DNA from: Alphaproteobacteria bacterium
GTDB taxonomy: Bacteria > Pseudomonadota > Alphaproteobacteria > UBA8366 > Aestuariispiraceae
Assembly (NCBI GenBank): GCA_030065235.1
Contig: JASJDC010000002.1
Coordinates: 62,001-126,000 of the forward strand
Direction of reading: 5' to 3'
DNA length: 64,000 nt
Positions within the stretch are counted from its first letter, which is position 1. Every line of letters starts with the position of its first letter. This document shows, piece by piece, positions 1 to 64,000 of this stretch. The translations under genes and the position numbers were made by a program. The notes beneath the pieces were generated by a model that searched no databases, was not told where the DNA came from, and saw only the letters and a list, made by a program, of their open reading frames with translations.

Positions 1-206
1 CCTCGGCGCGCCCATATCAAGCTCGGCCGTCATAGGATGCTGTCAAAGGATAGGGCTAGGCCGTTTGGTCGCATTCCTGTTACGGTTACGTCGTTAGACA
101 TTATCGAGCGTGAAGTCGAGCGTCCATTCGCGCCGTCCCCGGTCGGGAGCTTGGGCCGACCGTAGGGCGGCGCGACGCGGTGAGAGCAATGCGAAGGAGC
201 TGGTAA
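1..206. other. left-edge non-coding stretch
   Basis: I see no convincing gene here. Reading frames through it are antisense shadows of the lipoprotein gene that follows. The only functional element I can support is the AAGGAG ribosome binding site at 194-199, seven bases before the ATG at 207. Confidence 0.5.
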
Positions 207-593
207 ATGTCGGCCTGGGTTAGGATGGTTTTCGTCTCCGGCATGATCGCCGCAATCGGCGCCTGCGCCCCGGCCTCGCCGCCGCCGCCCCTCGATCCGT
301 CGGTCTCAGCGACGGATCTGCAAGGCGCGCAATTGAACGGCAAGGCCAATTGTCTGGACCAAGGCGCCGGCGTGGTCGCGGGCTTGGGTCTGGATCTCGC
401 CAATGTCAGGAGCGTGAATGGCGTGGAGCAAGTGGTCGGCCATGGCGACAATAAGGCTGTCAGAGGCCTCGACCTTTGGTTCCGGTTTCGGGATCGCGAG
501 GGCGCGGTGGTCGTCAACCTGGACACGCAATGCCGCCCCTTCAGCTACTACACGCGCGGCGGCTTGACGGTGGCGGCGCCGACCGCGTCTTAG
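207..593 (+). CDS. small lipoprotein, copy 1 of a tandem pair
   Basis: 128 residues. A hydrophobic leader ends in a lipobox-like IGAC with Cys20, so the protein is probably lipidated and envelope-attached. The mature part starts Pro-rich and carries LDPSVSA, NCLDQG, DLWFRFRDR and CRPFSYYTRG. It shares these blocks with the next gene (695-1069), so the two form a tandem duplication. Apart from the lipobox Cys there are two cysteines, one in NCLDQG and one before RPFSYYTRG, and both are conserved in the paralogue; a disulfide is plausible. The start is well supported by AAGGAG at 194-199. I do not recognise the family and no function can be inferred. Confidence 0.75.
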   Translation: MSAWVRMVFVSGMIAAIGACAPASPPPPLDPSVSATDLQGAQLNGKANCLDQGAGVVAGLGLDLANVRSVNGVEQVVGHGDNKAVRGLDLWFRFRDREGAVVVNLDTQCRPFSYYTRGGLTVAAPTAS

Positions 594-694
594 CGTCGCG
601 AGAGTGCGACGGCGGGCGACTCGCCGAGAACGGATTGACCCCGTTCTGAACTGTTCACGGATCATCAATGAGATGACCGAACTGGGAGATGACG

Positions 695-1069
695 ATGTTC
701 AGGAAGCTGATTGTTGGTTTCGCCGCTGTGATCGCGATTGCCGGTTGCGCTGGGACGCGTCCGCCGATCGACCCGTCTGTGTCGGCTGCGGATGTCGGCG
801 GCGCTGAGAAAAGCGGCCGAATCAATTGCCTGGACCAGGGCGTCGGCGTCCTCGCCGGCCTTGGGTTTGATCCCGCCGATGTCATCAGCATTGACGGCAT
901 CGTGCAGACCTACGAGTCCCGCGGCGACCGAAAGCCGAAAGGCTATGACTTATGGTTCCGGTTTCGCGACAGGCCCGGCGCGCTCGTCGTGAATCATAAC
1001 CTGATTTGCGACCCGTTCAGCTACTACACACGCGGCGAGTTGACGGTCCCGAACCCCCCTGCGGCGTGA
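695..1069 (+). CDS. small lipoprotein, copy 2 of a tandem pair
   Basis: About 124 residues. The N-terminus is MFRKLIVG followed by a hydrophobic run and IAGC, a good lipobox. The body repeats the blocks of the preceding gene: IDPSVSA, NCLDQG, DLWFRFRDR and CDPFSYYTRG. The ATG at 695 is preferred over the one at 689 because GGGAG at 684-688 touches the earlier ATG but sits six bases from the later one. The copies diverge most between the NCLDQG and DLWFRFRDR blocks, where copy 2 has a charged segment (ESRGDRKPKG). No known domain is recognised. It is probably an outer-membrane or periplasmic-face lipoprotein. Confidence 0.75.
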   Translation: MFRKLIVGFAAVIAIAGCAGTRPPIDPSVSAADVGGAEKSGRINCLDQGVGVLAGLGFDPADVISIDGIVQTYESRGDRKPKGYDLWFRFRDRPGALVVNHNLICDPFSYYTRGELTVPNPPAA

Positions 1070-1115
1070 TGCGTTGCGTGCTTGGCGCCACGCATTCGTC
1101 GGGGCCTGAAAGCCG

Positions 1116-1820
1116 TTAGGATGCGCTTAAGAGCAGGTCTTTGGCCTGGTTGATCTTTGCGGCCAGATAATCCGACCCGCCGGCGTCCGGGTGCGCGTGT
1201 TTCATCAGCCGCCGATGGGCGTCACGGATCGCAGCGGCGTCGGCCCCCTCTTCGAGCCCCAGGATTTGCAGCGCTTCTTCGCGGGTCATCGCGCCGCCGC
1301 CGTCGCTTTTCGGCCGGTCATCGCCCCGGTCGGCCGCGTCCCGCCAATCGGGATGCTCGCGGTCAAGGAAGGTCTCCAGCAGCGGAACCGATTTCGGATC
1401 GCGCCCTTCCGCTTCAGCGAGCAGGTTGAGCAGATCGGCCAGCGGCAGGCTTGAAAGAGGCAGGCCTTTGAAGCGGCCGACCAGGACCTCGCCCTCCATC
1501 CGCCCGGTATCGTGATCCAGCGTCATGGCCAGCATCTCGGTGCGGATGTCCGACCGGGCGCCGGGGCTCGGCCCGCGCATGCTGTTGATGATCGTCTTGA
1601 AATTATTGAAGCGCGAGATGAAGGGCAGGGCGCCGGCCAGCACCATCCAGATCAGCCCCCAACGCCCGGTCGCCACCACGAACAGGCCGATTAAGAGGGC
1701 GATCGTCAGAATCACCCATTTCGCCGACCCAAGGATCGCCTTCGGATTGGCGCTCGCGGCCCATTGCAGGATCGCGTAGAGCAGGATCAGAAATCCAAAC
1801 CCGAACAGAAGATAGGTCAT
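1116..1820 (-). CDS. membrane-anchored J-domain protein, Tim14/Pam18-like (TimB type)
   Basis: 234 residues. Two hydrophobic segments lie at about residues 1-20 and 33-62. A cytoplasmic linker follows, then a C-terminal J domain over roughly the last 55 residues with the HPD motif. The J domain reads [10 protein letters not shown], then [16 protein letters not shown] and [11 protein letters not shown]. This is very close to mitochondrial Tim14/Pam18 (DNAJC19), which also puts a short J domain after a membrane anchor. From memory, a protein of this kind in Caulobacter was called TimB and discussed as an ancestor of the import-motor J protein. Its role is expected to be recruiting DnaK at the inner membrane. 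It lies 34 bases downstream of a VWA gene on the same strand, so the two are probably one operon. Confidence 0.85.
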
Positions 1821-1854
1821 GGAAGAAACGAGGGCCTTTTTCTAAACGCGACTC

Positions 1855-2592
1855 TTATCGGCGGGCCATCTGGTCGGTCAATTGAAGCACCTTGCCGCCG
1901 GTTTTCTCGCCATAGGCCAACATGGCGCGTCGCCCGCCCGCCGCATAGACCGCGACAGCCGAAAGCAACTCCTTCAATTGCCGCGCGCTGCCGGCGTCGA
2001 ACGGGCAGTAGGCGCCGCCGGAAAGCCTTGCGATCTCCTTGAAGGCGCGCGCCGCCAGCGGGTCGCGGCCTTCATGGAACATGAAGGCCGGCACGCCCAC
2101 CAGCCCCATCTCGCCGGCGGTATGGCAGACCTTGTCGATGTCTTCTTCGAAACAGTCGCCGACAAAGACCAGGGCGCCGATCTTGTGTTTCTCGGCCTCG
2201 GCCTTGGCGTGGTTCAGGATGCGGCCGATCTGGGTCCGGCCCGCGCGGCAGCGCACGCTGGTCATCAGCCGCGCCAGCGCCATCGCATCCGCCGCCCATT
2301 TCGAGGCTTTGCACTCGCCGAAACCGCGATAGAAGATCAGTTGGATATCAAGCCCGCCCAGGGCCGCCGTGGCCGAGAACATTTCGCCCTGAATCTGGCA
2401 GGCCTGATCCCACATCGGCTCGCGGCTGGCGGTGGCGTCCATGCCGAAAATCAGGCGCCCGCGTGCGTCTGTGTTCGCGCGCTTTGCAGGCGCGCGCTTG
2501 ACCTGTTCCAGGAAGGCGGCGACGTCGGCGTCGCTGGCCGATCGGACAGGGGCGCTGTCGCCGGTCTTGGCGGGTTCTTTCGATCGGCTCAT
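1855..2592 (-). CDS. VWA (von Willebrand factor A) domain protein
   Basis: 245 residues. There is no signal peptide, so it is probably cytoplasmic. After a polar N-terminal tail of about 45 residues the chain enters a VWA-type Rossmann fold. A MIDAS-like metal site is seen as D52-A-T54-A-S56 in FGMDATAS, followed by WDQACQIQGEMF. A later strand, GALVFVGDCFEED, fits the position of the second acidic loop. This looks like the alphaproteobacterial VWA family that usually carries no other domain. The J-domain gene follows 34 bases downstream, suggesting a shared job in chaperone or complex assembly, but that is inference. Confidence 0.8.
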   Translation of the reverse strand: MSRSKEPAKTGDSAPVRSASDADVAAFLEQVKRAPAKRANTDARGRLIFGMDATASREPMWDQACQIQGEMFSATAALGGLDIQLIFYRGFGECKASKWAADAMALARLMTSVRCRAGRTQIGRILNHAKAEAEKHKIGALVFVGDCFEEDIDKVCHTAGEMGLVGVPAFMFHEGRDPLAARAFKEIARLSGGAYCPFDAGSARQLKELLSAVAVYAAGGRRAMLAYGEKTGGKVLQLTDQMARR

Positions 2593-2751
2593 GACGCGAA
2601 TATAGGCGTTTTGCGCGGAAATGCGATTCGTCCCGGCGCCGCACCGACCCGGTGAAGGACCCTATCCGACCGCCGACCGAGAACGCGCAGTCCGTTTGGG
2701 CGCGAGACTCGGCTTAGGAAAGACGAAAAACAATTTAAGATTTTATAAGCA

Positions 2752-2767
2752 TTAACCCGATGTAAAC
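2752..2767 (+). promoter_or_regulatory. possible CtrA binding box upstream of cheZ
   Basis: The sequence reads TTAA-N7-TAAAC. It differs at one base from the alphaproteobacterial CtrA consensus TTAA-N7-TTAAC. It lies in an unusually AT-rich island (about 2730-2790) roughly 100 bases before the CheZ start. CtrA commonly controls motility and chemotaxis genes in this class. Functional binding is inference. Confidence 0.4.
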
Positions 2768-2863
2768 CATTTAGCGGTACTTTATTAACGAGGTCCGCGT
2801 GCGCTCTATGGCCGCCGGGTCCGCCGAGCTAAGAGTCCGACCACCGCGGAGACGGGAGCCGCC

Positions 2864-3616
2864 ATGACCTTTTCACTCGATGCAGCATCGCGCGCCGCGC
2901 CTCGCAAGGAGTTCCGGGCGGAGCGCAGCATAACCCCAGGCCGCCGCGCGCCCCGGGCGGCCGAGCCCGACGCGTTGGATGGTTTGGACGCGACCAGTCA
3001 GATGCTGCTGGTCCGTATCGAAGATCTGCATCAGAAAATCGATTCGATGGCCGAAAACCGAGGTCAGATCGGATCCGAGGCGATCGGCGAGGACGATACG
3101 GTGCGGCTCGAGATCGCCCGGCTGGTCAAGGAGATCGGCAGGACCAAGGCCGAATTGGCCTCGCTGCGCCATCCGATGGCGGATGAAGAGAACGACAAGA
3201 TCTCGAACGCGACAAATGAGTTGGACGCGATTGTCGAAGCGACGGAGCACGCAACTCACGCCATCCTGCGGAATGGCGAGGAGATCGCCGATCTGCTCGC
3301 TCGTTTCCGCGCGGATTCGGAGATCGATGACGAACACCGCATCGTGCTGGATCAGATCGAGGCGAAACTGATCGGCATCATGGAGTCCTGCAACTTCCAA
3401 GACATCACGGGTCAGCGCATCACGAAAGTCGTCAATACGATGAAATTCATCGAAGAGCGGGTCAAAGCGATGATCGAGGTCTGGGGCGTCGACTCCTTCG
3501 CCCATCTGCCGATCCCGGAAGACGATTTCGTCGACGAGGACGCCAAACTGCTGGCGGGTCCGCAGTTGGAGGATCAAGGGCTGACCCAGGACGATATCGA
3601 CGCTATGTTCGATTGA
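2864..3616 (+). CDS. cheZ: CheZ-family protein phosphatase (chemotaxis)
   Basis: 250 residues. It is predicted to dephosphorylate CheY-P and end the flagellar switching signal. The catalytic block is ESCNFQDITGQRITKV at about residues 174-189; D180 and Q184 match E. coli CheZ Asp143 and Gln147. Flanking helices (about 80-205) form the long four-helix bundle expected for the dimer. The last residues, LTQDDIDAMFD, resemble the CheZ tail helix that binds CheY. The first 40 residues are basic and look disordered. The gene stands alone: neighbours are not chemotaxis genes, so its partners lie elsewhere. An AT-rich upstream region holds a possible CtrA box. Confidence 0.9.
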   Translation: MTFSLDAASRAAPRKEFRAERSITPGRRAPRAAEPDALDGLDATSQMLLVRIEDLHQKIDSMAENRGQIGSEAIGEDDTVRLEIARLVKEIGRTKAELASLRHPMADEENDKISNATNELDAIVEATEHATHAILRNGEEIADLLARFRADSEIDDEHRIVLDQIEAKLIGIMESCNFQDITGQRITKVVNTMKFIEERVKAMIEVWGVDSFAHLPIPEDDFVDEDAKLLAGPQLEDQGLTQDDIDAMFD

Positions 3617-4024
3617 CAGCCGGACCGCGCCTGTCGTCCACGCGCGGAACGTCTCTTGGTTTGCAAGGCGGGAAAGGTGCGATGACGCGCCATCGGCGTC
3701 GGTGAGAGCGTATCGCCTGATCGGGGCGACTTCCCATAGCTTGAACGACGCTGATTGCCCCTCGCTTAGTATCCGCTTCGCCGCTGGAACCGGACATTGC
3801 TCTCCCCGATCGGATCGCCTCAAGATTGACCCGAAGCCGTCATTCGACGCCGTTGGCGAAAAATGGCGCTCAGCGGACGAAGCGCCAAATCGCTGCGACT
3901 GGGCTGAGGTCCGCTTTCGGAAAACCCCAGCTAAGTAAATGGTGGCGGGGGCGTGGCGGAAATTCTGTGAGTTAAAAGGAAGCTGGCCCACCTCAAGACT
4001 GCAGTCTTGCCGGAGATCAGGTCT
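3617..4024. other. 408-base gap between convergent genes
   Basis: I find no gene with credible composition or a ribosome site; short frames here lack family resemblance. The notable element is a perfect 16-base palindrome at 3994-4009 just beyond the TetR stop codon. Confidence 0.5.
3994..4009. repeat. perfect 16-base palindrome
   Basis: CAAGACTG is followed directly by its reverse complement CAGTCTTG with no loop. It lies 15 bases beyond the stop codon of the TetR gene. With no spacer it is a poor RNA hairpin; a protein binding site is more likely. Function unknown. Confidence 0.6.
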
Positions 4025-4624
4025 TCAGCTTTCCAGCAGGGCTTCCAGTCCGCGCCGGAGGAACTGATAGGCAGTTTGCCCATCGTCTGTCGACACGCAA
4101 ATTTGTCTCTCGATCTGCAATACACTCATGCCATGTATCAGCGCCCAGATGGAGTTGATCAGGTAGTCGAAATGCGCGTCCGTCATACTTGGATCCGTAT
4201 CCCGGATGCTGCGTACCAGGTGATTGTATGCGGCGCTGGCCTCGGATGCGAACTCATCCGTGCGGACGTCCAAGGCGCTCCTGTTGAACATGAGGCGGAA
4301 GATCACCGGCGACCGGTCGGCAAATGCGAGATAGGCATCGCCCATCTTGTAGAGCGCTTCGCTTGGATGCGTCCCGTAGTTGGCCTTAACACGTTCCAAG
4401 TCCGCTGAGAGTTCTCGGTATCCGTCTGCGGCGCAGGCCGCAAGCACGTGGCTCCATGTCGGGAAGTGATGTTGTGGAGCGCTGTGCGACACACCGGCAG
4501 CCCGCGCAAGGCCCCGGAAAGAGGGGCGCGCTTCCGCCTCGATCATCTTTCGGCCGATACGCACCAATTCGGGGCGCAAATCTCCATGATGATATCGCTG
4601 GGCTTTTTTTGCGACGCTGTCCAT
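4025..4624 (-). CDS. TetR-family transcriptional regulator (WHG-type C-terminal domain)
   Basis: 199 residues. The N-terminus (YHHGDLRPELV) and the helix-turn-helix at about residues 36-60 (GLARAAGVSHSAPQHHF) are typical of TetR repressors. The C-terminal ligand domain includes AYLAFADRSPVIFRLMF, the pattern of the WHG group. It is divergent from a secreted protein gene (start 4711). The region between them holds three copies of a TGAC(A/T)AGAT half-site over a sigma-70 type promoter, so it likely represses that gene and perhaps itself. The inducer cannot be told from sequence. Confidence 0.88.
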   Translation of the reverse strand: MDSVAKKAQRYHHGDLRPELVRIGRKMIEAEARPSFRGLARAAGVSHSAPQHHFPTWSHVLAACAADGYRELSADLERVKANYGTHPSEALYKMGDAYLAFADRSPVIFRLMFNRSALDVRTDEFASEASAAYNHLVRSIRDTDPSMTDAHFDYLINSIWALIHGMSVLQIERQICVSTDDGQTAYQFLRRGLEALLES

Positions 4625-4652
4625 CGCACCTCAATGCGCAATAATCCGGCCA

Positions 4653-4699
4653 TTGACAAGATCGAGATATCGACCTATCTAGTCAATGACAAGATTGAG
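4653..4699 (+). promoter_or_regulatory. promoter with TetR operator-like half-sites
   Basis: A -35 box TTGACA (4653-4658) and -10 box TATCTA (4676-4681) are separated by 17 bases and point toward the gene at 4711. Over them lie TGACAAGATCG (4654-4664) and, inverted, CTATCTAGTCA (4675-4685), an imperfect palindrome. A third direct copy, TGACAAGATTG, lies at 4687-4697. The layout fits a repressor that blocks polymerase. The binding protein is inferred to be the divergent TetR. Confidence 0.6.
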
Positions 4700-4710
4700 G
4701 GAGATCGACT

Positions 4711-5295
4711 ATGTATCACACAGCGTTCGCCGCGCTTGGGGCGTTGGCTTTGACGGTGAGTTCCGCCTCGGCGGAAACAACGGCACAGAACATGATCGGC
4801 GCTTGGCAGTCCGAGCTTGCGGAACAACAGGCGCCGGACGGCAGCGCATCGGCCTATATTCGGTTTAGGATGACGCTCGATGGCAACGTGCAGACGTTGA
4901 GCACCGAAGCCTTCGCCGACCCCGAGGGCCAGCAGCCGCTGTTTACCTATGCGTCGGTGGGGCCTTATACGATCCTTGGTAATCATGAACCAGTGAGCGG
5001 CGCGCTGGCGGTGGATTTTGTGAACGACGTGTCGGAGCTAACGATATTCGTGGATGCGCCAGACTTATGGCGCGCCATCAACATGCAAGACTGCCCACTC
5101 GAAATCGGCCAGGCGGTGGAGATCACTGACTGCGTCTCAGGCCCGCCCTTTTTGGTGACAGATTGCGTCGACATGGACTTCGTCCTCGTCGACATGGATG
5201 GCGACCGGCTTCGCTTGGGCGATCAAACGGTCAACCGATGCGAAACACGCCCCACCGCTCCATCGGAACTTCCGTTCTTTCGCGTTGAGGACTAG
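4711..5295 (+). CDS. secreted protein of unknown function, TetR-linked
   Basis: 194 residues. A signal peptide ends near ASA (about residue 21), giving a periplasmic or exported protein. The mature part begins AQNMIGAWQSEL, followed by strands such as YIRFRMTLDGNVQTLS. This beta-rich, single-domain pattern recalls lipocalin-like or calycin folds (GxW near the start), but that is only a resemblance. Four cysteines in the C-terminal half (MQDCP, ITDCV, VTDCVD, NRCET) could form two disulfides. GAGGGAG at 4697-4703 is a good ribosome site. It is probably induced when the divergent TetR releases DNA. Confidence 0.7.
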   Translation: MYHTAFAALGALALTVSSASAETTAQNMIGAWQSELAEQQAPDGSASAYIRFRMTLDGNVQTLSTEAFADPEGQQPLFTYASVGPYTILGNHEPVSGALAVDFVNDVSELTIFVDAPDLWRAINMQDCPLEIGQAVEITDCVSGPPFLVTDCVDMDFVLVDMDGDRLRLGDQTVNRCETRPTAPSELPFFRVED

Positions 5296-5459
5296 GGTGA
5301 AGCTGGGACAAAGCGGTCGTCTATACAGCACACAGCATTGGCGACTGAGGGCTCGAAGCAGACTGTTGCTGCGCAACCAACCGATGACGCCTATGTCGGT
5401 TTGCCGGCAGTGTCGGATCGAGAGCCAAAGGACGACACCACCGTTCGTGGGCGAACGGC

Positions 5460-6290
5460 CTAGACTTCAGCGCCCTTTAGACCCAGCGCGGTGAGGAGGT
5501 CGCGTAACTCTTGGCGCGCCGCGACATGGGATAAGTTCAGTTTGACCCCGGCTTCCGCGCCGCGCAAATCCAACAGCGTCAGCCCATCGAGGAACAACTC
5601 GCGGAAAATCACGCGTTCCGAAAAGCCCGGGGCGATTCGAAACCGGATACGGGCCGAGAGCTCGTCCAGCGCCCGATCCATGGCTCGGCGATTCTTCGAT
5701 TCCAACTGGCTCATTCGGTTTCGGATCACGACCCAGTCGAAGGTTCGGTTCGAGCCCGATTTCCGCGCTTTTGCGATTTTCTGTTTGAAAACGGTCTCGG
5801 CGTAGAGGCTCGGTCGGCGCACCTTGTACGTCGTCGGATCGACTACCGCCAGCACATCCAAATCGATGAAACTGTCATTGATCGGCGTGATTAGCGTATC
5901 CGCCTCGGCCAGGGCCAATTTTCCCAGATGCGAGTCGCGTCCCGGCGTGTCGATGATCACGACATCCTGATCGGCCAGGCCCGATTGCGCCTGGTCGAAG
6001 GCGTCGCTTTCCTCCTGTTCCATGGCGACGCGAGTCCCCGCGAGGCTTTCGGGAACCGCGCGATGGGCCGGCATGGTCAGGTCGGCGCCGGTCCGAGCCG
6101 CAAAATCGCGCCGGTTCTGGACATAGCGGCTGAGCGTGCCCTGGCGCGCGTCGAGATCGATCACGCCGACCTTGAACCCGTTCGCCATGAAGCCGGCCGC
6201 GAGATGCATGGCGGTGGTCGATTTACCGGTCCCGCCCTTTTCGTTGCCGATGGTGATGATGTGCGGCGCGCGCGGCGCTTGCTCGCTCAT
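5460..6290 (-). CDS. mipZ: MipZ, ParA/MinD-family division-site regulator
   Basis: 276 residues. MipZ is an ATPase that forms a gradient from pole-bound ParB and inhibits FtsZ assembly, so placing the division plane in alphaproteobacteria lacking Min. Seen here: a deviant Walker A NEKGGTGKST at about residues 16-25, the switch I segment VIDLDARQGTLSRY, and Walker B VIIDTPGRDSHL. The insertion AHRAVPESL and the stretch KNRRAMDRALDELSARIRFR match the MipZ branch rather than ParA. It is a single-gene unit here, with a lipoprotein gene divergent 64 bases away. Confidence 0.93.
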   Translation of the reverse strand: MSEQAPRAPHIITIGNEKGGTGKSTTAMHLAAGFMANGFKVGVIDLDARQGTLSRYVQNRRDFAARTGADLTMPAHRAVPESLAGTRVAMEQEESDAFDQAQSGLADQDVVIIDTPGRDSHLGKLALAEADTLITPINDSFIDLDVLAVVDPTTYKVRRPSLYAETVFKQKIAKARKSGSNRTFDWVVIRNRMSQLESKNRRAMDRALDELSARIRFRIAPGFSERVIFRELFLDGLTLLDLRGAEAGVKLNLSHVAARQELRDLLTALGLKGAEV

Positions 6291-6354
6291 GCGTTTCTGT
6301 CTCCGGCGCCTTTTCTAGACCTCGGTCGCCGCCGTCGCTACCCTAGTCCCTGTG

Positions 6355-7017
6355 ATGACCGAGCGACACCTTTCCAGGCCGCTTCGCCGCCGGCTATTGC
6401 AGGCTGGGCGGTTTCTCGGGCTGTTTGTCATCGGACTCGCGGGCGGTTGCAACGAACTTGGTTGGAATCCGCTCGACCCGGCGTTCCAGGCCGAGCAGGA
6501 ACGTGAGGCTTTCGCCGAACTGGGCCCGCGCCCGCCGCGGGCGCGTCTCTCCATCAGTCTGGCCGTATTTGACGGCGGTTCTTCGGTCTACGAGGAGCGG
6601 CCGATCGTGGAAGAGGGTGTGTTGGAGCAACGGCGCGATTGGCGGGGCCCACCGGATTACCCGGCCGAGGCCGCCCTGGTCCTGCGCCGGCAGGTTGGCG
6701 CGCCTGAAAAGCCGTTGGTCTCCGCCGGCGACGCCGACCCGATGGACGCCCTGGCGCACTGGCCGAAATTCCAAGCCAGAACGCCGACGCCTCAGACGCT
6801 TTACGCCACCACCAATGCGCTCGGGCCGGCGCTCTGGCGGCGGTTCCTCGCGGGTCCGGAGATTTGCCTGGTGTTCCACCAGCGGTTCGCCGATGCGGCC
6901 GATCTGGTTCGGCGCAGTCTGTCCGGCTATTTCTGCGCGCCGCCCGGAGAAGCGCTGAGCGAGGGTCAGGCCGAGACCGTCCTGCAGTCGGTGCGCGTCT
7001 GGGAAGGCGACGCCTAG
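6355..7017 (+). CDS. predicted lipoprotein, unknown function
   Basis: About 220 residues. A basic N-region (SRPLRRRLLQAG) is followed by the hydrophobic FLGLFVIGLAGGC, a lipobox near residue 32. The start could be GTG 6352 or ATG 6355; ATG is preferred. The mature protein has no motif I recognise. It contains ALVLRRQVGAP, DALAHWPKFQARTPTPQTLYATTNALGPALWRRFL and two cysteines (EICLVF, GYFCAPP) that could pair. The pattern NALGPALWRRF is reminiscent of envelope proteins that bind small ligands, but no function is claimed. It precedes djlA by 55 bases. Confidence 0.6.
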   Translation: MTERHLSRPLRRRLLQAGRFLGLFVIGLAGGCNELGWNPLDPAFQAEQEREAFAELGPRPPRARLSISLAVFDGGSSVYEERPIVEEGVLEQRRDWRGPPDYPAEAALVLRRQVGAPEKPLVSAGDADPMDALAHWPKFQARTPTPQTLYATTNALGPALWRRFLAGPEICLVFHQRFADAADLVRRSLSGYFCAPPGEALSEGQAETVLQSVRVWEGDA

Positions 7018-7072
7018 CGCCGGCTGGCCTTGCGGGCTGGCCAGCCTGCGGCGGGTGCGGTAAACGGCCTGT

Positions 7073-7801
7073 ATGAGCATCTGGGGAAAGATTCTTGGCG
7101 GCGCGGCGGGGTTCGCCATGGGCGGTCCGCTGGGCGCGTTGATCGGCGCGGTGGGCGGGCATTTCGTCGACAAGATGGCGGGCGAGTCCGAAGGCGGCCG
7201 GGACGCCCAGAAATCCGTCGGCTTCACCATCGCGCTGATCGTGCTTGGCGCGAAAATGGCCAAGGCCGACGGACGCGTAACGCCGGACGAGATCTCCGCT
7301 TTCAAAGAGGTCTTCAAGATTCCGCCGGAAGAAATGAAGAATGTCGCCCGGATCTTCGATCAGGCGCGGCGCGATTCCTCCGGCTATGAGGTCTATGCAA
7401 GGCAGGTCGCGGGCATGTTCCGCAACAACCCGACGGTCCTGGAAGAACTGCTCTGGTGTCTGGCCTATATCGCCAAAGCCGACGGCACGATTCATCCGGG
7501 CGAGATGCAATATTTGCGCGGCGTATCCGCGATCTTCGGGTTCGATCAGGCGACCTTCGAGCGGGTTACGGCGATCCCGCTGTCCGGCGACCCCGAAGAC
7601 CCGTATGCGGTGATCGGCGTCAAGAAAGAGGACAGCGACGAGGCGATCAAAGCGGCGCATCGCAAGCTGGTCGTCGAGAATCACCCGGATAAGCTCGTCG
7701 CTCAGGGGCTGCCGGAGGAATTCATCGAGGTCGCCAACAAGAAACTGGCGGCGATCAACGCGGCTTACGACAAGATAAAGCGCGAACGGGGGCTCTCCTG
7801 A
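7073..7801 (+). CDS. djlA: DjlA-like co-chaperone (TerB-like + J domain)
   Basis: 242 residues. The N-terminus is Gly-rich and hydrophobic (GGAAGFAMGGPLGALIGAVGGHFV) and may contact the membrane. A TerB/DjlA all-helical domain with AKMAKADGRVTPDEI and IAKADGTIHPGEM occupies about residues 50-165; these are the two metal-binding-like acidic repeats of that domain. The C-terminal J domain (about 175-240) has HPDKL. DjlA proteins recruit DnaK at the inner membrane and modulate envelope stress in enterobacteria. Its stop overlaps the likely CTG start of the exporter gene, so translation may be coupled. Confidence 0.9.
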   Translation: MSIWGKILGGAAGFAMGGPLGALIGAVGGHFVDKMAGESEGGRDAQKSVGFTIALIVLGAKMAKADGRVTPDEISAFKEVFKIPPEEMKNVARIFDQARRDSSGYEVYARQVAGMFRNNPTVLEELLWCLAYIAKADGTIHPGEMQYLRGVSAIFGFDQATFERVTAIPLSGDPEDPYAVIGVKKEDSDEAIKAAHRKLVVENHPDKLVAQGLPEEFIEVANKKLAAINAAYDKIKRERGLS

Positions 7802-8727
7802 CCGCGATCCGCCTGCCGCACCTGGCCTTAATTGTCCTGGTGATGATGGCTTGGGGGGGCAATTTCGCGGTCGTCAAACTGACCGTGACCGAGATCCCCC
7901 CGATGGCCTTCCTGGCGCTGCGATTCGCGGTGGTCGCCGTGCTTTTGGCGCCCTTCTGCAAAGTTCCGCGCGATAAGATGATCCCCATCTTCTTCTACGC
8001 CGTCACCATGGGTGGCGTGCATTTCGGGATGATGTTCACCGCCATGCAATATGTCGACGCGGCCACGGCGGCGTTGTTGACGCAAATCGGCGTGCCCTTC
8101 GCGACGCTTGTCGCGGTGTTGGCGTTCAAAGACTTTCCGGGTTGGCGGCGCTGGTCGGGCATCCTCATCGCCTTCGCCGGCGCGGCGGTGATCGGCGGCG
8201 AACCGCGTTTTGAAGGCGGCTGGTTCTGGATCGGCGCGATCCTGGTCGCGGCGATGGCCTGGGGCCTTGGGACGATCCAGGTCAAGGCGATGGGGGATGT
8301 GAACGGCTGGTCCTTGAACGCCTGGATGTCGATCTTTTCGGTGCCGATGCTGGCCTTCTGGTCTTGGATCTTCGAAGCGAACCAGATCCCGGCTCTGATC
8401 GAGGCGGGCTGGTTGACCGTCGGCGCGACCGCCTATCAGTCCTTGGTTGTGGCGATCTTCGGCTATGGCGCCTGGTTTTGGCTGCTGAAGCGCTATCCGG
8501 TCAGCCTGGTCATGCCGTTCAGCCTGTTGGGTCCGATGTTCGGCGTGGCCTCCGGCGTGTTTATCTTGGGCGATGCGTTGACGCCCAACCTGATTTTCGG
8601 CGGCGCGCTGACCTTGTTCGGGGTCGGCGTGATTGTCGTCCGTCAGGCCTCCGCCGCCGCCGAGCCGGCCGCTGTCCAGCCGGTCGCAGATCGCCCGCCC
8701 GAGCGCGGGCACGAGAGCGGCCCATGA
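7798..8727 (+). CDS. EamA/DMT-family transporter
   Basis: About 309 residues with ten predicted membrane helices in two EamA repeats, as in drug/metabolite exporters. Substrate unknown. A GTG start at 7840 would remove half of the first helix (LALIVLVMMAWGGNFAVVKL). The in-frame CTG at 7798 restores it, overlaps the TGA of djlA as CTGA, and has GGGGG five bases before it, so I place the start there. The end overlaps the amidase gene as ATGA. djlA, this gene and the amidase thus look translationally coupled. Recognisable EamA features are WGGNFAVVK near the N-terminus and PVSLVMPFSLLGPMFGV in the second half. Confidence 0.8.
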   Translation: MTAIRLPHLALIVLVMMAWGGNFAVVKLTVTEIPPMAFLALRFAVVAVLLAPFCKVPRDKMIPIFFYAVTMGGVHFGMMFTAMQYVDAATAALLTQIGVPFATLVAVLAFKDFPGWRRWSGILIAFAGAAVIGGEPRFEGGWFWIGAILVAAMAWGLGTIQVKAMGDVNGWSLNAWMSIFSVPMLAFWSWIFEANQIPALIEAGWLTVGATAYQSLVVAIFGYGAWFWLLKRYPVSLVMPFSLLGPMFGVASGVFILGDALTPNLIFGGALTLFGVGVIVVRQASAAAEPAAVQPVADRPPERGHESGP

Positions 8728-9407
8728 CGGCGGCGACGATCATCGCGGCGCCCTCGCCGAATTTCGGGCCGCGCCCTTTGGGCTCCGTGATCGACACAAT
8801 GGTCATTCACTACACGGACACGCGGACGCTGGACGACGCGTTGGCCATTCTCAGCGATCCCGAGCGACAGGTCAGCGCGCACTATCTGATCGCCGAGGAC
8901 GGGCGGGTCCTGGGTCTGGTCTCCGAGGAGTCGCGGGCCTGGCACGCCGGGCGGGGCGTCTGGCGCGGGCGCGGCGATGTAAATTCCCATTCGATCGGGA
9001 TCGAGCTTCAGAATCCGGGCCTGCGTTTCGGTCTTCGGCCGTTCCCTGAGGCGCAAATGACCGCGCTCGTACGTCTCAGCCTGGACGTGATGCAGCGCTG
9101 GCCGATCGAGCAACGCAACATCATCGGCCATTCCGACATGGCCCCGGGCCGTAAGGTCGATCCCGGGCCCTATTTCGATTGGCGCTGGCTGGCGGAGCAG
9201 GGGCTCGGACTCTGGCCGTCTGAGGGGCGCTCGACCGCCGTCGATCCGGCGGCGGCGCGATCGATGTTGGGGGCGATCGGCTACGATCTGGGAGCCGAGC
9301 AAGCGGTCGCCGCCTTTCAGCTGCGCTATCGGCCCGATCGTGTGGACAATGAAATCGATGCGGAAACCGCCGCGCTGATCGGCGCGGTTCACGCGGCGAT
9401 CGCCTAG
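8724..9407 (+). CDS. N-acetylmuramoyl-L-alanine amidase (AmpD/AmiD type) with PG-binding domain
   Basis: 227 residues. It is a zinc amidase that cuts the MurNAc-L-Ala bond. The amidase_2 fold spans about residues 20-155: H29 in MVIHYTD, H136 in IIGHSD and D146 in KVDPGPYFDW are the expected zinc ligands. A peptidoglycan-binding_1 domain lies at about 175-225 (VAAFQLRYRP, then DAETAALIG). There is no signal peptide, which favours a cytoplasmic muropeptide-recycling role like AmpD over periplasmic AmiD; the added PG-binding domain is more AmiD-like, so the assignment stays open. ATG 8724 overlaps the preceding stop. Confidence 0.88.
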   Translation: MTAATIIAAPSPNFGPRPLGSVIDTMVIHYTDTRTLDDALAILSDPERQVSAHYLIAEDGRVLGLVSEESRAWHAGRGVWRGRGDVNSHSIGIELQNPGLRFGLRPFPEAQMTALVRLSLDVMQRWPIEQRNIIGHSDMAPGRKVDPGPYFDWRWLAEQGLGLWPSEGRSTAVDPAAARSMLGAIGYDLGAEQAVAAFQLRYRPDRVDNEIDAETAALIGAVHAAIA

Positions 9408-9418
9408 GGACGGCGGCC

Positions 9419-9447
9419 TTGCGGGTGCGGCCGCCTAGGCCTATATC
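9419..9447 (+). promoter_or_regulatory. rnpB promoter
   Basis: TTGCGG (9419-9424) and TATATC (9442-9447) are 17 bases apart. They end seven bases before the first base-paired nucleotide of the RNase P RNA. Confidence 0.6.
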
Positions 9448-9452
9448 GGGCG

Positions 9453-9900
<448 letters not shown>

Positions 9901-10008
9901 TTTTCACGCTTGTGCTGAGCGGTGCGACGGGCTCTACACCTATACAAGCTTTGTCAATCTATGTAAGTTGGTGGTTGCGAATACTCTGACAAGGGAGGCG
10001 AAGCGCCG

Positions 10009-10257
10009 ATGCATCTTTCTCTCACGCCGAAGCTGGAAGGGTTCGTTCGGGAAAAAGTCCAATCCGGCCTTTACAACAACGCGAGCGAGGTGGTGCGGGA
10101 AGCGCTGCGCCTTCTTTATGAAACTGAACAAATCAAGCTCCAGGCCCTCCGACAGGCGTTGATCGAGGGGGAGCGCAGCGGCCCGTCCGAGCCGTTCGAT
10201 TTTGACTCCTTCATGGCGGAGGTTGAGGAAGACGAAGGGGCTAAAACGGACCGATGA
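10009..10257 (+). CDS. parD: ParD-family antitoxin
   Basis: 82 residues. The N-terminal ribbon-helix-helix (HLSLTPKLEGFVREKVQSG, YNNASEVVREALRLL) binds the operator as a dimer; the acidic C-tail (FDSFMAEVEEDEG) would wrap and neutralise the toxin. It is two bases upstream of parE in the same orientation, the standard antitoxin-first order, with autoregulation expected. GGGAGG lies at 9992-9997. A near-palindrome ACAAGCTTTGT at 9944-9954 is a candidate operator. The pair sits about 110 bases after rnpB. Confidence 0.92.
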   Translation: MHLSLTPKLEGFVREKVQSGLYNNASEVVREALRLLYETEQIKLQALRQALIEGERSGPSEPFDFDSFMAEVEEDEGAKTDR

Positions 10258-10258
10258 T

Positions 10259-10552
10259 ATGGCTGAGGTAAGGCTTAGCCCAGCGGCGTATGCCGACCTT
10301 AAGACGATCGCCGCCTACACCGCCAAGAAATGGGGCGCGGACCAGCGAACTCGCTACCTCGTCAAATTCGACAAAATCTTCATTAGATTGGCCGAGCAAC
10401 CGGCAATGGGTCGCCCGCGCGATGCGCTGCGGCCTGGGTATCGCAGCGTCTCCGTCGGCCGCCATGTCGTCTTCTATCGGATTCTGCCCGACGGGGTTGA
10501 GGTCGTACGTATCTTGCATGAAAGCATGGATTTTTCGCGGCGTCTTAGGTGA
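10259..10552 (+). CDS. parE: ParE/RelE-superfamily toxin
   Basis: 97 residues. It has the ParE fold: LSPAAYADLKTIAAYTAKKWG, then YLVKFDKIFIRLAEQPAMGRPRD, then YRSVSVGRHVVFYRI and VVRILHESMD. ParE toxins act on DNA gyrase; RelE relatives cut mRNA on ribosomes. The ParD partner and the sequence pattern favour ParE. The ATG at 10259 lies two bases after the antitoxin stop, so translation is probably coupled. The frame is intact. Confidence 0.9.
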   Translation: MAEVRLSPAAYADLKTIAAYTAKKWGADQRTRYLVKFDKIFIRLAEQPAMGRPRDALRPGYRSVSVGRHVVFYRILPDGVEVVRILHESMDFSRRLR

Positions 10553-10575
10553 CGGGCCACGACCGGGTCGATTGC

Positions 10576-11349
10576 TCAAGGCCTCTGCGCTGCAACCAGA
10601 AATTCAACATTGCCGCTCGGGCCGGTGATCGGGCTTTCGACGAGGCCGAGTACTGTCCAACCCATATGCTCGCGCAGCCAGGTTTCGACCTCGTCGCAGA
10701 CGCGGGCGTGCAGCGCAGGATCGCGAACGACGCCGCCTTTGCCGACCTCGCCTTTGCCGACCTGGAATTGCGGCTTGATCAGCGCGATCAGGAAGCCGCC
10801 CGGCCGGACCAGCGCCATCGGCGCCGGCAGGACCTTCTCAAGTCCGATGAAGCTGGCGTCGCAGACGACGATGTCGATCGGGTCCGGTACGATTTCTGGC
10901 GTTAGGGCGCGGGCGTTGGTCTGTTCCAACACGACGACCCGGTCGTCCTGTCGCAACTTCCAATGGAGCTGGCCGCGCCCAACATCGACGGCGTAGACCT
11001 TCGCCGCGCCTTTGCTGAGCAAGACATCCGTGAAGCCGCCAGTCGAGGCGCCGACATCCAATGCAATCCAACCGGTCGGGTCGACCCCGAAAGCCGGGTT
11101 CTTGTCAGGCCCGAACGCGTCCAGCGCCTTTTCCAGCTTCAGGCCGCCGCGGCTGACCCAGGGATGATCCTGACCGCGGACTTCCAGCGGCCTGTCTTCG
11201 GCGATGGGCGCGCCGGGCTTGTCGATCCTTTGCTCGCCGCTGAAGACTTTGCCGGCCATCACCAGCGCCTGCGCCTTGGCGCGGCTCTCCACCAAACCTC
11301 GATCGACGAGCGCTTGATCGGCGCGAGTTTTCCTGGCGGTTGGCGGCAC
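10576..11349 (-). CDS. tlyA: TlyA-family rRNA 2'-O-methyltransferase
   Basis: About 257 residues. An N-terminal S4 RNA-binding domain (RADQALVDRGLVESRAKAQALVMAGKV) precedes an FtsJ/RrmJ-like methyltransferase with the SAM motif LDVGASTGGFTDVLL. K-D-K-type catalytic residues are plausible in WVSRGGLKLEKAL, VCDASFIGLEKVL and IKPQFQ. Mycobacterial TlyA methylates 16S and 23S rRNA; the older name is hemolysin A. An open frame runs further upstream into dxs, but the GTG at 11349, 26 bases after the dxs stop, gives the normal length. It is the last gene of the xseB-ispA-dxs-tlyA unit. Confidence 0.9.
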   Translation of the reverse strand: MPPTARKTRADQALVDRGLVESRAKAQALVMAGKVFSGEQRIDKPGAPIAEDRPLEVRGQDHPWVSRGGLKLEKALDAFGPDKNPAFGVDPTGWIALDVGASTGGFTDVLLSKGAAKVYAVDVGRGQLHWKLRQDDRVVVLEQTNARALTPEIVPDPIDIVVCDASFIGLEKVLPAPMALVRPGGFLIALIKPQFQVGKGEVGKGGVVRDPALHARVCDEVETWLREHMGWTVLGLVESPITGPSGNVEFLVAAQRP

Positions 11350-11374
11350 AACGGCCCTAAGCAGTTTGGCGCGG

Positions 11375-13303
11375 CTAAGCGCGGATCGGCGCGCCCGCAG
11401 CGTCCAAGGCGACCGCGCCGTCCTTGACGCCCAGCGCGGCGAAGGCCGCCGTGACGATGGCCCCGGCCGAAACGCCGCCAAGCTCCGCCTGGGTCTCCGG
11501 CCTGTCATGATCGATGAAAGCGTCAGCCATAAAAAGAGGCCGGACTTTGATGCGCTGGGTCAGATCCTCGCGGACGAGCAGATCGAGCACCTGGGTCGCA
11601 AAGCCGCCAATAGCGCCTTCCTCGACCGTGAGCAGGACCGCATGTTCCCGCGCCAGGCGGCGGATCAGGTCCACATCCAGCGGCTTGGCGAACCGGGCGT
11701 CCGCGACTGTGGTCGAGTATCCGTGCGCGCCGAGCGTCTCAGCCGCTTTCAGACTTTCGGTCAGGCGCGCGCCGTAGGACAGGATCGCCACGGTCGACCC
11801 CTCGCGCACGATCCGACCCTTGCCGATTTCGAGGACCTCGCCCGGTTCCGGCATATCGACGCCAATCCCGTCGCCTCGCGGATAGCGGAAGGCGGATGGC
11901 GCGTCGTCAATCACGGCGGCCGTCTGAACCATCCGCGCCAGCTCCGCCTCATCCGAAGCCGCCATAACCACAAAACCGGGAAGATTCCCCAGATAGGCGA
12001 TGTCGAAGGCGCCGCAATGGGTCGCCCCGTCGGCGCCGACGAACCCGGCCCGATCGATGGCGAACCGCACGGGCAGGCGCTGGATCGCCACATCATGGAC
12101 GACCTGATCATAGGCGCGCTGCAGGAAGGTCGAATAGATCGCCGCAAAGGGGCGGAAGCCTTCGCTGGCCAGACCGGCGGCGAAGGTGACCGCGTGCTGT
12201 TCCGCGATCCCGACATCGAAGGTGCGATCCGGATGACGGTCCTTAAACAGATTCACGCCGGTGCCGGACGGCATGGCGGCGGTGATCGCAACGATCTTAT
12301 CGTCCTGGTCCGCCGCGCGCGCCAAAGTGTCGCCGAACACTTTCGTGTAGCTCGGCGCGTTGGATTTCGGCTTGTGCTGTGCGCCGGTGACGATGTCGAA
12401 CTTGGCGACGCCGTGATATTTATCGGCGGATTGCTCGGCCGGTTCGTAGCCCTTGCCTTTCTGCGTCACCACATGAATCAGGACCGGGCCCGGATCCTCG
12501 GCGTCGCGCACGTTTTTCAGGACCGGCAGCAAGTGCTCTAGGTTGTGTCCGTCGATCGGCCCGATATAGTAGAATCCAAGCTCTTCGAACAGCGTGCCGC
12601 CGGTGACGAAGCCGCGCGCATATTCCTCGGCCTTCACCGCCGCTTTCTCCCAGGAACGCGGGAACCGCTCGGCGAGTTGTTTGCCGAGGTTGCGCAGCGA
12701 CAGATACTGTTTCGACGACAGCAGGCGCGAAAGATAGGCGCTCATCGCACCCACCGGCGGCGCGATCGACATGTCATTATCGTTCAGGATGACCACAAGC
12801 CGCGAATTCATAGAGCCGGCGTTGTTCATCGCCTCATACGCCATGCCGGCGCTCATCGCGCCGTCGCCGATCACCGCGACGACATTGCGCCGCTCCTCTT
12901 TCAGATCGCGCGCGACCGCCAACCCCAGTCCGGCCGAGATCGAGGTCGAGGAATGCGCCGCGCCGAACGGGTCATAGTCGCTTTCATCGCGCTTGGTGAA
13001 CCCGCTCAACCCGCCGCCTTGCCGCAGGGTCCGGATCCGATCGCGCCGGCCGGTCAGGATCTTGTGCGGATAGCATTGATGGCCGACATCCCAGATCAGC
13101 CGGTCGTGCGGCGTCTCGAACACGTGATGCAGGGCGACGGTCAGTTCGACCACGCCGAGGCCGGCCCCAAGATGCCCGCCGGTGACGCTGACGGCGCTGA
13201 TCGTCTCTTCGCGCAATTCCTCGGCCAGCGCCGGCAGGTCCGACTCGGCCAGGGCGCGCAGGTCCGCCGGCGTCTTGACCGTATCCAACAAGGGCGTCGC
13301 CAT
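11375..13303 (-). CDS. dxs: 1-deoxy-D-xylulose-5-phosphate synthase
   Basis: 642 residues, normal length. It condenses pyruvate with glyceraldehyde-3-phosphate in the first step of the MEP isoprenoid pathway, using thiamine diphosphate. Visible: [21 protein letters not shown], the ThDP/Mg site [32 protein letters not shown], and the transketolase-like pyrimidine-binding domain with [17 protein letters not shown] and [13 protein letters not shown]-type segments (here [15 protein letters not shown]). It lies 42 bases after ispA, so supply of C5 units and prenyl synthesis are co-transcribed. Confidence 0.98.
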
Positions 13304-13345
13304 GCCGTTACTCCACCTTCACTATACCGCCAGCGCCGCCGCCGA

Positions 13346-14233
13346 TTAATTGCGTCGCGCGATCACAAACTGCGCCGCCTCGCGCAGCAGGTCGGCTTTG
13401 TGATCGAAAACCGCCAAATGCTCAACCGCTTGGTCCACCAGGATCTTGGCCTGACTGCGCGCGCGCTCCGGCCCCAGGATCGAGACGAAGGTGGCCTTGC
13501 CCTGATCGGCGTCCTTGCCGACCGCTTTGCCGGTCTCTGCGGCGTCGCCTTCGATGTCCAGAAGATCATCGGCGATTTGGAAGGCGAGTCCCAGATCGTG
13601 GGCGTAGCCGCGCACCGCCTCGCGCAAGGGCGTCGATGCGCTCCCCATCACCGGGCCGGCCATGCAGGCGAATTCGATCAAGGCGCCGGTCTTCAGGCGC
13701 TGAAGCCGCGTAACCCCGCCGATGTCAGACACGGCGCCGTCGGCGGTCAGGTCGATCATCTGCCCGCCGACCATGCCATGGGCCCCGGCCGCCCGGGCCA
13801 AACGCAGCATCAGTTCCGCCCGCACCGAGGGCGCGCGGTGCGTGCGCTCGTCGGCCAGGGTTTCGAAGGCCAGGGTCAAGAGCGCGTCGCCCGCCAGGAT
13901 CGCGGTCGCTTCGTCAAACGCAATATGGACGGTCGGTTTGCCCCGGCGCAGCGAGTCGTCATCCATCGCCGGCAGGTCGTCATGGACCAGCGAATAGCAA
14001 TGGACCATTTCGATCGCCGCCGCCGCGCTCAGCGACGCCATCGGATCGACCCCGAACAGGTCGGCGGATTGCAGCACAAGGAAGGGCCGAAGGCGCTTGC
14101 CGCCATTCAGAACGGCGTACCGCATCGCCTCGATCAGGCGCGCCTCGGGCGCGGCATCCACGGCCAGCAGCGTGTCGAGTTCGGCTTCGACACGCGCAGC
14201 GGCCTCGCTTAGGGCTGTTTCGAAATCGGACAT
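13346..14233 (-). CDS. ispA: polyprenyl (farnesyl) diphosphate synthase
   Basis: 295 residues. It makes farnesyl diphosphate from IPP and DMAPP/GPP. The first aspartate-rich motif is DDLPAMD at residues 85-91 and the second is DDLLD at 222-226; the substrate-binding GGKRLRP is at 44-50. In class II-like bacterial enzymes a two-residue insertion in the first motif (DDxxxxD), as here, marks the FPP synthase type. It is the second gene of the xseB-ispA-dxs-tlyA unit. Confidence 0.96.
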   Translation of the reverse strand: MSDFETALSEAAARVEAELDTLLAVDAAPEARLIEAMRYAVLNGGKRLRPFLVLQSADLFGVDPMASLSAAAAIEMVHCYSLVHDDLPAMDDDSLRRGKPTVHIAFDEATAILAGDALLTLAFETLADERTHRAPSVRAELMLRLARAAGAHGMVGGQMIDLTADGAVSDIGGVTRLQRLKTGALIEFACMAGPVMGSASTPLREAVRGYAHDLGLAFQIADDLLDIEGDAAETGKAVGKDADQGKATFVSILGPERARSQAKILVDQAVEHLAVFDHKADLLREAAQFVIARRN

Positions 14234-14267
14234 GGTCTGCGGATCGAACGGGGCGCCTGGCCGCCGG

Positions 14268-14513
14268 CTAGCTCAAGTCCGCCGGTTCGACGCCGACCGC
14301 GCCGTCCTGCGAGAGGGTGATCTTGTCGATGCGGGCGCGGGCCTGGGCCAGCTTTTCTTCGCAGTGTTTCTTCAAGAGCGCGCCGCGTTCATAGGCGTCG
14401 ATCGACGCGTCCAGCGACGTGTCGCCTTCCTCCAACCCGCGCACGATCTCCTCCAATTCCTTGAGCGCCTGCTCAAAGCTCAATTCGGCGACGGAGGCGT
14501 TTGCTTCGCTCAT
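14268..14513 (-). CDS. xseB: exodeoxyribonuclease VII small subunit
   Basis: 81 residues, the normal size. XseB binds XseA to form exonuclease VII. Family pattern: [44 protein letters not shown], two helices of a coiled-coil hairpin. The ATG at 14513 is chosen although the frame stays open to 14705, because the upstream extension has no family resemblance. It lies 34 bases before ispA and is the first gene of the operon. The large subunit xseA is not in the window. Confidence 0.95.
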
Positions 14514-14713
14514 TCGGATATCACTCTTGCAGCGTTTAGATTTGTCGTCGGGCGGACGCGCGAACCGCATCGCGGATGTTGGATGACCGCCCCCTGATTT
14601 CTTATAGGCCTCGACGCCCGCGCCTGGCAAACCGGCGTTGAAAGCCGGTCGACCGCCGCCGTATGTCAGTTCGCCCTTGCGCCGCGCAAGAGTTTGGGAC
14701 GACACTGACCCTC

Positions 14714-15664
14714 ATGACGACAGCGCTGTTTTGGCATCCCGCGTGCCGCGAGCACGATATGGGTCCGGGCCATCCGGAGCAGCCAGCGCGGCTGGACGCG
14801 GTTCTGGGCGTGCTGTCGCACGAGGCGTTCGACGATCTCGTCCGGATCGAGGCGCCGCGCGCGGCGCCGTCCGATCTGCTGCGCTGTCATCCGCAGGCGC
14901 ATCTCGACCGGGTCTTTGGCGCGATCCCGGACCGCGGAACGGCTCCTTTGGATGCGGACACCTCTGTCTCTTCAGGCTCGGGCGAAGCAGCCTTGCGCGC
15001 AGCGGGTGCGGTGCTGGCCGCAGTCGACAAGGTGATGCGCGGCGAGGTCAATAACGCTTTCTGCGCCGTGCGGCCGCCCGGCCACCACGCAGAACCCGAC
15101 GCGCCGATGGGTTTCTGCCTGTTCAACAACATCGCGATCGGCGCCGCCCATGCGCTTGCCGAGCATAGCGCCAAGCGCGTTGCGGTGGTCGATTTCGACG
15201 TACATCACGGCAATGGCACGCAAGCCATGTTCGCCGCCGACCCGCATCTGTTCTTTGGCTCCAGCCATCAGATGCCGCTCTATCCAGGCACGGGATTTGA
15301 GAATGAGCGCGGCGTGGCGGGGAATATCGTCAATGTGGCGCTGCCGCCGCAAGCCGATGGCGAAGAGTTCCGGATCGCCTTCAACCTGCGCATCCTGCCG
15401 GCGCTGCGCGATTTCAATCCCGACCTGCTGATGATTTCCGCCGGGTTCGACGCGCATCGGGACGATCCGCTCGCCAATGTGAACCTGGTCGAAGAGGATT
15501 ACGCCTGGGTCACGCGCGAACTGGTCGCCGTGGCCGACGCCGCCTGCGACGGCCGCATCGTCAGCAGCTTGGAAGGGGGATATGACCTGAACGCTCTGGC
15601 GCATTCGGCCGCCGCGCATATCGGCGAATTGATGAAGGCGCGGGATCATCGTCGCGCCGCTTAG
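14714..15664 (+). CDS. histone-deacetylase-family amidohydrolase
   Basis: 316 residues. It is a zinc deacetylase of the arginase/HDAC fold. The active site is intact: H124-H125 in PPGHHAE, D162 and H164 in VVDFDVHHGNGT, D247 in GFDAHRDDP, and a C-terminal GGYD. In bacteria such enzymes deacetylate polyamines, acetoin-related proteins (AcuC) or other acetylamides; the substrate is not readable here. ATG 14714 is preferred over an upstream in-frame GTG/TTG. It is divergent from xseB and is followed 132 bases later by an RND efflux operon in the same orientation. Confidence 0.9.
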   Translation: MTTALFWHPACREHDMGPGHPEQPARLDAVLGVLSHEAFDDLVRIEAPRAAPSDLLRCHPQAHLDRVFGAIPDRGTAPLDADTSVSSGSGEAALRAAGAVLAAVDKVMRGEVNNAFCAVRPPGHHAEPDAPMGFCLFNNIAIGAAHALAEHSAKRVAVVDFDVHHGNGTQAMFAADPHLFFGSSHQMPLYPGTGFENERGVAGNIVNVALPPQADGEEFRIAFNLRILPALRDFNPDLLMISAGFDAHRDDPLANVNLVEEDYAWVTRELVAVADAACDGRIVSSLEGGYDLNALAHSAAAHIGELMKARDHRRAA

Positions 15665-15796
15665 GCGTTGCACCCGATAGCCGGCGCCGCGCTGCAAGAA
15701 AACGCGCTGATCGGGCTGGCCGGACGGCCCGTATAACCCCACATTATGATGGGTGTACGGGACGCCGCGGTCGGCGGCGCGCAAAGAGAGCGTGCG

Positions 15797-16999
15797 ATGA
15801 TCCAGATAAGCAAGGCGGGCGCCGCCATTGTGGGCGCCGCGATGGTCCTTTCGGCGGCGGCTTTGCCGATCAGCCCGGCAGGCGCGCAGGGCCGCGCCGC
15901 CTTGGTCGGCGTCGATCCGGTCGTGAAGGAGCCGCTGCAGCAGACCACGCCAATCCTCGGTCGGCTTGTGTCTCGGCAGCGCGGCGTCGTCGCGGCCCTG
16001 ACAAGAGGACCGGTTGAGGATATTCGCGTCGATGTCGGCGACCGAGTCGCTGCAGGCGATGTTCTGGTGCAGATCGGCGGCGACCGGATCGCCCAGGATC
16101 TTCGCAGCGCCGGGGCGGAACTGAGCGTCGCTCGGGCGCGGGTCGACACCGCGCGGGCGGAGTTGGCCTCGGCGAAGATTGAATTGGAGCGTCTGGCCCG
16201 TTTGCGTCAGTCGGCGGCCTTCTCCCAGGCCCGTTATGACGATCAGACAAAGGAAGTGGCGACCCGCGAAAGCGAGGTGCGCGAGGCGGAGGCCTCTGTG
16301 GCGGTCGCCGCCTCAGAAGTGCGGATGGCCGATATCGATGTGCGCTTTTCCACGGTTCGGGCGCCGTTCGACGGGGTCGTCGTGGCCCGGCACACCGAAC
16401 GCGGCGCCTTTCTCAACATCGGCGAACCGGTCGTCACGCTGATCAATGACAATGATCTTGAAATTGAAGCGGACGTGCCGGCGACGCGGCTGTCGGGTCT
16501 GGCCCAGGGACGCGAGATCGAGGCGCGGCTGTCGGACGCCGTGTCCATCGCCGCTTTCGTGCGCGCCGTCATCCCGGAGGAGAACGCGCTGACCCGCACC
16601 CGGGTGGTGCGCTTCACGCCCGCTGTTCAGAACCTGGCCTCCGACCTGGCGTCGCCCTTGGCGGCCAATCAGTCCGTGACGGTGATGATCCCGGTGGGCG
16701 ACGCGCGTACTGTCGTGTCGGTGCATAAGGACGCCGTGATCCCGCGCGGCGACGGCCACATGGTTTTTGTCGTCAATGAGGGCACGGTCGCGCCGCGCCC
16801 GATCCAATTGGGCGAGGCGGTGGCGACACGCTTCGAGGTGTTGAACGGCCTCGCGCCCGGCGAGATCGTCGTCATTCGCGGCAATGAGCGGCTGCGCCCG
16901 GGCCAGTCCGTGACCTATCCCGGCATGCCGGAACCGTCGAACGATGAATCTTCGGCGCCCAATGCGGCGTCCGGCGACGACAACAAGAAAGCGACCTAG
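15797..16999 (+). CDS. RND efflux periplasmic adaptor (membrane fusion protein)
   Basis: About 400 residues. A signal peptide ends near AGAQG. Order of parts: barrel-sandwich lipoyl half (GPVEDIRVDVGDRVAAGDVLVQI), a coiled-coil hairpin (about residues 75-150 with alternating RA/EL heptads), second lipoyl half (VRAPFDGVVVARHTERGAFLNIGEPVVTL), beta-barrel and membrane-proximal domain. It links the inner-membrane pump encoded next (32 bases on) to an outer-membrane TolC-type channel, which is not encoded here. ATG 15797 is chosen because it begins a proper signal sequence; an earlier in-frame ATG at 15746 adds an unlikely extension. Confidence 0.92.
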   Translation: MIQISKAGAAIVGAAMVLSAAALPISPAGAQGRAALVGVDPVVKEPLQQTTPILGRLVSRQRGVVAALTRGPVEDIRVDVGDRVAAGDVLVQIGGDRIAQDLRSAGAELSVARARVDTARAELASAKIELERLARLRQSAAFSQARYDDQTKEVATRESEVREAEASVAVAASEVRMADIDVRFSTVRAPFDGVVVARHTERGAFLNIGEPVVTLINDNDLEIEADVPATRLSGLAQGREIEARLSDAVSIAAFVRAVIPEENALTRTRVVRFTPAVQNLASDLASPLAANQSVTVMIPVGDARTVVSVHKDAVIPRGDGHMVFVVNEGTVAPRPIQLGEAVATRFEVLNGLAPGEIVVIRGNERLRPGQSVTYPGMPEPSNDESSAPNAASGDDNKKAT

Positions 17000-17031
17000 C
17001 GCCCTTCTTGGGCGCAGGCGAGGACCGCGAC

Positions 17032-20000
17032 ATGGATCTGATCCGCATTGCGATTGAACGGCCGGTGGCGGTCATCGCGGCCGTTCTGATGGCGGTCATG
17101 TTCGGCGTGGTCGCCATGAACACGATCCCGATCCAACTCGCCCCCGATGTGCGCAAGCCGATTATCAATATCAGTACGGATTGGTTCGGCGCCGCCCCGG
17201 CGGAGATCGAACGCGAAATCATCAATGAGCAGGAAGAGGTGCTGCAAGGCCTCGAAAACCTCGAGAAGATGACCGCCAGCGCCCGCAGCAACAGCGGCGA
17301 GGTAACGCTGGAATTCGCCATCGGCACGGATATGAGCCGGGCGCTGCTGCTGACTGCGAACCGCTTGGACCGGGTCGGCAGCTATCCTGAAGAAGCGAAC
17401 GAGCCCGAGCTCAGCACGTCGGCCAGCGAAGACAACCCGATCGCCTGGTTCCGAATCTTCCCGGCCGAGGGCAATGATCGCTCGATCCATGAATATGGCG
17501 ACTTTGTCGAGGATGTGGTCCAGGAGCGTTTCAAGCGCGTGCCGGGCGTCGCCGACGTCAATGTTTTCGGCGGCGGGCCGCGCGAGCTTCATGTCACGGT
17601 CGATCCGGAACTGATGGCGCAATACGGCCTGACCGTGCCGGATGTCGCCGACACGATGCGGCGCGCGAACGCGTCGGTCACCGGCGGCGATGTCGAGGAA
17701 GGCAAGCGCCGCTACGTCGTCCGGACCGAAAACGACTTCACCCGGCCCGAACAGGTCGCCGAAGTGGTGCTGCGCAGTTGGAGCGATCCTGAGACCGGGC
17801 GCGTCAGCCGGGTCACGGTCGGCGATATCGGGACCGTGGAATTCGGCTATCGCGCGGCCACGGCGTCGATCCGGGCCAACGGCGACGATGCGATCGCCAT
17901 GAACGCCACCCGCGAGGCGGGCGCCAACGTTATCGAAGTGATGAAGGGCGTGCGTGAAGCGGTCGAGGAGTTGAACGCTTTCGAACTGCCGCGCGCGCAG
18001 CTTGAAATGGTCCAGGTCTATGACGAGACCATTTACATCAACTCCGCCATTGATCTGGTGATCCAGAATATCTGGGTCGGGGGCGTGCTCGCGGCGGTGA
18101 TCCTGATGGTCTTCCTGCGGTCGGTGCGGGCGACCTTGGTGATCGCGCTGGCGATTCCAGTCTCGGTGATCGCGTCTTTTGTCGCAATGGCGGCGCTGGG
18201 CCGGTCCCTTAACGTCGTCAGTCTGGCGGGGATCGCCTTCGCCGTCGGCATGGTGGTCGACGCCGCGATCGTGGTCTTGGAGAATATCTATCGTCTGCGC
18301 CAGTCGGGCATGCCGACCGCGCGCGCCGCTTATGAGGGCGCCCGTCAGGTCTGGGGCGCGATTTTCGTCTCGGCGCTGACGACCGTGATGGTGTTTATCC
18401 CGATCCTGATCATGGAGCAGGAAATCGGTCAGTTGTTCCGTGATATCGCGGTCGCTATTTCGGTCTCGGTTCTGTTGTCTCTGTTGGTTTCCGTCACGGT
18501 GATTCCAGCCTTGTCGAACTGGCTTTTGGCCTCGCAAGGCGTCAAGGGCGCCAAGAAGGTGGCCGACTATTTCCCGTTCAACATCATCGCGCTTGTTTAC
18601 AATCGGACGCTCGGGGCCGTTTTTGGCGCCTTCGGACGGGCCTTTCACCGGACAGTGGTCGGTCTCACCAAGGCCGTCGTCGCCAGCCGTGCGCTGGCGC
18701 TGGCGATTGTCGTCTCGGTGACCGCCGCCGCTAGCTTCGTCAGCTATACGATGCTGCCCGAGGAGGAATATCTGCCGGACGGGAACCGAAATCTTGTCTT
18801 CGGCGTGCTCTTCCCGCCGCCCGGCTATAATCTGGAGACCATGCGCCGGATCGCCTTGGAGGTCGAGGGCCGCGTCAAACCGCTGTTCGCAACCGAATCC
18901 GGGCCGGAGCCGGACGCGGAAGGCCGGCCGAAATTCGAGAATTTCTTCTTTGTCGCAACTCAGAGCCGGACATTTATGGGGGCCAGCGCCGTGGATCCGC
19001 TGCGCGCCGGCGATCTGACTCCGGTGCTGCAACAAGCTCTGTTCGGCGAGCCGGGCACGTTCGGCTTTTTCCGCCAGACCTCTTTGTTTGGGCGCGGCGT
19101 TGGAGGCTCGCGGTCAGTCGATATCGATATTTCCGGTCCTGAATTGGAGCCGGTGATCGGCGTCGCGCAGCAGGCTTTCGGCATGATCGGCCAGCTCTTC
19201 CCGCGGAACGAGGGCAATCAGATTCGGCCGCTGCCCGCCTTGACGCTGGGTTCGCCGGAAGTGCGCGTCGAGCCGGACCCGGTGGCGCTGTCGGACAACG
19301 GCTTGAGCGCCCGCGATCTGGGGCTGACCGTCGACGCCTTCAATGACGGATTGCGGGTCGATGAGTTGAATATCGATAACGGTCTCATCGACCTGATGCT
19401 GCGCGGGCCGGAACTGAATGTGACCGAAACGCAGGGTATTGGCGCTTTGCCGGTGGTGACGCGCTCGGGCACGATCGTGCCGGTCGACAGTCTGGCGGAT
19501 GTGAAAGTCACCGCCGGGCCGACCCAGATCCGCCATGTCGAGCGCAAACGAACGGTCACCTTGCAGGTCAGTCCGAGCGGCGACATCGCGCTGGGAACCG
19601 CGATCCGGACGCTTCAAGCCGAGGTGCTGGACAAGTTGGACGCTCAGGGCCTGCCGCCCGGTGTGACCATGCGCCTGTCCGGCACGGCGGATAAATTGGA
19701 TGAAGCCAAGGAAGTGATGCAGCTCGACCTGATCATCGCTTTGATCATCGTCTTCCTGGTCATGGCGGTGCTGTTCGAGAGCTTTCTCTATCCGATTATC
19801 ATTATGGTTTCGGTGCCTTTGGCGGCGGCCGGCGGCGTTTTGGGGCTGAATTACCTGCCCGGCGAAGGGCACAAGCTCGACACGCTGACCATGCTCGGCT
19901 TCGTGATTCTGGTCGGAATCGTCGTCAACAACGCGATTCTGATCGTGCATCAGACGCTTTTTCACGTACGCAGCGAAGCGATGGCCGCGAAGGATGCGAT

Positions 20001-20289
20001 TGTCGAAGCCACCAGCAACCGGGTCCGGCCGATCTTCATGTCCACCTTGACCAGCGTGTTCGGGATGCTGCCGTTGGTCCTGTTTCCCGGCGCGGGGTCT
20101 GAGATCTATAAGGGCCTGGGATCGGTGGTGGTCGGCGGTTTGGCGCTGTCGGCGGTGCTGACGCTGGCGATCATCCCGCCCCTGATGTCGCTGATTTCCG
20201 CGCTGATTGACCGCGAGCGCGGTACGGCGGGCGCCGTGATGGCCGACGCGCCGGACCAGACCGTTCCGGTCGGCGGGCCGGCGGAATAG
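17032..20289 (+). CDS. RND-family inner-membrane efflux pump
   Basis: About 1085 residues with the usual 12 membrane helices and two large periplasmic loops. It begins MDLIRIAIERPVAV; NTIPIQLAPDVRKPIINIST and WFGAAPAEIEREI match the HAE1-like group. The helix-4 site reads VGMVVDAAIVVLEN, with D410 aligned to AcrB Asp407 but A411 where AcrB has Asp408; the AcrB Lys940 position is N966 in GIVVNNAIL. The proton relay therefore differs from AcrB. Many alphaproteobacterial pumps of unknown substrate share this NNAIL variant. It pairs with the adaptor just upstream. No regulator is in the operon, though an ArsR gene follows. Confidence 0.93.
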   Translation: MDLIRIAIERPVAVIAAVLMAVMFGVVAMNTIPIQLAPDVRKPIINISTDWFGAAPAEIEREIINEQEEVLQGLENLEKMTASARSNSGEVTLEFAIGTDMSRALLLTANRLDRVGSYPEEANEPELSTSASEDNPIAWFRIFPAEGNDRSIHEYGDFVEDVVQERFKRVPGVADVNVFGGGPRELHVTVDPELMAQYGLTVPDVADTMRRANASVTGGDVEEGKRRYVVRTENDFTRPEQVAEVVLRSWSDPETGRVSRVTVGDIGTVEFGYRAATASIRANGDDAIAMNATREAGANVIEVMKGVREAVEELNAFELPRAQLEMVQVYDETIYINSAIDLVIQNIWVGGVLAAVILMVFLRSVRATLVIALAIPVSVIASFVAMAALGRSLNVVSLAGIAFAVGMVVDAAIVVLENIYRLRQSGMPTARAAYEGARQVWGAIFVSALTTVMVFIPILIMEQEIGQLFRDIAVAISVSVLLSLLVSVTVIPALSNWLLASQGVKGAKKVADYFPFNIIALVYNRTLGAVFGAFGRAFHRTVVGLTKAVVASRALALAIVVSVTAAASFVSYTMLPEEEYLPDGNRNLVFGVLFPPPGYNLETMRRIALEVEGRVKPLFATESGPEPDAEGRPKFENFFFVATQSRTFMGASAVDPLRAGDLTPVLQQALFGEPGTFGFFRQTSLFGRGVGGSRSVDIDISGPELEPVIGVAQQAFGMIGQLFPRNEGNQIRPLPALTLGSPEVRVEPDPVALSDNGLSARDLGLTVDAFNDGLRVDELNIDNGLIDLMLRGPELNVTETQGIGALPVVTRSGTIVPVDSLADVKVTAGPTQIRHVERKRTVTLQVSPSGDIALGTAIRTLQAEVLDKLDAQGLPPGVTMRLSGTADKLDEAKEVMQLDLIIALIIVFLVMAVLFESFLYPIIIMVSVPLAAAGGVLGLNYLPGEGHKLDTLTMLGFVILVGIVVNNAILIVHQTLFHVRSEAMAAKDAIVEATSNRVRPIFMSTLTSVFGMLPLVLFPGAGSEIYKGLGSVVVGGLALSAVLTLAIIPPLMSLISALIDRERGTAGAVMADAPDQTVPVGGPAE

Positions 20290-20357
20290 CCACAGCCGAT
20301 CGGCGAATCGCGCGCGCCTTCATTCAATTTTAGGAAATTATGGCTTAGAGATGCGTT

Positions 20358-20375
20358 GCGCCCGGTGACGGGCGC
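20358..20375 (+). terminator. GC hairpin after the RND operon
   Basis: GCGCCCG-GTGA-CGGGCGC is a perfect 7 bp stem with a GNRA-type tetraloop, 69 bases beyond the pump stop. Only a short T run follows after ten bases, so termination is possible rather than clear. Confidence 0.35.
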
Positions 20376-20509
20376 GGCGGGCTTTACTCTAAGAACGGAG
20401 TCCGTTTATCGTTAATCTACTGATATGGGGCTGTACGTCAGGCAAAATGGGTCCGCCGGTTCAGATAACGCGGTTACGCGGGTATTTGAACGGCCGTCAG
20501 ACGACTCCT

Positions 20510-20537
20510 ATATCGAAGAACAGAGATATGTTATACT
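20510..20537 (+). promoter_or_regulatory. extended -10 promoter with inverted repeat before the ArsR gene
   Basis: TGTTATACT at 20529-20537 is an extended -10 element without a clear -35. An inverted repeat ATATC-N10-GATAT (20510-20514 and 20525-20529) ends against it. This is where an autoregulating ArsR protein would bind. Support is positional only. Confidence 0.35.
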
Positions 20538-20585
20538 CGTTGTAGCGAACAACGGTGCGTCAGAAAGAGTGAAAGGATAGGGGTC

Positions 20586-20921
20586 GTGGCGATCGAAGCT
20601 CTGCAGTCCCGGTTAGAGGAAGTTGTGACTCTGCTGAAAGCGATGGGAAACGACCGCCGCTGTGAAATTCTGATCCGGTTGTCGGATGGCGAACGAGCGG
20701 TTGGCGAGCTGGAGGAGATGGTGGGACTGAGCCAAAGCGCGTTGTCCCAGCATCTGGCGCGCCTGCGTCGGGACGGTCTGGTGAAGACCCGCCGCGATGC
20801 GCAGAAGATCTTCTATTCGATCTCGGATTCCCGGGTGATCGCGATGCTGAATGCGCTGAACGACATGCACAGTGTGGACGAGTCCGACGCGGTCGTACGG
20901 CCTTTTGCGATCCGGGCTTAA
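20586..20921 (+). CDS. ArsR/SmtB-family transcriptional regulator
   Basis: 111 residues. A winged helix-turn-helix: KAMGNDRRCEILIRLSDGERAVGELEEMVGLSQSALSQHLARLRRDGLV then the wing TRRDAQKIFYSI. This is close to the BigR/SqrR/HlyU branch. That branch senses persulfide through two cysteines, but only one Cys (about residue 24) is seen here, and no metal-binding ELCVCDL motif is present. The effector is therefore open. GTG start at 20586 follows GAAAGGATAGGGG. The next gene, 163 bases on, is a DUF2336 protein; the RND pump lies upstream. Confidence 0.9.
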   Translation: MAIEALQSRLEEVVTLLKAMGNDRRCEILIRLSDGERAVGELEEMVGLSQSALSQHLARLRRDGLVKTRRDAQKIFYSISDSRVIAMLNALNDMHSVDESDAVVRPFAIRA

Positions 20922-21084
20922 AACCAGTCTCGCCAGGAGAATGGAAGGGGCCGGCGTCGGCGCGCCGCGCCAGCCGAAAAAGGCCGGGATCAGGCGTCGC
21001 GGCCGTTATCGCTGTTTGGCGGTCATCGACATGGCGGGCCAATGCCTGTTTCCCCTGCGAACGCAACTGTGTTAGAAAAATCTA

Positions 21085-22221
21085 ATGTCCAATAAGATAT
21101 CCCAGGAAGACGTCGCCCGGCTGATGGCCGATCCCTCGGCCGAAAACCGGGCCGATACAGCGCAGAAGGTCGCCAGCCAATTCGGGCGCGGCGAGCTCAG
21201 CCAGTCCGAATCCAAAATGGCGGAGGATATCTTCGAAATCATGGTGCGGGACGCGGAAGTTCGGGTCCGCGAAGCGCTCGCCAAGAACCTGCGCGCGGCG
21301 CCCAACCTGCCGCATGACTTGGCGTTGAAACTGGCCGGTGATATCAGTGATTCTGTGGCGCTGCCGATCATTCAATTCTCGGAAGTGCTGAATGATGAGG
21401 ATCTGATCGCCATTGTGGAGACTCAGTCCTCGGTCCGGCAGGTCGCCGTCGCCGAACGGCCGCAGGTCTCCGAAGCGGTGTCGGACGCGATCGTCGATCA
21501 CGGCTCGCAGGACGCGGTAGTCAGCCTGGTCTCCAACAATGGGGCGGAGATTTCAGAGCAGGCGATGGTCCGGGTCGTTGAGAAACATGGCGATGTCGAG
21601 ACGGTCCAGCGCCCCTTGGTCGAACGCGCCAAACTGCCGGTGACCGTCGCCGAGCGCTTGGTCGCGCGGATTTCCGACGAGCTGAAGGAATATCTGGTCA
21701 CCCATCACGACCTGCCCGAAGAAATGGCCAGCGACCTGATCATGCAGACGCGCGAACGCGCGACGGTCGGGCTGGTATCCGGCGGGGCGAGCGACGATGA
21801 ATTGTTCGAATTGATCCGCCAATTGCGGATCAATGGTCGCCTGACCCCGTCGATCATCCTGCGCGCCTTGTGCCTGGGCGACATGCCGTTCTTCGAAGTG
21901 TCGATGTCGGAACTGGCGAATGTGCCGGTGGCGAATGCGCGCATTCTACTGCATGACGAGGGCGAGTTGGGGTTCAAGTCGATTTACGCCAAGGCCGGTA
22001 TGCCGGACGTGCTTTTTCAGGCCTATCGATCGGCGGTCGACATGAATATCAACGCCGAGCATGAACGGACCGATGACGATCCAGAGATCGTAATGCGCCG
22101 AATGCTGGAGCATATTCTGACCGATCACGAAGATTTGACTGAAGAGTTCGGCGTTGAAAATCTCGATTACCTTCTCGCCAAATTTAATCAGATCGAACGG
22201 CCCGGCCCAACGGCCTCTTAA
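21085..22221 (+). CDS. DUF2336 domain protein
   Basis: 378 residues, all helical and acidic, without signal peptide. The DUF2336 family is found mainly in alphaproteobacteria and folds as HEAT-like repeats. Repeat units are visible as AEVRVREALAKNLRAAPNLPHDLALKLAGD, SSVRQVAVAERPQVSEAVSDAIVDHG and later QRPLVERAKLPVTVAERLVARIS. The C-terminal half ends with IYAKAGMPDVLFQAYRSAVDM. Its molecular role is not known. Its neighbours do not form an obvious operon with it. Confidence 0.85.
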   Translation: MSNKISQEDVARLMADPSAENRADTAQKVASQFGRGELSQSESKMAEDIFEIMVRDAEVRVREALAKNLRAAPNLPHDLALKLAGDISDSVALPIIQFSEVLNDEDLIAIVETQSSVRQVAVAERPQVSEAVSDAIVDHGSQDAVVSLVSNNGAEISEQAMVRVVEKHGDVETVQRPLVERAKLPVTVAERLVARISDELKEYLVTHHDLPEEMASDLIMQTRERATVGLVSGGASDDELFELIRQLRINGRLTPSIILRALCLGDMPFFEVSMSELANVPVANARILLHDEGELGFKSIYAKAGMPDVLFQAYRSAVDMNINAEHERTDDDPEIVMRRMLEHILTDHEDLTEEFGVENLDYLLAKFNQIERPGPTAS

Positions 22222-22243
22222 AGAACTGTATCGCCTCGTAGCG

Positions 22244-22263
22244 TCGTCCCAACGGCGGGACGA
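22244..22263 (+). terminator. possible stem-loop after DUF2336 gene
   Basis: TCGTCCC-AACGGC-GGGACGA forms a 7 bp perfect stem 23 bases after the stop. No T run follows, so it is a weak terminator candidate between two convergent genes. Confidence 0.3.
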
Positions 22264-22313
22264 TCCCTATCTCGGAGCGTACCCGCCCGGCCGCCCGCCT
22301 TGATCCGGGGCGG

Positions 22314-23270
22314 TTAGGCGAGGGGCACGATGGCGCCGCGATGCTGGATCACATGCGCAGCGGTCGCGTGGCCTTGACCTGCCGCCTCGGTCGGCGCCGC
22401 GCCGCGTAGCCGAGCCGCCAGGTACGCCCCGTTAAAACTGTCGCCGGCGGCCGTGGTGTCGACCGGATGGGCGACATGTTCGCCGGGGACCTCGACGCGC
22501 GCGCCGTCCGCTGTCGCGATCAGGCAGGGATCGGCGCCGCAGCGGACGACCGCCTCGCCACAGCCGAACGCGAGGATCGCCGCAGCGATATCGGCCGGTG
22601 TTTCGCCCCAGCCCATCGCCTGCGCGTCTTCGATGCTCGGCAGGGCGATGGTGCAGGCCGACACCGCCTTGCGCATCCAGTCCGCCGCCGCTTCGGGCGA
22701 GTCCCAGAGGCGCGGGCGATAGTTCGTATCGAACGCGACGGCGCCGCCCCGCCGTTTGGCTTCGCCCGCGGCCTCGATCAGCGTGTCGCGTGACGCCGTG
22801 TCGAGGATCGCCAGCGAGATCCCTGAGAAATACAGCATGTCCGCTGAGCGCAGGCGTTCGATCAAGGCCGGCGCAGCGTCATGCCGGAAGATATCGCGCG
22901 CCGGGGCCTCGCTGCGCCAATAGTAGAAGCTGCGTTCGCCCGCCGCGTCGATGCGGATTGCATAAAGGCCCGGTACGCGGCCGGGAAAGGTAAGGACGGC
23001 GTCGGTCGCGACGCCCTCTTCCGCCCAGGCCGAGACCATGTCCTGTGAGAAAGGATCGTCGCCCATGCCGGTTGCGAATGATACGCGCGCCTCGCTCCCC
23101 GCCAACGCCCGGGCCGCATAGACGGACGTGTTCAGTACGTCTCCCCCAAAGGTGCGGCGTACTGAGAAGCCGTGTCCGCCGATACCAGCGCCCGCCGCTC
23201 CCGCCGCGCCCGCCGCGTCGGTCTCGTTCAATTCGATCATGCATTCGCCGACGCAAACGAACGATTTCAT
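22314..23270 (-). CDS. kdgK: 2-keto-3-deoxygluconate kinase (PfkB family)
   Basis: 318 residues. It phosphorylates 2-keto-3-deoxygluconate to KDPG, the substrate of Eda encoded close by. PfkB signatures: FGGDVLNTSVYAARAL (about 41-56), DTNYRPRLWD (181-190, typical for KDG kinases), and DTTAAGDSFNGAYLA with catalytic D277 (271-285). An unusual Gly/Ala-rich insertion lies at residues 19-35. ATG 23270 gives the family N-terminus (FVCVGECMIELN). It is divergent from mgsA with a 127-base shared upstream region. Confidence 0.92.
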   Translation of the reverse strand: MKSFVCVGECMIELNETDAAGAAGAAGAGIGGHGFSVRRTFGGDVLNTSVYAARALAGSEARVSFATGMGDDPFSQDMVSAWAEEGVATDAVLTFPGRVPGLYAIRIDAAGERSFYYWRSEAPARDIFRHDAAPALIERLRSADMLYFSGISLAILDTASRDTLIEAAGEAKRRGGAVAFDTNYRPRLWDSPEAAADWMRKAVSACTIALPSIEDAQAMGWGETPADIAAAILAFGCGEAVVRCGADPCLIATADGARVEVPGEHVAHPVDTTAAGDSFNGAYLAARLRGAAPTEAAGQGHATAAHVIQHRGAIVPLA

Positions 23271-23397
23271 GGTTTTACTCTCCTCATGGCCCGCCCGGCC
23301 TCTGGTCTTTAGACCCGGCCGCGCGGCGGTGGACAATGTTCGGCGCAGGACGTACACCCGGGTCGCCTTCGTTGAAAGCCCAAGCGAGAGTGACCGT

Positions 23398-23880
23398 ATG
23401 TCAGAAGCTTTCCCGGCCGCGCCGGCGGCGGACGCCCCGGTGCGTCCGATCCACCATATCGCCTTGGTGGCGCATGACGCGCGCAAGCGCGAGCTGGTGG
23501 CCTGGATCGGCGCCAATCACCATCGTTTCGTGGGCAAGGCGCTTTACGCCACCGGCACCACCGGCCGGATGATCTCCGAAGCCTATCCCGATCTGACTGT
23601 TACGGCGCTGAAAAGCGGCCCGCTTGGCGGCGACCAGCAGTTGGGCGCGATGATTGCGGGCGGAGAGCTCGACTTGATGATCTTCTTCACCGACCCGATG
23701 ACGCCGATGCCGCATGACGTGGATGTGAAAGCGCTGACACGGCTGTCGACGCTGTACGACATCCCGATGGCCTGCAACACGTCGACCGCCGCCTTCCTGA
23801 TCGCCAGCCCCTTGTTCGAGGCGGGCTATAACCGCGCGGCGCCGGATGTCGGCGATTACGAAACCAGGACCATCAAGTGA
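23398..23880 (+). CDS. mgsA: methylglyoxal synthase
   Basis: 160 residues. It converts dihydroxyacetone phosphate to methylglyoxal and phosphate. Active-site features are intact: ALVAHDARK, ATGTTGRMI, GPLGGDQQ with catalytic D79, IFFTDPMTPMPHDVDVKAL with H106, and IPMACNTSTAAFLI. It lies between kdgK and eda and runs directly into eda (10-base gap), an unusual place for this gene. The bypass may relieve phosphate or triose-phosphate stress when the KDPG route is fast; that is inference. Confidence 0.93.
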   Translation: MSEAFPAAPAADAPVRPIHHIALVAHDARKRELVAWIGANHHRFVGKALYATGTTGRMISEAYPDLTVTALKSGPLGGDQQLGAMIAGGELDLMIFFTDPMTPMPHDVDVKALTRLSTLYDIPMACNTSTAAFLIASPLFEAGYNRAAPDVGDYETRTIK

Positions 23881-23890
23881 GGCTGAGCCC

Positions 23891-24532
23891 GTGACCGATA
23901 TACATACCGCTCGGATCGAACCGTTTCTAACCGCCGCGCCGGTCGTCCCGGTGGTGACGGTCGAGACGCCGACCCAAGGGATCGGTCTGGCGCGGGCCTT
24001 GGTGGCCGGCGGCTTGCCGTCGGTCGAAGTCACGCTGCGCACATCCGGCGCGATGAAAGCCCTGGAGGCCATCGCGCATGAGGTTCCGAAGGCGCGGGTC
24101 GGCGCCGGCACGGTGATGAGCCGGATGCAGGCTGAGGACGCGGTTGCGGCCGGGGCCAAATTCCTGGTCAGTCCCGGAGCGACGGACTCGCTGCTGGCGG
24201 CCTGCGAGGACCTGCCGATCCCGATGCTGCCGGGCGCCGCAACGGCGAGTGAAATTATGCGTCTGCATGAGGCGGGTTATCGCCGGCTGAAATTTTTCCC
24301 GGCCGGCCCCGCCGGCGGCCCGGCCATGCTGAAGGCTTGGGGCCCGCCGATCGCTGACGTGAAATTCTGCCCGACCGGCGGCGTCAGCCTGGACAACGCG
24401 ACCGAGTATCTCAGCCTGCCCAACGTGCTATGTGTCGGCGGCTCTTGGGTGGCGCCGGGCGACGCGGTCTCCGCCGGCGACTGGGCGCGGATCGAGGCGC
24501 TGGCGAAACAAGCCGCTGCGCTGAGCGCTTAG
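23891..24532 (+). CDS. eda: KDPG (2-keto-3-deoxy-6-phosphogluconate) aldolase
   Basis: 213 residues. It cleaves KDPG to pyruvate and glyceraldehyde-3-phosphate (it may also act on 4-hydroxy-2-oxoglutarate). Class I aldolase features: E46 in SVEVTLRT, VGAGTV, FLVSPGATD, LPGAATASEI and the Schiff-base lysine K134 in LKFFPAG. The GTG start at 23891 is 10 bases after the mgsA stop. It shares the pathway with kdgK, divergent, and with the dehydratase downstream. Its stop overlaps that of the next, convergent gene by a few bases. Confidence 0.95.
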   Translation: MTDIHTARIEPFLTAAPVVPVVTVETPTQGIGLARALVAGGLPSVEVTLRTSGAMKALEAIAHEVPKARVGAGTVMSRMQAEDAVAAGAKFLVSPGATDSLLAACEDLPIPMLPGAATASEIMRLHEAGYRRLKFFPAGPAGGPAMLKAWGPPIADVKFCPTGGVSLDNATEYLSLPNVLCVGGSWVAPGDAVSAGDWARIEALAKQAAALSA

Positions 24533-25005
24533 AGCGCGCGGTCGATGCGCGCCATATAGCAGTTGTTGCGCGCCGACCGGACATGGACATAGCGGACGCG
24601 CGCATCGTCCAGGATCGCGCGCGCCGCGTCTTTCACGGCGTCGGTTGGGACAATCTGACCCGTCCCGTAAACGATCCGATCGGTTTCATCGTATCCTTTG
24701 AGTAGGAGCTGTTCCCATGCCAGGAACATGGCGGGTGGGTCTTCGGACGGACGCCATTCGGCGCAGGCGCCGGCATGGACGAAGATCGGTCCCAGCTCGG
24801 CATAGGGATGAAGTGTCGGGAACGGCCGATGCGCGAGGATCAGGTAGTCTTCGCCAGGCTGAATGGGTTGAAGGCAAGCGCGGCATGGCAAATCGCCGCT
24901 TGTCGCATGATGCATCTCCGGCGGAAGGCCGTTGGCGTCCATTTCGCCTCGGCGCCAGGCGTCTACAAGAGAGGGAGACAGGGCGTGAAACTGGATGGCG
25001 GACAT
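24529..25005 (-). CDS. DUF1203 family protein
   Basis: About 158 residues. It matches the DUF1203 pattern: SGDLPCRACLQPIQPGEDYLILAHRPFP, then ELGPIFVHAG, then VRYVHVRSARNNCYMARIDRAL. Two cysteines in PCRAC could bind a metal. The family's role is unknown. It converges on eda and overlaps its stop codon. ATG 25005 lies 41 bases from the divergent ChaN-like gene start, so the two may share a control region. Confidence 0.75.
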   Translation of the reverse strand: MSAIQFHALSPSLVDAWRRGEMDANGLPPEMHHATSGDLPCRACLQPIQPGEDYLILAHRPFPTLHPYAELGPIFVHAGACAEWRPSEDPPAMFLAWEQLLLKGYDETDRIVYGTGQIVPTDAVKDAARAILDDARVRYVHVRSARNNCYMARIDRAL

Positions 25006-25045
25006 GCGTGATTTCCTTTCGATCAACTGGTGCGGTGGCGGCGTG

Positions 25046-26089
25046 ATGCGCCGCGGCCGGCGTCTGTGCGACCCGGTTCTTGCGACGGTCTGCTGCGCCG
25101 CCCTGGCGCTGGGCGTTCTCCTGTCGCCGGTTGGCCGGGCGCAGGCTGAGCCGCCGCCTTGGGCCGAAGAGGGCGCGGCCTGGGAATCCGCGGCGCTGGT
25201 CGAGCACCCGCTGGTCGGGCGCATCTGGGACGCGCGCGCGCGCCGCTTCGTCTCGCCTCAGGAAATGGTCGCCGCGCTGCGCGACAAGCGCATCGTCTTG
25301 CTGGGCGAGAAGCACAACAATCTGGACCATCATCTCGGTCAGGCTTGGCTGCTGCGCGCGCTCGCCGGGCCGGAGGACCGGGCCGTATTCGAGATGATTC
25401 CGGAACGGCTGGAAGCGGCGCTGGCGGACGCCTGGCCAGACGCGCCGCTGACCGAAGACGGTCTCGGCGCGGCCCTCGAATGGGAGCAGCGCGGTTGGTA
25501 CGGCTGGAGCGCCTATCGTCCCTTGTTTGAGGCGCTGTCGGACCGGCGGGCCGTTCCCGCTGCGGGCAATCCGAACAATGAAGACAATCGCGTCCTAGCG
25601 CGCGGCGGTCTGCAGGCGCTGGACGAACAGGCGCAGACCAGGCTGTTGGCGACCGGACTGTTCGATCCGCTCGAGACGGCGTTGGCGGAAGCGCTGAACG
25701 CGGAGGTCATCGCCGGCCATTGCAACATGCTGCCGCCGGAGGCCGCGCCCGGGATCGCCCTGATCCAGCGCTATCGCGACGCCGTGTTGGCCGCGAACCT
25801 CGCCTTGGCGGAACGCGCCGCGCCCGGTCGGGCCTTCCTGATCGCCGGGGCCGGTCATACGCGCCTGGATCGCGGCGCGCCGTGGTATTTGCGGCGCATG
25901 GGCTACGCGCCTGGGAAGATTGCGGCCGTCGCCTGGCGTGAAGTGACCGAGACGATGTCGGAAGATATATTGGTCCAGGACGAAGCGCTGTCGGCGATCA
26001 CCGATTTTATCTGGTTCACGCCCCGGGTCGACACGGTCGATCCGTGCGTGAAATTCCGCGAGCAATTGAAGGCCATGGGCCGAGGCTAG
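25046..26089 (+). CDS. ChaN-like (haem-binding uptake, Tiki-fold) exported protein
   Basis: 347 residues. A signal peptide ends near GRAQA. The core matches PF04187: KRIVLLGEKHNNLDHHLGQAWLLRAL with GEKH near residue 85, MIPERLEAAL, WEQRGWYGWSAYRPLFEAL, and IAGAGHTRLDRGAPWYLRR near the end. Campylobacter ChaN binds haem pairs as an iron-regulated lipoprotein; no lipobox is seen here and no iron genes lie nearby. Its place ahead of the sugar-acid genes may be chance. Confidence 0.82.
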   Translation: MRRGRRLCDPVLATVCCAALALGVLLSPVGRAQAEPPPWAEEGAAWESAALVEHPLVGRIWDARARRFVSPQEMVAALRDKRIVLLGEKHNNLDHHLGQAWLLRALAGPEDRAVFEMIPERLEAALADAWPDAPLTEDGLGAALEWEQRGWYGWSAYRPLFEALSDRRAVPAAGNPNNEDNRVLARGGLQALDEQAQTRLLATGLFDPLETALAEALNAEVIAGHCNMLPPEAAPGIALIQRYRDAVLAANLALAERAAPGRAFLIAGAGHTRLDRGAPWYLRRMGYAPGKIAAVAWREVTETMSEDILVQDEALSAITDFIWFTPRVDTVDPCVKFREQLKAMGRG

Positions 26090-26146
26090 CGCGCGGCGCC
26101 GTCTCCAGGCGGTGGACAACCGCCTTCAACAAGCGTTCGATACCCC

Positions 26147-26156
26147 CTGACGTCAG
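26147..26156. promoter_or_regulatory. 10-base palindrome before the dehydratase gene
   Basis: CTGACGTCAG is a perfect palindrome 22 bases before the ATG at 26179. A 7 bp hairpin AGGCGGT-GGACA-ACCGCCT lies just upstream at 26107-26125. Either could control the five-gene downstream unit. No matching regulator is in the window. Confidence 0.25.
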
Positions 26157-26178
26157 CAGACCCGCTACGGGGGAAACA

Positions 26179-27909
26179 ATGGCCGGAAAGAAGAAATCGC
26201 CGGAGAGCCTTCGGTCGCATCGCTGGTACGGGGTCAAGGATCTCAAATCCTTCGGCCACCGCTCGCGCACGTATCAGATGGGCTACGCCAAGGACGATTT
26301 TCACGGCAAGCCGGTGATCGCGATCCTGAACACCTGGAGCGACATCAATCAATGCCATGCGCATTTCCGGGAGCGGGTCGCGGATATCAAGCGCGGCATC
26401 TGGGCCTCGGGCGGCTTCCCGCTGGAACTGCCCGCGCTGTCGCTCAGCGAGCCCTTGGTCAAACCCTCGACCATGCTCTACCGCAATTTGTTGGCGATGG
26501 AGGCGGAGGAACTGTTGCGCTCGCATCCGGTCGACGGGGCGGTTCTGATGGGCGGCTGCGACAAGACCACGCCGGCCCTGATTATGGGCGCGATCAGCAT
26601 GGACGTCCCGGCGATTTATTTCCCGGCCGGGCCGATGCTGCGCGGCAATTGGGGCGGTCAGACGCTCGGCTCGGGCTCGGATGTCTGGAAATACTGGGAC
26701 GAAAAACAGGCGGGCGCCATCTCCGAAGCGCAATGGGAGGATATGGAGATGGGAATCGCCCGGTCCTTCGGCCATTGCATGACCATGGGCACCGCCTCGA
26801 CCATGACCGCGATCGCCGACAGTCTCGGCTTCTGCATCCCGGGGGCCAGTTCGATCCTGGCGTCGGATTCGGCGCATCCGCGGATGGCGGCCGCTTGCGG
26901 CAAGCGTATTGTCGATATGGTCTGGGAGGATCTGAAACCGTCCGACTTCCTGTCGCAAGCCTCCTTCGATAATGCGCTCACCGTGCATATGGCGCTGGGC
27001 GGCTCGACCAATGCAATCATCCATTTGGTGGCGATGGCGCGGCGGGCCAGCTTTGAGATGTCGCTCGACCGGTTCGACGAACGGTCGCGCGAAGTGCCGG
27101 TCTTGGCCGATGTCCGGCCGTCCGGCCGTTTCTTGATGGAGGATTTCTACTATGCCGGCGGGCTGCGCGCCCTGATGAAAGAACTGGCGGGCGAACTCGA
27201 TCTGTCGGCGCGCACGGTGATGGGCGGCGACATCGCTGCCGCCATTGCTGAGGCGGTGAATTACAACCGCGAGGTGATTCATCCGCTGGACCAGCCGATC
27301 GGCGAGGCGGCCGCGACGGCGATCCTGTATGGCAATATCGCGCCCGACGGCGCGGTGATGAAACCGAGCGCCGCCGATCCGAGGTTCCTGAAACATAGCG
27401 GGCCGGCGCTGGTTTTCCGAGACTATAACCATATGGCCGCGGAGATCGACCGCGACGAGCTGGACGTGACGCCGGACAGCGTGATCGTGCTTCAGAATAG
27501 CGGCCCGGTCGGCGGCCCGGGCATGCCGGAATGGGGCATGCTGCCGATCCCGAAGAAACTCCTGAAACAAGGGGTCCGCGACATGCTGCGGATTTCGGAC
27601 GCGCGGATGAGCGGCACCAGCTACGGCGCGTGCGTGTTGCATGTCTCGCCGGAAAGCCATATCGGCGGCCCGTTCGCGGCGGTTCGGACCGGAGACTTCG
27701 TCTCGGTCGATGTCGAGAAGCGCGCTCTGAACATCGATGTCGCGGAAGCGGAGATCGCTCGCCGTCTGGCGGCGTTCAAACCGCCCCCGCGCGCGATCAC
27801 ACGCGGCTACACGGTGATGTACGCTGACCACATTCAACAGGCCCATCTGGGTTGCGATTTCGACTTCCTGCTCGGCGCCAAGGGCGTGCCGGAGCCGGAA
27901 ATTCACTAG
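26179..27909 (+). CDS. IlvD/Edd-family sugar-acid dehydratase
   Basis: 576 residues. It is a [2Fe-2S] dehydratase that turns an aldonic acid into a 2-keto-3-deoxy acid. Cluster cysteines C59 (INQCHAH), C127 (GGCDKTTP) and C200 (GHCMTMG) match, as I recall, the numbering of L-arabinonate dehydratase from Rhizobium; K129 fits the carbamylated lysine and DARMSGTSYG carries the catalytic serine. Substrate could be L-arabinonate, D-xylonate or a hexonate. ATG 26179 follows GGGGGA. It heads a tight unit with the RraA-like (30 bases), lactonase (3) and AroE-like (3) genes. Confidence 0.9.
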   Translation: MAGKKKSPESLRSHRWYGVKDLKSFGHRSRTYQMGYAKDDFHGKPVIAILNTWSDINQCHAHFRERVADIKRGIWASGGFPLELPALSLSEPLVKPSTMLYRNLLAMEAEELLRSHPVDGAVLMGGCDKTTPALIMGAISMDVPAIYFPAGPMLRGNWGGQTLGSGSDVWKYWDEKQAGAISEAQWEDMEMGIARSFGHCMTMGTASTMTAIADSLGFCIPGASSILASDSAHPRMAAACGKRIVDMVWEDLKPSDFLSQASFDNALTVHMALGGSTNAIIHLVAMARRASFEMSLDRFDERSREVPVLADVRPSGRFLMEDFYYAGGLRALMKELAGELDLSARTVMGGDIAAAIAEAVNYNREVIHPLDQPIGEAAATAILYGNIAPDGAVMKPSAADPRFLKHSGPALVFRDYNHMAAEIDRDELDVTPDSVIVLQNSGPVGGPGMPEWGMLPIPKKLLKQGVRDMLRISDARMSGTSYGACVLHVSPESHIGGPFAAVRTGDFVSVDVEKRALNIDVAEAEIARRLAAFKPPPRAITRGYTVMYADHIQQAHLGCDFDFLLGAKGVPEPEIH

Positions 27910-27939
27910 CTGCGCAATCCCGGCTAAGACGGAGGAAAA

Positions 27940-28656
27940 ATGACCCCCCTATCTGAGGAAGCGAAGGCGCGCCTGTCCAATGTGTCCACCGCGACCCTGA
28001 CCACGGTTCTGTTCAAACATGGTCTCAAGAACACTTTTCTGCCGGGCGTGCACAAGATCAATCCGGACGCCCCGCGCATGGTCGGGCCAGCCTACACGCT
28101 GCGCTATATACCCGCGCGCGAGGATCTGGATACGCTGGACGTCTTCCAGAATTGGGAGCATCCGCAACGCAAGGCGGTCGAGGAATGCCCGGCGGGCGCT
28201 GTGATGATGATCGACAGTCGCCGCAACGCGAACGCCGCCTCGGCCGGTTCGATCCTGATCTCGCGGCTGATGGTGAAAGGCGCGGCCGGGATCGTCACCG
28301 ATGGTGGATTTCGCGACACGCCTGAGTTGGCGGCGCTTGATTTCCCGACCTATCACAGCCAGCCCTCAGCCCCGACCAACCTGTGTCTGCACCATGCGGT
28401 CGATATCAACCAGCCGATCGGCTGCGCCGAGGTCCCGGTCTATCCCGGCGACACCGTGGTCGGCGATGGCGAAGGCGTCGTCGTGATTCCGGCCCATCTC
28501 ACGGACGCCGTCGCCGAAGAGGCCGCGGCGATGACCGACTACGAGGATTTCGTTACCGAACGGGTCCTGGCCGGCCAACGGATCTTCGGCCTCTATCCGG
28601 CCAGCCCCGAAAGCCGCGCCGAATTCGAGGCTTGGCTGGCGAAGCGAGGGTCGTAG
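27940..28656 (+). CDS. RraA-like / HMG-CHA aldolase-type protein
   Basis: 238 residues. The RraA fold is shared by an RNase E inhibitor and by metal-dependent 4-hydroxy-4-methyl-2-oxoglutarate aldolases. Here the aldolase metal/pyruvate motif is present: GGFRD with R125 and D126 (TDGGFRDTPEL), plus SAGSILISRLMVKGAAG and CAEVPVYPGDTVVGDGEGVVVIP. Location inside a sugar-acid operon favours a catabolic aldolase or decarboxylase over an RNase inhibitor. It begins 30 bases after the dehydratase, with GGAGGAAAA before the ATG, and ends three bases before the lactonase GTG. Confidence 0.85.
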   Translation: MTPLSEEAKARLSNVSTATLTTVLFKHGLKNTFLPGVHKINPDAPRMVGPAYTLRYIPAREDLDTLDVFQNWEHPQRKAVEECPAGAVMMIDSRRNANAASAGSILISRLMVKGAAGIVTDGGFRDTPELAALDFPTYHSQPSAPTNLCLHHAVDINQPIGCAEVPVYPGDTVVGDGEGVVVIPAHLTDAVAEEAAAMTDYEDFVTERVLAGQRIFGLYPASPESRAEFEAWLAKRGS

Positions 28657-28659
28657 GGC

Positions 28660-29598
28660 GTGACGGCTTATTCTTGGCGACGATTCTCCGATCTGAGATG
28701 CCGATTGGGCGAGGGGCCGGTTTGGGACGACCGTGGACAGGCGCTCTTCCTCGTGGATATCGAGGGCGGGACGGTGAACCGCCTCGCCTATCCCGACGGC
28801 GCGCGCACGGTATGGGATTTCGACGGGCAGGTTTGCGGCCTCGGGCTCTGCGAGTCCGGCCGTTTGATCGTGGCCGAGCGCAGCCGCGTCATTCTGCTCG
28901 ACCCGGAAAGCGACCGGCGGACCGTCCTGGCCGATATCGCCGAGGATATCGGAGCCGAGGCGCTGGCCCATGTCCGGCTGAATGACAGCAAGGTCGGTCC
29001 CGACGGCGCCTTCTACGCAGGGACCATGGATGAGAGCCCGGAGAAGCAACCGGTCGCCAGACTCTATCGGTTCGCGCCGGACGGCTCTGTCCAGGTCGTG
29101 GCGGACGACTTCGTCGTCTCGAACGGCTTGGCCTGGTCGCCGAACGGCGCGACCCTGTATCACGCGGATTCGCGCGGTCCTTGGGTCAACGCCTATCGTT
29201 TCGAACCACTGTCGGGCGCGCTCGGCGCCCAGCGGCGTTTCGTCGATCTGGATGAAGAGACCGGGCGGCCCGACGGCGCGGCCATGGATCAAGAGGGCTG
29301 TTATTGGAGCGCAGGCGTCTCGTCCGGCCATCTGAACCGGTTCTCTCCGACAGGCGTTCTACTTGAGCACATCCCACTGCCACTGCGCGCCCCGACCATG
29401 CCCTGCTTCGGCGGACCGGATGGTTCGCTGCTGTTCCTGACCGGACTGCAGCCGAGGGCCGGCTATAGCAAGGCCGCGGACGCCAAAGCCCCGCCTGCGC
29501 CGGTCGCGGAGGTGCTCGACGGTCATATCATCATGACTGAGACCGAGACGCGCGGCGCGCCAGCCTGGCGGTTCGACGATTCCGCATTCCCGCGTTAG
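28660..29598 (+). CDS. SMP-30/gluconolactonase-family sugar lactonase
   Basis: 312 residues. It is predicted to open a sugar lactone made by a dehydrogenase. It has the six-bladed propeller with metal ligands E18 (GEGPVWDD), N155 (VSNGLAWSPNG) and D205 (GRPDGAAMD), which fit regucalcin positions 18, 154 and 204. GTG start at 28660. Next to the acid dehydratase it supplies the acid, so lactone -> acid -> 2-keto-3-deoxy acid is continuous in the operon. Confidence 0.92.
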   Translation: MTAYSWRRFSDLRCRLGEGPVWDDRGQALFLVDIEGGTVNRLAYPDGARTVWDFDGQVCGLGLCESGRLIVAERSRVILLDPESDRRTVLADIAEDIGAEALAHVRLNDSKVGPDGAFYAGTMDESPEKQPVARLYRFAPDGSVQVVADDFVVSNGLAWSPNGATLYHADSRGPWVNAYRFEPLSGALGAQRRFVDLDEETGRPDGAAMDQEGCYWSAGVSSGHLNRFSPTGVLLEHIPLPLRAPTMPCFGGPDGSLLFLTGLQPRAGYSKAADAKAPPAPVAEVLDGHIIMTETETRGAPAWRFDDSAFPR

Positions 29599-29601
29599 GC
29601 G

Positions 29602-30444
29602 ATGGTTCGGCCTGTCCTGAGGCTTGGACTGATCGGCGACGCCATCGCGGCCTCGCGCGCGCCGGAGCTGCACCGTCTGGCCGGCGGCCTCCTTGAATGT
29701 CCGACGGACTATGTAAGGTTGGTTCCGGCCGAGATGGGGGTGAATTTCGACGGCGCTTTCGCGTATGCGCGAGATTCTGGATTTCGCGGGTTGAACATTA
29801 CCTACCCGTATAAGGCGCGCGTGGTTGAGAAGCTGCGGCTGGACGATCCCGCGCTGCGGCGGCTGGGGGCCGTGAACACCGTTCTTTTCGAACCGGACGG
29901 GTCGGCGCGCGGCGAGAATACGGATCTCACCGGTTTCATGGCGGCGTTCCGCGCCCGCTTTGGTGCGACAAAGCCCGGCCATGTCTTGCTGATCGGCTGC
30001 GGCGGGGTCGGCCGGGCTGTCGGTTTCGGGCTGGCTGCGTTAGGCGCGGATGGGCTGGTCCTGGTCGATATCGACCAAACCAAGGCCGCGCGTCTGCGCC
30101 AAGACCTGCAAGCAGACGGGGCCGGCGGGTCCATTGAGATCGAAGCCGCAGCGACGGGGGCGGTGGGTCGCGTGGATGGTATTGTGAATTGCACGCCGAT
30201 CGGCATGGAAGGCGGCGAACCGGGCGTTGTTCTCCCAACCGACGCGTTTCGTTGCGCGCTTTGGGCGTTCGATGCGGTCTATACGCCGAGTGACACGCCT
30301 TTTCTCCGCGCTGCGCGTGCGAACGGATTGGCGACGCTCAGCGGCTATGAGCTGTTCTTCCACCAGGGACTGCATGCAGTACGGCTTTTCCATGGCCGCG
30401 CAGTCGACGCCGAGGCGCTGCGCCGCGCGCTGGCCAGGGCATGA
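29602..30444 (+). CDS. AroE-like dehydrogenase (shikimate/quinate DH family)
   Basis: 280 residues. N-terminal substrate half and C-terminal NAD(P) Rossmann half (LLIGCGGVGRAVGFGLAALG, about 154-173). The catalytic pair is intact: K71 in ITYPYK and D108 in GENTDLTGF. But the usual shikimate clamp HSxSP reads ASRAP (residues 17-21), so the second serine is alanine. Together with its place three bases after the lactonase this hints at a different polyol or acid substrate. AroE is otherwise a biosynthetic gene and normally sits elsewhere in alphaproteobacteria. Confidence 0.85.
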   Translation: MVRPVLRLGLIGDAIAASRAPELHRLAGGLLECPTDYVRLVPAEMGVNFDGAFAYARDSGFRGLNITYPYKARVVEKLRLDDPALRRLGAVNTVLFEPDGSARGENTDLTGFMAAFRARFGATKPGHVLLIGCGGVGRAVGFGLAALGADGLVLVDIDQTKAARLRQDLQADGAGGSIEIEAAATGAVGRVDGIVNCTPIGMEGGEPGVVLPTDAFRCALWAFDAVYTPSDTPFLRAARANGLATLSGYELFFHQGLHAVRLFHGRAVDAEALRRALARA

Positions 30445-30482
30445 GCGCCGCCCCGAGCGATCTGAAGATTAGGGGTTGAGGA

Positions 30483-31655
30483 TCAGGGGCTGAAGATCAG
30501 CGCCAGATAAGCGAGAAACAGGACGACATGGACGGCGCCCTGCAGCACCCCGGTGCGCACGCCGCCGAAGGTCAGGGCGCTGGTGAAGAGCGTCAGGATC
30601 AGCAGCACCATCGAGACATCGTCGAGGCCGAGGACCACCGGCTGATCGATGATCAGGCCGATCGCCAGCACGGCGGGAACCGTCAGACCGATGGTCGCCA
30701 GCGCCGAGCCGAGCAACAGGTTCACGGATCGCTGCAAACGGTTGGCGCGCGCGGCCTCCAGCGCGGCCAACCCCTCCGGCGTCAAAACCAAAAGCGCGAT
30801 GATAACCCCGCCCAGCGCGACCGGCGCGCCGACCTCGTCAATGCCGAAATCCACCAGAAGGGCCAAACGCTTCGACAATAGAACGATCGGCGCCAAAGTC
30901 AGGATCAGCAGTACGGCGTGATAGAGTTTCGAGCGCAGCGGGCCGTGGCTTGTATGGGCCTTCTCGTCGTTGTCGGTCGCCGACGGTTCTTGGAAATAGC
31001 TGCTGTGCCGCACCGTCTGCACCGCCAAAAAGACGCCGTAGAGTAGCGCCGTGATGGCGGCGAAGAAGGCTTCCTGAAAGGGTGAAAAGGTCGGCGTGGC
31101 GGTCGAAACGGTGTATTTCGGCAGAATCAGCGAGAAGACGGCCAGCGGAAGCAGCACCGCCATAAAGGCCCGTGCGCCTTGCAGATTATAGTCCTGCTCG
31201 CCATGGGCTAACCCGCCGAGCAGCAGCGCCAGCCCGACCAGGCCGTTCAGCACGATCATCAGCACCGCCAGCATCGTGTCGCGCGCCAGCGTCGTCGCCG
31301 CCTCGCCGGCGAGCATGACCGCGGAGATCAGCGCCACCTCGATGCCGATCACCGCCAGCGTCAGGATCAGCGTGCCGTAAGGCTCGCCCAACAGTTCGGC
31401 AAGCGCGTCCGCGTGCCGCACGACGCCGAAAGCCGCCCATAGCATGGCGATGAACAGCCAGAGGAAAAGAATCCCGGCGGTCAGCGGATCGCTGAGATTG
31501 ATCAGCCAAGCGTCGCCGCCGAACTGGAAGGCGACAAGCGTTCCGAGGCCGACGATGAATGGCAGCTCTTCGTGCACCCGTCCGGCGAAACCTGGCGTTG
31601 CGTCGACGGCGCTCACGGCGTGCGTATTCGCTTGCCGGCGCGCAAGCCGTCCCAT
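30483..31655 (-). CDS. ChaA/CaCA-family calcium (sodium):proton antiporter
   Basis: 390 residues, about eleven membrane helices. The first exchanger repeat contains GEPYGTLILTLAVIGIEVALI, the hallmark of the ChaA/Cax group, and the second contains GGVIIALLVLTPEGLAALEAARANRLQRSVNLLLGSALATIGLTVP. It extrudes cations against protons. It sits 109 bases downstream of the ABC permease on the same strand and converges with the AroE-like gene. It has no clear link to the sugar genes. Confidence 0.9.
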   Translation of the reverse strand: MGRLARRQANTHAVSAVDATPGFAGRVHEELPFIVGLGTLVAFQFGGDAWLINLSDPLTAGILFLWLFIAMLWAAFGVVRHADALAELLGEPYGTLILTLAVIGIEVALISAVMLAGEAATTLARDTMLAVLMIVLNGLVGLALLLGGLAHGEQDYNLQGARAFMAVLLPLAVFSLILPKYTVSTATPTFSPFQEAFFAAITALLYGVFLAVQTVRHSSYFQEPSATDNDEKAHTSHGPLRSKLYHAVLLILTLAPIVLLSKRLALLVDFGIDEVGAPVALGGVIIALLVLTPEGLAALEAARANRLQRSVNLLLGSALATIGLTVPAVLAIGLIIDQPVVLGLDDVSMVLLILTLFTSALTFGGVRTGVLQGAVHVVLFLAYLALIFSP

Positions 31656-31764
31656 TGGGGGCCATCAGGGTTCAGCGGATCGAAACGCATGCTGACAAAA
31701 CTATAAGCCGGTCGGGCGATGTGAAGGGCGGGACAACGCCCTTTCTGCAAAGGCGCGCGTGCGC

Positions 31765-32748
31765 CTATCGCGACGGCGAACGTCGGAAGACGCCACGCCG
31801 GCCGAGCGCGCTGACGCCGACCGCTACCAGGATGATCGCGCCGACCAGAACCTCTCGGACATAGCTGTCGACCCGCATTTGCGTCAGCCCATTGTCAAGC
31901 ACGCCCAACACGACCACGCCCGCGAGCGTCGCCAGAACCCGCGGCTGGCCGTCGCGGGTCAGGGTCATGCCGAGGAAGACCGCCGCGATCGCCGCCAGCA
32001 TCAAGCCGTCGCCCTGTGTCGGGTTGGCGGACGCGACCCGGCTGGCGTACATCAGTCCGGCGATCGCCGCGCCGACGCCGGTGAAGGCGAAGGCGGACAG
32101 CCGCAGCGTCATGACCGGAACGCCGGCCAGCCGCGCCGCCTCGCGATTGCCGCCGATCGCGTAGAGCCGCCGTCCGTAGCTGGTTTGCTCCAACACGACC
32201 CAGACAGCCAGCACCACCCCGACCGCGACCAGCGTTAGGTTCGGCAGGACCAGCGCCCGCTCGCCCAGCCTGGCGATTTCCGGGCCGCCGCGCGCAAAAT
32301 CGCCGAACGCGGCCGGAATGTCGCGGCCGAAGATCGTACGCCCGTCGCTGACCACAAAGGCCAGGCCGCTGAACACGGTCAGGGTCGCCAGCGTGGCGAC
32401 GAAGGGTAGGATGCCGATAACGCTGACCACGAGACCGTTGAACAGCCCACCGACCAATCCGACAGCCAGCGCGGCCGCCAGAGCCGCAGGGATCGACCAA
32501 TCCTGAACGAACAAAGTCGCGGCGATCACGCCGGACAGCGAGGCCATCGACCCGACCGACAGGTCGAAATCGCCCATCACCATGACAACCGTCATGGTTG
32601 CGGCGACCACGGTCAGCATGCTGATCTGCTGGCTGATATTCAGCCAGTTCCGGGCGGTTAAGAAGGTGTCGGGCAGGCTTATGGCGAAAAAACCGATCAC
32701 CGCCAGCATGCCGATCAGCCCGCCGAATCGCCGGATCCAGTCGCTCAC
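31765..32748 (-). CDS. sugar ABC transporter permease (RbsC/XylH type)
   Basis: 327 residues with eight to ten membrane helices. Family markers are GDFDLSVGSMASLSGV, NGLVVSVIGILPFVATLAT, YAIGGNREAARLAGVPV and GLMYASRVASANPTQGDGLMLAAIAAVFLG. It forms the channel of the importer with the ATPase, whose stop it overlaps (GTGA, GTG start at 32748). Transport direction: periplasm to cytoplasm. Confidence 0.93.
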   Translation of the reverse strand: MSDWIRRFGGLIGMLAVIGFFAISLPDTFLTARNWLNISQQISMLTVVAATMTVVMVMGDFDLSVGSMASLSGVIAATLFVQDWSIPAALAAALAVGLVGGLFNGLVVSVIGILPFVATLATLTVFSGLAFVVSDGRTIFGRDIPAAFGDFARGGPEIARLGERALVLPNLTLVAVGVVLAVWVVLEQTSYGRRLYAIGGNREAARLAGVPVMTLRLSAFAFTGVGAAIAGLMYASRVASANPTQGDGLMLAAIAAVFLGMTLTRDGQPRVLATLAGVVVLGVLDNGLTQMRVDSYVREVLVGAIILVAVGVSALGRRGVFRRSPSR

Positions 32749-34271
32749 GCCGCCCGCTCCCCGTCCGCTTCCGCCGCATGGTAGAAGCGCGCCAGCAAGG
32801 CCGCTTCGGTCATGCCTTCCGCCGCAACGATCTCGGCCAGCCGCCCGTCGCGCAGGATCGCGATCCGGTCCGACAGGCCGATCAGTTCCGGCAGGTCCGA
32901 AGAGGCCATGATTACCGCGACGCCGTCCGCGCTGAGCGATCGGATCAGGCGGTAGAGTTCATGCCGGGCGCCGATATCGACGCCGCGCGTCGGCTCGTCG
33001 AGCAACAGAACTTTGGGCTTCCCCGCAAGCGCGCGGGCGAACAGCACCTTCTGCTGATTGCCGCCGGACAAGGCCTCACAGGCCTGGGCGGGGGACTCCG
33101 CCTTTAACCGGACACGCGCGCCCATCTCGGTCGCCAGCCGCCGCTGGCGCCGGTGATCGAGGAAATATCGCGCCCGCGCCAAGGGGCCGAGATGCGGCAG
33201 CGCGATATTCTCGCTGATCGCCCGCCGCAGCATCAGCCCTTCCGAGCGGCGCTCGCGAGGCACATAGGCGACGCCGTTGCTCCAGGCGCGCGGCGGCTCG
33301 CCTGTCAGCGCATCACCCACCAGCGTCACCTGGCCCGCCTCGCGCGTATCCGCGCCAAGCACCGCGCGCAAAAGCGCCCCACGTCCCGAGCCCGCGACGC
33401 CGGCCAGACCCAGCACTTCGCCGGCGCGCAATTCGAAACTCGCTGACCGCAGCGGCCCGGCGTCCAACCCCTCGACCCGCAGCACGACCTCTCCCGGCGC
33501 TTGTCCGGCGTGGCGCGGCGGAAACAGATCGCCCATCCGCTCGCCGGTCATCTCCTCGATGATTCGCGCCTCGTCGGTCTCCGCCAGCGGTCGTGTCGAA
33601 ACATGCCGTCCGTCCCGCAGAACCGACACACGGTCGGCAAGGCGCAGCACTTCCGGCATGCGATGCGAGACATAGAGTACGCCGGCGCCCTGGCGCGTCA
33701 GTTCGCCGATCACGGTGAAAAGCTGTTCGGATTCTTCGCTGGTCAGGGCGGCGGTCGGTTCGTCCATGACATAGAGCCAGGGCGCGGCGCCGTCCGCGCG
33801 GATCAGCGTTGCGGCGATCCGGGTCAGCATCTGATCGCCGGGACCGAGGCTGGAAATCGGCGCGCGCGGATCGATCTGGCTGAGACCCAGCCGCGCCAGC
33901 GCTTCGGCCGCGGCCCGGTTCAGCGCGCGCCACTTCACGAACCCGGCCCGCTGCGGATAGGGATGGTCGAGATGCATGTTCTCTGCGACTGACAGGCCAT
34001 GCGCGACATGCAATTCCTGATGGATGAAGCGCAGGCCGGCGGCGCGCATGGCGGCGGGCGCGCCCGCCGCCGGTTCCGCGCCGTCGAGCTGAAGGCGCCC
34101 TTCATCCGGTCGATCGAGACCGGCGAGAATGCGGATCAGGGTGGACTTGCCCGCTCCGTTCTCGCCCATCAGCGCATGCACCGCGCCCGCGCGCAGAGTC
34201 AGGCTGACCGCGTTCAGGGCCTGAACCGCGCCGAACCGCCGGCTGACCCGATCGATCTCAAGGCTCCGCAT
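32745..34271 (-). CDS. sugar ABC transporter ATPase, two nucleotide-binding domains
   Basis: 508 residues. It is a duplicated ABC ATPase like RbsA/XylG. The first half has Walker A GENGAGKST and Walker B VMDEPTAALT; its signature reads ISSLGPGDQML instead of LSGGQ, which is common in the degenerate half of this family. The second half has a weaker P-loop (GSGRGALL) but a proper signature LSGGNQQKV and LLDEPTRGVD. It is encoded between the binding protein and the permease. Confidence 0.93.
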   Translation of the reverse strand: MRSLEIDRVSRRFGAVQALNAVSLTLRAGAVHALMGENGAGKSTLIRILAGLDRPDEGRLQLDGAEPAAGAPAAMRAAGLRFIHQELHVAHGLSVAENMHLDHPYPQRAGFVKWRALNRAAAEALARLGLSQIDPRAPISSLGPGDQMLTRIAATLIRADGAAPWLYVMDEPTAALTSEESEQLFTVIGELTRQGAGVLYVSHRMPEVLRLADRVSVLRDGRHVSTRPLAETDEARIIEEMTGERMGDLFPPRHAGQAPGEVVLRVEGLDAGPLRSASFELRAGEVLGLAGVAGSGRGALLRAVLGADTREAGQVTLVGDALTGEPPRAWSNGVAYVPRERRSEGLMLRRAISENIALPHLGPLARARYFLDHRRQRRLATEMGARVRLKAESPAQACEALSGGNQQKVLFARALAGKPKVLLLDEPTRGVDIGARHELYRLIRSLSADGVAVIMASSDLPELIGLSDRIAILRDGRLAEIVAAEGMTEAALLARFYHAAEADGERAA

Positions 34272-34301
34272 CAGTCGGCGCGCGGCGGCTCACCCGGGCG
34301 A

Positions 34302-35225
34302 TTACGGCGCGTTTACGCTGGCGTCGGTAACCAGCGTCGTCGGCACATAGATCACCCGCTGCACCAAGGTCTCGCCTTTGATCAGACGCGCGACCGTGTC
34401 GGCGGCGGTCCGGCCGATACCATCAAAATCCTGCGCCACCGAGGCCTCGAAATTGCCGCCGGCGGCGATGGCTTCGCGGGCCTGCGGGTTGGCGTCGATA
34501 CCGGTGATGACTATGCCTTCATCGGCGCGGCCGGCCGCCTCTATGGCCTGAAGCGCACCCAGCGCCGGTTGATCCCAAGCGGCCCAGACGGCCGATACCG
34601 CGCCCGGCTCGGGGTTTGCGGCCAGCAGCGCCTCCATCTGGGCGCGGCTGTCGGCGATGCCGCCGTCGCTGACATCCGGCGTGATCCGGTCGATGACCTC
34701 GATATCCGGGAAATTGCCGAAGACCGCGTCGGCGATGACGCCGCGGACCTGCACCGGCGGGAACGGGTCGAAGGTGAACATCACGACCTTGCCTTCGCCG
34801 CCGATCCGGTTGGCGACATAGACCGCCGTCTCCGCCGCCATCGCGTAGCCGTTCGACGTGACATTGGCGGCGACCAGCGGGTCGCTCCCCGCGTCCATAC
34901 CGACCACCGGAATGCCGGCGTCGGCCGCCGTCTGCAGCCCGGCCCCGATCTGAGCCGGGTCGACATTGATCACAATCGCGTCGACGCCCTGCGTCGCGAC
35001 ATCCTCCATCCGGCTGATGACCGCGGCGACATCGCCGGCGGTGTCGATTACATTAACCGTCCAGCCCAATTCCTCGGCGCGCGCCTCGAACCCGTCGACA
35101 TAGAATTGCGTGCCCGGCTGCGCCAGGTAGGGGGTGATCACCGCGACTTCCTGGGCCGCCGCCGATACAGGCGCGGCGAGGCCGATGGCGGCGGCGACGC
35201 CGATCAAGGCTGTTCTGAAGGTCAT
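34302..35225 (-). CDS. sugar ABC transporter substrate-binding protein (RbsB type)
   Basis: 307 residues. Signal peptide ends near VSAAAQ. Periplasmic-binding protein fold type I: DAIVINVDPAQIGAGLQTAADAGIPVVGMDAG and ITGIDANPQAREAI are typical. The ligand is not readable; pentose or hexose is likely given the FGGY kinase and sugar-acid genes nearby. It is the first gene of the rbsB-rbsA-rbsC-like unit, divergent from the kinase with 95 bases between. Confidence 0.9.
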   Translation of the reverse strand: MTFRTALIGVAAAIGLAAPVSAAAQEVAVITPYLAQPGTQFYVDGFEARAEELGWTVNVIDTAGDVAAVISRMEDVATQGVDAIVINVDPAQIGAGLQTAADAGIPVVGMDAGSDPLVAANVTSNGYAMAAETAVYVANRIGGEGKVVMFTFDPFPPVQVRGVIADAVFGNFPDIEVIDRITPDVSDGGIADSRAQMEALLAANPEPGAVSAVWAAWDQPALGALQAIEAAGRADEGIVITGIDANPQAREAIAAGGNFEASVAQDFDGIGRTAADTVARLIKGETLVQRVIYVPTTLVTDASVNAP

Positions 35226-35320
35226 GGTTTCATCCTCTCCCTGGTCTCATTCTCGGTTCTTGGTATCATTGGCGCCGGTCTCGCAGATCGTCCATACCCC
35301 AATCAATCGAGGAACAATCT

Positions 35321-36814
35321 ATGTCCGACTCGCAATCCGGCGCGGCCCTGATCGGCGTGGATATCGGAACCGGGTCGGTGAAAGCGCTGATGTGCAGTGC
35401 GGACGGCGCGCTGCTGGATGCCTATGCGAGCGGTCACGAGACCGCGCGCCCGGCGCCCGGCGCGGCAGAGCAGGACCCGGCCGACTGGCTGCGCCATGTC
35501 GAGGCGGCGCTGGCGCGCTTTGCGGCGCATCCGCGCGCCGGGGATGTCGCGGCGATCGGTGTCACCTCGCAAGTGAACACGCATGTCTTTTGCGACGCGA
35601 ACTACACGCCGCTGCGCCCCGCGATGACCTGGCAGGATACGCGCCCGGCGGCGGCCGCAGCCCGTCTTGACTCTACCATCGATCCGGACGCCAAGACAGC
35701 GGCGCTGGGCGCGCCGATCCCGATCGACGCCAGTCATGCGCTGGCGCGGATGGCCTGGATGGCCGAGTATGATCCGGCGCTTTGGGCGGCGACTGCGTAT
35801 GTGCTGCTGCCCAAGGACTTTGTAGTCGCACAACTTACAGGCGAGGCAGGGACGGACCCGATCTCCGCGGTTGGGCTTGTGGGCCCGGACCTGCGCTACG
35901 CATCACCGGTCCTCGATCTGACGCCGCGCGCGGAGGCGCTGCTGCCGCCGCTCGCCGATCCGCTGGAGATCGCCGGCAGGGTCGCGCCGGGTCGACCCTT
36001 CGCCGGCGCGCCCGTGACCGTTGGGCTGATGGACGCTTGGGCGTCGATGTTCGGCCTGGGCGTCGCCGGGGAGGGACAGGCGATGTATCTGTCGGGCACC
36101 AGCGAGGTGCTAGGGCTGATTTCACAGAGCGGCGCCGGCGCGCCTGGCGTCATCCGGTTTCCAGATTGGCGCGGGATCACGCTGCATGCCGGGCCGACGC
36201 AATCGGGCGGCGCTTCGCTTCTGTGGCTTGCACGAATCATGGGGCGCGATATCGACGCGCTGAGCGTCCTCGCGGCGGAGGCCCGGATCACGGCGCAAAG
36301 CCCTTTATTCTTGCCGCATCTCGAAGGCGAGCGCGCGCCGCTTTGGGACGCTCAGTCGCGCGGCGCTTTTGCGGGTCTCACCAGCGCCGCCGGACCCACC
36401 GAGATCGTGGCGTCGGTGATGGAAGGCGTCGCCTTCGCCGCGCGTTTGGCATTAGAGGCGATTGAGGTCAGCGGCGCGCGCCCGGCGCCGCGGCTGCGCT
36501 ATGGCGGCGGCGGGGCCGCGTCGGATATTTGGGGCCAAATCCGAGCCAATGCGTTAGGTCGCGTGCTGGAGCGGGCGTCGGCCCCGCAGGCCGGGGCGAT
36601 GGGCGCGACGGTCATGGCGGGCGTCGCAAGCGGTCTAGTGCCGGATCTGGAAGGCGCGACGCGCGACTTGGTGGCGACCGACCGGGTCTTCGAGCCCGAT
36701 CCGGAAGCCGCCGCATTAGCCGAGGACCGGTTCACCGCCTATCAGGACCTCTACCGGACGATGGGTCCGGTCAATCGTCGGCTCGATCCGACGGAGAGGT
36801 CTCTCACAACCTAA
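35321..36814 (+). CDS. FGGY-family sugar kinase (xylulokinase-like)
   Basis: 497 residues. N-terminal phosphate loop DIGTGSVKALM, an acceptor-site segment GVTSQVNTHVFCD, TWQDTRPAA, and a C-terminal FGGY domain with GEGQAMYLSGTSEVLG and FLPHLEGERAPLWDAQSRGAF. The pattern is nearest to xylulokinase, yet related ribulo-, glycero- and erythritol kinases look similar. It is divergent from the ABC importer, probably acting on its substrate or on an isomerised form. No isomerase is present. Its stop codon overlaps the radC stop. Confidence 0.88.
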   Translation: MSDSQSGAALIGVDIGTGSVKALMCSADGALLDAYASGHETARPAPGAAEQDPADWLRHVEAALARFAAHPRAGDVAAIGVTSQVNTHVFCDANYTPLRPAMTWQDTRPAAAAARLDSTIDPDAKTAALGAPIPIDASHALARMAWMAEYDPALWAATAYVLLPKDFVVAQLTGEAGTDPISAVGLVGPDLRYASPVLDLTPRAEALLPPLADPLEIAGRVAPGRPFAGAPVTVGLMDAWASMFGLGVAGEGQAMYLSGTSEVLGLISQSGAGAPGVIRFPDWRGITLHAGPTQSGGASLLWLARIMGRDIDALSVLAAEARITAQSPLFLPHLEGERAPLWDAQSRGAFAGLTSAAGPTEIVASVMEGVAFAARLALEAIEVSGARPAPRLRYGGGGAASDIWGQIRANALGRVLERASAPQAGAMGATVMAGVASGLVPDLEGATRDLVATDRVFEPDPEAAALAEDRFTAYQDLYRTMGPVNRRLDPTERSLTT

Positions 36815-37551
36815 AGAAGTCCTGTGGATTTGAAGCTGGTATAGTCGCCCTTTCCGATCACGATATGGTCGTGCAGCACGATGCCCAGCTTTTTCGCGGC
36901 GTCGCGCAGATCGTAGGTCATCTGGATATCGTCGCGGCTCGGCGTCGGGTCGCCGCTGGGATGGTTGTGAACGATGATCAACGCCGAAGCATGCAGTTCC
37001 AGCGCGCGTTTCATCACCTCGCGCGGATAAAGCGGCGTATGATTGACCGTCCCGATCTGCTGAACCTCGTCGGCGATCAGACGGTTCTTGTTGTCGAGGA
37101 ACAGCAGGCGAAGCTGCTCGACCTTCTCGCGACCCATCGCGGCGTGCAAATAATCCATCAGCTTGTCCCAAGAGGACATGACATGCGCGTTGGCGACCTG
37201 CTGCTTGGAGAAACGCAATGCGGCGGCCTGGACCAGTTTGATCGGCGCGACGCCGTTCTCGCTGATCCCTTTCACCTGTTGCAGGTCTTTCGGATCGGCG
37301 GCGATGACATCGGCGAAATCGCCGAACCGCTCCAACAGCGCCTTGGCGATCGGCTTCACATCGACCCGCGGCAAGGCCAGGGTCAGCAACAGTTCCAGAA
37401 GCTCATAATCCTCCATCGCCGCGCCATAGTCGCGCAGGAATCGCTCGCGCAGCCGCGCCCGGTGGCCGTGATAATGCGGTTTAGGTTTGGCGTCCTTGCG
37501 TGGCGGCGGTTGCACGCGGTCGCCGCCATTCGGATCACCCTTCGCCCCCAC
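36811..37551 (-). CDS. radC: RadC family (JAMM/MPN domain) protein
   Basis: About 246 residues. A helix-hairpin-helix-like N-terminal part (HRARLRERFLRDYGAAMEDYELLELLL, ISENGVAPIKL) precedes a JAMM metallopeptidase-like domain with HNHPSGDPTPSRDD. Once linked to DNA repair; the true role is unsettled. Frames extend upstream to 37716, into map; the GTG at 37551, 31 bases beyond the map stop, gives the normal length. Part of dsbA-like/sfsA/map/radC on the minus strand. Confidence 0.93.
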   Translation of the reverse strand: MGAKGDPNGGDRVQPPPRKDAKPKPHYHGHRARLRERFLRDYGAAMEDYELLELLLTLALPRVDVKPIAKALLERFGDFADVIAADPKDLQQVKGISENGVAPIKLVQAAALRFSKQQVANAHVMSSWDKLMDYLHAAMGREKVEQLRLLFLDNKNRLIADEVQQIGTVNHTPLYPREVMKRALELHASALIIVHNHPSGDPTPSRDDIQMTYDLRDAAKKLGIVLHDHIVIGKGDYTSFKSTGLL

Positions 37552-37582
37552 CGCGCGTTCTCGCCGTCCTCTGCGATGCTGA

Positions 37583-38386
37583 CTAGCGATAGGGCGGCTG
37601 ATCCCAGCCTTTCGGAGAATGGGTGAAGATCTCAAACCCGTCCGCCGTGACGCCGATGGAATGTTCGAACTGCGCCGAGAGTTGCAGGTCCTTGGTGACG
37701 GCGGTCCATCCGTCATTTTTGATCTTCACCTCGTGGGTCCCGACGTTGATCATCGGTTCGACCGTGAAGAACATGCCTTCTTCCAGCGTCATGCCTTCGC
37801 CGGGCTCGCCGTAATGCAGAATGCTCGGCGCGTCGTGAAACACCTTGCCGATGCCGTGGCCGCAAAAATCACGCACGACGGAAAATCGGTTCTTTTCCGC
37901 GTAAAGCTGGATCGCGTGGCCGATATCGCCCAGCGTCGCGCCGGGGCGGACCGCCTCGATCCCTTTCATCATGCATTCATAGGTGACTTGCGTCAGACGG
38001 CGCGCCTTGACCGGAACCTTATCGCCGACCAGGAACATTCGGCTGGTGTCGCCATGCCAGCCATCGACGATCACCGTGATGTCGATATTGATCGAGTCGC
38101 CTTCCTGAAGGCGCTTATTGTCATCAGGGATGCCGTGGCAGACGACATGATTGATGCTCGTGCAGATCGATTTCGGAAAGCCCTTGTAGTTCAAAGGCGC
38201 CGGTATCGCCCCCGCTTGGACGATGAAATCATGGCATAATTTGTCCAAGGCGCCGGTGCTCACGCCCGGAACCACATGCGGCGTGATGAAGTCCAGCACT
38301 TCGGCCGCCAACCGACCCGCGACGCGCATCCCGGCGAAATCTTCGGGGCCGTGCAGTTTCACCTTTGGGGTGGGGACATAGTTCAT
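37583..38386 (-). CDS. map: methionine aminopeptidase type I
   Basis: About 267 residues. It removes the N-terminal Met from new proteins. Metal-ligand segments are visible: VVCHGIPDD (His), INIDITVIVDGWHGDTSRMF (two Asp), FCGHGIGKVFHDAP (His), FFTVEPMIN (Glu) and AQFEHSIGV (Glu). ATG 38386 (MNYVPTPK) is preferred over the TTG five codons earlier. It stands between sfsA and radC, the common alphaproteobacterial order. Confidence 0.97.
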   Translation of the reverse strand: MNYVPTPKVKLHGPEDFAGMRVAGRLAAEVLDFITPHVVPGVSTGALDKLCHDFIVQAGAIPAPLNYKGFPKSICTSINHVVCHGIPDDNKRLQEGDSINIDITVIVDGWHGDTSRMFLVGDKVPVKARRLTQVTYECMMKGIEAVRPGATLGDIGHAIQLYAEKNRFSVVRDFCGHGIGKVFHDAPSILHYGEPGEGMTLEEGMFFTVEPMINVGTHEVKIKNDGWTAVTKDLQLSAQFEHSIGVTADGFEIFTHSPKGWDQPPYR

Positions 38387-38459
38387 GATGCCGGTTTCCA
38401 AACACTGTCACGCCGCCACCCGCTTTTGCAGGTCGGCGACCGCGGTTCGGCTCCTAAAG

Positions 38460-39197
38460 TTAGTTGGTTAGGATAGCAGGAATGCGTGATCCAAACCAGA
38501 GCCCTTCGGGTGTCACATCGACCCGATGGCAGAGGATTTCAACCCCGGCGGCGGCCGCCTGCGTCAGTTTCCGGGCGTAGAGCGGGTCGATATCGGCGGC
38601 GGGCCGGAACTCTTGGCAATCCCCGCGCTGGATCAGGAACAGCATCACCGCCCGCGCGCCGTCAGCGGCGACCGCGCTGAGTTCGTCGAGATGTTTGGCC
38701 CCGCGCGCGGTCTTCGCGTCCGGGAATTCCGCCGCGTTGGGCGCGTCGCCGAACGGCCGACGCAGGGTTACGCTCTTGACCTCGACATAAGCTGGCGGTG
38801 CGCGCGTCGTGGCTGCATCTGAGTTCGTGAGCAACAGGTCGATGCGGCTGTTGGCGCCGTACCGCACCTCGCGCCGGACCGTGTCATAGGCTTCGAGCCC
38901 CAGTATGCGGCGTGCGGCGGCGGCTTCTTCGGCCACGATGTTGGCCCGTCCGGTGTGAATGCAGACCAGGGCGCCGTCGGCTTCGACCAACTCCCAGCGC
39001 CAATCCAGCTTGGCTTTCGGGTTCGTGTTCGGGGACAGCCAGACCTTCGCCCCCGGCGTCGCCAATCCCATCATCGAGCCCGGATTGGCGCAATGCGCGA
39101 CCACCGTCTCGCCCGTCGCCTCAAGCGTGATATCGGCGAGAAAACGCTTATAGCGGCGGATCAGTACGCCGGCGGTCAGGGGCGGGTCAAAATCCAT
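38460..39197 (-). CDS. sfsA: SfsA (sugar fermentation stimulation protein homologue)
   Basis: 245 residues. The SfsA family has an OB-fold N-terminus (LIRRYKRFLADITL, VVAHCANPGSMMGL) and a nuclease-like C-terminus (YVEVKSVTLRRP, FPDAKTARGAKHLDEL, LIQRGDCQEF, DPLYARKLTQAAAAGVEIL). DNA binding has been shown in E. coli, but the function is unclear. It is followed 73 bases later by map. Confidence 0.95.
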   Translation of the reverse strand: MDFDPPLTAGVLIRRYKRFLADITLEATGETVVAHCANPGSMMGLATPGAKVWLSPNTNPKAKLDWRWELVEADGALVCIHTGRANIVAEEAAAARRILGLEAYDTVRREVRYGANSRIDLLLTNSDAATTRAPPAYVEVKSVTLRRPFGDAPNAAEFPDAKTARGAKHLDELSAVAADGARAVMLFLIQRGDCQEFRPAADIDPLYARKLTQAAAAGVEILCHRVDVTPEGLWFGSRIPAILTN

Positions 39198-39233
39198 AAA
39201 GGCGCGCCGGGGGGCGAAGTCCTGACCCGAGCG

Positions 39234-40025
39234 TCAGGAATTGTCGGCGCGGGCGCTTTCGATCAGGCGTTCCATGGTGGCGCGATCCACCGCACCCGGT
39301 ACAAAGCGGCGTCCGACCAGCATCGCGGGCGTGCCGTTGACGCCGATCTGTTGCGCAATCTCCATGTTATCGCGCAGCATCCGGGCGATCTCCGGCGCGT
39401 ACATATCCGCCTTCAGCTTCTCGACATCCAACCCCAGCGACTCGGCGGTGCGATAGACCCGATCCTCGGTCAGCGGGCCCCGCATATCCATCAATTCGAT
39501 ATGGAACTCGAGATATTTGCCTTGTTTGCGGCTGGCCAGCGCGGCGCGGGCGGCGATTGTCGATTCGGGCCCCAAAATCGGCAGTTCCTTAAACACGACG
39601 CGGAGTTTCGGGTCGGCCTCCATCACCGCCACGAGGTCTGAGAACACTTTCTTGCAGTAGTGGCATTGATAATCGAAGAACTCGACAAGGGTGACATCGT
39701 AGTCCGTCACGCCGTTGTCCGGCGCCTCTGGATTCTCGAAGATGCGCGCCGCCATCGCCTCCATCGCCGCTTCCCGTCGCGCGACCTCGGCGATGCGCTC
39801 GTTTTCGCGATGCCGCTCCATCGCCTGCATGACGATTTCGGGGTTCGCCAGCAGGTAGTCGCGGACAATCTCTTCGACCTGTTCCTTGGAAAGCCCGGCC
39901 GCTTCGGCGGCGGAGGGGCTGGCGGGCGCACTGTCCTCCTCGGCCGCCGCCGGCTGCACAGCGTACAGCATTGCAGACGCGATCAGAGCCATCGCCAGAA
40001 CCGACGTCCGTCGTTGAACTCCCAT
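39234..40025 (-). CDS. DsbA/Com1-like thiol-disulfide oxidoreductase
   Basis: 263 residues. Signal peptide (to about AAAEE, residue 30), a helical linker rich in Glu/Arg (about 45-95), then a thioredoxin domain with the redox motif C121-H-Y-C124 and cis-proline loop GVNGTPAML. It is predicted to be a periplasmic enzyme that forms or isomerises disulfides, of the DsbA-Com1/ScsC-like type. The N-terminal helix (EQVEEIVRDYLLANPEIVMQAME) resembles the oligomerisation stalk of those proteins. ATG 40025 begins a proper signal. Next gene: sfsA, 36 bases. Confidence 0.9.
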   Translation of the reverse strand: MGVQRRTSVLAMALIASAMLYAVQPAAAEEDSAPASPSAAEAAGLSKEQVEEIVRDYLLANPEIVMQAMERHRENERIAEVARREAAMEAMAARIFENPEAPDNGVTDYDVTLVEFFDYQCHYCKKVFSDLVAVMEADPKLRVVFKELPILGPESTIAARAALASRKQGKYLEFHIELMDMRGPLTEDRVYRTAESLGLDVEKLKADMYAPEIARMLRDNMEIAQQIGVNGTPAMLVGRRFVPGAVDRATMERLIESARADNS

Positions 40026-40198
40026 GATCCGCGTCTCCTTCCAAAAACCGCCGGTGCGATGCGCTTGTTTCCCTGCGTCAGTTGTCGGTATGCGATCCGC
40101 AGGCGCAAGCTTTATGGCGGGCCTCTCGGGCGCTGTCACGCAGGATTGAAGCGTCGTTGGCCGCCGCGGCGCCGCTGCAACAGCCGGGCGACGGGGCG

Positions 40199-41611
40199 TC
40201 AGCCGTTCGGATTGCGCTGGGCCTGGATTTCGATGTCTTGGGCCCGAAGCCACGCGGGCGAGCCCTCCGGGAGCAGTGTCAGGGCGCGCCGCGCATGGCC
40301 CAGCGCCGCGTTGCGCCGTCCCTGATTGACCGCCTCTTCGGCTTGCGCCAAAGCGGTCTGGCCGAAATCGCCGCGGCGGCCATAGACGGTGGCCAGCAAC
40401 CTCCAAGCCTGCGACATGTTGGGCTCATAGCGTAGCGCCTCGCGCAGATGGATTTCGGCCTCATCGTCCAGGTCCGGGCTGTTCAGCTCGATCTGCGATC
40501 TGGCCAATTCAAGCCGGACTAGGGCGGCCCAAGGCAGCATTTCGACGACGCGCTCATACACGTCGATCGCGTCCTCCAGCCGCGCCGCGTCGCGGAGAAT
40601 GTCGGCCTTCAATTCATAGACGAAAGCGTCTTCGGGATTCTCGGCGATCAGTTCTTCCGCGAGGACCAACGCTTCCTCTGTTCTGACATCGCGCATGAGC
40701 GCGACGGCCCGGGCGTAGCGCGCATCAAAGGACCGGTCGGTCTCGGGATACAGGGTGTACACCCGCCCCGTCGGCAGGATATAGCCGTTCAGCTTCGCCC
40801 GCATTCGATCGTGCATGCGTTGGAAATAGTCCGGCAAAGGCCGCCGGCTGTTGGGCGAGTTGGCCAGATGGTTTCTGAGAAACTCAACGCGATCGGCGCT
40901 CAGCGGGTGGGTGCGCGTGTAGGACGACTGGCTCGTGGACGTAAACATTGCGTCCTGCTGCTGCAGCACCTGCATGAATTCATACAGTCCGCGAGCGCTG
41001 ATTTCCGCCTCGTCGAGAAAATCGACGGCGGCTTGGTCGGCCGCTCGCTCGTTGCCTCGGGTGTATTGCAGGAATTGCCGTGTGCCCAATTGATTGCCCA
41101 GCGAGGAGGCGGCCGCCGCGACTTCCGGACGACCGGACAAGACCGCCAAGGGGATACCCAGAATCAGCGCCGCCAGATTGGTGTTGGAGGCGTCGGAGAG
41201 ACCATCGCTGAAGCGCGCCAAATGACCGCCTGTGATGTGGCCGGCTTCGTGCGCCAGAACGCCGATCACCTGTCCCGGATTGTCGGCCCGCATCAGCAGG
41301 CCGGTGTGAATGTAAATTCGCTGGCCGTTGGCGACGAAGGCGTTCAGGCTTGGATCATTCACCAGATGGATGCGAACAAAGCTTGGATTCAGGCCGGCGG
41401 CCTTGAAAATCGGCGCGGTATAGACGCGTATTGTGTTCTCGATTTCGGTGTCGCGGATTAAGCTGACCGTGCGGCCTTGCGCCTGCGCCGCGATCGGATA
41501 CAAGCCGGATAAGAAGACGGCGGCGGCGATCAGGGCCGCGGCCGCAAGGGGCGGAGGACCGAGAACCACCGTGGACAAAGCTGTCACCACTCGTCTGCCG
41601 AACGGTTTCAT
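40199..41611 (-). CDS. M48-family metalloprotease with TPR repeats (BepA-like)
   Basis: 470 residues. Signal peptide ends near AQAQG. The zinc site HEAGH is at residues 121-125 with downstream NERAADQAAVDFL. The C-terminal half (about 290-460) has TPR-like units, for example EALVLAEELIAENPEDAFVYELKADILRDAARLEDAIDVYERVVEMLP. BepA in E. coli checks outer-membrane protein assembly. It is divergent from the GGT-fold lipoprotein gene and upstream of the DsbA-like gene; a shared envelope-quality role is plausible. Confidence 0.93.
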   Translation of the reverse strand: MKPFGRRVVTALSTVVLGPPPLAAAALIAAAVFLSGLYPIAAQAQGRTVSLIRDTEIENTIRVYTAPIFKAAGLNPSFVRIHLVNDPSLNAFVANGQRIYIHTGLLMRADNPGQVIGVLAHEAGHITGGHLARFSDGLSDASNTNLAALILGIPLAVLSGRPEVAAAASSLGNQLGTRQFLQYTRGNERAADQAAVDFLDEAEISARGLYEFMQVLQQQDAMFTSTSQSSYTRTHPLSADRVEFLRNHLANSPNSRRPLPDYFQRMHDRMRAKLNGYILPTGRVYTLYPETDRSFDARYARAVALMRDVRTEEALVLAEELIAENPEDAFVYELKADILRDAARLEDAIDVYERVVEMLPWAALVRLELARSQIELNSPDLDDEAEIHLREALRYEPNMSQAWRLLATVYGRRGDFGQTALAQAEEAVNQGRRNAALGHARRALTLLPEGSPAWLRAQDIEIQAQRNPNG

Positions 41612-41696
41612 CAAACCACACGCCGCTGTATCGGATCGTTCAAAGGTAGGGTGTGCGGCGACCCGGCGCAATGGCGACGGGCCGATCCGGCGCGGC

Positions 41697-43265
41697 GTGC
41701 GACGCTTGGTCGTGGCGGTCTGCTGTGCGACGGCGGTCGGCTGCGTTGAGGTTGAAGCGCCGGGCATTGGCCAAGTCGGCTATGTCGGCGGCTTTTTCGG
41801 CGGCGCGGCGTCTGACGAGCCCCGCGCCACGCTTGTCGGGCGTGAAATCTTGACCATTGGCGGCAGCGCGGCGGACGCGGCGGTCGCCATGGCCTTCACG
41901 CTGGCCGTGACCATGCCCACGCGCGCCGGTTTGGGGTCGGAGGGCGTTTGCTTGATCCACGATCCCGGACTGGGCGCCACGGAAGTCTTGGATTTCCTGT
42001 CGCCGCCCGCCACGGAGGGTGCGACGGTCTCGGTCCCCGCCCTGGCGCGCGGCATGGCGGCCTTGCATGCGCGCTACGGGCGTCTCGATTGGCGCGGCCT
42101 GTTGGCCAATGCGGAGAATCTGGCTCGGCTCGGTCATTCCGCCTCGCGCGCGACGCGAAATGATTTGGCGGTGGTTTGGCCCTTGTTGCAGCGGGACCGA
42201 GAGGCGATGGCCGCCTTGGCCGGCCCGGATGGGCAGCCGCCCTCGCCGACCTGGAACTGGGTGCAGCCGTCGCTCGCCACGGTCATCTCGCAGATCCGGT
42301 TGCGCGGGGCCGGCGTGATGTATGCCGGTCCGTTGGCCCGGAATGTCGTGAACGGCTATATCGCGGCGGCTGGACCGGCCGCGCTGGACCTGCAAAGGCT
42401 GAACGGATTCCTGCCGGAATGGCGAACGCCGGCCGGCGCGTCGGTCAACAATCAGATCGTCTATGTCGCGCCGCCCTCGATCAGCCACGGTCTGGCCGTC
42501 GCGCAGGCTTTGGGGGCGATCAACGAGTTGGACCCGGACCTGAGCGAGGGGCTCGGCGGCCGGACGGCGACGATCGCGCGCGTCCTGCAAGCGGTTTTCG
42601 CCGAATCCATGGCGGATGATTCGGACGACCTGCCGACCCTCCAGCTTGAGGATTCGGCGATTGAGGCGCTTGCCGAGCGGATCGAAGAAAACGCCGCCCC
42701 CGAGAAGACCCGGGACATGACGGGGTTCATGTTGGCCGATCGCGGCGCCACCGGGTTCTTAGCGGTCGCGCGGGACGGCTCCGCAGTGGCCTGCACCGTG
42801 TCGCTGAACGGGCCGGCGGGTCTCGGCCGAATGCCCCAGGGTCTGGGTTTCTTCCCGGGCCGTCCGCGCCCCGGGAAACTCTGGAACACGCCGCTCTTAA
42901 TCGCCAACGACGCCAATTTCCGCTGGTATTACGCAGCGGCGGGAGATGGCGGCGCAACTGGGCTCGGAGCCTTGATCAAGGCGGCGTCGCGTTCCTTCCT
43001 GGACGGCGTTCCGTTGCGCGAAGCGCTCGCTGAAAGCCGCGTCACCATCGACGCGGTCGGCGGCCGCGTCGGCATTGAGCGCAATGCGCCGGGCGAAGCG
43101 AAGCAGGGGCTCGCCGACGCAGGAATCAGCGCCGGAACGACGCCGCTGGCCGGCCGGGTTCATGTGATTTACTGCCCGTCCGGCTTGCCTGAGGCCCCCG
43201 AAAAACGGCTATGCGGCGCCGAAGTCGATCCGCGCACCGACGGGCTGGCGGCGTTGGCCGAATAA
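41697..43265 (+). CDS. gamma-glutamyltransferase-fold lipoprotein, probably inactive
   Basis: About 522 residues. GTG 41697 starts RRLVVAVCCATAVGC, a lipobox. The body follows GGT: DEPRATLVGREILTIGGSAADAAVAMAF (about 30-60), then the region where the enzyme cuts itself, GATGFLAVARDGSAVACTVSLNGPAGLG. Active GGT has Thr-Thr-His there; here it is A351-T352-G353, so the nucleophile is Ala. The substrate-binding Arg of the FRETAP-type motif is also absent (DFLSPP), as is the GGS loop (DGGATG). It probably neither processes nor transfers gamma-glutamyl groups. It is followed 36 bases later by an aminotransferase. Confidence 0.85.
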   Translation: MRRLVVAVCCATAVGCVEVEAPGIGQVGYVGGFFGGAASDEPRATLVGREILTIGGSAADAAVAMAFTLAVTMPTRAGLGSEGVCLIHDPGLGATEVLDFLSPPATEGATVSVPALARGMAALHARYGRLDWRGLLANAENLARLGHSASRATRNDLAVVWPLLQRDREAMAALAGPDGQPPSPTWNWVQPSLATVISQIRLRGAGVMYAGPLARNVVNGYIAAAGPAALDLQRLNGFLPEWRTPAGASVNNQIVYVAPPSISHGLAVAQALGAINELDPDLSEGLGGRTATIARVLQAVFAESMADDSDDLPTLQLEDSAIEALAERIEENAAPEKTRDMTGFMLADRGATGFLAVARDGSAVACTVSLNGPAGLGRMPQGLGFFPGRPRPGKLWNTPLLIANDANFRWYYAAAGDGGATGLGALIKAASRSFLDGVPLREALAESRVTIDAVGGRVGIERNAPGEAKQGLADAGISAGTTPLAGRVHVIYCPSGLPEAPEKRLCGAEVDPRTDGLAALAE

Positions 43266-43301
43266 GCGCGGCCGCGGGGCAGAGAAGGGGACAACAGGCC
43301 G

Positions 43302-44459
43302 ATGACGCTGAAGACGTCCCGGCGGGGCGAGATCCCGCCTTTCATCGTCATGGAGGTGATGCGCGCCGCAGCGGAACGCGCCGCGACGCAGGAAGCGGTT
43401 TATCACCTGGAGGTCGGTCAACCCGGAACGCCGGCGCCCCAAGGCGTGATCGAGGCGGCGCAAGCGGCTTTGGCCGAGCAACGGCTCGGCTATACCGTCG
43501 CATTGGGTCTGCCGGAACTGCGCACGGCCATCGCCCGGCACTACGCCGAGGATTACGGCGTTTCGGTCCCGATGGAGCGGATCGCCCTGACAACGGGCTC
43601 GTCCGGGGGGTTCCTGCTGTCTTTTCTCGCCTGTTTCGAACCTGGGGACCGCGTCGCCTTGGTCGCGCCCGGCTATCCCTGTTACCGCCATATCCTGTCG
43701 GTGTTGGGGATCGAGCCGGTGATTATCGAGACCGGACTGCGGGACCGTTATCAGCCGTCTCCCGCCCTGCTGGACGCGGCGCGCGCGCGCACAGGCGCGC
43801 TCGATGGTCTGATCGTGGCCTCGCCCTCGAACCCGACCGGGACGATGCTGCCGAAGGCCGAGATGGCCGCCCTGGCGGCCTATTGCGACGCGGAAGGGAT
43901 TCGCTTCATCTCCGACGAGATCTATCAGGGCGTCACCTATGGACGGGGGTTCGAGACCGCGCTGTCGCATTCCGACACGGCGGTCGTGGTGAACAGTTTC
44001 TCGAAATATTTCTCCATGACCGGTTGGCGGCTTGGCTGGCTGGTTCTGCCGGAAGACCTGATGAAGCCGGTTGAGCGCTTGGCGCAGAATCTGTTCATTT
44101 CGCCGCCGACGTTGAGCCAGGCGGCGGCGATCGCGGCTTTTGACTGCAAGGAAGAGCTCGAGGCGAATGTCGCCCGCTATGCGGCGAACCGCGACCTGCT
44201 GCTGCGGGAGTTGCCGAAAGCGGGTTTCTCGGAGCTGGCGCCGAGCGACGGCGCTTTCTACCTCTATGCTGACATCGCCGCGATGACCAACGACAGCCAG
44301 GGTTTCTGCGCCCGTATGTTGGCCGAGACCGGGGTTGCGGCGACGCCGGGGCTGGATTTCGACGAGGACCGCGGCAACGCCACCATGCGTTTCTCTTTCG
44401 CCGGCGATCCCAGCGAAATCGCCGCCGCCGCCGAGGCCTTGAAGGTCTGGCGGGCATAG
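43302..44459 (+). CDS. PLP-dependent aminotransferase, class I/II
   Basis: 385 residues. Fold type I aminotransferase resembling aspartate/aromatic aminotransferases of the AspC-like Igamma group. Features: YHLEVGQPGTPAPQGV, YTVALGLPELRTAIARHY, SPSNPTGTML, SDEIYQGVTYG and the PLP-lysine K235 in NSFSKYFSMTGWRLGW, followed by the C-terminal MRFSFAG arginine. The amino-acid substrate is not readable. It follows the GGT-like gene by 36 bases, so co-transcription is likely. Confidence 0.92.
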   Translation: MTLKTSRRGEIPPFIVMEVMRAAAERAATQEAVYHLEVGQPGTPAPQGVIEAAQAALAEQRLGYTVALGLPELRTAIARHYAEDYGVSVPMERIALTTGSSGGFLLSFLACFEPGDRVALVAPGYPCYRHILSVLGIEPVIIETGLRDRYQPSPALLDAARARTGALDGLIVASPSNPTGTMLPKAEMAALAAYCDAEGIRFISDEIYQGVTYGRGFETALSHSDTAVVVNSFSKYFSMTGWRLGWLVLPEDLMKPVERLAQNLFISPPTLSQAAAIAAFDCKEELEANVARYAANRDLLLRELPKAGFSELAPSDGAFYLYADIAAMTNDSQGFCARMLAETGVAATPGLDFDEDRGNATMRFSFAGDPSEIAAAAEALKVWRA

Positions 44460-44460
44460 A

Positions 44461-44499
44461 AAAACCGGCGGCGGGACCAGGGTCCCGCGCCGGCTTTTC
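44461..44499. terminator. bidirectional terminator between aminotransferase and rne
   Basis: AAAAA, then CCGGCGGCGGGAC-CAG-GGTCCCGCGCCGG (one bulged G), then CTTTT. The A run on one side and T run on the other let it stop transcription from both converging genes. Confidence 0.85.
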
Positions 44500-44523
44500 T
44501 CGCGTTCCCGTGACGCTGATGGA

Positions 44524-47136
44524 TCAGGAACCGGTTATCCGGTTCCACCATCCCTTGCGTTTCGGCTGATCCGACGGCGTTTCTGCTTCAGGCGCGGCCT
44601 CCGATGGTGCGGACGGCGTTTCGATCGGCTCCGCCGGCGTTTCCGGCGCGCTCTCCGCCATTGGCGCGTCGCTGCTTTCGGTCTCATCCGGAACGAAGAT
44701 TTCAGAGCTGGGGGCCACGGTCGCGGCCAGTCCGGGATCGGTCTTCTCGGGATCGGTCTTCTCGGGATCGGCCTTCTCGGGTTCCGCCGCCTCGCTCGTC
44801 GCCGGCGCCTTTTCCGCCGCCGATTTAGCGGCCGCCTTCTTGGCCGACGCCTTGCGCGCACGCCGAGGTTTCTTGGCGGGTTTCAAATCGTCGCCAGAGT
44901 CTGACGCCGGGTCCACTTGCGGTTCGGTCGGCGACGCTTCAATCGGATCGCCGGCGGCGTCATTCTGGTCGGCTGAGTCGGCTTCGTCTTCCACAGGCGC
45001 GGCCGACCGGCGTCCGCCGCGGCGGCCGCGTCGCGTGCGCTTTGGTTTTTCCGCGTCGGCGGGCTCTACCGCGCCCGGCGCAGCCTCGGCGGCCCCTTCC
45101 GCTGGTTCTTGCGGCGTATCTTCCGCCGCTAAGCCGCTCTGAGGCTCCGCCTGGGCGTCGTCCGCCTCAGTTGCTTCCGCCGCGTCCATGGCGTCGGCGT
45201 CCTCGCGCCGTTTACGTCCGCCGCGTCGTCCGCGTTTCCGCCGGCGGCGCGGCTTGTCGTCCTCCTCGGAAGCGGCCTCGGCATCCGGAATCGCCGCGTC
45301 GCCCGCGTCCGAAGACCCCTCCGCTACGCCGGCCTCGATTTCCTGCGCCTCGGTCTCGCCCTCCTCATCGTAGCGCCGGCGCCGGCGGCGGCCGCGCTTG
45401 CGTCCCCTTCCTTCGCCGTCGGCGCGTCCATCGGTCCGGCTTTCCTGACGGCGCCCGCCGCCTTCGCTTTGATCGGCGCTGCTTGTTACCGTCGACTCCA
45501 CCGGGTTCTCATCGTCGGCGTCATGAGCGATCCGGGTCATCACATAGTTCGGCGGGATCAGCGCCTCGTCGGTCTCGAGCATGACCCGAAAACCGGAATT
45601 CTGCTCCATCTCCGCCAAGGTCGCGCGCTTATGGTTGAACAGATAGAGCGCCACCGACGGCGGAGCTTTGACATTGATCTGTTTCGAGCGCTTGCGCAGT
45701 CCTTCTTCTTCGACCGCGCGCAGGACCTGCAGCGCCGCCGATTCGGTCGACGGGATATAGCCGATGCCGCCGCAGGTGTGACAGGGCTGGGTCATCGCCT
45801 CCAACAGGCTGGGTCGCAACCGCTGCCGCGACATTTCCATCAGGCCGAACGGGCTGATCCGGCCGACCTGGATCCGCGCCCGGTCGCGCCGCAGCGCTTC
45901 CTTCAAGCGGCGCTCGACGGCCTGGTCGTTGCGGTTTTCCTCCATATCGATGAAATCGATCACGACCAGCCCGGCCATGTCGCGCAGGCGCAATTGCCGG
46001 GCGATTTCTTCGGCGGCCTCGAGATTCGTCTTCAGCGCCGTCTCTTCGATATGGCGCTCCCGCGTGGCGCGGCCGGAGTTGACGTCGATCGCCACCAACG
46101 CCTCGGTTTGATGCATCACGATCGACCCGCCGGAGCGCAACTGCACGACCGGATCGTAGATTTGGGTCAGTTGGGCTTCGACCTGATAGCGTTGGAAAAG
46201 CGGCACGCCGCCTTCATCTTTGTAGCGCTGGACCTTCTTGGCGTGACTGGGGATCATCGCCTTCATGAAGTCCTTGGCGATGCGATAGGCCTCGTCGCCG
46301 GCGACAAAGATCTCGTCAATATCCTTGCTGTAGAGATCGCGGATCGAGCGCCGGATCAGATTCGCCTCTTCATGGATCAGAGCGGGCGCCATCGATTCCA
46401 GCGTTTTGGAGCGGATGCCGTCCCACATCCGCATGATATATTCGTAGTCGCGCTTGATTTCCGCTTTCGAACGCTCCTGGCCGGCGGTGCGCAGAATGAC
46501 CGCCATCCCGTCCGGCACGCCGAGATCGCTCATCACCGCCTTCAGACGCTTGCGGTCTTGCGGATTGGCGATCTTCCGGCTCACACCGCCGCCGCGCGAG
46601 GTGTTGGGCATCAACACGCAATAGCGCCCGGCCAGCGACAGATAGGTGGTGAGCGCCGCGCCTTTGCTGCCGCGCTCTTCCTTGATCACCTGCACCAGCA
46701 GGACCTGCCGGCGTTTGATGACCTCTTGGATCTTATAGTGCCGGCGCAAACGCGGCCGGCGCTTTTGCGCTTCTTCGACGGCTTCCTCGGCGCCTTCGTC
46801 GCCGCCAAGTTCCTCGACCGGCGTTTCCGCATCGCCGTTCTCGTCATCGTCGCCCGAATCTTCTTCGACCAGATCCTCTCGGTCGGCGACCGGGATCCTG
46901 TAATAGTCGGGGTGAATTTCGCTAAAGGCGAGGAAACCGTGTCGGTTCCCGCCATAATCGACGAAAGCGGCCTGCAGGGACGGCTCAACCCGCGTTACTT
47001 TCGCGAGATAGATATTCCCTTTGAGCTGTAGTTTCGTCGCTGTTTCGTAATCGAATTCCTCGAGCCGATTACCACTGACCGCCACGACCCGGGTTTCTTC
47101 CGGGTGGGTGGCGTCGATCAACATACGTCGCGCCAT
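44524..47136 (-). CDS. rne: ribonuclease E
   Basis: 870 residues. It is the endonuclease core of the RNA degradosome. The catalytic half (about 1-520) has an S1 domain with a long acidic insertion (residues 90-120, DDDENGDAETPVEELGGDE), IAIDVNSGRATRERHIEETALKTN and VVIDFIDMEENRND, and the Zn-link CHTCGG. The C-terminal half is low-complexity, with basic RRGRRGGRR segments alternating with acidic stretches, as expected for the RNA/partner scaffold. A 15-base tandem repeat encodes EKTDP units near the end. It ends GWWNRITGS, a tail conserved in alphaproteobacterial RNase E. Confidence 0.98.
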   Translation of the reverse strand: MARRMLIDATHPEETRVVAVSGNRLEEFDYETATKLQLKGNIYLAKVTRVEPSLQAAFVDYGGNRHGFLAFSEIHPDYYRIPVADREDLVEEDSGDDDENGDAETPVEELGGDEGAEEAVEEAQKRRPRLRRHYKIQEVIKRRQVLLVQVIKEERGSKGAALTTYLSLAGRYCVLMPNTSRGGGVSRKIANPQDRKRLKAVMSDLGVPDGMAVILRTAGQERSKAEIKRDYEYIMRMWDGIRSKTLESMAPALIHEEANLIRRSIRDLYSKDIDEIFVAGDEAYRIAKDFMKAMIPSHAKKVQRYKDEGGVPLFQRYQVEAQLTQIYDPVVQLRSGGSIVMHQTEALVAIDVNSGRATRERHIEETALKTNLEAAEEIARQLRLRDMAGLVVIDFIDMEENRNDQAVERRLKEALRRDRARIQVGRISPFGLMEMSRQRLRPSLLEAMTQPCHTCGGIGYIPSTESAALQVLRAVEEEGLRKRSKQINVKAPPSVALYLFNHKRATLAEMEQNSGFRVMLETDEALIPPNYVMTRIAHDADDENPVESTVTSSADQSEGGGRRQESRTDGRADGEGRGRKRGRRRRRRYDEEGETEAQEIEAGVAEGSSDAGDAAIPDAEAASEEDDKPRRRRKRGRRGGRKRREDADAMDAAEATEADDAQAEPQSGLAAEDTPQEPAEGAAEAAPGAVEPADAEKPKRTRRGRRGGRRSAAPVEDEADSADQNDAAGDPIEASPTEPQVDPASDSGDDLKPAKKPRRARKASAKKAAAKSAAEKAPATSEAAEPEKADPEKTDPEKTDPGLAATVAPSSEIFVPDETESSDAPMAESAPETPAEPIETPSAPSEAAPEAETPSDQPKRKGWWNRITGS
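44734..44778 (-). repeat. 15-base tandem repeat, three units, in rne
   Basis: GGGATCGGTCTTCTC occurs twice and once with one change (GGCCTTCTC). It keeps frame and encodes EKTDP repeats in the disordered RNase E tail. Copy number may vary between strains. Confidence 0.85.
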
Positions 47137-47773
47137 AAATCCTCACTTCGACCCGATTCTCGGCGCGACGCGCGGCGTCGCCGCCGGTCCCGCCGCCGAA
47201 ATTCGGGCGATTGTTTGTCGAAATCCGGCGCATCGCGGGCCCTAGGCCGGACGCGCGCCTCGGCGCGCCGAACTCAACCGCGCCGAGGCCGTGTAAAGGC
47301 TTCGGTGCGGGTGGCGCGCTGTGGCTGGATTCCTGGGTTCTCAACATGCTTCTTTGCTACCGCGGTCTGTCGCAAAAGAGATGAGGCCGAGTCACTGGGC
47401 CAGATGTGAGTGCGCACCAGCCATACGCGACACCCCGGAACGCCCCGGCCTGTCCCGTCTGGAAACGCCGGATTTTGGGGGACGCGGCGGCGAGACCGCT
47501 CTCCGTGGCGCTATCGCGCTGAACGTCGACACGTCCGACGAAGCGCTGCGCCTTGCATCTCATTGCGATATATTCGCGGTATCAACCTACTGATCGCGGG
47601 CTCTTTGGCAATAAAAATTGCGCGCAACTTGTCTCATCGCGCAACGATTGGGGTCTCGCGCGGCCCCAGGGAGGCGCTCAGGATAAGACGCGTGCGGCGG
47701 GGGCGCGGCGTGAATTGAGTCTCAGCGCGAATACCGCCATAAATGTAGGGCTGAACGGAAATAGTGTCGCAAA
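47137..47773. other. 637-base region between divergent rne and amiC
   Basis: No credible gene; short frames on both strands lack resemblance and ribosome sites. On the rne side there is an 11 bp perfect GC hairpin (47257-47289), about 120 bases before the rne ATG, fitting a structured 5' leader. The half nearer amiC is less GC-rich. A weak promoter TTGAGT...CATAAA (about 47717-47745) points to amiC. Confidence 0.55.
47257..47289 (-). promoter_or_regulatory. GC-rich hairpin in the rne leader
   Basis: GCCTCGGCGCG (47257-47267) and CGCGCCGAGGC (47279-47289) pair perfectly over 11 bp with an 11-base loop. In E. coli the long rne 5' leader folds into hairpins that let RNase E limit its own mRNA. 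This stem could play the same part here. Confidence 0.45.
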
Positions 47774-49177
47774 ATGTTGAGGCTTTTGGACCATCAACGG
47801 ATTGGGTCGCAGCCGCGCGGTTTGCGCGCCCAAAAAAAGAGCCCCTTGCATCGGCGCGGGGTGAACGCGTGCGCCGTGCTGTTGGCCGCACTCGCCTTCG
47901 CGGGCGCTCCCAAGCATAGCGCGGCCGTCAGCGTCGAGGCGAACCCGCCGACGCAGCTTGCCCAGTCCGCCTCGCGGACGCCCATCGTCAAAGGCGTACG
48001 AATCGGCGCGCATGAGGGCTACACGCGCTTCGTGTTGGAACTCTCCAGCCAGGTTCCTTACCGGCTGCTCTCATTGGCGGACCCGTACCGGGTGGTGATC
48101 GACCTGCCGGAAGTGGCCTGGCCGAACCGATTGCAGCCCTTGAGCGCGGCGCGCGGGGTCGTCGGGCAGTACCGCTTCGGCCTGTTCCGCCAAGGCGTCA
48201 GTCGATTTGTCATCGATCTGACCCAGCCCGCGATCGTCGCCCGGCATTTCCGGCTGCCCGCCGCTGACGGCGCAGGCGGCCGCCTTGTCATCGACCTGAG
48301 AGCCAGCGACGTCCGAGGGTTCGCGGCCGCCCCAAGCGGCGCGCAATCAGATGATTGGGCCGCCTATGCCGGTTCCGAGGCGGCCGCCCCCAAAGGTCCA
48401 GCCGTCGTCGCGGCGGAACCAAGGGCTGCGCCCGCGCGCCGGACCACGGCGCCGGCGGGTCCGCGTGCGCCCAGTCCGCGCGAACGCCGGGTCGTTGTGC
48501 TTGACCCCGGCCATGGCGGGGTCGATCCCGGCGCGATCGGCGCCTCAGGCGTCTTCGAGAAGACCATCGTACTCAGCTTCGCCCGCGAGTTCCGATCCCA
48601 GCTTGAGGGCTCCGGCCGCTACAGGGTGGTGATGACCCGGGACAGCGACGTCTTTGTGAAACTGCGCGACCGCTATGAAGTGGCGCACCGCGCCGGGGCC
48701 GAGCTCTTCATATCGGTCCATGCGGACGCCCATGCGACAAATCGTCCTCGCGGCCTGTCGGTCTACACACTGTCGGAGACCGCGTCGGACAGGGAGGCGG
48801 CGGCGCTGGCGGCGCGCGAGAACAAATCTGACATCCTGGCCGGCTACGACCTCACCGGCTATGACGATCAGACCGCTTATATCCTGTTGGACCTGGCGCA
48901 GCGGAAAACCAGCGAGTCGAGTTGGCAATTCGCGCAGACCCTGGTCGAGACATTCCAAGGCGATGTGCGTCTGCTGCGCCGTCCCCACCGGTTCGCCGGC
49001 TTCGCCGTGCTGAAATCGCCGACCGTGCCGTCGGTGCTGGTCGAGCTGGGCTACCTGTCGAACCGGTCGGACGAGGCGAAGCTGAAATCGGCTGAGTATC
49101 GGCGCCAAGTCGGCGCGGCCTTGCTGCGCACCATCGACGCCTATTTCGCCGAACAGGAGAAACTCAGCCGTTCCTAA
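47774..49177 (+). CDS. amiC: N-acetylmuramoyl-L-alanine amidase AmiC-type (AMIN + amidase_3)
   Basis: 467 residues. Cell-separation amidase. Basic N-region and hydrophobic stretch (about 28-46) make a signal. AMIN domain at about 65-170 (GVRIGAHEGYTRFVLELS, PYRVVIDLPEV), Ala/Pro linker, then amidase_3 at about 235-460: VLDPGHGGVDPGAIG, VMTRDSDVFVKLRDR, LFISVHADAH, VLVELGYLSN. The zinc ligands His, Glu and His are in place. It lies between rne and mrcA, the conserved alphaproteobacterial order. Confidence 0.95.
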   Translation: MLRLLDHQRIGSQPRGLRAQKKSPLHRRGVNACAVLLAALAFAGAPKHSAAVSVEANPPTQLAQSASRTPIVKGVRIGAHEGYTRFVLELSSQVPYRLLSLADPYRVVIDLPEVAWPNRLQPLSAARGVVGQYRFGLFRQGVSRFVIDLTQPAIVARHFRLPAADGAGGRLVIDLRASDVRGFAAAPSGAQSDDWAAYAGSEAAAPKGPAVVAAEPRAAPARRTTAPAGPRAPSPRERRVVVLDPGHGGVDPGAIGASGVFEKTIVLSFAREFRSQLEGSGRYRVVMTRDSDVFVKLRDRYEVAHRAGAELFISVHADAHATNRPRGLSVYTLSETASDREAAALAARENKSDILAGYDLTGYDDQTAYILLDLAQRKTSESSWQFAQTLVETFQGDVRLLRRPHRFAGFAVLKSPTVPSVLVELGYLSNRSDEAKLKSAEYRRQVGAALLRTIDAYFAEQEKLSRS

Positions 49178-49333
49178 ACACGGCGGGGGCGCGGCGGCGG
49201 CGCGGCGAGGGTGTTGCGGTCGGGGCTGCGTGTCGCGCCGATCGGGCTCCTCGCGGGGGTGACCGCACCCCATTTACGCCGTAATCTAGCGTTAAGGCGC
49301 GCTCCTGAAAGGCGCATCGAGGGATCGAGGCTC

Positions 49334-51883
49334 GTGTTCAAGACCGTTATGTTCATGCTGCTGTTGACGGTGGTCGGCGGGATTGGCGCCGCCGGCGTCG
49401 CTGTCTATGGCCTGTGGCATTATGGGCGCGATCTGCCTGAGCATAAGGTTTTGGCGGATTATCAGCCGCCGACCGCGACGCGGGTGCATGCCGGCGATGG
49501 ACGGCTGATCGCCGAATTCGCGACCGAAAACCGGGTCTTCGTGCCCGTCTCGTCGATGCCGAAGCGGGTTCTTCAGGCCTTCATCTCGGCTGAGGACAAA
49601 AACTTCTATACGCATTTCGGCGTCGACCCGTTGGCGCTCGTACGCGCCGTGCTTACGAATGTGCGGATCGTGCTGCGCGGCGGCGGCCGGCCGATCGGCG
49701 CCTCGACCATCACCCAGCAGGTGGCGAAAAACTTCTTGCTGACCAATGAGCTGTCGATCGAACGTAAGATCAAAGAGGCGATCCTGGCGCTGCGCATCGA
49801 ACGGGTGCTGAGCAAAGATCGGATCCTCGAGCTTTATCTCAATGAGATTTTCCTCGGCTACCGGTCCTACGGCGTGGCCGCGGCGGCGCTGAACTATTTC
49901 GACAAGTCGTTGGACGAACTGTCGCTGGAAGAAGCCGCCTATATCGCCGCGCTGCCAAAGGCGCCGAACAATTACCATCCGATCCGGCGCCATGAAGCGG
50001 CGGTGACACGCCGAAACTGGGTGATCGGCCGGATGCTTGAAGAGGGTTATATCACCGACGCCGAGGCCGCCGAGGCGCGCATGAAGCCCTTGACCGTGCG
50101 GCCGCCCCGCGAACCTGTGCCCGTCGAGGCGCGCTATTTCGTCGAGGAATCGCGCCGCATCGTGGCCGAGAAAGTCGGGCTTTCGGCGGTGAACAAGGGC
50201 GGCTTGTCTATTCGCACGACGCTCGATTCCCGGCTACAGGCGATCGCCCGCGACGCGCTGCGCGGCGGCCTGACCGCCTATGACCGGCGCCATGGCTATC
50301 GCGGTCCGGTAACGCGGCTCGACCTGTCAGGGGCCGGCGCGGCGTCGAAAGAGTCGGATGTCTGGTTCACCGCGCTTTTGGAAATCGAAGACCCGCCGGA
50401 TATCGCGCCTTGGCGGCTGGCTGTGGTGCTGGCGACCGACGCGAAACAGGCGGAGATCGGCTTGAAGGACGGCTCGTTGGGCCAGATTCCGATGGCGGAA
50501 CTGACCTGGGCGCGCGAGGCGCTGGCGGATCAGGAACGCGGCCCGGCGGTCAATCGGCCGAGCGAGGTTGTGAAGGTCGGTGATGTCGTGCTGGTCGAGC
50601 CGGTCGCCTTTGGGCGGCCAGCGAAGGAGGGCGAGGACCCGACGCCCTATCCGGAAGGCAGTTACGGTTTGCGCCAAGTCCCCGAGGTTAACGGCGCGGT
50701 GGTCGCGCTGGACCCGCATACCGGCCGCATCCTGGCGATGCAGGGCGGCTGGAGCTTTGACGACAGCGAGTTCAACCGTGCGACCCAGGCCCGGCGTCAG
50801 CCCGGTTCCGCGATCAAGCCGTTCGTCTATCTCGCGGCGCTCGAGCAAGGCTATACGCCGGCGACCCTGATCCTGGACGCGCCCTTCGTCATGGACCAGG
50901 GGCCGGGCCAAAAGAAATGGAAGCCGGCCAATTTCTCGCGCAAATTCTATGGACCCAGCCCGATGCGGGTCGGGATCGAGCGATCACGCAACCTGATGAC
51001 TGTCCGCTTGGCGCAGGCCATCGGGATGGACGCCGTCGTCGAGACGGTCGATGCGTTCGGCGTGGCGGAGGATATGCCGACGCATCTGTCGATGTCGCTC
51101 GGCGCCGGCGAGACCACGCTGTTGGATCTGACGACGGCCTACGCGATGCTGGTCAATGGCGGCAAGCGGATCACACCGACCCTGATCGACCGGGTTCAGG
51201 ATCGAAACGGCGGCGCCGTCTATCGCCATGACGCCCGCCTGTGCGAAGGCTGCGTCGATGTCGCCTGGACCGGACAGGCGCCGCCTGAACCGCCGGATCC
51301 GCGCGCCCAGGTCGCCGACCCGGTCTCCGCCTATCAGGTGACCAGCATGCTGGAAGGCGTGGTTCTGCGCGGCACCGGCCGGCGGATCAGCGCGTTGGGC
51401 GCCCCGCTGGGTGGCAAGACCGGCACCACGAACGAAAGCCGCGACACATGGTTTATCGGCTTTGCGCCTGATCTGGCGGTCGGGGTGTTTGTCGGTTTCG
51501 ACACGCCGCGCCCCTTGGGGCAACAGCCCTGGGGCGGTCAGGAAACCGGTTCTTCGGTCGCCGCGCCGATCTTCAAGGAATTCATGCGCCAGACCCTCCA
51601 GGAAGTCTCGGCGGCGCCGTTCCGAACCCCACCCGGCGTCCGACTGGTCCGGATCGATGCGGACACGGGCGGCCTGGCGACCCGCGCCAGCGAGCGTGTG
51701 ATCCAAGAGGCGTTCCGCGCCGGGACCGAGCCGACCTCGGCGTCGCGCGGTCTGTTAATCGATGGGTCGACGTCGGCCGCGGCGTCCGGCGGTGTCGCCG
51801 GCGGCGCGCCCGCCGAGGCCGGCGCGGTCGCCGCACCCTCTGGCGGCGCCCCGACCCAGCGAGGCTCGCGCGGCCTCTATTGA
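49334..51883 (+). CDS. mrcA: penicillin-binding protein 1A (bifunctional transglycosylase/transpeptidase)
   Basis: About 849 residues. One N-terminal membrane helix, then a GT51 transglycosylase domain (SAEDKNFYTHFG with catalytic Glu, GASTITQQVAKNFLL, RKIKEAILALRIE), an OB-like insert, and a transpeptidase domain: SxxK at S492 (SAIKPF), SRN, and K695-TGTT. The tail is Gly/Ala-rich. GTG 49334 is chosen; an open frame runs up to 49211 but that extension is not membrane-like. It sits downstream of amiC and upstream of prfB. Confidence 0.95.
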   Translation: MFKTVMFMLLLTVVGGIGAAGVAVYGLWHYGRDLPEHKVLADYQPPTATRVHAGDGRLIAEFATENRVFVPVSSMPKRVLQAFISAEDKNFYTHFGVDPLALVRAVLTNVRIVLRGGGRPIGASTITQQVAKNFLLTNELSIERKIKEAILALRIERVLSKDRILELYLNEIFLGYRSYGVAAAALNYFDKSLDELSLEEAAYIAALPKAPNNYHPIRRHEAAVTRRNWVIGRMLEEGYITDAEAAEARMKPLTVRPPREPVPVEARYFVEESRRIVAEKVGLSAVNKGGLSIRTTLDSRLQAIARDALRGGLTAYDRRHGYRGPVTRLDLSGAGAASKESDVWFTALLEIEDPPDIAPWRLAVVLATDAKQAEIGLKDGSLGQIPMAELTWAREALADQERGPAVNRPSEVVKVGDVVLVEPVAFGRPAKEGEDPTPYPEGSYGLRQVPEVNGAVVALDPHTGRILAMQGGWSFDDSEFNRATQARRQPGSAIKPFVYLAALEQGYTPATLILDAPFVMDQGPGQKKWKPANFSRKFYGPSPMRVGIERSRNLMTVRLAQAIGMDAVVETVDAFGVAEDMPTHLSMSLGAGETTLLDLTTAYAMLVNGGKRITPTLIDRVQDRNGGAVYRHDARLCEGCVDVAWTGQAPPEPPDPRAQVADPVSAYQVTSMLEGVVLRGTGRRISALGAPLGGKTGTTNESRDTWFIGFAPDLAVGVFVGFDTPRPLGQQPWGGQETGSSVAAPIFKEFMRQTLQEVSAAPFRTPPGVRLVRIDADTGGLATRASERVIQEAFRAGTEPTSASRGLLIDGSTSAAASGGVAGGAPAEAGAVAAPSGGAPTQRGSRGLY

Positions 51884-52027
51884 CCGCCGTTTCGCCGACC
51901 GGCCGGCCTGCTCGACGCTGAGGACGCCGCCCTGGCCCTGAACCCGCTTGTCAAAGTGAGGCGCTTCGCCTAATCGAGTCCGCACCGCGACAGTATCGTC
52001 GCGGCATGTTTGGGAGCGCCCTCTGGG

Positions 52028-53159
52028 ATGAAGGCTGAAACGGTCGCCATTGTCGATGAACTCAAGCAGTCTTTGGCGCTGCTGAGGAGGCATCTTTGAC
52101 TTGGAGACGTCGAAAAAGCGCCTCCTGGAGTTGAATGCGCGCGTCGAGGACCCGACCCTTTGGGACGATGCGACGGCGGCCCAGAAGATCATGCGCGAAC
52201 GCGCTTCGCTCGAATCCCGACTGAACGCCTATTCTGCTCTTGAGAACGGACTAAGCGACAATCTGGAGTTGATTGAGCTTGGCGAAGCGGAAGGCGACGC
52301 CGAGGTCGTCGAGGAAGCGGAAGAGGCGCTGGCCGCGCTGCAATCGACCGCGCGCGACGCGCAGATCCAGAGCCTGTTGTCCGGCGAAGCGGACGGCAAC
52401 AACTGTTTCCTCGAAGTCCATGCGGGCGCCGGCGGCACCGAGAGCCAGGATTGGGCCAGCATGCTGCTGCGCATGTATAGCCGTTGGTCCGACCAGCACG
52501 GCTACAAGACCGAATTGATCGAAGAAAGCCCAGGCGAGGAAGCGGGCCTGAAATCCGCGACCCTCAAGGTCAGCGGCGAGGCGGCCTATGGCTGGCTCAA
52601 GACCGAAACCGGCGTGCATCGGCTGGTCCGTATTTCGCCTTTCGATTCCAACGCCCGGCGCCATACCAGCTTCTCCTCGGTGACCGTCTATCCGGAGATC
52701 GACGATTCGATCGAGGTCGATATTGAGGAAAAGGATTTGCGCATCGACACCTATCGCGCGTCCGGCGCCGGCGGCCAGCATGTGAACCGGACGGACTCGG
52801 CGGTGCGCATCACCCACATCCCGACCAACATCGTGGTTCAGTGCCAGAATGATCGGTCGCAGCATAAGAACCGGGCGACGGCGATGAAGATGCTGGAGGC
52901 GCGGCTCTACGAGCTTGAGTTGCGTAAGCGTGAGGAGGCGGCGCAGGCGGAGCATGAGGCGAAGAGCGAAATCGGCTGGGGCCGACAAATCCGCTCATAT
53001 GTCCTGCAACCCTATCAGATGGTCAAGGACCTGCGGACCGGCGTCGAAAAAGGCGCGGCGCAGTCGGTGTTGGACGGCGATCTCGACGACTATCTTGAGG
53101 CGGCGCTGGCGATGAAGCTGGATGGCGGTCCGGCGCAGCCGGTCGAGGATATCGACTAA
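52028..53159 (+). CDS. prfB: peptide chain release factor 2, made by +1 programmed frameshift
   Basis: About 376 residues over two frames: 52028-52096 joined to 52098-53159. The first frame ends at TGA (52097-52099) after CTT in CTT-TGA-C. An internal Shine-Dalgarno AGGAGG (52085-52090) sits three bases before CTT, exactly as in E. coli, so low RF2 lets ribosomes slip +1 and finish. The product has the stop-codon tripeptide SPF (ISPFDSNAR) and the catalytic GGQ ([11 protein letters not shown]). RF2 reads UGA/UAA. Its stop overlaps the convergent exporter gene. Confidence 0.98.
52085..52100 (+). promoter_or_regulatory. prfB frameshift signal
   Basis: AGGAGG, CAT, CTT, TGA, C: the internal anti-SD-binding sequence, slippery CUU and in-frame UGA with 3' C that autoregulate RF2. 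Confidence 0.97.
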
Positions 53160-54157
53160 GGCGTTCTTGTTCCGGCGCCATTTGTGTCGGCCTGTCTCGG
53201 CCGCCGGTTGGCGAGATAGATCCCAGGCAGCACCAGGGCTGCGCCGATCAGGTGATAAAGCGCCAGACTTTCCGACAGCAGCGCCCAGGCCATGACCGCG
53301 ACATAGATCGGGTTGAGATAGAGGATCAGGGACCCGCGCGCCGCGCCCAGCACTGACTGGACTTTGGCATAGGCCAGGAAGGCGCCAAAGCCGGCGATCA
53401 GCACCAGCGCCCCAATCGCGATCGCCACGTCCCATTGGACCGGCACGGCGCCCACCGTCATCGTCTCCCACAGCGTGAAGGGCGCCAGGATTAGCACGCC
53501 GAACAGGCAGATCGCGGTGAAGCGGGTCATCATGCCCATGCCGCTCGGCCGATATTTCACCATGATCGCGTAGACCGCCCAGCCGATCACCGCGGCGAGA
53601 ACCCAGACATCGCCGACGGCGAATCGCAGGGCCCGCAAGGCCTCAAGCTCGCCGCGAAAGACGATCCACAAAACGCCGATCAGACAAAGCAGCCCGCCGA
53701 CCCCTTGCAGCGTCGAGAATCGTTCGCCGTAGAACCGCCAGGCCAGAACCGCGATGAGCACCGGCGAGGAGGCGTAGAGCATGCCGATATTGGTGGCGGT
53801 GGTGGTCTCGGCGCCGATATAGACGAAGGCGCCGCAGACCCCCATGCCCAGCGCGCCGAGTACGGCCAGGTCCTTCCATTCCGCGATCACATCTTTGCGA
53901 TGGGCCCAAAGCTGCGGCCCGCGCAGCAGCAGCATCAGGAGCAGCACGCCGACCCACCGCCAAAAGGCGAGCGCCACCGGCGGGGCCGTGTCGGCCATCC
54001 AGCGTGCGACCAACATGTTGGTTCCGAACATCGCGGGCGTCGTCAGAAGCAACAGAAATGCGATGCGCGTCTCACTGAATCCCAGAAAACCGGGCGTCTG
54101 CGCGGGGTTCGGCGTCCTTGCGGAGGTCGCGTCGGCTGGGAGGGATCGGTCGGTCAT
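53156..54157 (-). CDS. EamA/DMT-family transporter
   Basis: 333 residues, ten predicted helices in two EamA repeats after a polar N-terminal 30. Markers include [88 protein letters not shown]. Substrate unknown; likely a small-metabolite exporter. ATG 54157 begins after an unconvincing upstream extension of the same frame. It converges on prfB and overlaps its stop by a few bases. It is not closely similar to the DMT protein at 7798. Confidence 0.9.
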
Positions 54158-54470
54158 CGCGCGGGTTCTAGCCGGGTTGACCGGGCGGAGCCAGGGCCGC
54201 CGCCGGAAAAGCGTTTGTGACGCGACGCGCGAAACCGTCCCCGCTGGATTTGGCCTTTTTTGCGCTTTCCGGGTGCGATCGGGATGACACTCCGTCGGAT
54301 TCGTCACAGCCGGCCACTTTACGCTTTCAGGACCCCGCCGGACGGTTAATGTTTCGGTTTGAACCCGCGCCGAAGAACGGAGTGCGGGACTGATCCGGCG
54401 GCGTTTTCGGGTCGAACAATGGGCGAGGAAACAAGGCCGTCGCATCCAAGGCGGCCGGAGAGAACAAACC
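54158..54470. other. 313-base gap between divergent genes
   Basis: Upstream region shared by the EamA gene (minus) and the DUF2062 gene (plus). I see no gene, RNA or clear promoter in it. Confidence 0.4.
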
Positions 54471-55091
54471 GTGTCGGAGTCCCGCACCAGTCGCGTATCC
54501 CGAAAGCTCGGCCGAACCTTCCGGCGGCGCTTGATCGCGCCGATGTTCTCCAGCCGGCGACCGCCTGAATATGCGGCGCGCGGCGTCGGGTTCGGTGTGT
54601 TCTGGGCCTTCACCCCGCTGGTCGGCGCGCAAATCGCCATTCTCTTCGGTCTTTGGGGCTTGATCCGGACGGCGGCGCCGCGCTTCGATTTCAACCCGAT
54701 TGTGGCGGTCGCTTGGGTCTGGCTGACGAATGTCTTCACCCTTGGGCCGATCTATTTCGTCTTTGTGAAGACTGGTCATTTCATGCTCGGCCGCTGGGAC
54801 GAACCGCTTGGCTATGACACTTTCACCGCGCGGTTGAACGAGATGATGAGCCTGTATCCCGACGCCGGTTTCCTGGACAAAATCTGGCTCGGCACGGTCA
54901 GCGTCCTGGACGCGTTCGGCCTGCCGCTGTTCCTCGGCTGTCTGCCTTGGGCGATCGGGCTCGCCGCGTTGGGCTATTTCTGGGCCCTGCGTTTTGTTCG
55001 TCGACGGCACGAACGGCGCGAGGTCCGGCGCCGCGAACAGCGTCAGAAGATCCGCGCGGCGCATCATGCGGCCCATGACGCTGCGGTTTAG
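54471..55091 (+). CDS. DUF2062 membrane protein
   Basis: 206 residues. Basic N-terminus, then PPEYAARGVGFGVFWAFTPLVGAQIAILFGLW, the DUF2062 hallmark, and a later pair of helices (IVAVAWVWLTNVFTLGPIYF; LPLFLGCLPWAIGLAALGYF). A very basic C-terminal tail (RRRHERREVRRREQRQK) follows. Function unknown; the family is widespread in proteobacteria. GTG start at 54471 with GGAGAG upstream. Confidence 0.85.
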   Translation: MSESRTSRVSRKLGRTFRRRLIAPMFSSRRPPEYAARGVGFGVFWAFTPLVGAQIAILFGLWGLIRTAAPRFDFNPIVAVAWVWLTNVFTLGPIYFVFVKTGHFMLGRWDEPLGYDTFTARLNEMMSLYPDAGFLDKIWLGTVSVLDAFGLPLFLGCLPWAIGLAALGYFWALRFVRRRHERREVRRREQRQKIRAAHHAAHDAAV

Positions 55092-55127
55092 GCGGTCGAG
55101 CGCCATCCGGGCGGCGTCGCCGCCCGC

Positions 55128-55976
55128 TTAGCGCGCCTCTTCCTTCCGCTTCGGTTCTGTCCGTTGCGCAGGGGCGGCGAGGCTGAGATACCACTCCGCC
55201 TCCATTCCGGCCAAGGCCCGACTCTTTTCATTGAAGGGCGGCTTGATCTCACCCTTGAAATGCGCCCGCACGAGAGAGCGCCAGGCGTCATCCGGCGCCA
55301 AGCCGCGTTGACGCGCCAGCCAGTCGAACCAGCGTTTGCCGGAGGCGACATGGGTGATTTCATCGTCGTGGATGATTTGCAGGATGCGCGCGCTCTCGTG
55401 ATCATCGACGGAGGCGAGCTTCTCGATCATGGCGGGGGTGACATCGAGGCCGCGCGCCTCCAGCACCATCGGTACGACCGCCAGCCGGGCCAGTAGATCA
55501 TGGGCGGTGTCTTGCGAGGCCTGCCACAATCCGTCATGGGCGGGGAGGTCGCCATAGGCCGCGCCAAGCTCCCGCAATCGTTGCGCCAGCATCAGGAAGT
55601 GGCGCGCCTCGTCCGCCGCCACGCCGACCCAATCGTCCAGGAAAGCGGCGGGAGGTTGCGGTTCGACGGCGCCGAAGCGGGCGACGATATCCCAGGCCAG
55701 ATCGATCGCGTTCAGCTCGATATGCGCCAGCGCGTGGAGCAGCGCCACCCGACCCTGAACGCCGCGATTGATCCGCCGGCGCGGCACGGCGCCGGGCCGC
55801 ATCAAGACGGGCTTGTCCGGGCGCGCTGGCCGGTCCGGCGGAGTGGCCTTGCCGCGTTCGGCTAGAGCGCCGGACCGCCAAGCCTCGGCGGCGGCGCGGC
55901 TGGCCTCTGCCTTGGCCACCGGATCGGCGGTCGTCAGAACACCGACCGCCGTTTCCGTCAGGCTAGGCGCCGTCAT
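55128..55976 (-). CDS. DUF455 ferritin-like protein
   Basis: 282 residues. Ferritin-like four-helix bundle with carboxylate/His ligand pairs: ALAHIELNAIDLAWDI, VAADEARHFLMLAQRL, VVPMVLEARGLDVTPAMI and HDDEITHVASGKRWFDWL. The ELNAI/DEARH/E/DEITHV arrangement suggests a di-iron site, as in MiaE-type hydroxylases. Substrate unknown. The first 70 residues are polar and probably loose. It is 9 bases downstream of bcp on the same strand. Confidence 0.88.
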   Translation of the reverse strand: MTAPSLTETAVGVLTTADPVAKAEASRAAAEAWRSGALAERGKATPPDRPARPDKPVLMRPGAVPRRRINRGVQGRVALLHALAHIELNAIDLAWDIVARFGAVEPQPPAAFLDDWVGVAADEARHFLMLAQRLRELGAAYGDLPAHDGLWQASQDTAHDLLARLAVVPMVLEARGLDVTPAMIEKLASVDDHESARILQIIHDDEITHVASGKRWFDWLARQRGLAPDDAWRSLVRAHFKGEIKPPFNEKSRALAGMEAEWYLSLAAPAQRTEPKRKEEAR

Positions 55977-55985
55977 GGCCGTCGC

Positions 55986-56447
55986 CTAAAGCGCCTTGGC
56001 GGCTTCCAGCACTTCCGCCGCGTGGCCTTTGACCTTGACCTTCGGCCAGACCTTGGCGACCGAACCGCCGGCGTCGATCAGGAAGGTCGAGCGGATGATC
56101 CCCTCATATTCCTTGCCATACATCTTCTTCACGCCCCAGGCGCCGAAGGCCTCGCACATGCCGCCGTCGGCGTCGCTCGCCAGAATCAGCGACAAATCGT
56201 GCTTCGCCTTGAACTTGTCATGCTTGGCGACGGTGTCCTTGCTGACGCCGACCACCTTCACGCCCAGCGCGGCGAAATCGGCCGCCATGTCGGTGAAGTC
56301 TTTGGCTTCTGTGGTGCAGCCCGGCGTGTCGTCCTTGGGATAGAAGTAGATCACCGCCGGCGCGCCTTTCAGATCGGCCGCGGTGAGCGCGCCGTCTCCA
56401 TCGGTGGGCGCGGAGAAGTCGGGCATGGCGTCGCCTTCTTGAAGCAT
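55986..56447 (-). CDS. bcp: thiol peroxidase Bcp/PrxQ
   Basis: 153 residues. It reduces peroxides. Peroxidatic C44 is in the motif KDDTPGCTTEAKDF. The resolving Cys five or six residues later, present in E. coli Bcp, is absent (Ala/Lys here); C98 (GGMCEAFG) is the only other cysteine, so resolution is by C98 or by an external thiol. The rest fits (VVGVSKDTVAKHDKFKAKHDLS). Likely co-transcribed with the DUF455 gene. Confidence 0.95.
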   Translation of the reverse strand: MLQEGDAMPDFSAPTDGDGALTAADLKGAPAVIYFYPKDDTPGCTTEAKDFTDMAADFAALGVKVVGVSKDTVAKHDKFKAKHDLSLILASDADGGMCEAFGAWGVKKMYGKEYEGIIRSTFLIDAGGSVAKVWPKVKVKGHAAEVLEAAKAL

Positions 56448-56548
56448 CTTTGGTTCCTTTCGTGTGGGGTGCAGTCTATGGCCGCGGTGGGTCGCGGTGT
56501 TGTGTCATTGTCGATACGCGCAGCCGCGCCGGCCGGATGGTTTCCGTC

Positions 56549-59500
56549 TTATGTTGCAGCCGGCTCGGCGCTGGCCGCCGCCGCCGGCTCGGCGATGATC
56601 CTGTCATAGAGCGCCGCCGCCGTCGCCGCGGTTCGGTCGAGATGGTCCGACAGCGCCTGGAAACTCTCGGCGCCGAAGGCGTTCGCCAACAGCGCCTTCT
56701 GCCCGTCCGGCGCGGTGTCGGGATCGAACGCGTCCAGCGCGGTCAGGCGCAGCAAGGCCTGTATGCGCCGCCATTCGCTTAGCGCCGCGATCAGCGCGTC
56801 GGCGTCGCTGTCATCGAGCAAGCCGGCGGCGGCCAGCTTGCCCAGGGCGGCGGCGCTGTTCTGCGACAGGATATCGGCCCCGGACGGGGCATGGCGCAGT
56901 TGCAGATATTGGGCGATGAACTCGATATCCAGCAGCCCGCCGCGGCGATGTTTCACTTTCCACGGCCGGTCGCTGCGATGCTGCGTCGCGATGCGCATCC
57001 GCATCGCCGCGACATCGACTAAGAGCGTGTCCGGGTCGCGCGGGCGACGCAGGGTCCGCTCGATGAGATCGGTCAGGGCCTCGCTCAAGGCGGCGGGCGC
57101 CTGGATCACACGCGCTCGGGTCAGCGCCATCAACTCCCAGGTCCAAGCCTCGGTCTCATAATAGGGGGCCAAGGTCTCGAAATTCGTCGCCAGCGGCCCG
57201 GCCCGGCCGTTGGGCCGCAGCCGCGTGTCGAGCTCGTACAGTTCGCCTTCCGGCGTCTGCGCCGTGATTGCGGTGCTGAGACGCTGGCAAAGCCGTGTGT
57301 AATAGACCATCGGCGCCAGCGGTTTTTCGCCTTGCGAGGCCTCGACGCCTTCCGGCGTCCGGTAGACGAAGACCAGGTCCAGATCCGACATCGGGGCAAG
57401 TTCGGCGCCGCCCAGTTTGCCGAAGGCGAGCACCGCGAAGCCATAGCCGCGTTCCTCATCGTCAGCGCCGCAATAAAGCCCGTGGGCGCGCCGGAACTCG
57501 CCCTCGACCCACGGCGTCAGACCGCCGATCGCGGCCTCGGCCACGGCGCTGAGGACGGGTCCCGCCTCTTCGCCATTAGTGCGGCCCTGCAGCAGGGCGA
57601 CGCCGGTTAGGAAGCGGCGGTCGTTGGCCCAACGCCGGACCGTGTCGAGCGCGTCCTGAAAATCGCGCGCGTGATCCAAGGCGTCAGCCAGCGCGGCGCG
57701 CAAAGATTGGCCGCGATCGTCCGGCGCGATGTGGGCCGCGCCGAGCACGCCGTCGAGCAGCGAGGGTTTGCGCGAGAGCCAGTCCGCCAACCGCGGCGCC
57801 TTGCTCATGATCTCGCAAACCAGATCGGCGATTTCAGGATTGGATTGAAACAGCGAAAAGATCTGCACCCCGGACGGCAAGGCTTCCAGAAATCCGTCGA
57901 ATTTAGCGAAGGCCTGACCCGGATTATGGGCGTCGCTTAGGCGCTCCAGAATATGCGGCGTCAGTTCGGTGAGGATTTGGCGCGCGCGTTCGCTGCGGGT
58001 CGCGCGATAGCGGCCATAGTGCCAGGCGCGAACCCGGTCGGCGATATGCGACGGGCTGTCGAATCCCATGCGTTTCAGCGTGTCGAGCGTGTCGGGATGG
58101 TCTTCCGACCCGGTGAAGACCAGCGCGCCCGACCCGCCCAGATTTGGTGCGTCTTCGAACAGCCCGGCATAGTGGTTGGAAACCGAATTCAGACGCTGCG
58201 CCAGGGCGCGGCGGAAACCGTCGGGCTCGGCGTAGCCGAAGAAACAGCCAAGACCGGCCAGCGCTTGCGGATCGTCCGGCAATTTCTGCGTCTGCTCGTC
58301 ATTCTGCATTTGCAGCCGGTGTTCCAGCGTGCGCAGGAAACGGTAGTCCTCGGCCAAGGTCTCGGCGGTCCCAGCGCTGATATGGCCGTATTCGGCCAGA
58401 TCGCGCAGGGCGCCGACCGTGCCGCGCCCGCGCAGCTGCGGCGTTCTTCCGCCCCAGATCAGTTGCTGGGTCTGGGCGAAAAACTCGATCTCGCGGATGC
58501 CGCCGCGCCCGAGCTTGATATTGTGCCCTTCGATCGAGATTTCCTGGCCGCCGCGAAAGCTGTTGATCTGGCGCTTGATCGAGTGGACATCGGCGACGGC
58601 GGCGAAATCGAGATGGCGGCGCCAGACGAAGGGCGAAATCGCGCGCAGAAAGGCGGCGCCCAAGGCTCGGTCGCCGGCGACCGGGCGCGCCTTGATCATC
58701 GCCGCGCGCTCCCAATTCTGGCCGACGCTTTCATAGTAGGATTCGGCGGCCTCGACGGTCATCGCCAGGGGCGTCATGCCAGGGTCCGGCCGCAGGCGCA
58801 GGTCGGTTCGGAAGACATAGCCGTCGCCGGTGCGGGCCTCCATCAGATGCACGATCCGCTGGGTCGCGCGGACCATGTCCTGCCGCATTCGGTCAGGATC
58901 GGCGGGCCGTAGCCGTTCCGGATCGTAAAGCGCGATCACATCGACATCGCTGGAATAGTTCAACTCGCCGGCCCCAAGCTTGCCCATGCCAAGCAGGAAG
59001 AAGCCGGCGGGCCGGCCGTCCGGCCCGTCTTGCGGCGCTATCTTGCCGGCCGCGATCAATTCGCCCAGCGCGAACGCCGTGGCGGCGTCCAGCGCCGCTT
59101 CGGCGAAACGGCTCAGCGCATCGGTGACGGTTTCAAGCGGCCAGACGCCAGCCAGATCGGCCATGGCGGTCAGCAAGGCCAGACGCCGTTTGGCGACCCG
59201 CAGCGCCTTTTCCGCCGCTTTGACATCGGTCAGCGCGCCAGCGCTTTCCGCCTCCGACAGAAGGGCGTTCAGGCTATGCTCGGGCGCGACATTCAACGAC
59301 CCGACCAGAAACGCCGCTTCGCGGGCCGCCAAGCGCGTCAGAAAAGGCGAATGCGCAAAAACGGCGTCAAGCAGCGCGGCGACGGGCGTTGCAGCCAAAG
59401 TATCCGCGCCGTCGGGCGGGTCGGAAACGGCGAGGGCGGCCTCCAGACGCTCCCAGCCGAGCGCGATCCCGGGGGGCGTCGTCCCGTCGTCAAGCCGGGA

Positions 59501-59569
59501 CGGGGGAACGGCGTCCGCGCGCAGTCGCTCCAAGAATGATCCCGTGCTTGACACTCTGCCCCAAACCAC
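56549..59569 (-). CDS. glnE: bifunctional glutamine synthetase adenylyltransferase/deadenylyltransferase
   Basis: 1006 residues. It adenylylates and deadenylylates glutamine synthetase in response to PII and glutamine. Two nucleotidyltransferase domains are visible. The N-terminal deadenylylase has LGAGELNYSSDVDVIALYD (about 195-213). The C-terminal adenylylase has LGGAELAPMSDLDLVFVY (about 700-720) and LLDIEFIAQYLQL. A helical linker with TRSERARQILTELTPHILERL separates them. Start GTG 59569 or GTG 59554 (better spaced from GGGGCAGA). It lies ~100 bases before bcp and is divergent from the AsmA-like gene. Confidence 0.95.
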   Translation of the reverse strand: MVWGRVSSTGSFLERLRADAVPPSRLDDGTTPPGIALGWERLEAALAVSDPPDGADTLAATPVAALLDAVFAHSPFLTRLAAREAAFLVGSLNVAPEHSLNALLSEAESAGALTDVKAAEKALRVAKRRLALLTAMADLAGVWPLETVTDALSRFAEAALDAATAFALGELIAAGKIAPQDGPDGRPAGFFLLGMGKLGAGELNYSSDVDVIALYDPERLRPADPDRMRQDMVRATQRIVHLMEARTGDGYVFRTDLRLRPDPGMTPLAMTVEAAESYYESVGQNWERAAMIKARPVAGDRALGAAFLRAISPFVWRRHLDFAAVADVHSIKRQINSFRGGQEISIEGHNIKLGRGGIREIEFFAQTQQLIWGGRTPQLRGRGTVGALRDLAEYGHISAGTAETLAEDYRFLRTLEHRLQMQNDEQTQKLPDDPQALAGLGCFFGYAEPDGFRRALAQRLNSVSNHYAGLFEDAPNLGGSGALVFTGSEDHPDTLDTLKRMGFDSPSHIADRVRAWHYGRYRATRSERARQILTELTPHILERLSDAHNPGQAFAKFDGFLEALPSGVQIFSLFQSNPEIADLVCEIMSKAPRLADWLSRKPSLLDGVLGAAHIAPDDRGQSLRAALADALDHARDFQDALDTVRRWANDRRFLTGVALLQGRTNGEEAGPVLSAVAEAAIGGLTPWVEGEFRRAHGLYCGADDEERGYGFAVLAFGKLGGAELAPMSDLDLVFVYRTPEGVEASQGEKPLAPMVYYTRLCQRLSTAITAQTPEGELYELDTRLRPNGRAGPLATNFETLAPYYETEAWTWELMALTRARVIQAPAALSEALTDLIERTLRRPRDPDTLLVDVAAMRMRIATQHRSDRPWKVKHRRGGLLDIEFIAQYLQLRHAPSGADILSQNSAAALGKLAAAGLLDDSDADALIAALSEWRRIQALLRLTALDAFDPDTAPDGQKALLANAFGAESFQALSDHLDRTAATAAALYDRIIAEPAAAASAEPAAT

Positions 59570-59718
59570 CCGGTTTCCGCTGTTCCTGTCGGGGAAACTG
59601 GGTTACGCCAGTGCATGGGTCAAGCCGCGCCGATGACGGCGTGAACAGGGCTTTTCTCCGATGCAGCCGCGCTGAGCGGCATGGCGATGGGCGGGGCCCG
59701 ACCGGCGCCCGGTGAACT

Positions 59719-62700
59719 GTGACGCGAAGAAGCTTCCGTATTGTCCTCGAGATATTCGCCGGCCTGATCGCGGGGCTCGCCTTGTTGATCGGTATCGGCG
59801 TCTGGCGACTGTCCCAAGGTCCGGTCTCGTTAGGGTTCCTCACCCCAGCGGTGCAAGAGGCGCTCGAGCAGGTCGACAGCCCGTTCGATATCGAGATCTC
59901 CGATACTGTCCTGACCTGGGGCGGTTGGGATCGCGCGATCGATATCATCATCCGCGACGTTACGCTGCGGCGGCCCGGTGAAGCGCCCGCCTTGATCCTG
60001 CCGAACGTGTCCATGTCGCTGTCAATCAAGGCGCTGGGGCGCGGTGTGATCGCGCCGACCGATCTGGATGTCTATTCGCCCGAAGTGGTCGTCCGGCGGT
60101 ATCGCGACGGCTCCTTCACCTTCGGTCTTCTCGGGGAGGGTTTCGGCGCCGGCGCGGCGCAGTCGACCGGCGGCGACGATCCGAACGAAGGAACCATCGA
60201 TCTCGCGATTCTAGACGCTCTGATAGCGCCGCCGGAGCCTGGGACGGCGCTCTCTTATCTGAATACAGTGAGCATCCTGAACGCCGAGGTCACGCTGGAT
60301 GATCGCTTTTCCGGGCTGACCTGGCGGATGCCGGACGCGAATATCGTTCTGGCGCGGGACGACGCGGAGTTGCGCGGCAACATCAGTGCGACTCTCAAGA
60401 CCGGCGACACGGAAACCGGAATCTCGGCGGTCCTACTGCGTGACTTTGCAACGCCGGATTTGTCTTTCAGCCTGTCTTTCGACTCTTTCCAGCCGTCTCT
60501 CATTGCCCGCGCCGTGCCGCAGGCCGCGATTCTGCGCACGGTCGACGAGCCGCTCTCCGGCTCGCTCAGTCTTGAGCTCGGCTTGGACGGCGCGCCGCGG
60601 GAGGTTGACCTGTCGCTGGTCGGTGACTTCGGGCGTGCGGGGCTTGAACTCGGGTTTTCGGAAGATGGGTCGGCCCTGGCCGCCGACGTCGAATTGTTCG
60701 ATGTGGATACGCTCAGCCTTCAGGAATTTTCGCCCGAATTCGGGTTTTTGGCGCCGTTGGACGCCCGGATCGACGGGGTGGCGACCTTGGCGGCGACGCT
60801 GGACGGCGATATCCAACTGGCGCAATTCGAAATAACCAGCCAATCCGGGACTATCGATCTCAGCGACCTGGACCTGCCTGCCGCGGCGTTCCAAGATCTT
60901 CGCATTGCCGGACAAGTGTCCGACGGTCTGGAAACCCTTGAGCTTGATGAGCTATCGCTCACCCTACTGGACCGCGTGCGGGTCAGCGCCACCGGCGCGG
61001 CCTATCTGACCGACGGCGCCTATGTGGGCGCCTTGGGCGCAGAGGTCACCGACCTGCCGTTCGACGGCGTCGAGGCCTTGTGGCCGCCCGCGATCGGAAC
61101 AGATGCGCGCATCTGGCTGTTCGATAATTTGACGCGGGGACGGATCACCCGCGCGACGGTTGATTTGACGGCGCGCGCGCCCGCCTCGGACCTGCTTGCA
61201 TTGGAGATCGACGATATCGGCGGCGCCATCACCCTGCGCGACGCCGATATACACTATTTCCGTCCGCTTCCGCCGATCGAGGGCGCTGACGCCGACATCA
61301 CCTACGGCAAGGATTGGTTTCGGATTATCGGACGCGACGGGACGCTGGCGGATACGATCCGTATCCCGACCGCGACGATGGATATCGACAATGTCGGAAC
61401 GATCGACGACACACGCATCGCCGTTGATTTCGAGACGCCGGTCACCGACGCCTTGGCTGTGCTCGATCAAGAGCCGCTCGAGTTGATCCGAAAGCTCGGG
61501 CTGCAACCGGACGATGCACGGGGTTCCGCGACCGGCCGGCTCGAGCTTTATTTCCCGATTGAAAAAGCGCTGACGCCCGATCGCATCGTTTACGCCGCGC
61601 GGGCCCAGTTCACTGACTTCGCCCTATTGGATGGACCGTTCGGGACGCGCTTGGATGACGGGTCTTTCACGCTTTCGCTCGATAGGACCGGGATGGATAT
61701 CGACGGCGAGGCGAACTCCGATGACGGGCTGGTTTCGGTCAAATGGCGCGAGAATTTCCAGGAGACGGCGCCGGTCCAGTCGGAGTATGAGCTTTCCGGC
61801 GTCTTGTCCGAGCGCCGGCGCGCCGAGTTGGGCTATGTCACCGCGCCGTACCTGACCGGTCCTGTCGGGCTGGGGTTGCGCTATCGTCTGCGTCGATCTG
61901 GCGACGCCGATCTCTCGGCGCAGGCCGATCTCACCGACGCCGTCATCGACGCCGAACCGCTCGGATGGCGCAAGGAGGCGGGCGATCCGGCGGCGTCATC
62001 CTTGGTTCTGCAGATTCCCGCCAACCGCGCACCGGTGTTGGACCTGGCGACGTTGCGCACCGCGGATCTGGACGCGGCGTTCGGCGTGGTCTTCGCGGAG
62101 GATTTCGAGGATATCGCCGAGATTCGGATCGACCGGCTCATCTATGACAAGGGCGATGCAAACGGCGTTGTCCGCAAGTCCGAGTCCGGGGACTGGTCAG
62201 TGCTGCTGGAAGGGGACCGGATCGACATCGCGCATTTGATCGAAGATGACGATGCGCCGCCTGAAGCAACGCCTGGCGCCGAAGCGGATCCGGCACCGAC
62301 CATCGAAATATCGGCGCAATATGGCGAGGTGATCGCGGGGGCGACGCGGCGGCTTGAGAATGTCGCCTTCGACATGCGGCTCGAGGACGATTTGATCCGC
62401 AGCCTGGCGCTCCAGGCGCGCCTGACCGAAGAGGCGGATCTGCGCATTCGGATCGAGCCGGACGGCGAAGGCCAGACCCTCTCCGTCGAGTCGGACGATG
62501 GCGGCGCCGCCCTGAAGGCGCTGGATTGGAGCGATCGTATCGAAGGCGGGCGGCTGAGCGTCACCGCATCCCGCGCGACGGTGAACGACCCCTATGTCGG
62601 ATCGATGGCGATGGACGAGTTTCGGCTGACCCGAGCGCCGGCGCTGGCCCGGATTTTGGAGTTTATCTCGGTGACCGGCGCGGTTTCCGCGCTTGCCGGC

Positions 62701-63120
62701 CCGGGCATGGATTTCATTCGGCTTGAGGGCGATATCGCCATAGAGGATGGGCGCATCGATATCGACTCCGCCCGCGCCTATGGCGTGTCGGTGGGCATTA
62801 CGGCGGAAGGCTTTGTCGATACGGATCAGGATCTGATCGACCTGAAGGGCACCGTCGTGCCGGCCTATACGTTCAATCGCATTCTCGGCGCGATCCCGAT
62901 CATTGGGTTCATTGTCACCGGCGGCGAGGGCGAAGGGGTGTTCGCCGCCGATTACAGCGTCGAGGGGCCGATCGAAGCCCCGGAGGTCTCCGTCAATCCG
63001 CTGACCGCGCTGGCGCCGGGGCTCTTAAGGCAGGTCTTCCGATTGGGAGATTACGCGGACCCGGTGGAAGATACTCAAGACGATTTCGATGGCCCCTCTT
63101 GGGAGAGGGAAGAGCGCTAG
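59719..63120 (+). CDS. AsmA/YhdP-like envelope protein (DUF3971 type)
   Basis: 1133 residues. A single N-terminal membrane helix (about 8-28: IFAGLIAGLALLIGIGVW) is followed by a huge beta-rich periplasmic part. That is the layout of AsmA-like proteins (YhdP, TamB) that bridge the envelope and move phospholipids. The first 150 residues resemble DUF3971 (VSMSLSIKALGRGVIAPTDLDVYSPEVVVRR), and the last 150 the AsmA C-terminal module (MAMDEFRLTRAPALARILEFISVTGAVSALAGPGMDF; GAIPIIGFIVTGGEGEGVFAADYSVEGPIEAPEVSVNPL). GTG start at 59719. Divergent from glnE; converges on tyrS. Confidence 0.88.
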   Translation: MTRRSFRIVLEIFAGLIAGLALLIGIGVWRLSQGPVSLGFLTPAVQEALEQVDSPFDIEISDTVLTWGGWDRAIDIIIRDVTLRRPGEAPALILPNVSMSLSIKALGRGVIAPTDLDVYSPEVVVRRYRDGSFTFGLLGEGFGAGAAQSTGGDDPNEGTIDLAILDALIAPPEPGTALSYLNTVSILNAEVTLDDRFSGLTWRMPDANIVLARDDAELRGNISATLKTGDTETGISAVLLRDFATPDLSFSLSFDSFQPSLIARAVPQAAILRTVDEPLSGSLSLELGLDGAPREVDLSLVGDFGRAGLELGFSEDGSALAADVELFDVDTLSLQEFSPEFGFLAPLDARIDGVATLAATLDGDIQLAQFEITSQSGTIDLSDLDLPAAAFQDLRIAGQVSDGLETLELDELSLTLLDRVRVSATGAAYLTDGAYVGALGAEVTDLPFDGVEALWPPAIGTDARIWLFDNLTRGRITRATVDLTARAPASDLLALEIDDIGGAITLRDADIHYFRPLPPIEGADADITYGKDWFRIIGRDGTLADTIRIPTATMDIDNVGTIDDTRIAVDFETPVTDALAVLDQEPLELIRKLGLQPDDARGSATGRLELYFPIEKALTPDRIVYAARAQFTDFALLDGPFGTRLDDGSFTLSLDRTGMDIDGEANSDDGLVSVKWRENFQETAPVQSEYELSGVLSERRRAELGYVTAPYLTGPVGLGLRYRLRRSGDADLSAQADLTDAVIDAEPLGWRKEAGDPAASSLVLQIPANRAPVLDLATLRTADLDAAFGVVFAEDFEDIAEIRIDRLIYDKGDANGVVRKSESGDWSVLLEGDRIDIAHLIEDDDAPPEATPGAEADPAPTIEISAQYGEVIAGATRRLENVAFDMRLEDDLIRSLALQARLTEEADLRIRIEPDGEGQTLSVESDDGGAALKALDWSDRIEGGRLSVTASRATVNDPYVGSMAMDEFRLTRAPALARILEFISVTGAVSALAGPGMDFIRLEGDIAIEDGRIDIDSARAYGVSVGITAEGFVDTDQDLIDLKGTVVPAYTFNRILGAIPIIGFIVTGGEGEGVFAADYSVEGPIEAPEVSVNPLTALAPGLLRQVFRLGDYADPVEDTQDDFDGPSWEREER

Positions 63121-63127
63121 CGCGCGG

Positions 63128-64000
63128 TTAGTTTGGCCGCACCAGGACGTGTTTCTTTTTTCCCGCTGAGAGTTTGATCGCGCCGTTCGCCGCAATGTCG
63201 TTCATCGACACTTGCCGTGAATCATCCGCGATCTTCTCGTCGTTCAGGCGCGCGCCGCCGTTTTTGATCAGCCGGCGGGCCTCGCCATTGCTGGCGGTCA
63301 GGCCGGCTTCGACAAACAGCGACAGAACGCCGACGCCCTCGGCCAGCCGTCCGCCATCCACGGAAATCGTCGGCAGATCGGCGCTGGCGCCGCCGCCTTC
63401 GACGAAAGTCTCCGCAGCGGTCTTGGCGGCGCGTTCGGCCGCCTCCTCGCCATGCAGCAAGCGGGTCGCCGCGTTCGCCAGCACCTTCTTGGCCTCGTTG
63501 ATCTCCGCCCCTTGCAGGGATTCGAGCCTCGCGATTTCAGCCAAATCCAGCGTCGTGAACAGGCGCAGGAACCGACCGACATCGGCGTCGTCGGCGTTCC
63601 GCCAATATTGCCAATAATCATAGGGCGGCAGCATGTCGCCGTTGAGCCAGACCGCACCGCCCGCCGTCTTGCCCATCTTGGCGCCGCCGGCGGTCGTCAA
63701 AAGCGGCGTCGTCAGCCCGAACACCTCGGCGTCGGACATGCGCCGGGTCAGGTCGACTCCATTGACGATATTGCCCCACTGATCCGACCCGCCCATCTGC
63801 AGCGCGCAACCGTGCCGACGGTTCAACTCCATGAAGTCATAGGCCTGCAGGATCATGTAGTTGAATTCGAGGAAGGATAGCGGCTGCTCGCGTTCGAGCC
63901 GAAGCCGAACGCTGTCAAAGCTCAACATCCGATTGATCGAGAAATGCCGGCCGACCTCGCGCAGGAAATCGACATAGCGCAGACCGCGCAGCCACGCGTC
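63128..64000 (-). CDS. tyrS: tyrosyl-tRNA synthetase (partial, cut by window edge)
   Basis: The C-terminal 290 residues are inside the window; the N-terminus with the HIGH motif lies beyond 64000. Seen: [35 protein letters not shown], the KMSKS-type loop KMGKTAGG, and a C-terminal S4 RNA-binding domain ([18 protein letters not shown]). The frame continues without stop to the right edge. It converges with the AsmA-like gene with only seven bases between, and a palindrome GCGCTAGCGC covers the stop of that gene. Confidence 0.97.

Follow-up and report, generated by a model that had tools for sequence, protein, structure and literature searches.

A Tim14-like membrane J protein and an adjacent VWA protein as a putative functional pair in Alphaproteobacteria

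In mitochondria, the Tim14/Pam18 protein consists of a membrane anchor plus a J domain. Work from 2009 on bacterial relatives of the import motor reportedly described TimB of Caulobacter crescentus as an inner-membrane J protein related to Tim14, and to our knowledge the role of such bacterial relatives is a long-standing question. Reported locations of Pam18 are the TIM23 complex and respiratory supercomplexes, and Pam16 is described as its regulatory partner (PMC12953747). Another described kind of chaperone module contains a VWA protein with a metal site (MIDAS), as in the pairs formed with MoxR AAA+ ATPases (NorQ/NorD, RavA/ViaA and CbbQ/CbbO). MIDAS mutants of NorD still co-purified with NorQ and gave no active client enzyme (PMC9976466). 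A literature search of open PubMed Central papers found no report of a VWA partner for Tim14 or TimB among the titles listed, and a text search of PMC11349236 found no mention of TimB. Here we describe a gene pair that has features of both kinds of system.

The window, a stretch of 64,000 nucleotides from an alphaproteobacterial genome assembly (contig JASJDC010000002.1, positions 62,001 to 126,000), contains two genes in the order V then J on one strand. A previous reading made from the letters alone (hereafter the sequence-only reading) had taken them for a VWA protein gene and the gene of a Tim14-like J protein, and both open reading frames are indeed present where it had placed them, on the same strand:

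1855..2592, minus strand: V, a VWA protein, open reading frame of 245 amino acids
1821..1854, minus strand: gap of 34 bases between the stop of V and the start of J, from the reading-frame coordinates
1116..1820, minus strand: J, a membrane J protein of the Tim14/TimB kind in its long form, open reading frame of 234 amino acids

A CheZ-like gene forms the other flank of V in the window and a MipZ gene lies 2.9 kb from V. Elsewhere in the window, at 7073-7801, is the gene of a DjlA-like TerB-J protein, and a Tim44-family gene is found elsewhere in the genome.

Beyond the transmembrane segment and J domain of the sequence-only reading, J is predicted to have three membrane helices and a folded middle domain:

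1578..1817, minus strand: three membrane helices predicted at the N-terminus of J, residues 2-23, 26-51 and 55-81 (AlphaFold secondary structure)
1323..1565, minus strand: middle domain of J with three strands and three helices, residues 86-166 (AlphaFold), the candidate domain for a link with V
1119..1292, minus strand: J domain, residues 177-234, Tim14-like by sequence and fold and in the reciprocal search
1185..1193, minus strand: HPD motif, H210-P211-D212, invariant in all 23 aligned J rows

Hydrophobic windows of 19 residues start at residues 1-6 and 26-44 of J. For the middle domain, AlphaFold gave pLDDT values of 93-97 per ten-residue block over residues 91-160. The J domain carries the GGS...AKIN signature, and the motifs quoted in the sequence-only reading (IRDAHRR, HPD-GGS and AAKIN-AKDLL) were all found in the J sequence. 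That reading had called the J domain nearly mitochondrial, and Tim14 is its closest match by sequence, by reciprocal search and by fold. The best match of J among PDB sequences was yeast Tim14 (2guz_A) with 42.2 bits, followed by DnaJ with 15.8 bits, and in a profile search of solved structures Tim14 scored 65.3 versus 34.1 for the next entry. In the reverse direction, the yeast Tim14 J domain found the J gene first in the window genome (43.8 bits, 51% identity), and its sole other match there at E<=10 was the DjlA-like gene (14.8 bits). Foldseek aligned the J model with 2guz_A at E 5.1e-4 (rmsd 0.8, 46% identity over 58 columns), the lone match at E<=0.001, with the next at 2.2e-2, and VIA comparison of the J domain with 2guz_A gave a Z of 10.3, the next being 7.9. 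The matches listed in fold searches with the whole J model cover only the J domain, so that these searches barely probed the middle domain.

J was also compared with described J proteins. It is not a DnaJ of type I or II, in which a G/F region, a zinc finger or C-terminal substrate domains come after an N-terminal J domain: the J domain of J is C-terminal, and matches to DnaJ models are limited to this domain. It resembles TimB, reportedly an inner-membrane alphaproteobacterial J protein related to Tim14. With Tim14/Pam18 (yeast 2guz_A; human DNAJC19 and DNAJC15) it shares the sequence and fold of the J domain and the GGS-A-K-IN-AKD signature, but it differs from the mitochondrial proteins in its three predicted membrane helices, its middle domain and its VWA partner gene. 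Because the middle domain departs from the minimal architecture of anchor and J domain, we filed J as a long-form bacterial relative of Tim14 and not as Tim14 itself. The likeness may extend to topology, with an inner-membrane anchor and a J domain exposed on the inside, as described for Pam18 (PMC12953747) and proposed for J. DjlA and other membrane J proteins also combine a J domain with a presumed membrane anchor. Unlike J, however, the DjlA-like protein of this genome is remote from Tim14, as seen in the bit scores above and in its position, on a long branch, outside the Tim14-like group of a J-domain tree.

This tree was built from 142 rows and 60 columns, and 81 of its 139 inner branches were left open. 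The bacterial J rows and yeast Tim14 are split from the DnaJ, CbpA-like, J172 and DjlA-like proteins of the genome with an SH-aLRT of 95.7. Thus, a grouping of the J domain with ordinary DnaJ, which would have contradicted the sequence-only reading, was not seen, and it groups with Tim14 instead, with weak resolution inside that group. Yeast Tim14 falls in a group of 8 rows (SH-aLRT 93); all 7 bacterial rows of this group lack V and 6 of the 7 are without the middle domain. An AU test did not reject a position of yeast Tim14 outside the bacterial rows (p 0.438). We set aside the position of yeast Tim14 as evidence of descent on account of the weak support and long branches.

The predicted structure of V is that of a VWA domain. 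The AlphaFold model (pLDDT 83.8, pTM 0.78) has the strand-helix order of the Rossmann-like VWA fold, and its closest comparison in VIA-align was the VWA domain of a TFIIH subunit (8ebu_E; Z 17.5, rmsd 2.5 over 168 residues). A bacterial VWA protein (4fx5; Z 15.9), BatB (Z 15.5) and a proteasome VWA chain (8amz_W; Z 15.1) were also matched, and across the 50 structure matches listed for the model, Z ranged from 14.6 to 17.5. The fold and its putative metal-binding residues are placed as follows:

V residues ~43-224, minus strand: VWA fold (AlphaFold model and structure comparison)
2425..2439, minus strand: first MIDAS motif of V, D52-x-T54-x-S56, invariant in all 23 aligned rows
2233..2235, minus strand: MIDAS threonine T120 (GxTQI), in a loop before a helix, in >=90% of 23 rows and placed by its model position
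2155..2157, minus strand: MIDAS aspartate D146 (GDxxEE), after the strand of residues 140-145, invariant in all 23 rows

All of these residues sit at the expected MIDAS places in the model, and they are conserved across the family. Each of 179 near-full distinct V proteins has D-x-[TS]-x-S followed by R; the T-Q pattern was matched in 174 of the 179 and the GD pattern in 176, and on reading, the other five and the other three retain T-Q and GD, respectively. Solved VWA chains were reached by fold comparison only, a sequence search of V against solved structures having returned none. V of the window has no Pfam or NCBIfam VWA match at E<=1, but 10 of 23 aligned family members match Pfam VWA_2 at E<=0.1 (best 3.8e-4). 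We attribute the Pfam miss to limits of the sequence model, because the predicted fold agrees with VWA. By predicted fold, then, V belongs to the VWA proteins, and its metal site is intact. It has no hydrophobic stretch of the membrane type (largest 19-residue mean 1.06). Two other assignments, as an acyl transferase (a small match) and as a LuxD-type thioesterase (1tht, E 0.017), were dismissed as chance matches because the predicted fold is VWA.

We examined how widely the two genes occur together. Of 39 genomes of the same order, including that of the window, 30 have V and 38 have J (E<=0.001). One draw of 289 genomes of the class yielded 107 with V and 161 with J (E<=1e-5), and every one of the 107 V genomes also has J. 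The gene immediately 3' of V, in the same orientation, is J in 100 of these 107 genomes (102 of 109 V loci), where a rough random-position estimate gives ~0.08 adjacent genomes expected by chance. In five of the exceptions, from two families, V and J are truly separate (G093 and G271, G105, G202, G281; f59 and f71). Adjacency was missed in a further genome with V and J each near a contig end (G201) and in another with a divergent V of 38% identity, a short J and 10% contamination (G122). Two genomes carry two V loci each (G091 and G278), with J beside every one. Adjacency, which the sequence-only reading had observed in a single genome, is therefore widespread across alphaproteobacteria.

Similar findings came from wider searches. 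Named genomes contained at least 510 V relatives among the 588 pattern matches listed, and in all of the best 80 among these at least 510 loci, J follows V on its 3' side in the same orientation. In two of the 80, J is cut by the contig end, and in one (L103) ~1.9 kb separates V from J, with open reading frames for an EamA-type transporter and a LysR-type regulator in between. Nine of the best 80 loci belong to Gammaproteobacteria by title or class; two of these nine come from isolates, namely Thiorhodococcus minor DSM 11518 and Halochromatium glycolicum DSM 11080. Azospirillum is also among the carriers of the pair (loci L109, L130 and L160). A profile search of a draw of 397 genomes of the phylum found V in 38, four of them outside the class, and J is adjacent in all four. 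Among 30 loci of this draw, 28 have J directly adjacent; at one (G652) the distance is ~1.15 kb, and at one (G093) J is absent. The gap between V and J has a median of 9 bases and is <=30 bases in 126 of 163 pairs; 22 of these 126 close pairs overlap by up to 8 bases or touch.

The neighbourhood of the pair was surveyed in the best 80 named loci, within 8 kb on the same strand and leaving out reverse-frame open reading frames. V was counted in 80 and J in 78 of these loci. The commonest further neighbours were a GalU-type nucleotidyltransferase (51), PGM/PMM (48), the UDP-glucose dehydrogenase family (47) and the MipZ family (37); families were named by Pfam from one example each, GalU being a name read from the sequence. 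ClpS (19 loci) and the ClpA-like Clp_N (15 loci) lie ~7 kb downstream. All four common neighbours are missing from 21 of the 80 loci, of which 11 have at least 16 kb of sequence, and V and J are present in all 21. The pair thus outlives its neighbourhood. No MoxR gene flanks V in the window, and MoxR was not recognised by eye among the neighbour families found in at least 10 of the best 80 loci. The pair is therefore not a MoxR-VWA pair: the place of the AAA+ ring is taken by a J protein, a type of co-chaperone that serves Hsp70.

The neighbourhood bears on two other explanations of the pair. One is that the module serves cell division or polarity together with MipZ. The MipZ family is upstream in those 37 loci, and 2.9 kb away in the window, and one genome (G006) keeps mipZ next to J with V gone. 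However, no MipZ relative was found in the flank of 43 of the best 80 loci, some of them short contigs, or in the nine Gammaproteobacteria records, and we consider a MipZ-dependent role highly improbable. The other is genomic inertia, with V and J being two unrelated housekeeping genes that stayed neighbours. It fits the conservation in many loci of a wider block, mipZ-V-J-galU-ugd-pgm, but the pair persists in the 11 loci with ample sequence from which the four neighbours are missing, and it also occurs in Gammaproteobacteria.

Stronger evidence comes from within J itself, whose middle domain tends to be present or absent together with V. Of the 161 genomes of the class that carry J, those with V have the middle domain in 106 cases and are without it in 1 (G122); of the 54 without V, 11 have it and 43 do not. 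The V-bearing genomes were scored by match range and the V-lacking ones by reading the sequences of all 54. One of the 11 (G186) has J at a contig edge, where the status of V is uncertain. The J genes without middle domain in the 43 are open reading frames of 85-190 amino acids in 40 cases and longer open frames in three. A profile recheck for V in 62 genomes scored as lacking it matched 0 of 62, the same profile having matched 38 of the 397 phylum genomes. Fisher's test of V versus middle domain gave p 1.4e-27, a value that ignores relatedness.

An independent-pairs test on the J tree yielded 2 usable pairs on starred branches and no significance. Since the tree is mostly unresolved and gave only these pairs, we counted by taxonomic family instead. 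Eleven usable families vary in V. In seven of them (f1, f12, f31, f76, f99, f111 and f112) the middle domain is absent together with V, in four (f2, f35, f62 and f69) there is no difference, some members lacking V and keeping the domain, and in none is the direction opposite (sign test p 0.016). Left out before the count were f49, for the contig edge in G186, and f4, for the incomplete genomes G026 and G029. In the five genomes with V and J apart, J keeps its middle domain; what matters for the coupling is thus that the genome has V, not that the two genes are linked. That the absence of V tracks a domain inside J, and that the coupling holds in these unlinked genomes, argues against genomic inertia, which we now consider very unlikely. 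Judged from genome comparison, this coupling at the level of a domain makes a functional pair of V and J a stronger case than adjacency alone.

Synteny was compared in eight family pairs, and the slot between J and the upstream neighbour of V was measured in five, the remaining pairs being those of f31, f111 and f112. The slot is closed in all five, with 16 (G006), 35 (G133), 48 (G241), 41 (G283) and 64 (G257) bases left: these are the same loci without V. In G133, the DUF3179 gene that is upstream of V in its relative G294 is followed by 35 bases and then by the short J, downstream of which are the same three sugar-nucleotide genes as in G294. In G283, the short J is 41 bases away from a molybdopterin oxidoreductase gene, the one that in G110 comes before V. 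MipZ is 48 bases from J in G241 and 16 bases from J in G006, and it is directly upstream of V in the relatives G046 and G002. In G257 (f35), V is gone from the slot and the middle domain is still present, which is likely an early stage after loss of V. We assume throughout that the direction of change is loss rather than gain.

Where the middle domain remains without V, it may be eroding, for which we have partial evidence only. Its profile scores are 13.7-85.4 bits without V (median 57.2, n=15) and 75.8-117.4 bits with V (median 98.4, n=63 rows outside the training set of the profile); three J rows with uncertain V status (L215, L222 and L223; 84.4, 73.3 and 63.9) were left out of this comparison. 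Four of the 15 V-lacking scores, those of G257 and of three of the five f2 rows, are inside the range seen with V. The eroded middle domains belong to remote lineages, in which the J domain scores lower as well, and lineage distance thus explains part of the low scores. The J domain, by comparison, is retained in most of the V-lacking genomes that were examined. The f2 rows (L216-L220) have a middle domain and a decayed J signature in which HPD remains, and in G200 (L214) HPD is lost.

These observations can be read in more than one way. V might be a brake or switch on J that covers the J domain or holds J off DnaK, like Pam16 on Pam18. There is precedent, as Pam16 is a dedicated partner that blocks the stimulation of mtHsp70 by Pam18 in vitro (PMC12953747), and the retention of the J domain in most V-lacking genomes examined indicates that J can act without V. 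Nonetheless, V is predicted to have a VWA fold, not a J-like one; the MIDAS kept in 179 of 179 proteins suggests that it is used, whereas a simple cap would not need a metal site; and decay of the J signature where V is absent (f2 and G200) would be unexpected for a mere brake. We regard a brake as unlikely. Alternatively, V and the middle domain might both bind a third component, such as an inner-membrane complex or a lipid patch, and never each other, so that loss of the third component would make both useless. This fits the same co-absence data, and ViaA with RavA has been reported to act through the inner membrane (PMC9489729). However, no third gene of the neighbourhood is linked as tightly, the next neighbours being found in 51, 48, 47 and 37 of the best 80 loci. 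A component encoded elsewhere would escape this count, but we consider the idea doubtful.

The reading we prefer, to which we give about an even chance, is that V is a dedicated partner of J, acting via the middle domain, and brings clients to DnaK at the inner membrane. The mechanism we infer, from the docking of V and the use of its MIDAS to the topology of J, the dependence on DnaK and the clients, would run as follows. V and J would form a dedicated two-protein co-chaperone module. J would be anchored in the inner membrane by its N-terminal helices, with the J domain on the cytosolic side, and this domain would activate the single full-length DnaK, as suggested by its HPD motif and by the Hsp70 content of the genome. 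A genome search found one full-length Hsp70, the second match being a short stretch of 39.9 bits, and J, if active, therefore presumably uses DnaK. The soluble V would work with J through the middle domain, most simply by docking on it, and its metal site would bind a client or membrane complex at an acidic patch of the surface. The closest precedent for such a use of the metal site is NorD, with its MIDAS mutants that bind NorQ and give no active client enzyme. The module would thus steer DnaK towards particular clients, much as MoxR AAA+ ATPases are served by VWA adaptors. Among possible functions, the first to consider would be the assembly or quality control of membrane complexes, because Pam18 is reported at TIM23 and respiratory supercomplexes. 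The sequence-only reading had proposed a VWA-J module at the membrane as a new chaperone assembly; the part that stands is a probable functional pair, supported by adjacency and by the tracking of V by the middle domain, and a physical VWA-J-DnaK assembly at the membrane would be part of the mechanism proposed here.

The mitochondrial architecture of Tim14 resembles the short bacterial form found where V is absent. It is possible, if clearly less than probable, that V and J are an Hsp70 client-delivery machine of the inner membrane, with V as a VWA adaptor docked on the middle domain, and that the mitochondrial import-motor J protein descends from its stripped form, by a loss of V and docking domain that seems to have been repeated in living alphaproteobacteria. 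That V and the middle domain are usually missing together suggests that the two proteins work as a pair, one without a counterpart in mitochondria. If true, the VWA-adaptor principle would extend from AAA+ ATPases to the Hsp70 system. For the J protein there is now a partner gene and a candidate docking domain, with strains in nature that lack the one as well as the other, and the role of a bacterial relative of the import motor thereby becomes directly testable.

In the window, the gene for the VWA protein (V) and that for the membrane J protein (J) are accompanied by the following features.

207-593, plus strand: small ORF of 128 aa, lipoprotein-like by eye, convergent with J
689-1069, plus strand: small ORF of 126 aa, lipoprotein-like by eye, convergent with J
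2864-3616, plus strand: CheZ-like gene (match to Pfam CheZ at E 1.6e-10) that points away from V
5460-6290, minus strand: MipZ (Pfam, E 4.8e-100)
7073-7801, plus strand: DjlA-like protein with a TerB domain and a J domain

The two small ORFs lie in tandem and are clearly related to each other, and a Pfam search with both found no match at E<=1e-5. The DjlA-like gene and J place two J genes within about 6 kb of each other. Elsewhere in the same genome (contig C2, near 467000; L172), a further J-domain protein, in a frame of 226 aa, is encoded directly upstream of a gene for an AAA+ ATPase, named CobS-like by eye.

Some neighbours recur across the 80 named loci, which are the best 80 of at least 510 V relatives in named genomes. 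MipZ family members were found upstream of the V-J pair in 37 of them. ClpS was found downstream in 19/80 and a Clp_N (ClpA-like) protein in 15/80, both at about 7 kb, which is also where the flank covered per locus stops. One example of each, downstream of V-J, is as follows.

L101, 15717-16040, plus strand: ClpS
L091, 15991-16677, plus strand: Clp_N (ClpA-like) protein

At one locus (L103, 4870-6815), V and J are both retained about 1.9 kb apart, with ORFs for an EamA-type transporter and a LysR-type regulator in the interval. Additional J genes were seen in family f4: a further J-family gene adjoins the V-J pair in G020 (L224, 2005-2829 and 2845-4104) and G032 (L021), and in G018, from the same family, J was matched twice, on broken contigs, with a V fragment beside each match.

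Variant forms of J were found in genomes lacking V. In five such genomes of family f2 (G014, G019, G024, G033 and G035; L216-L220), J carries the middle domain and the HPD motif and has lost the GGS...AAKIN signature, and in a further genome without V (G200; L214, 1989-2660) the HPD motif of J has been lost entirely. In the class draw of 289 genomes, those with V have a J with the middle domain, with the sole exception of G122, in which a short J, without that domain, occurs together with a divergent V that retains the MIDAS residues (L257, 2080-2685).
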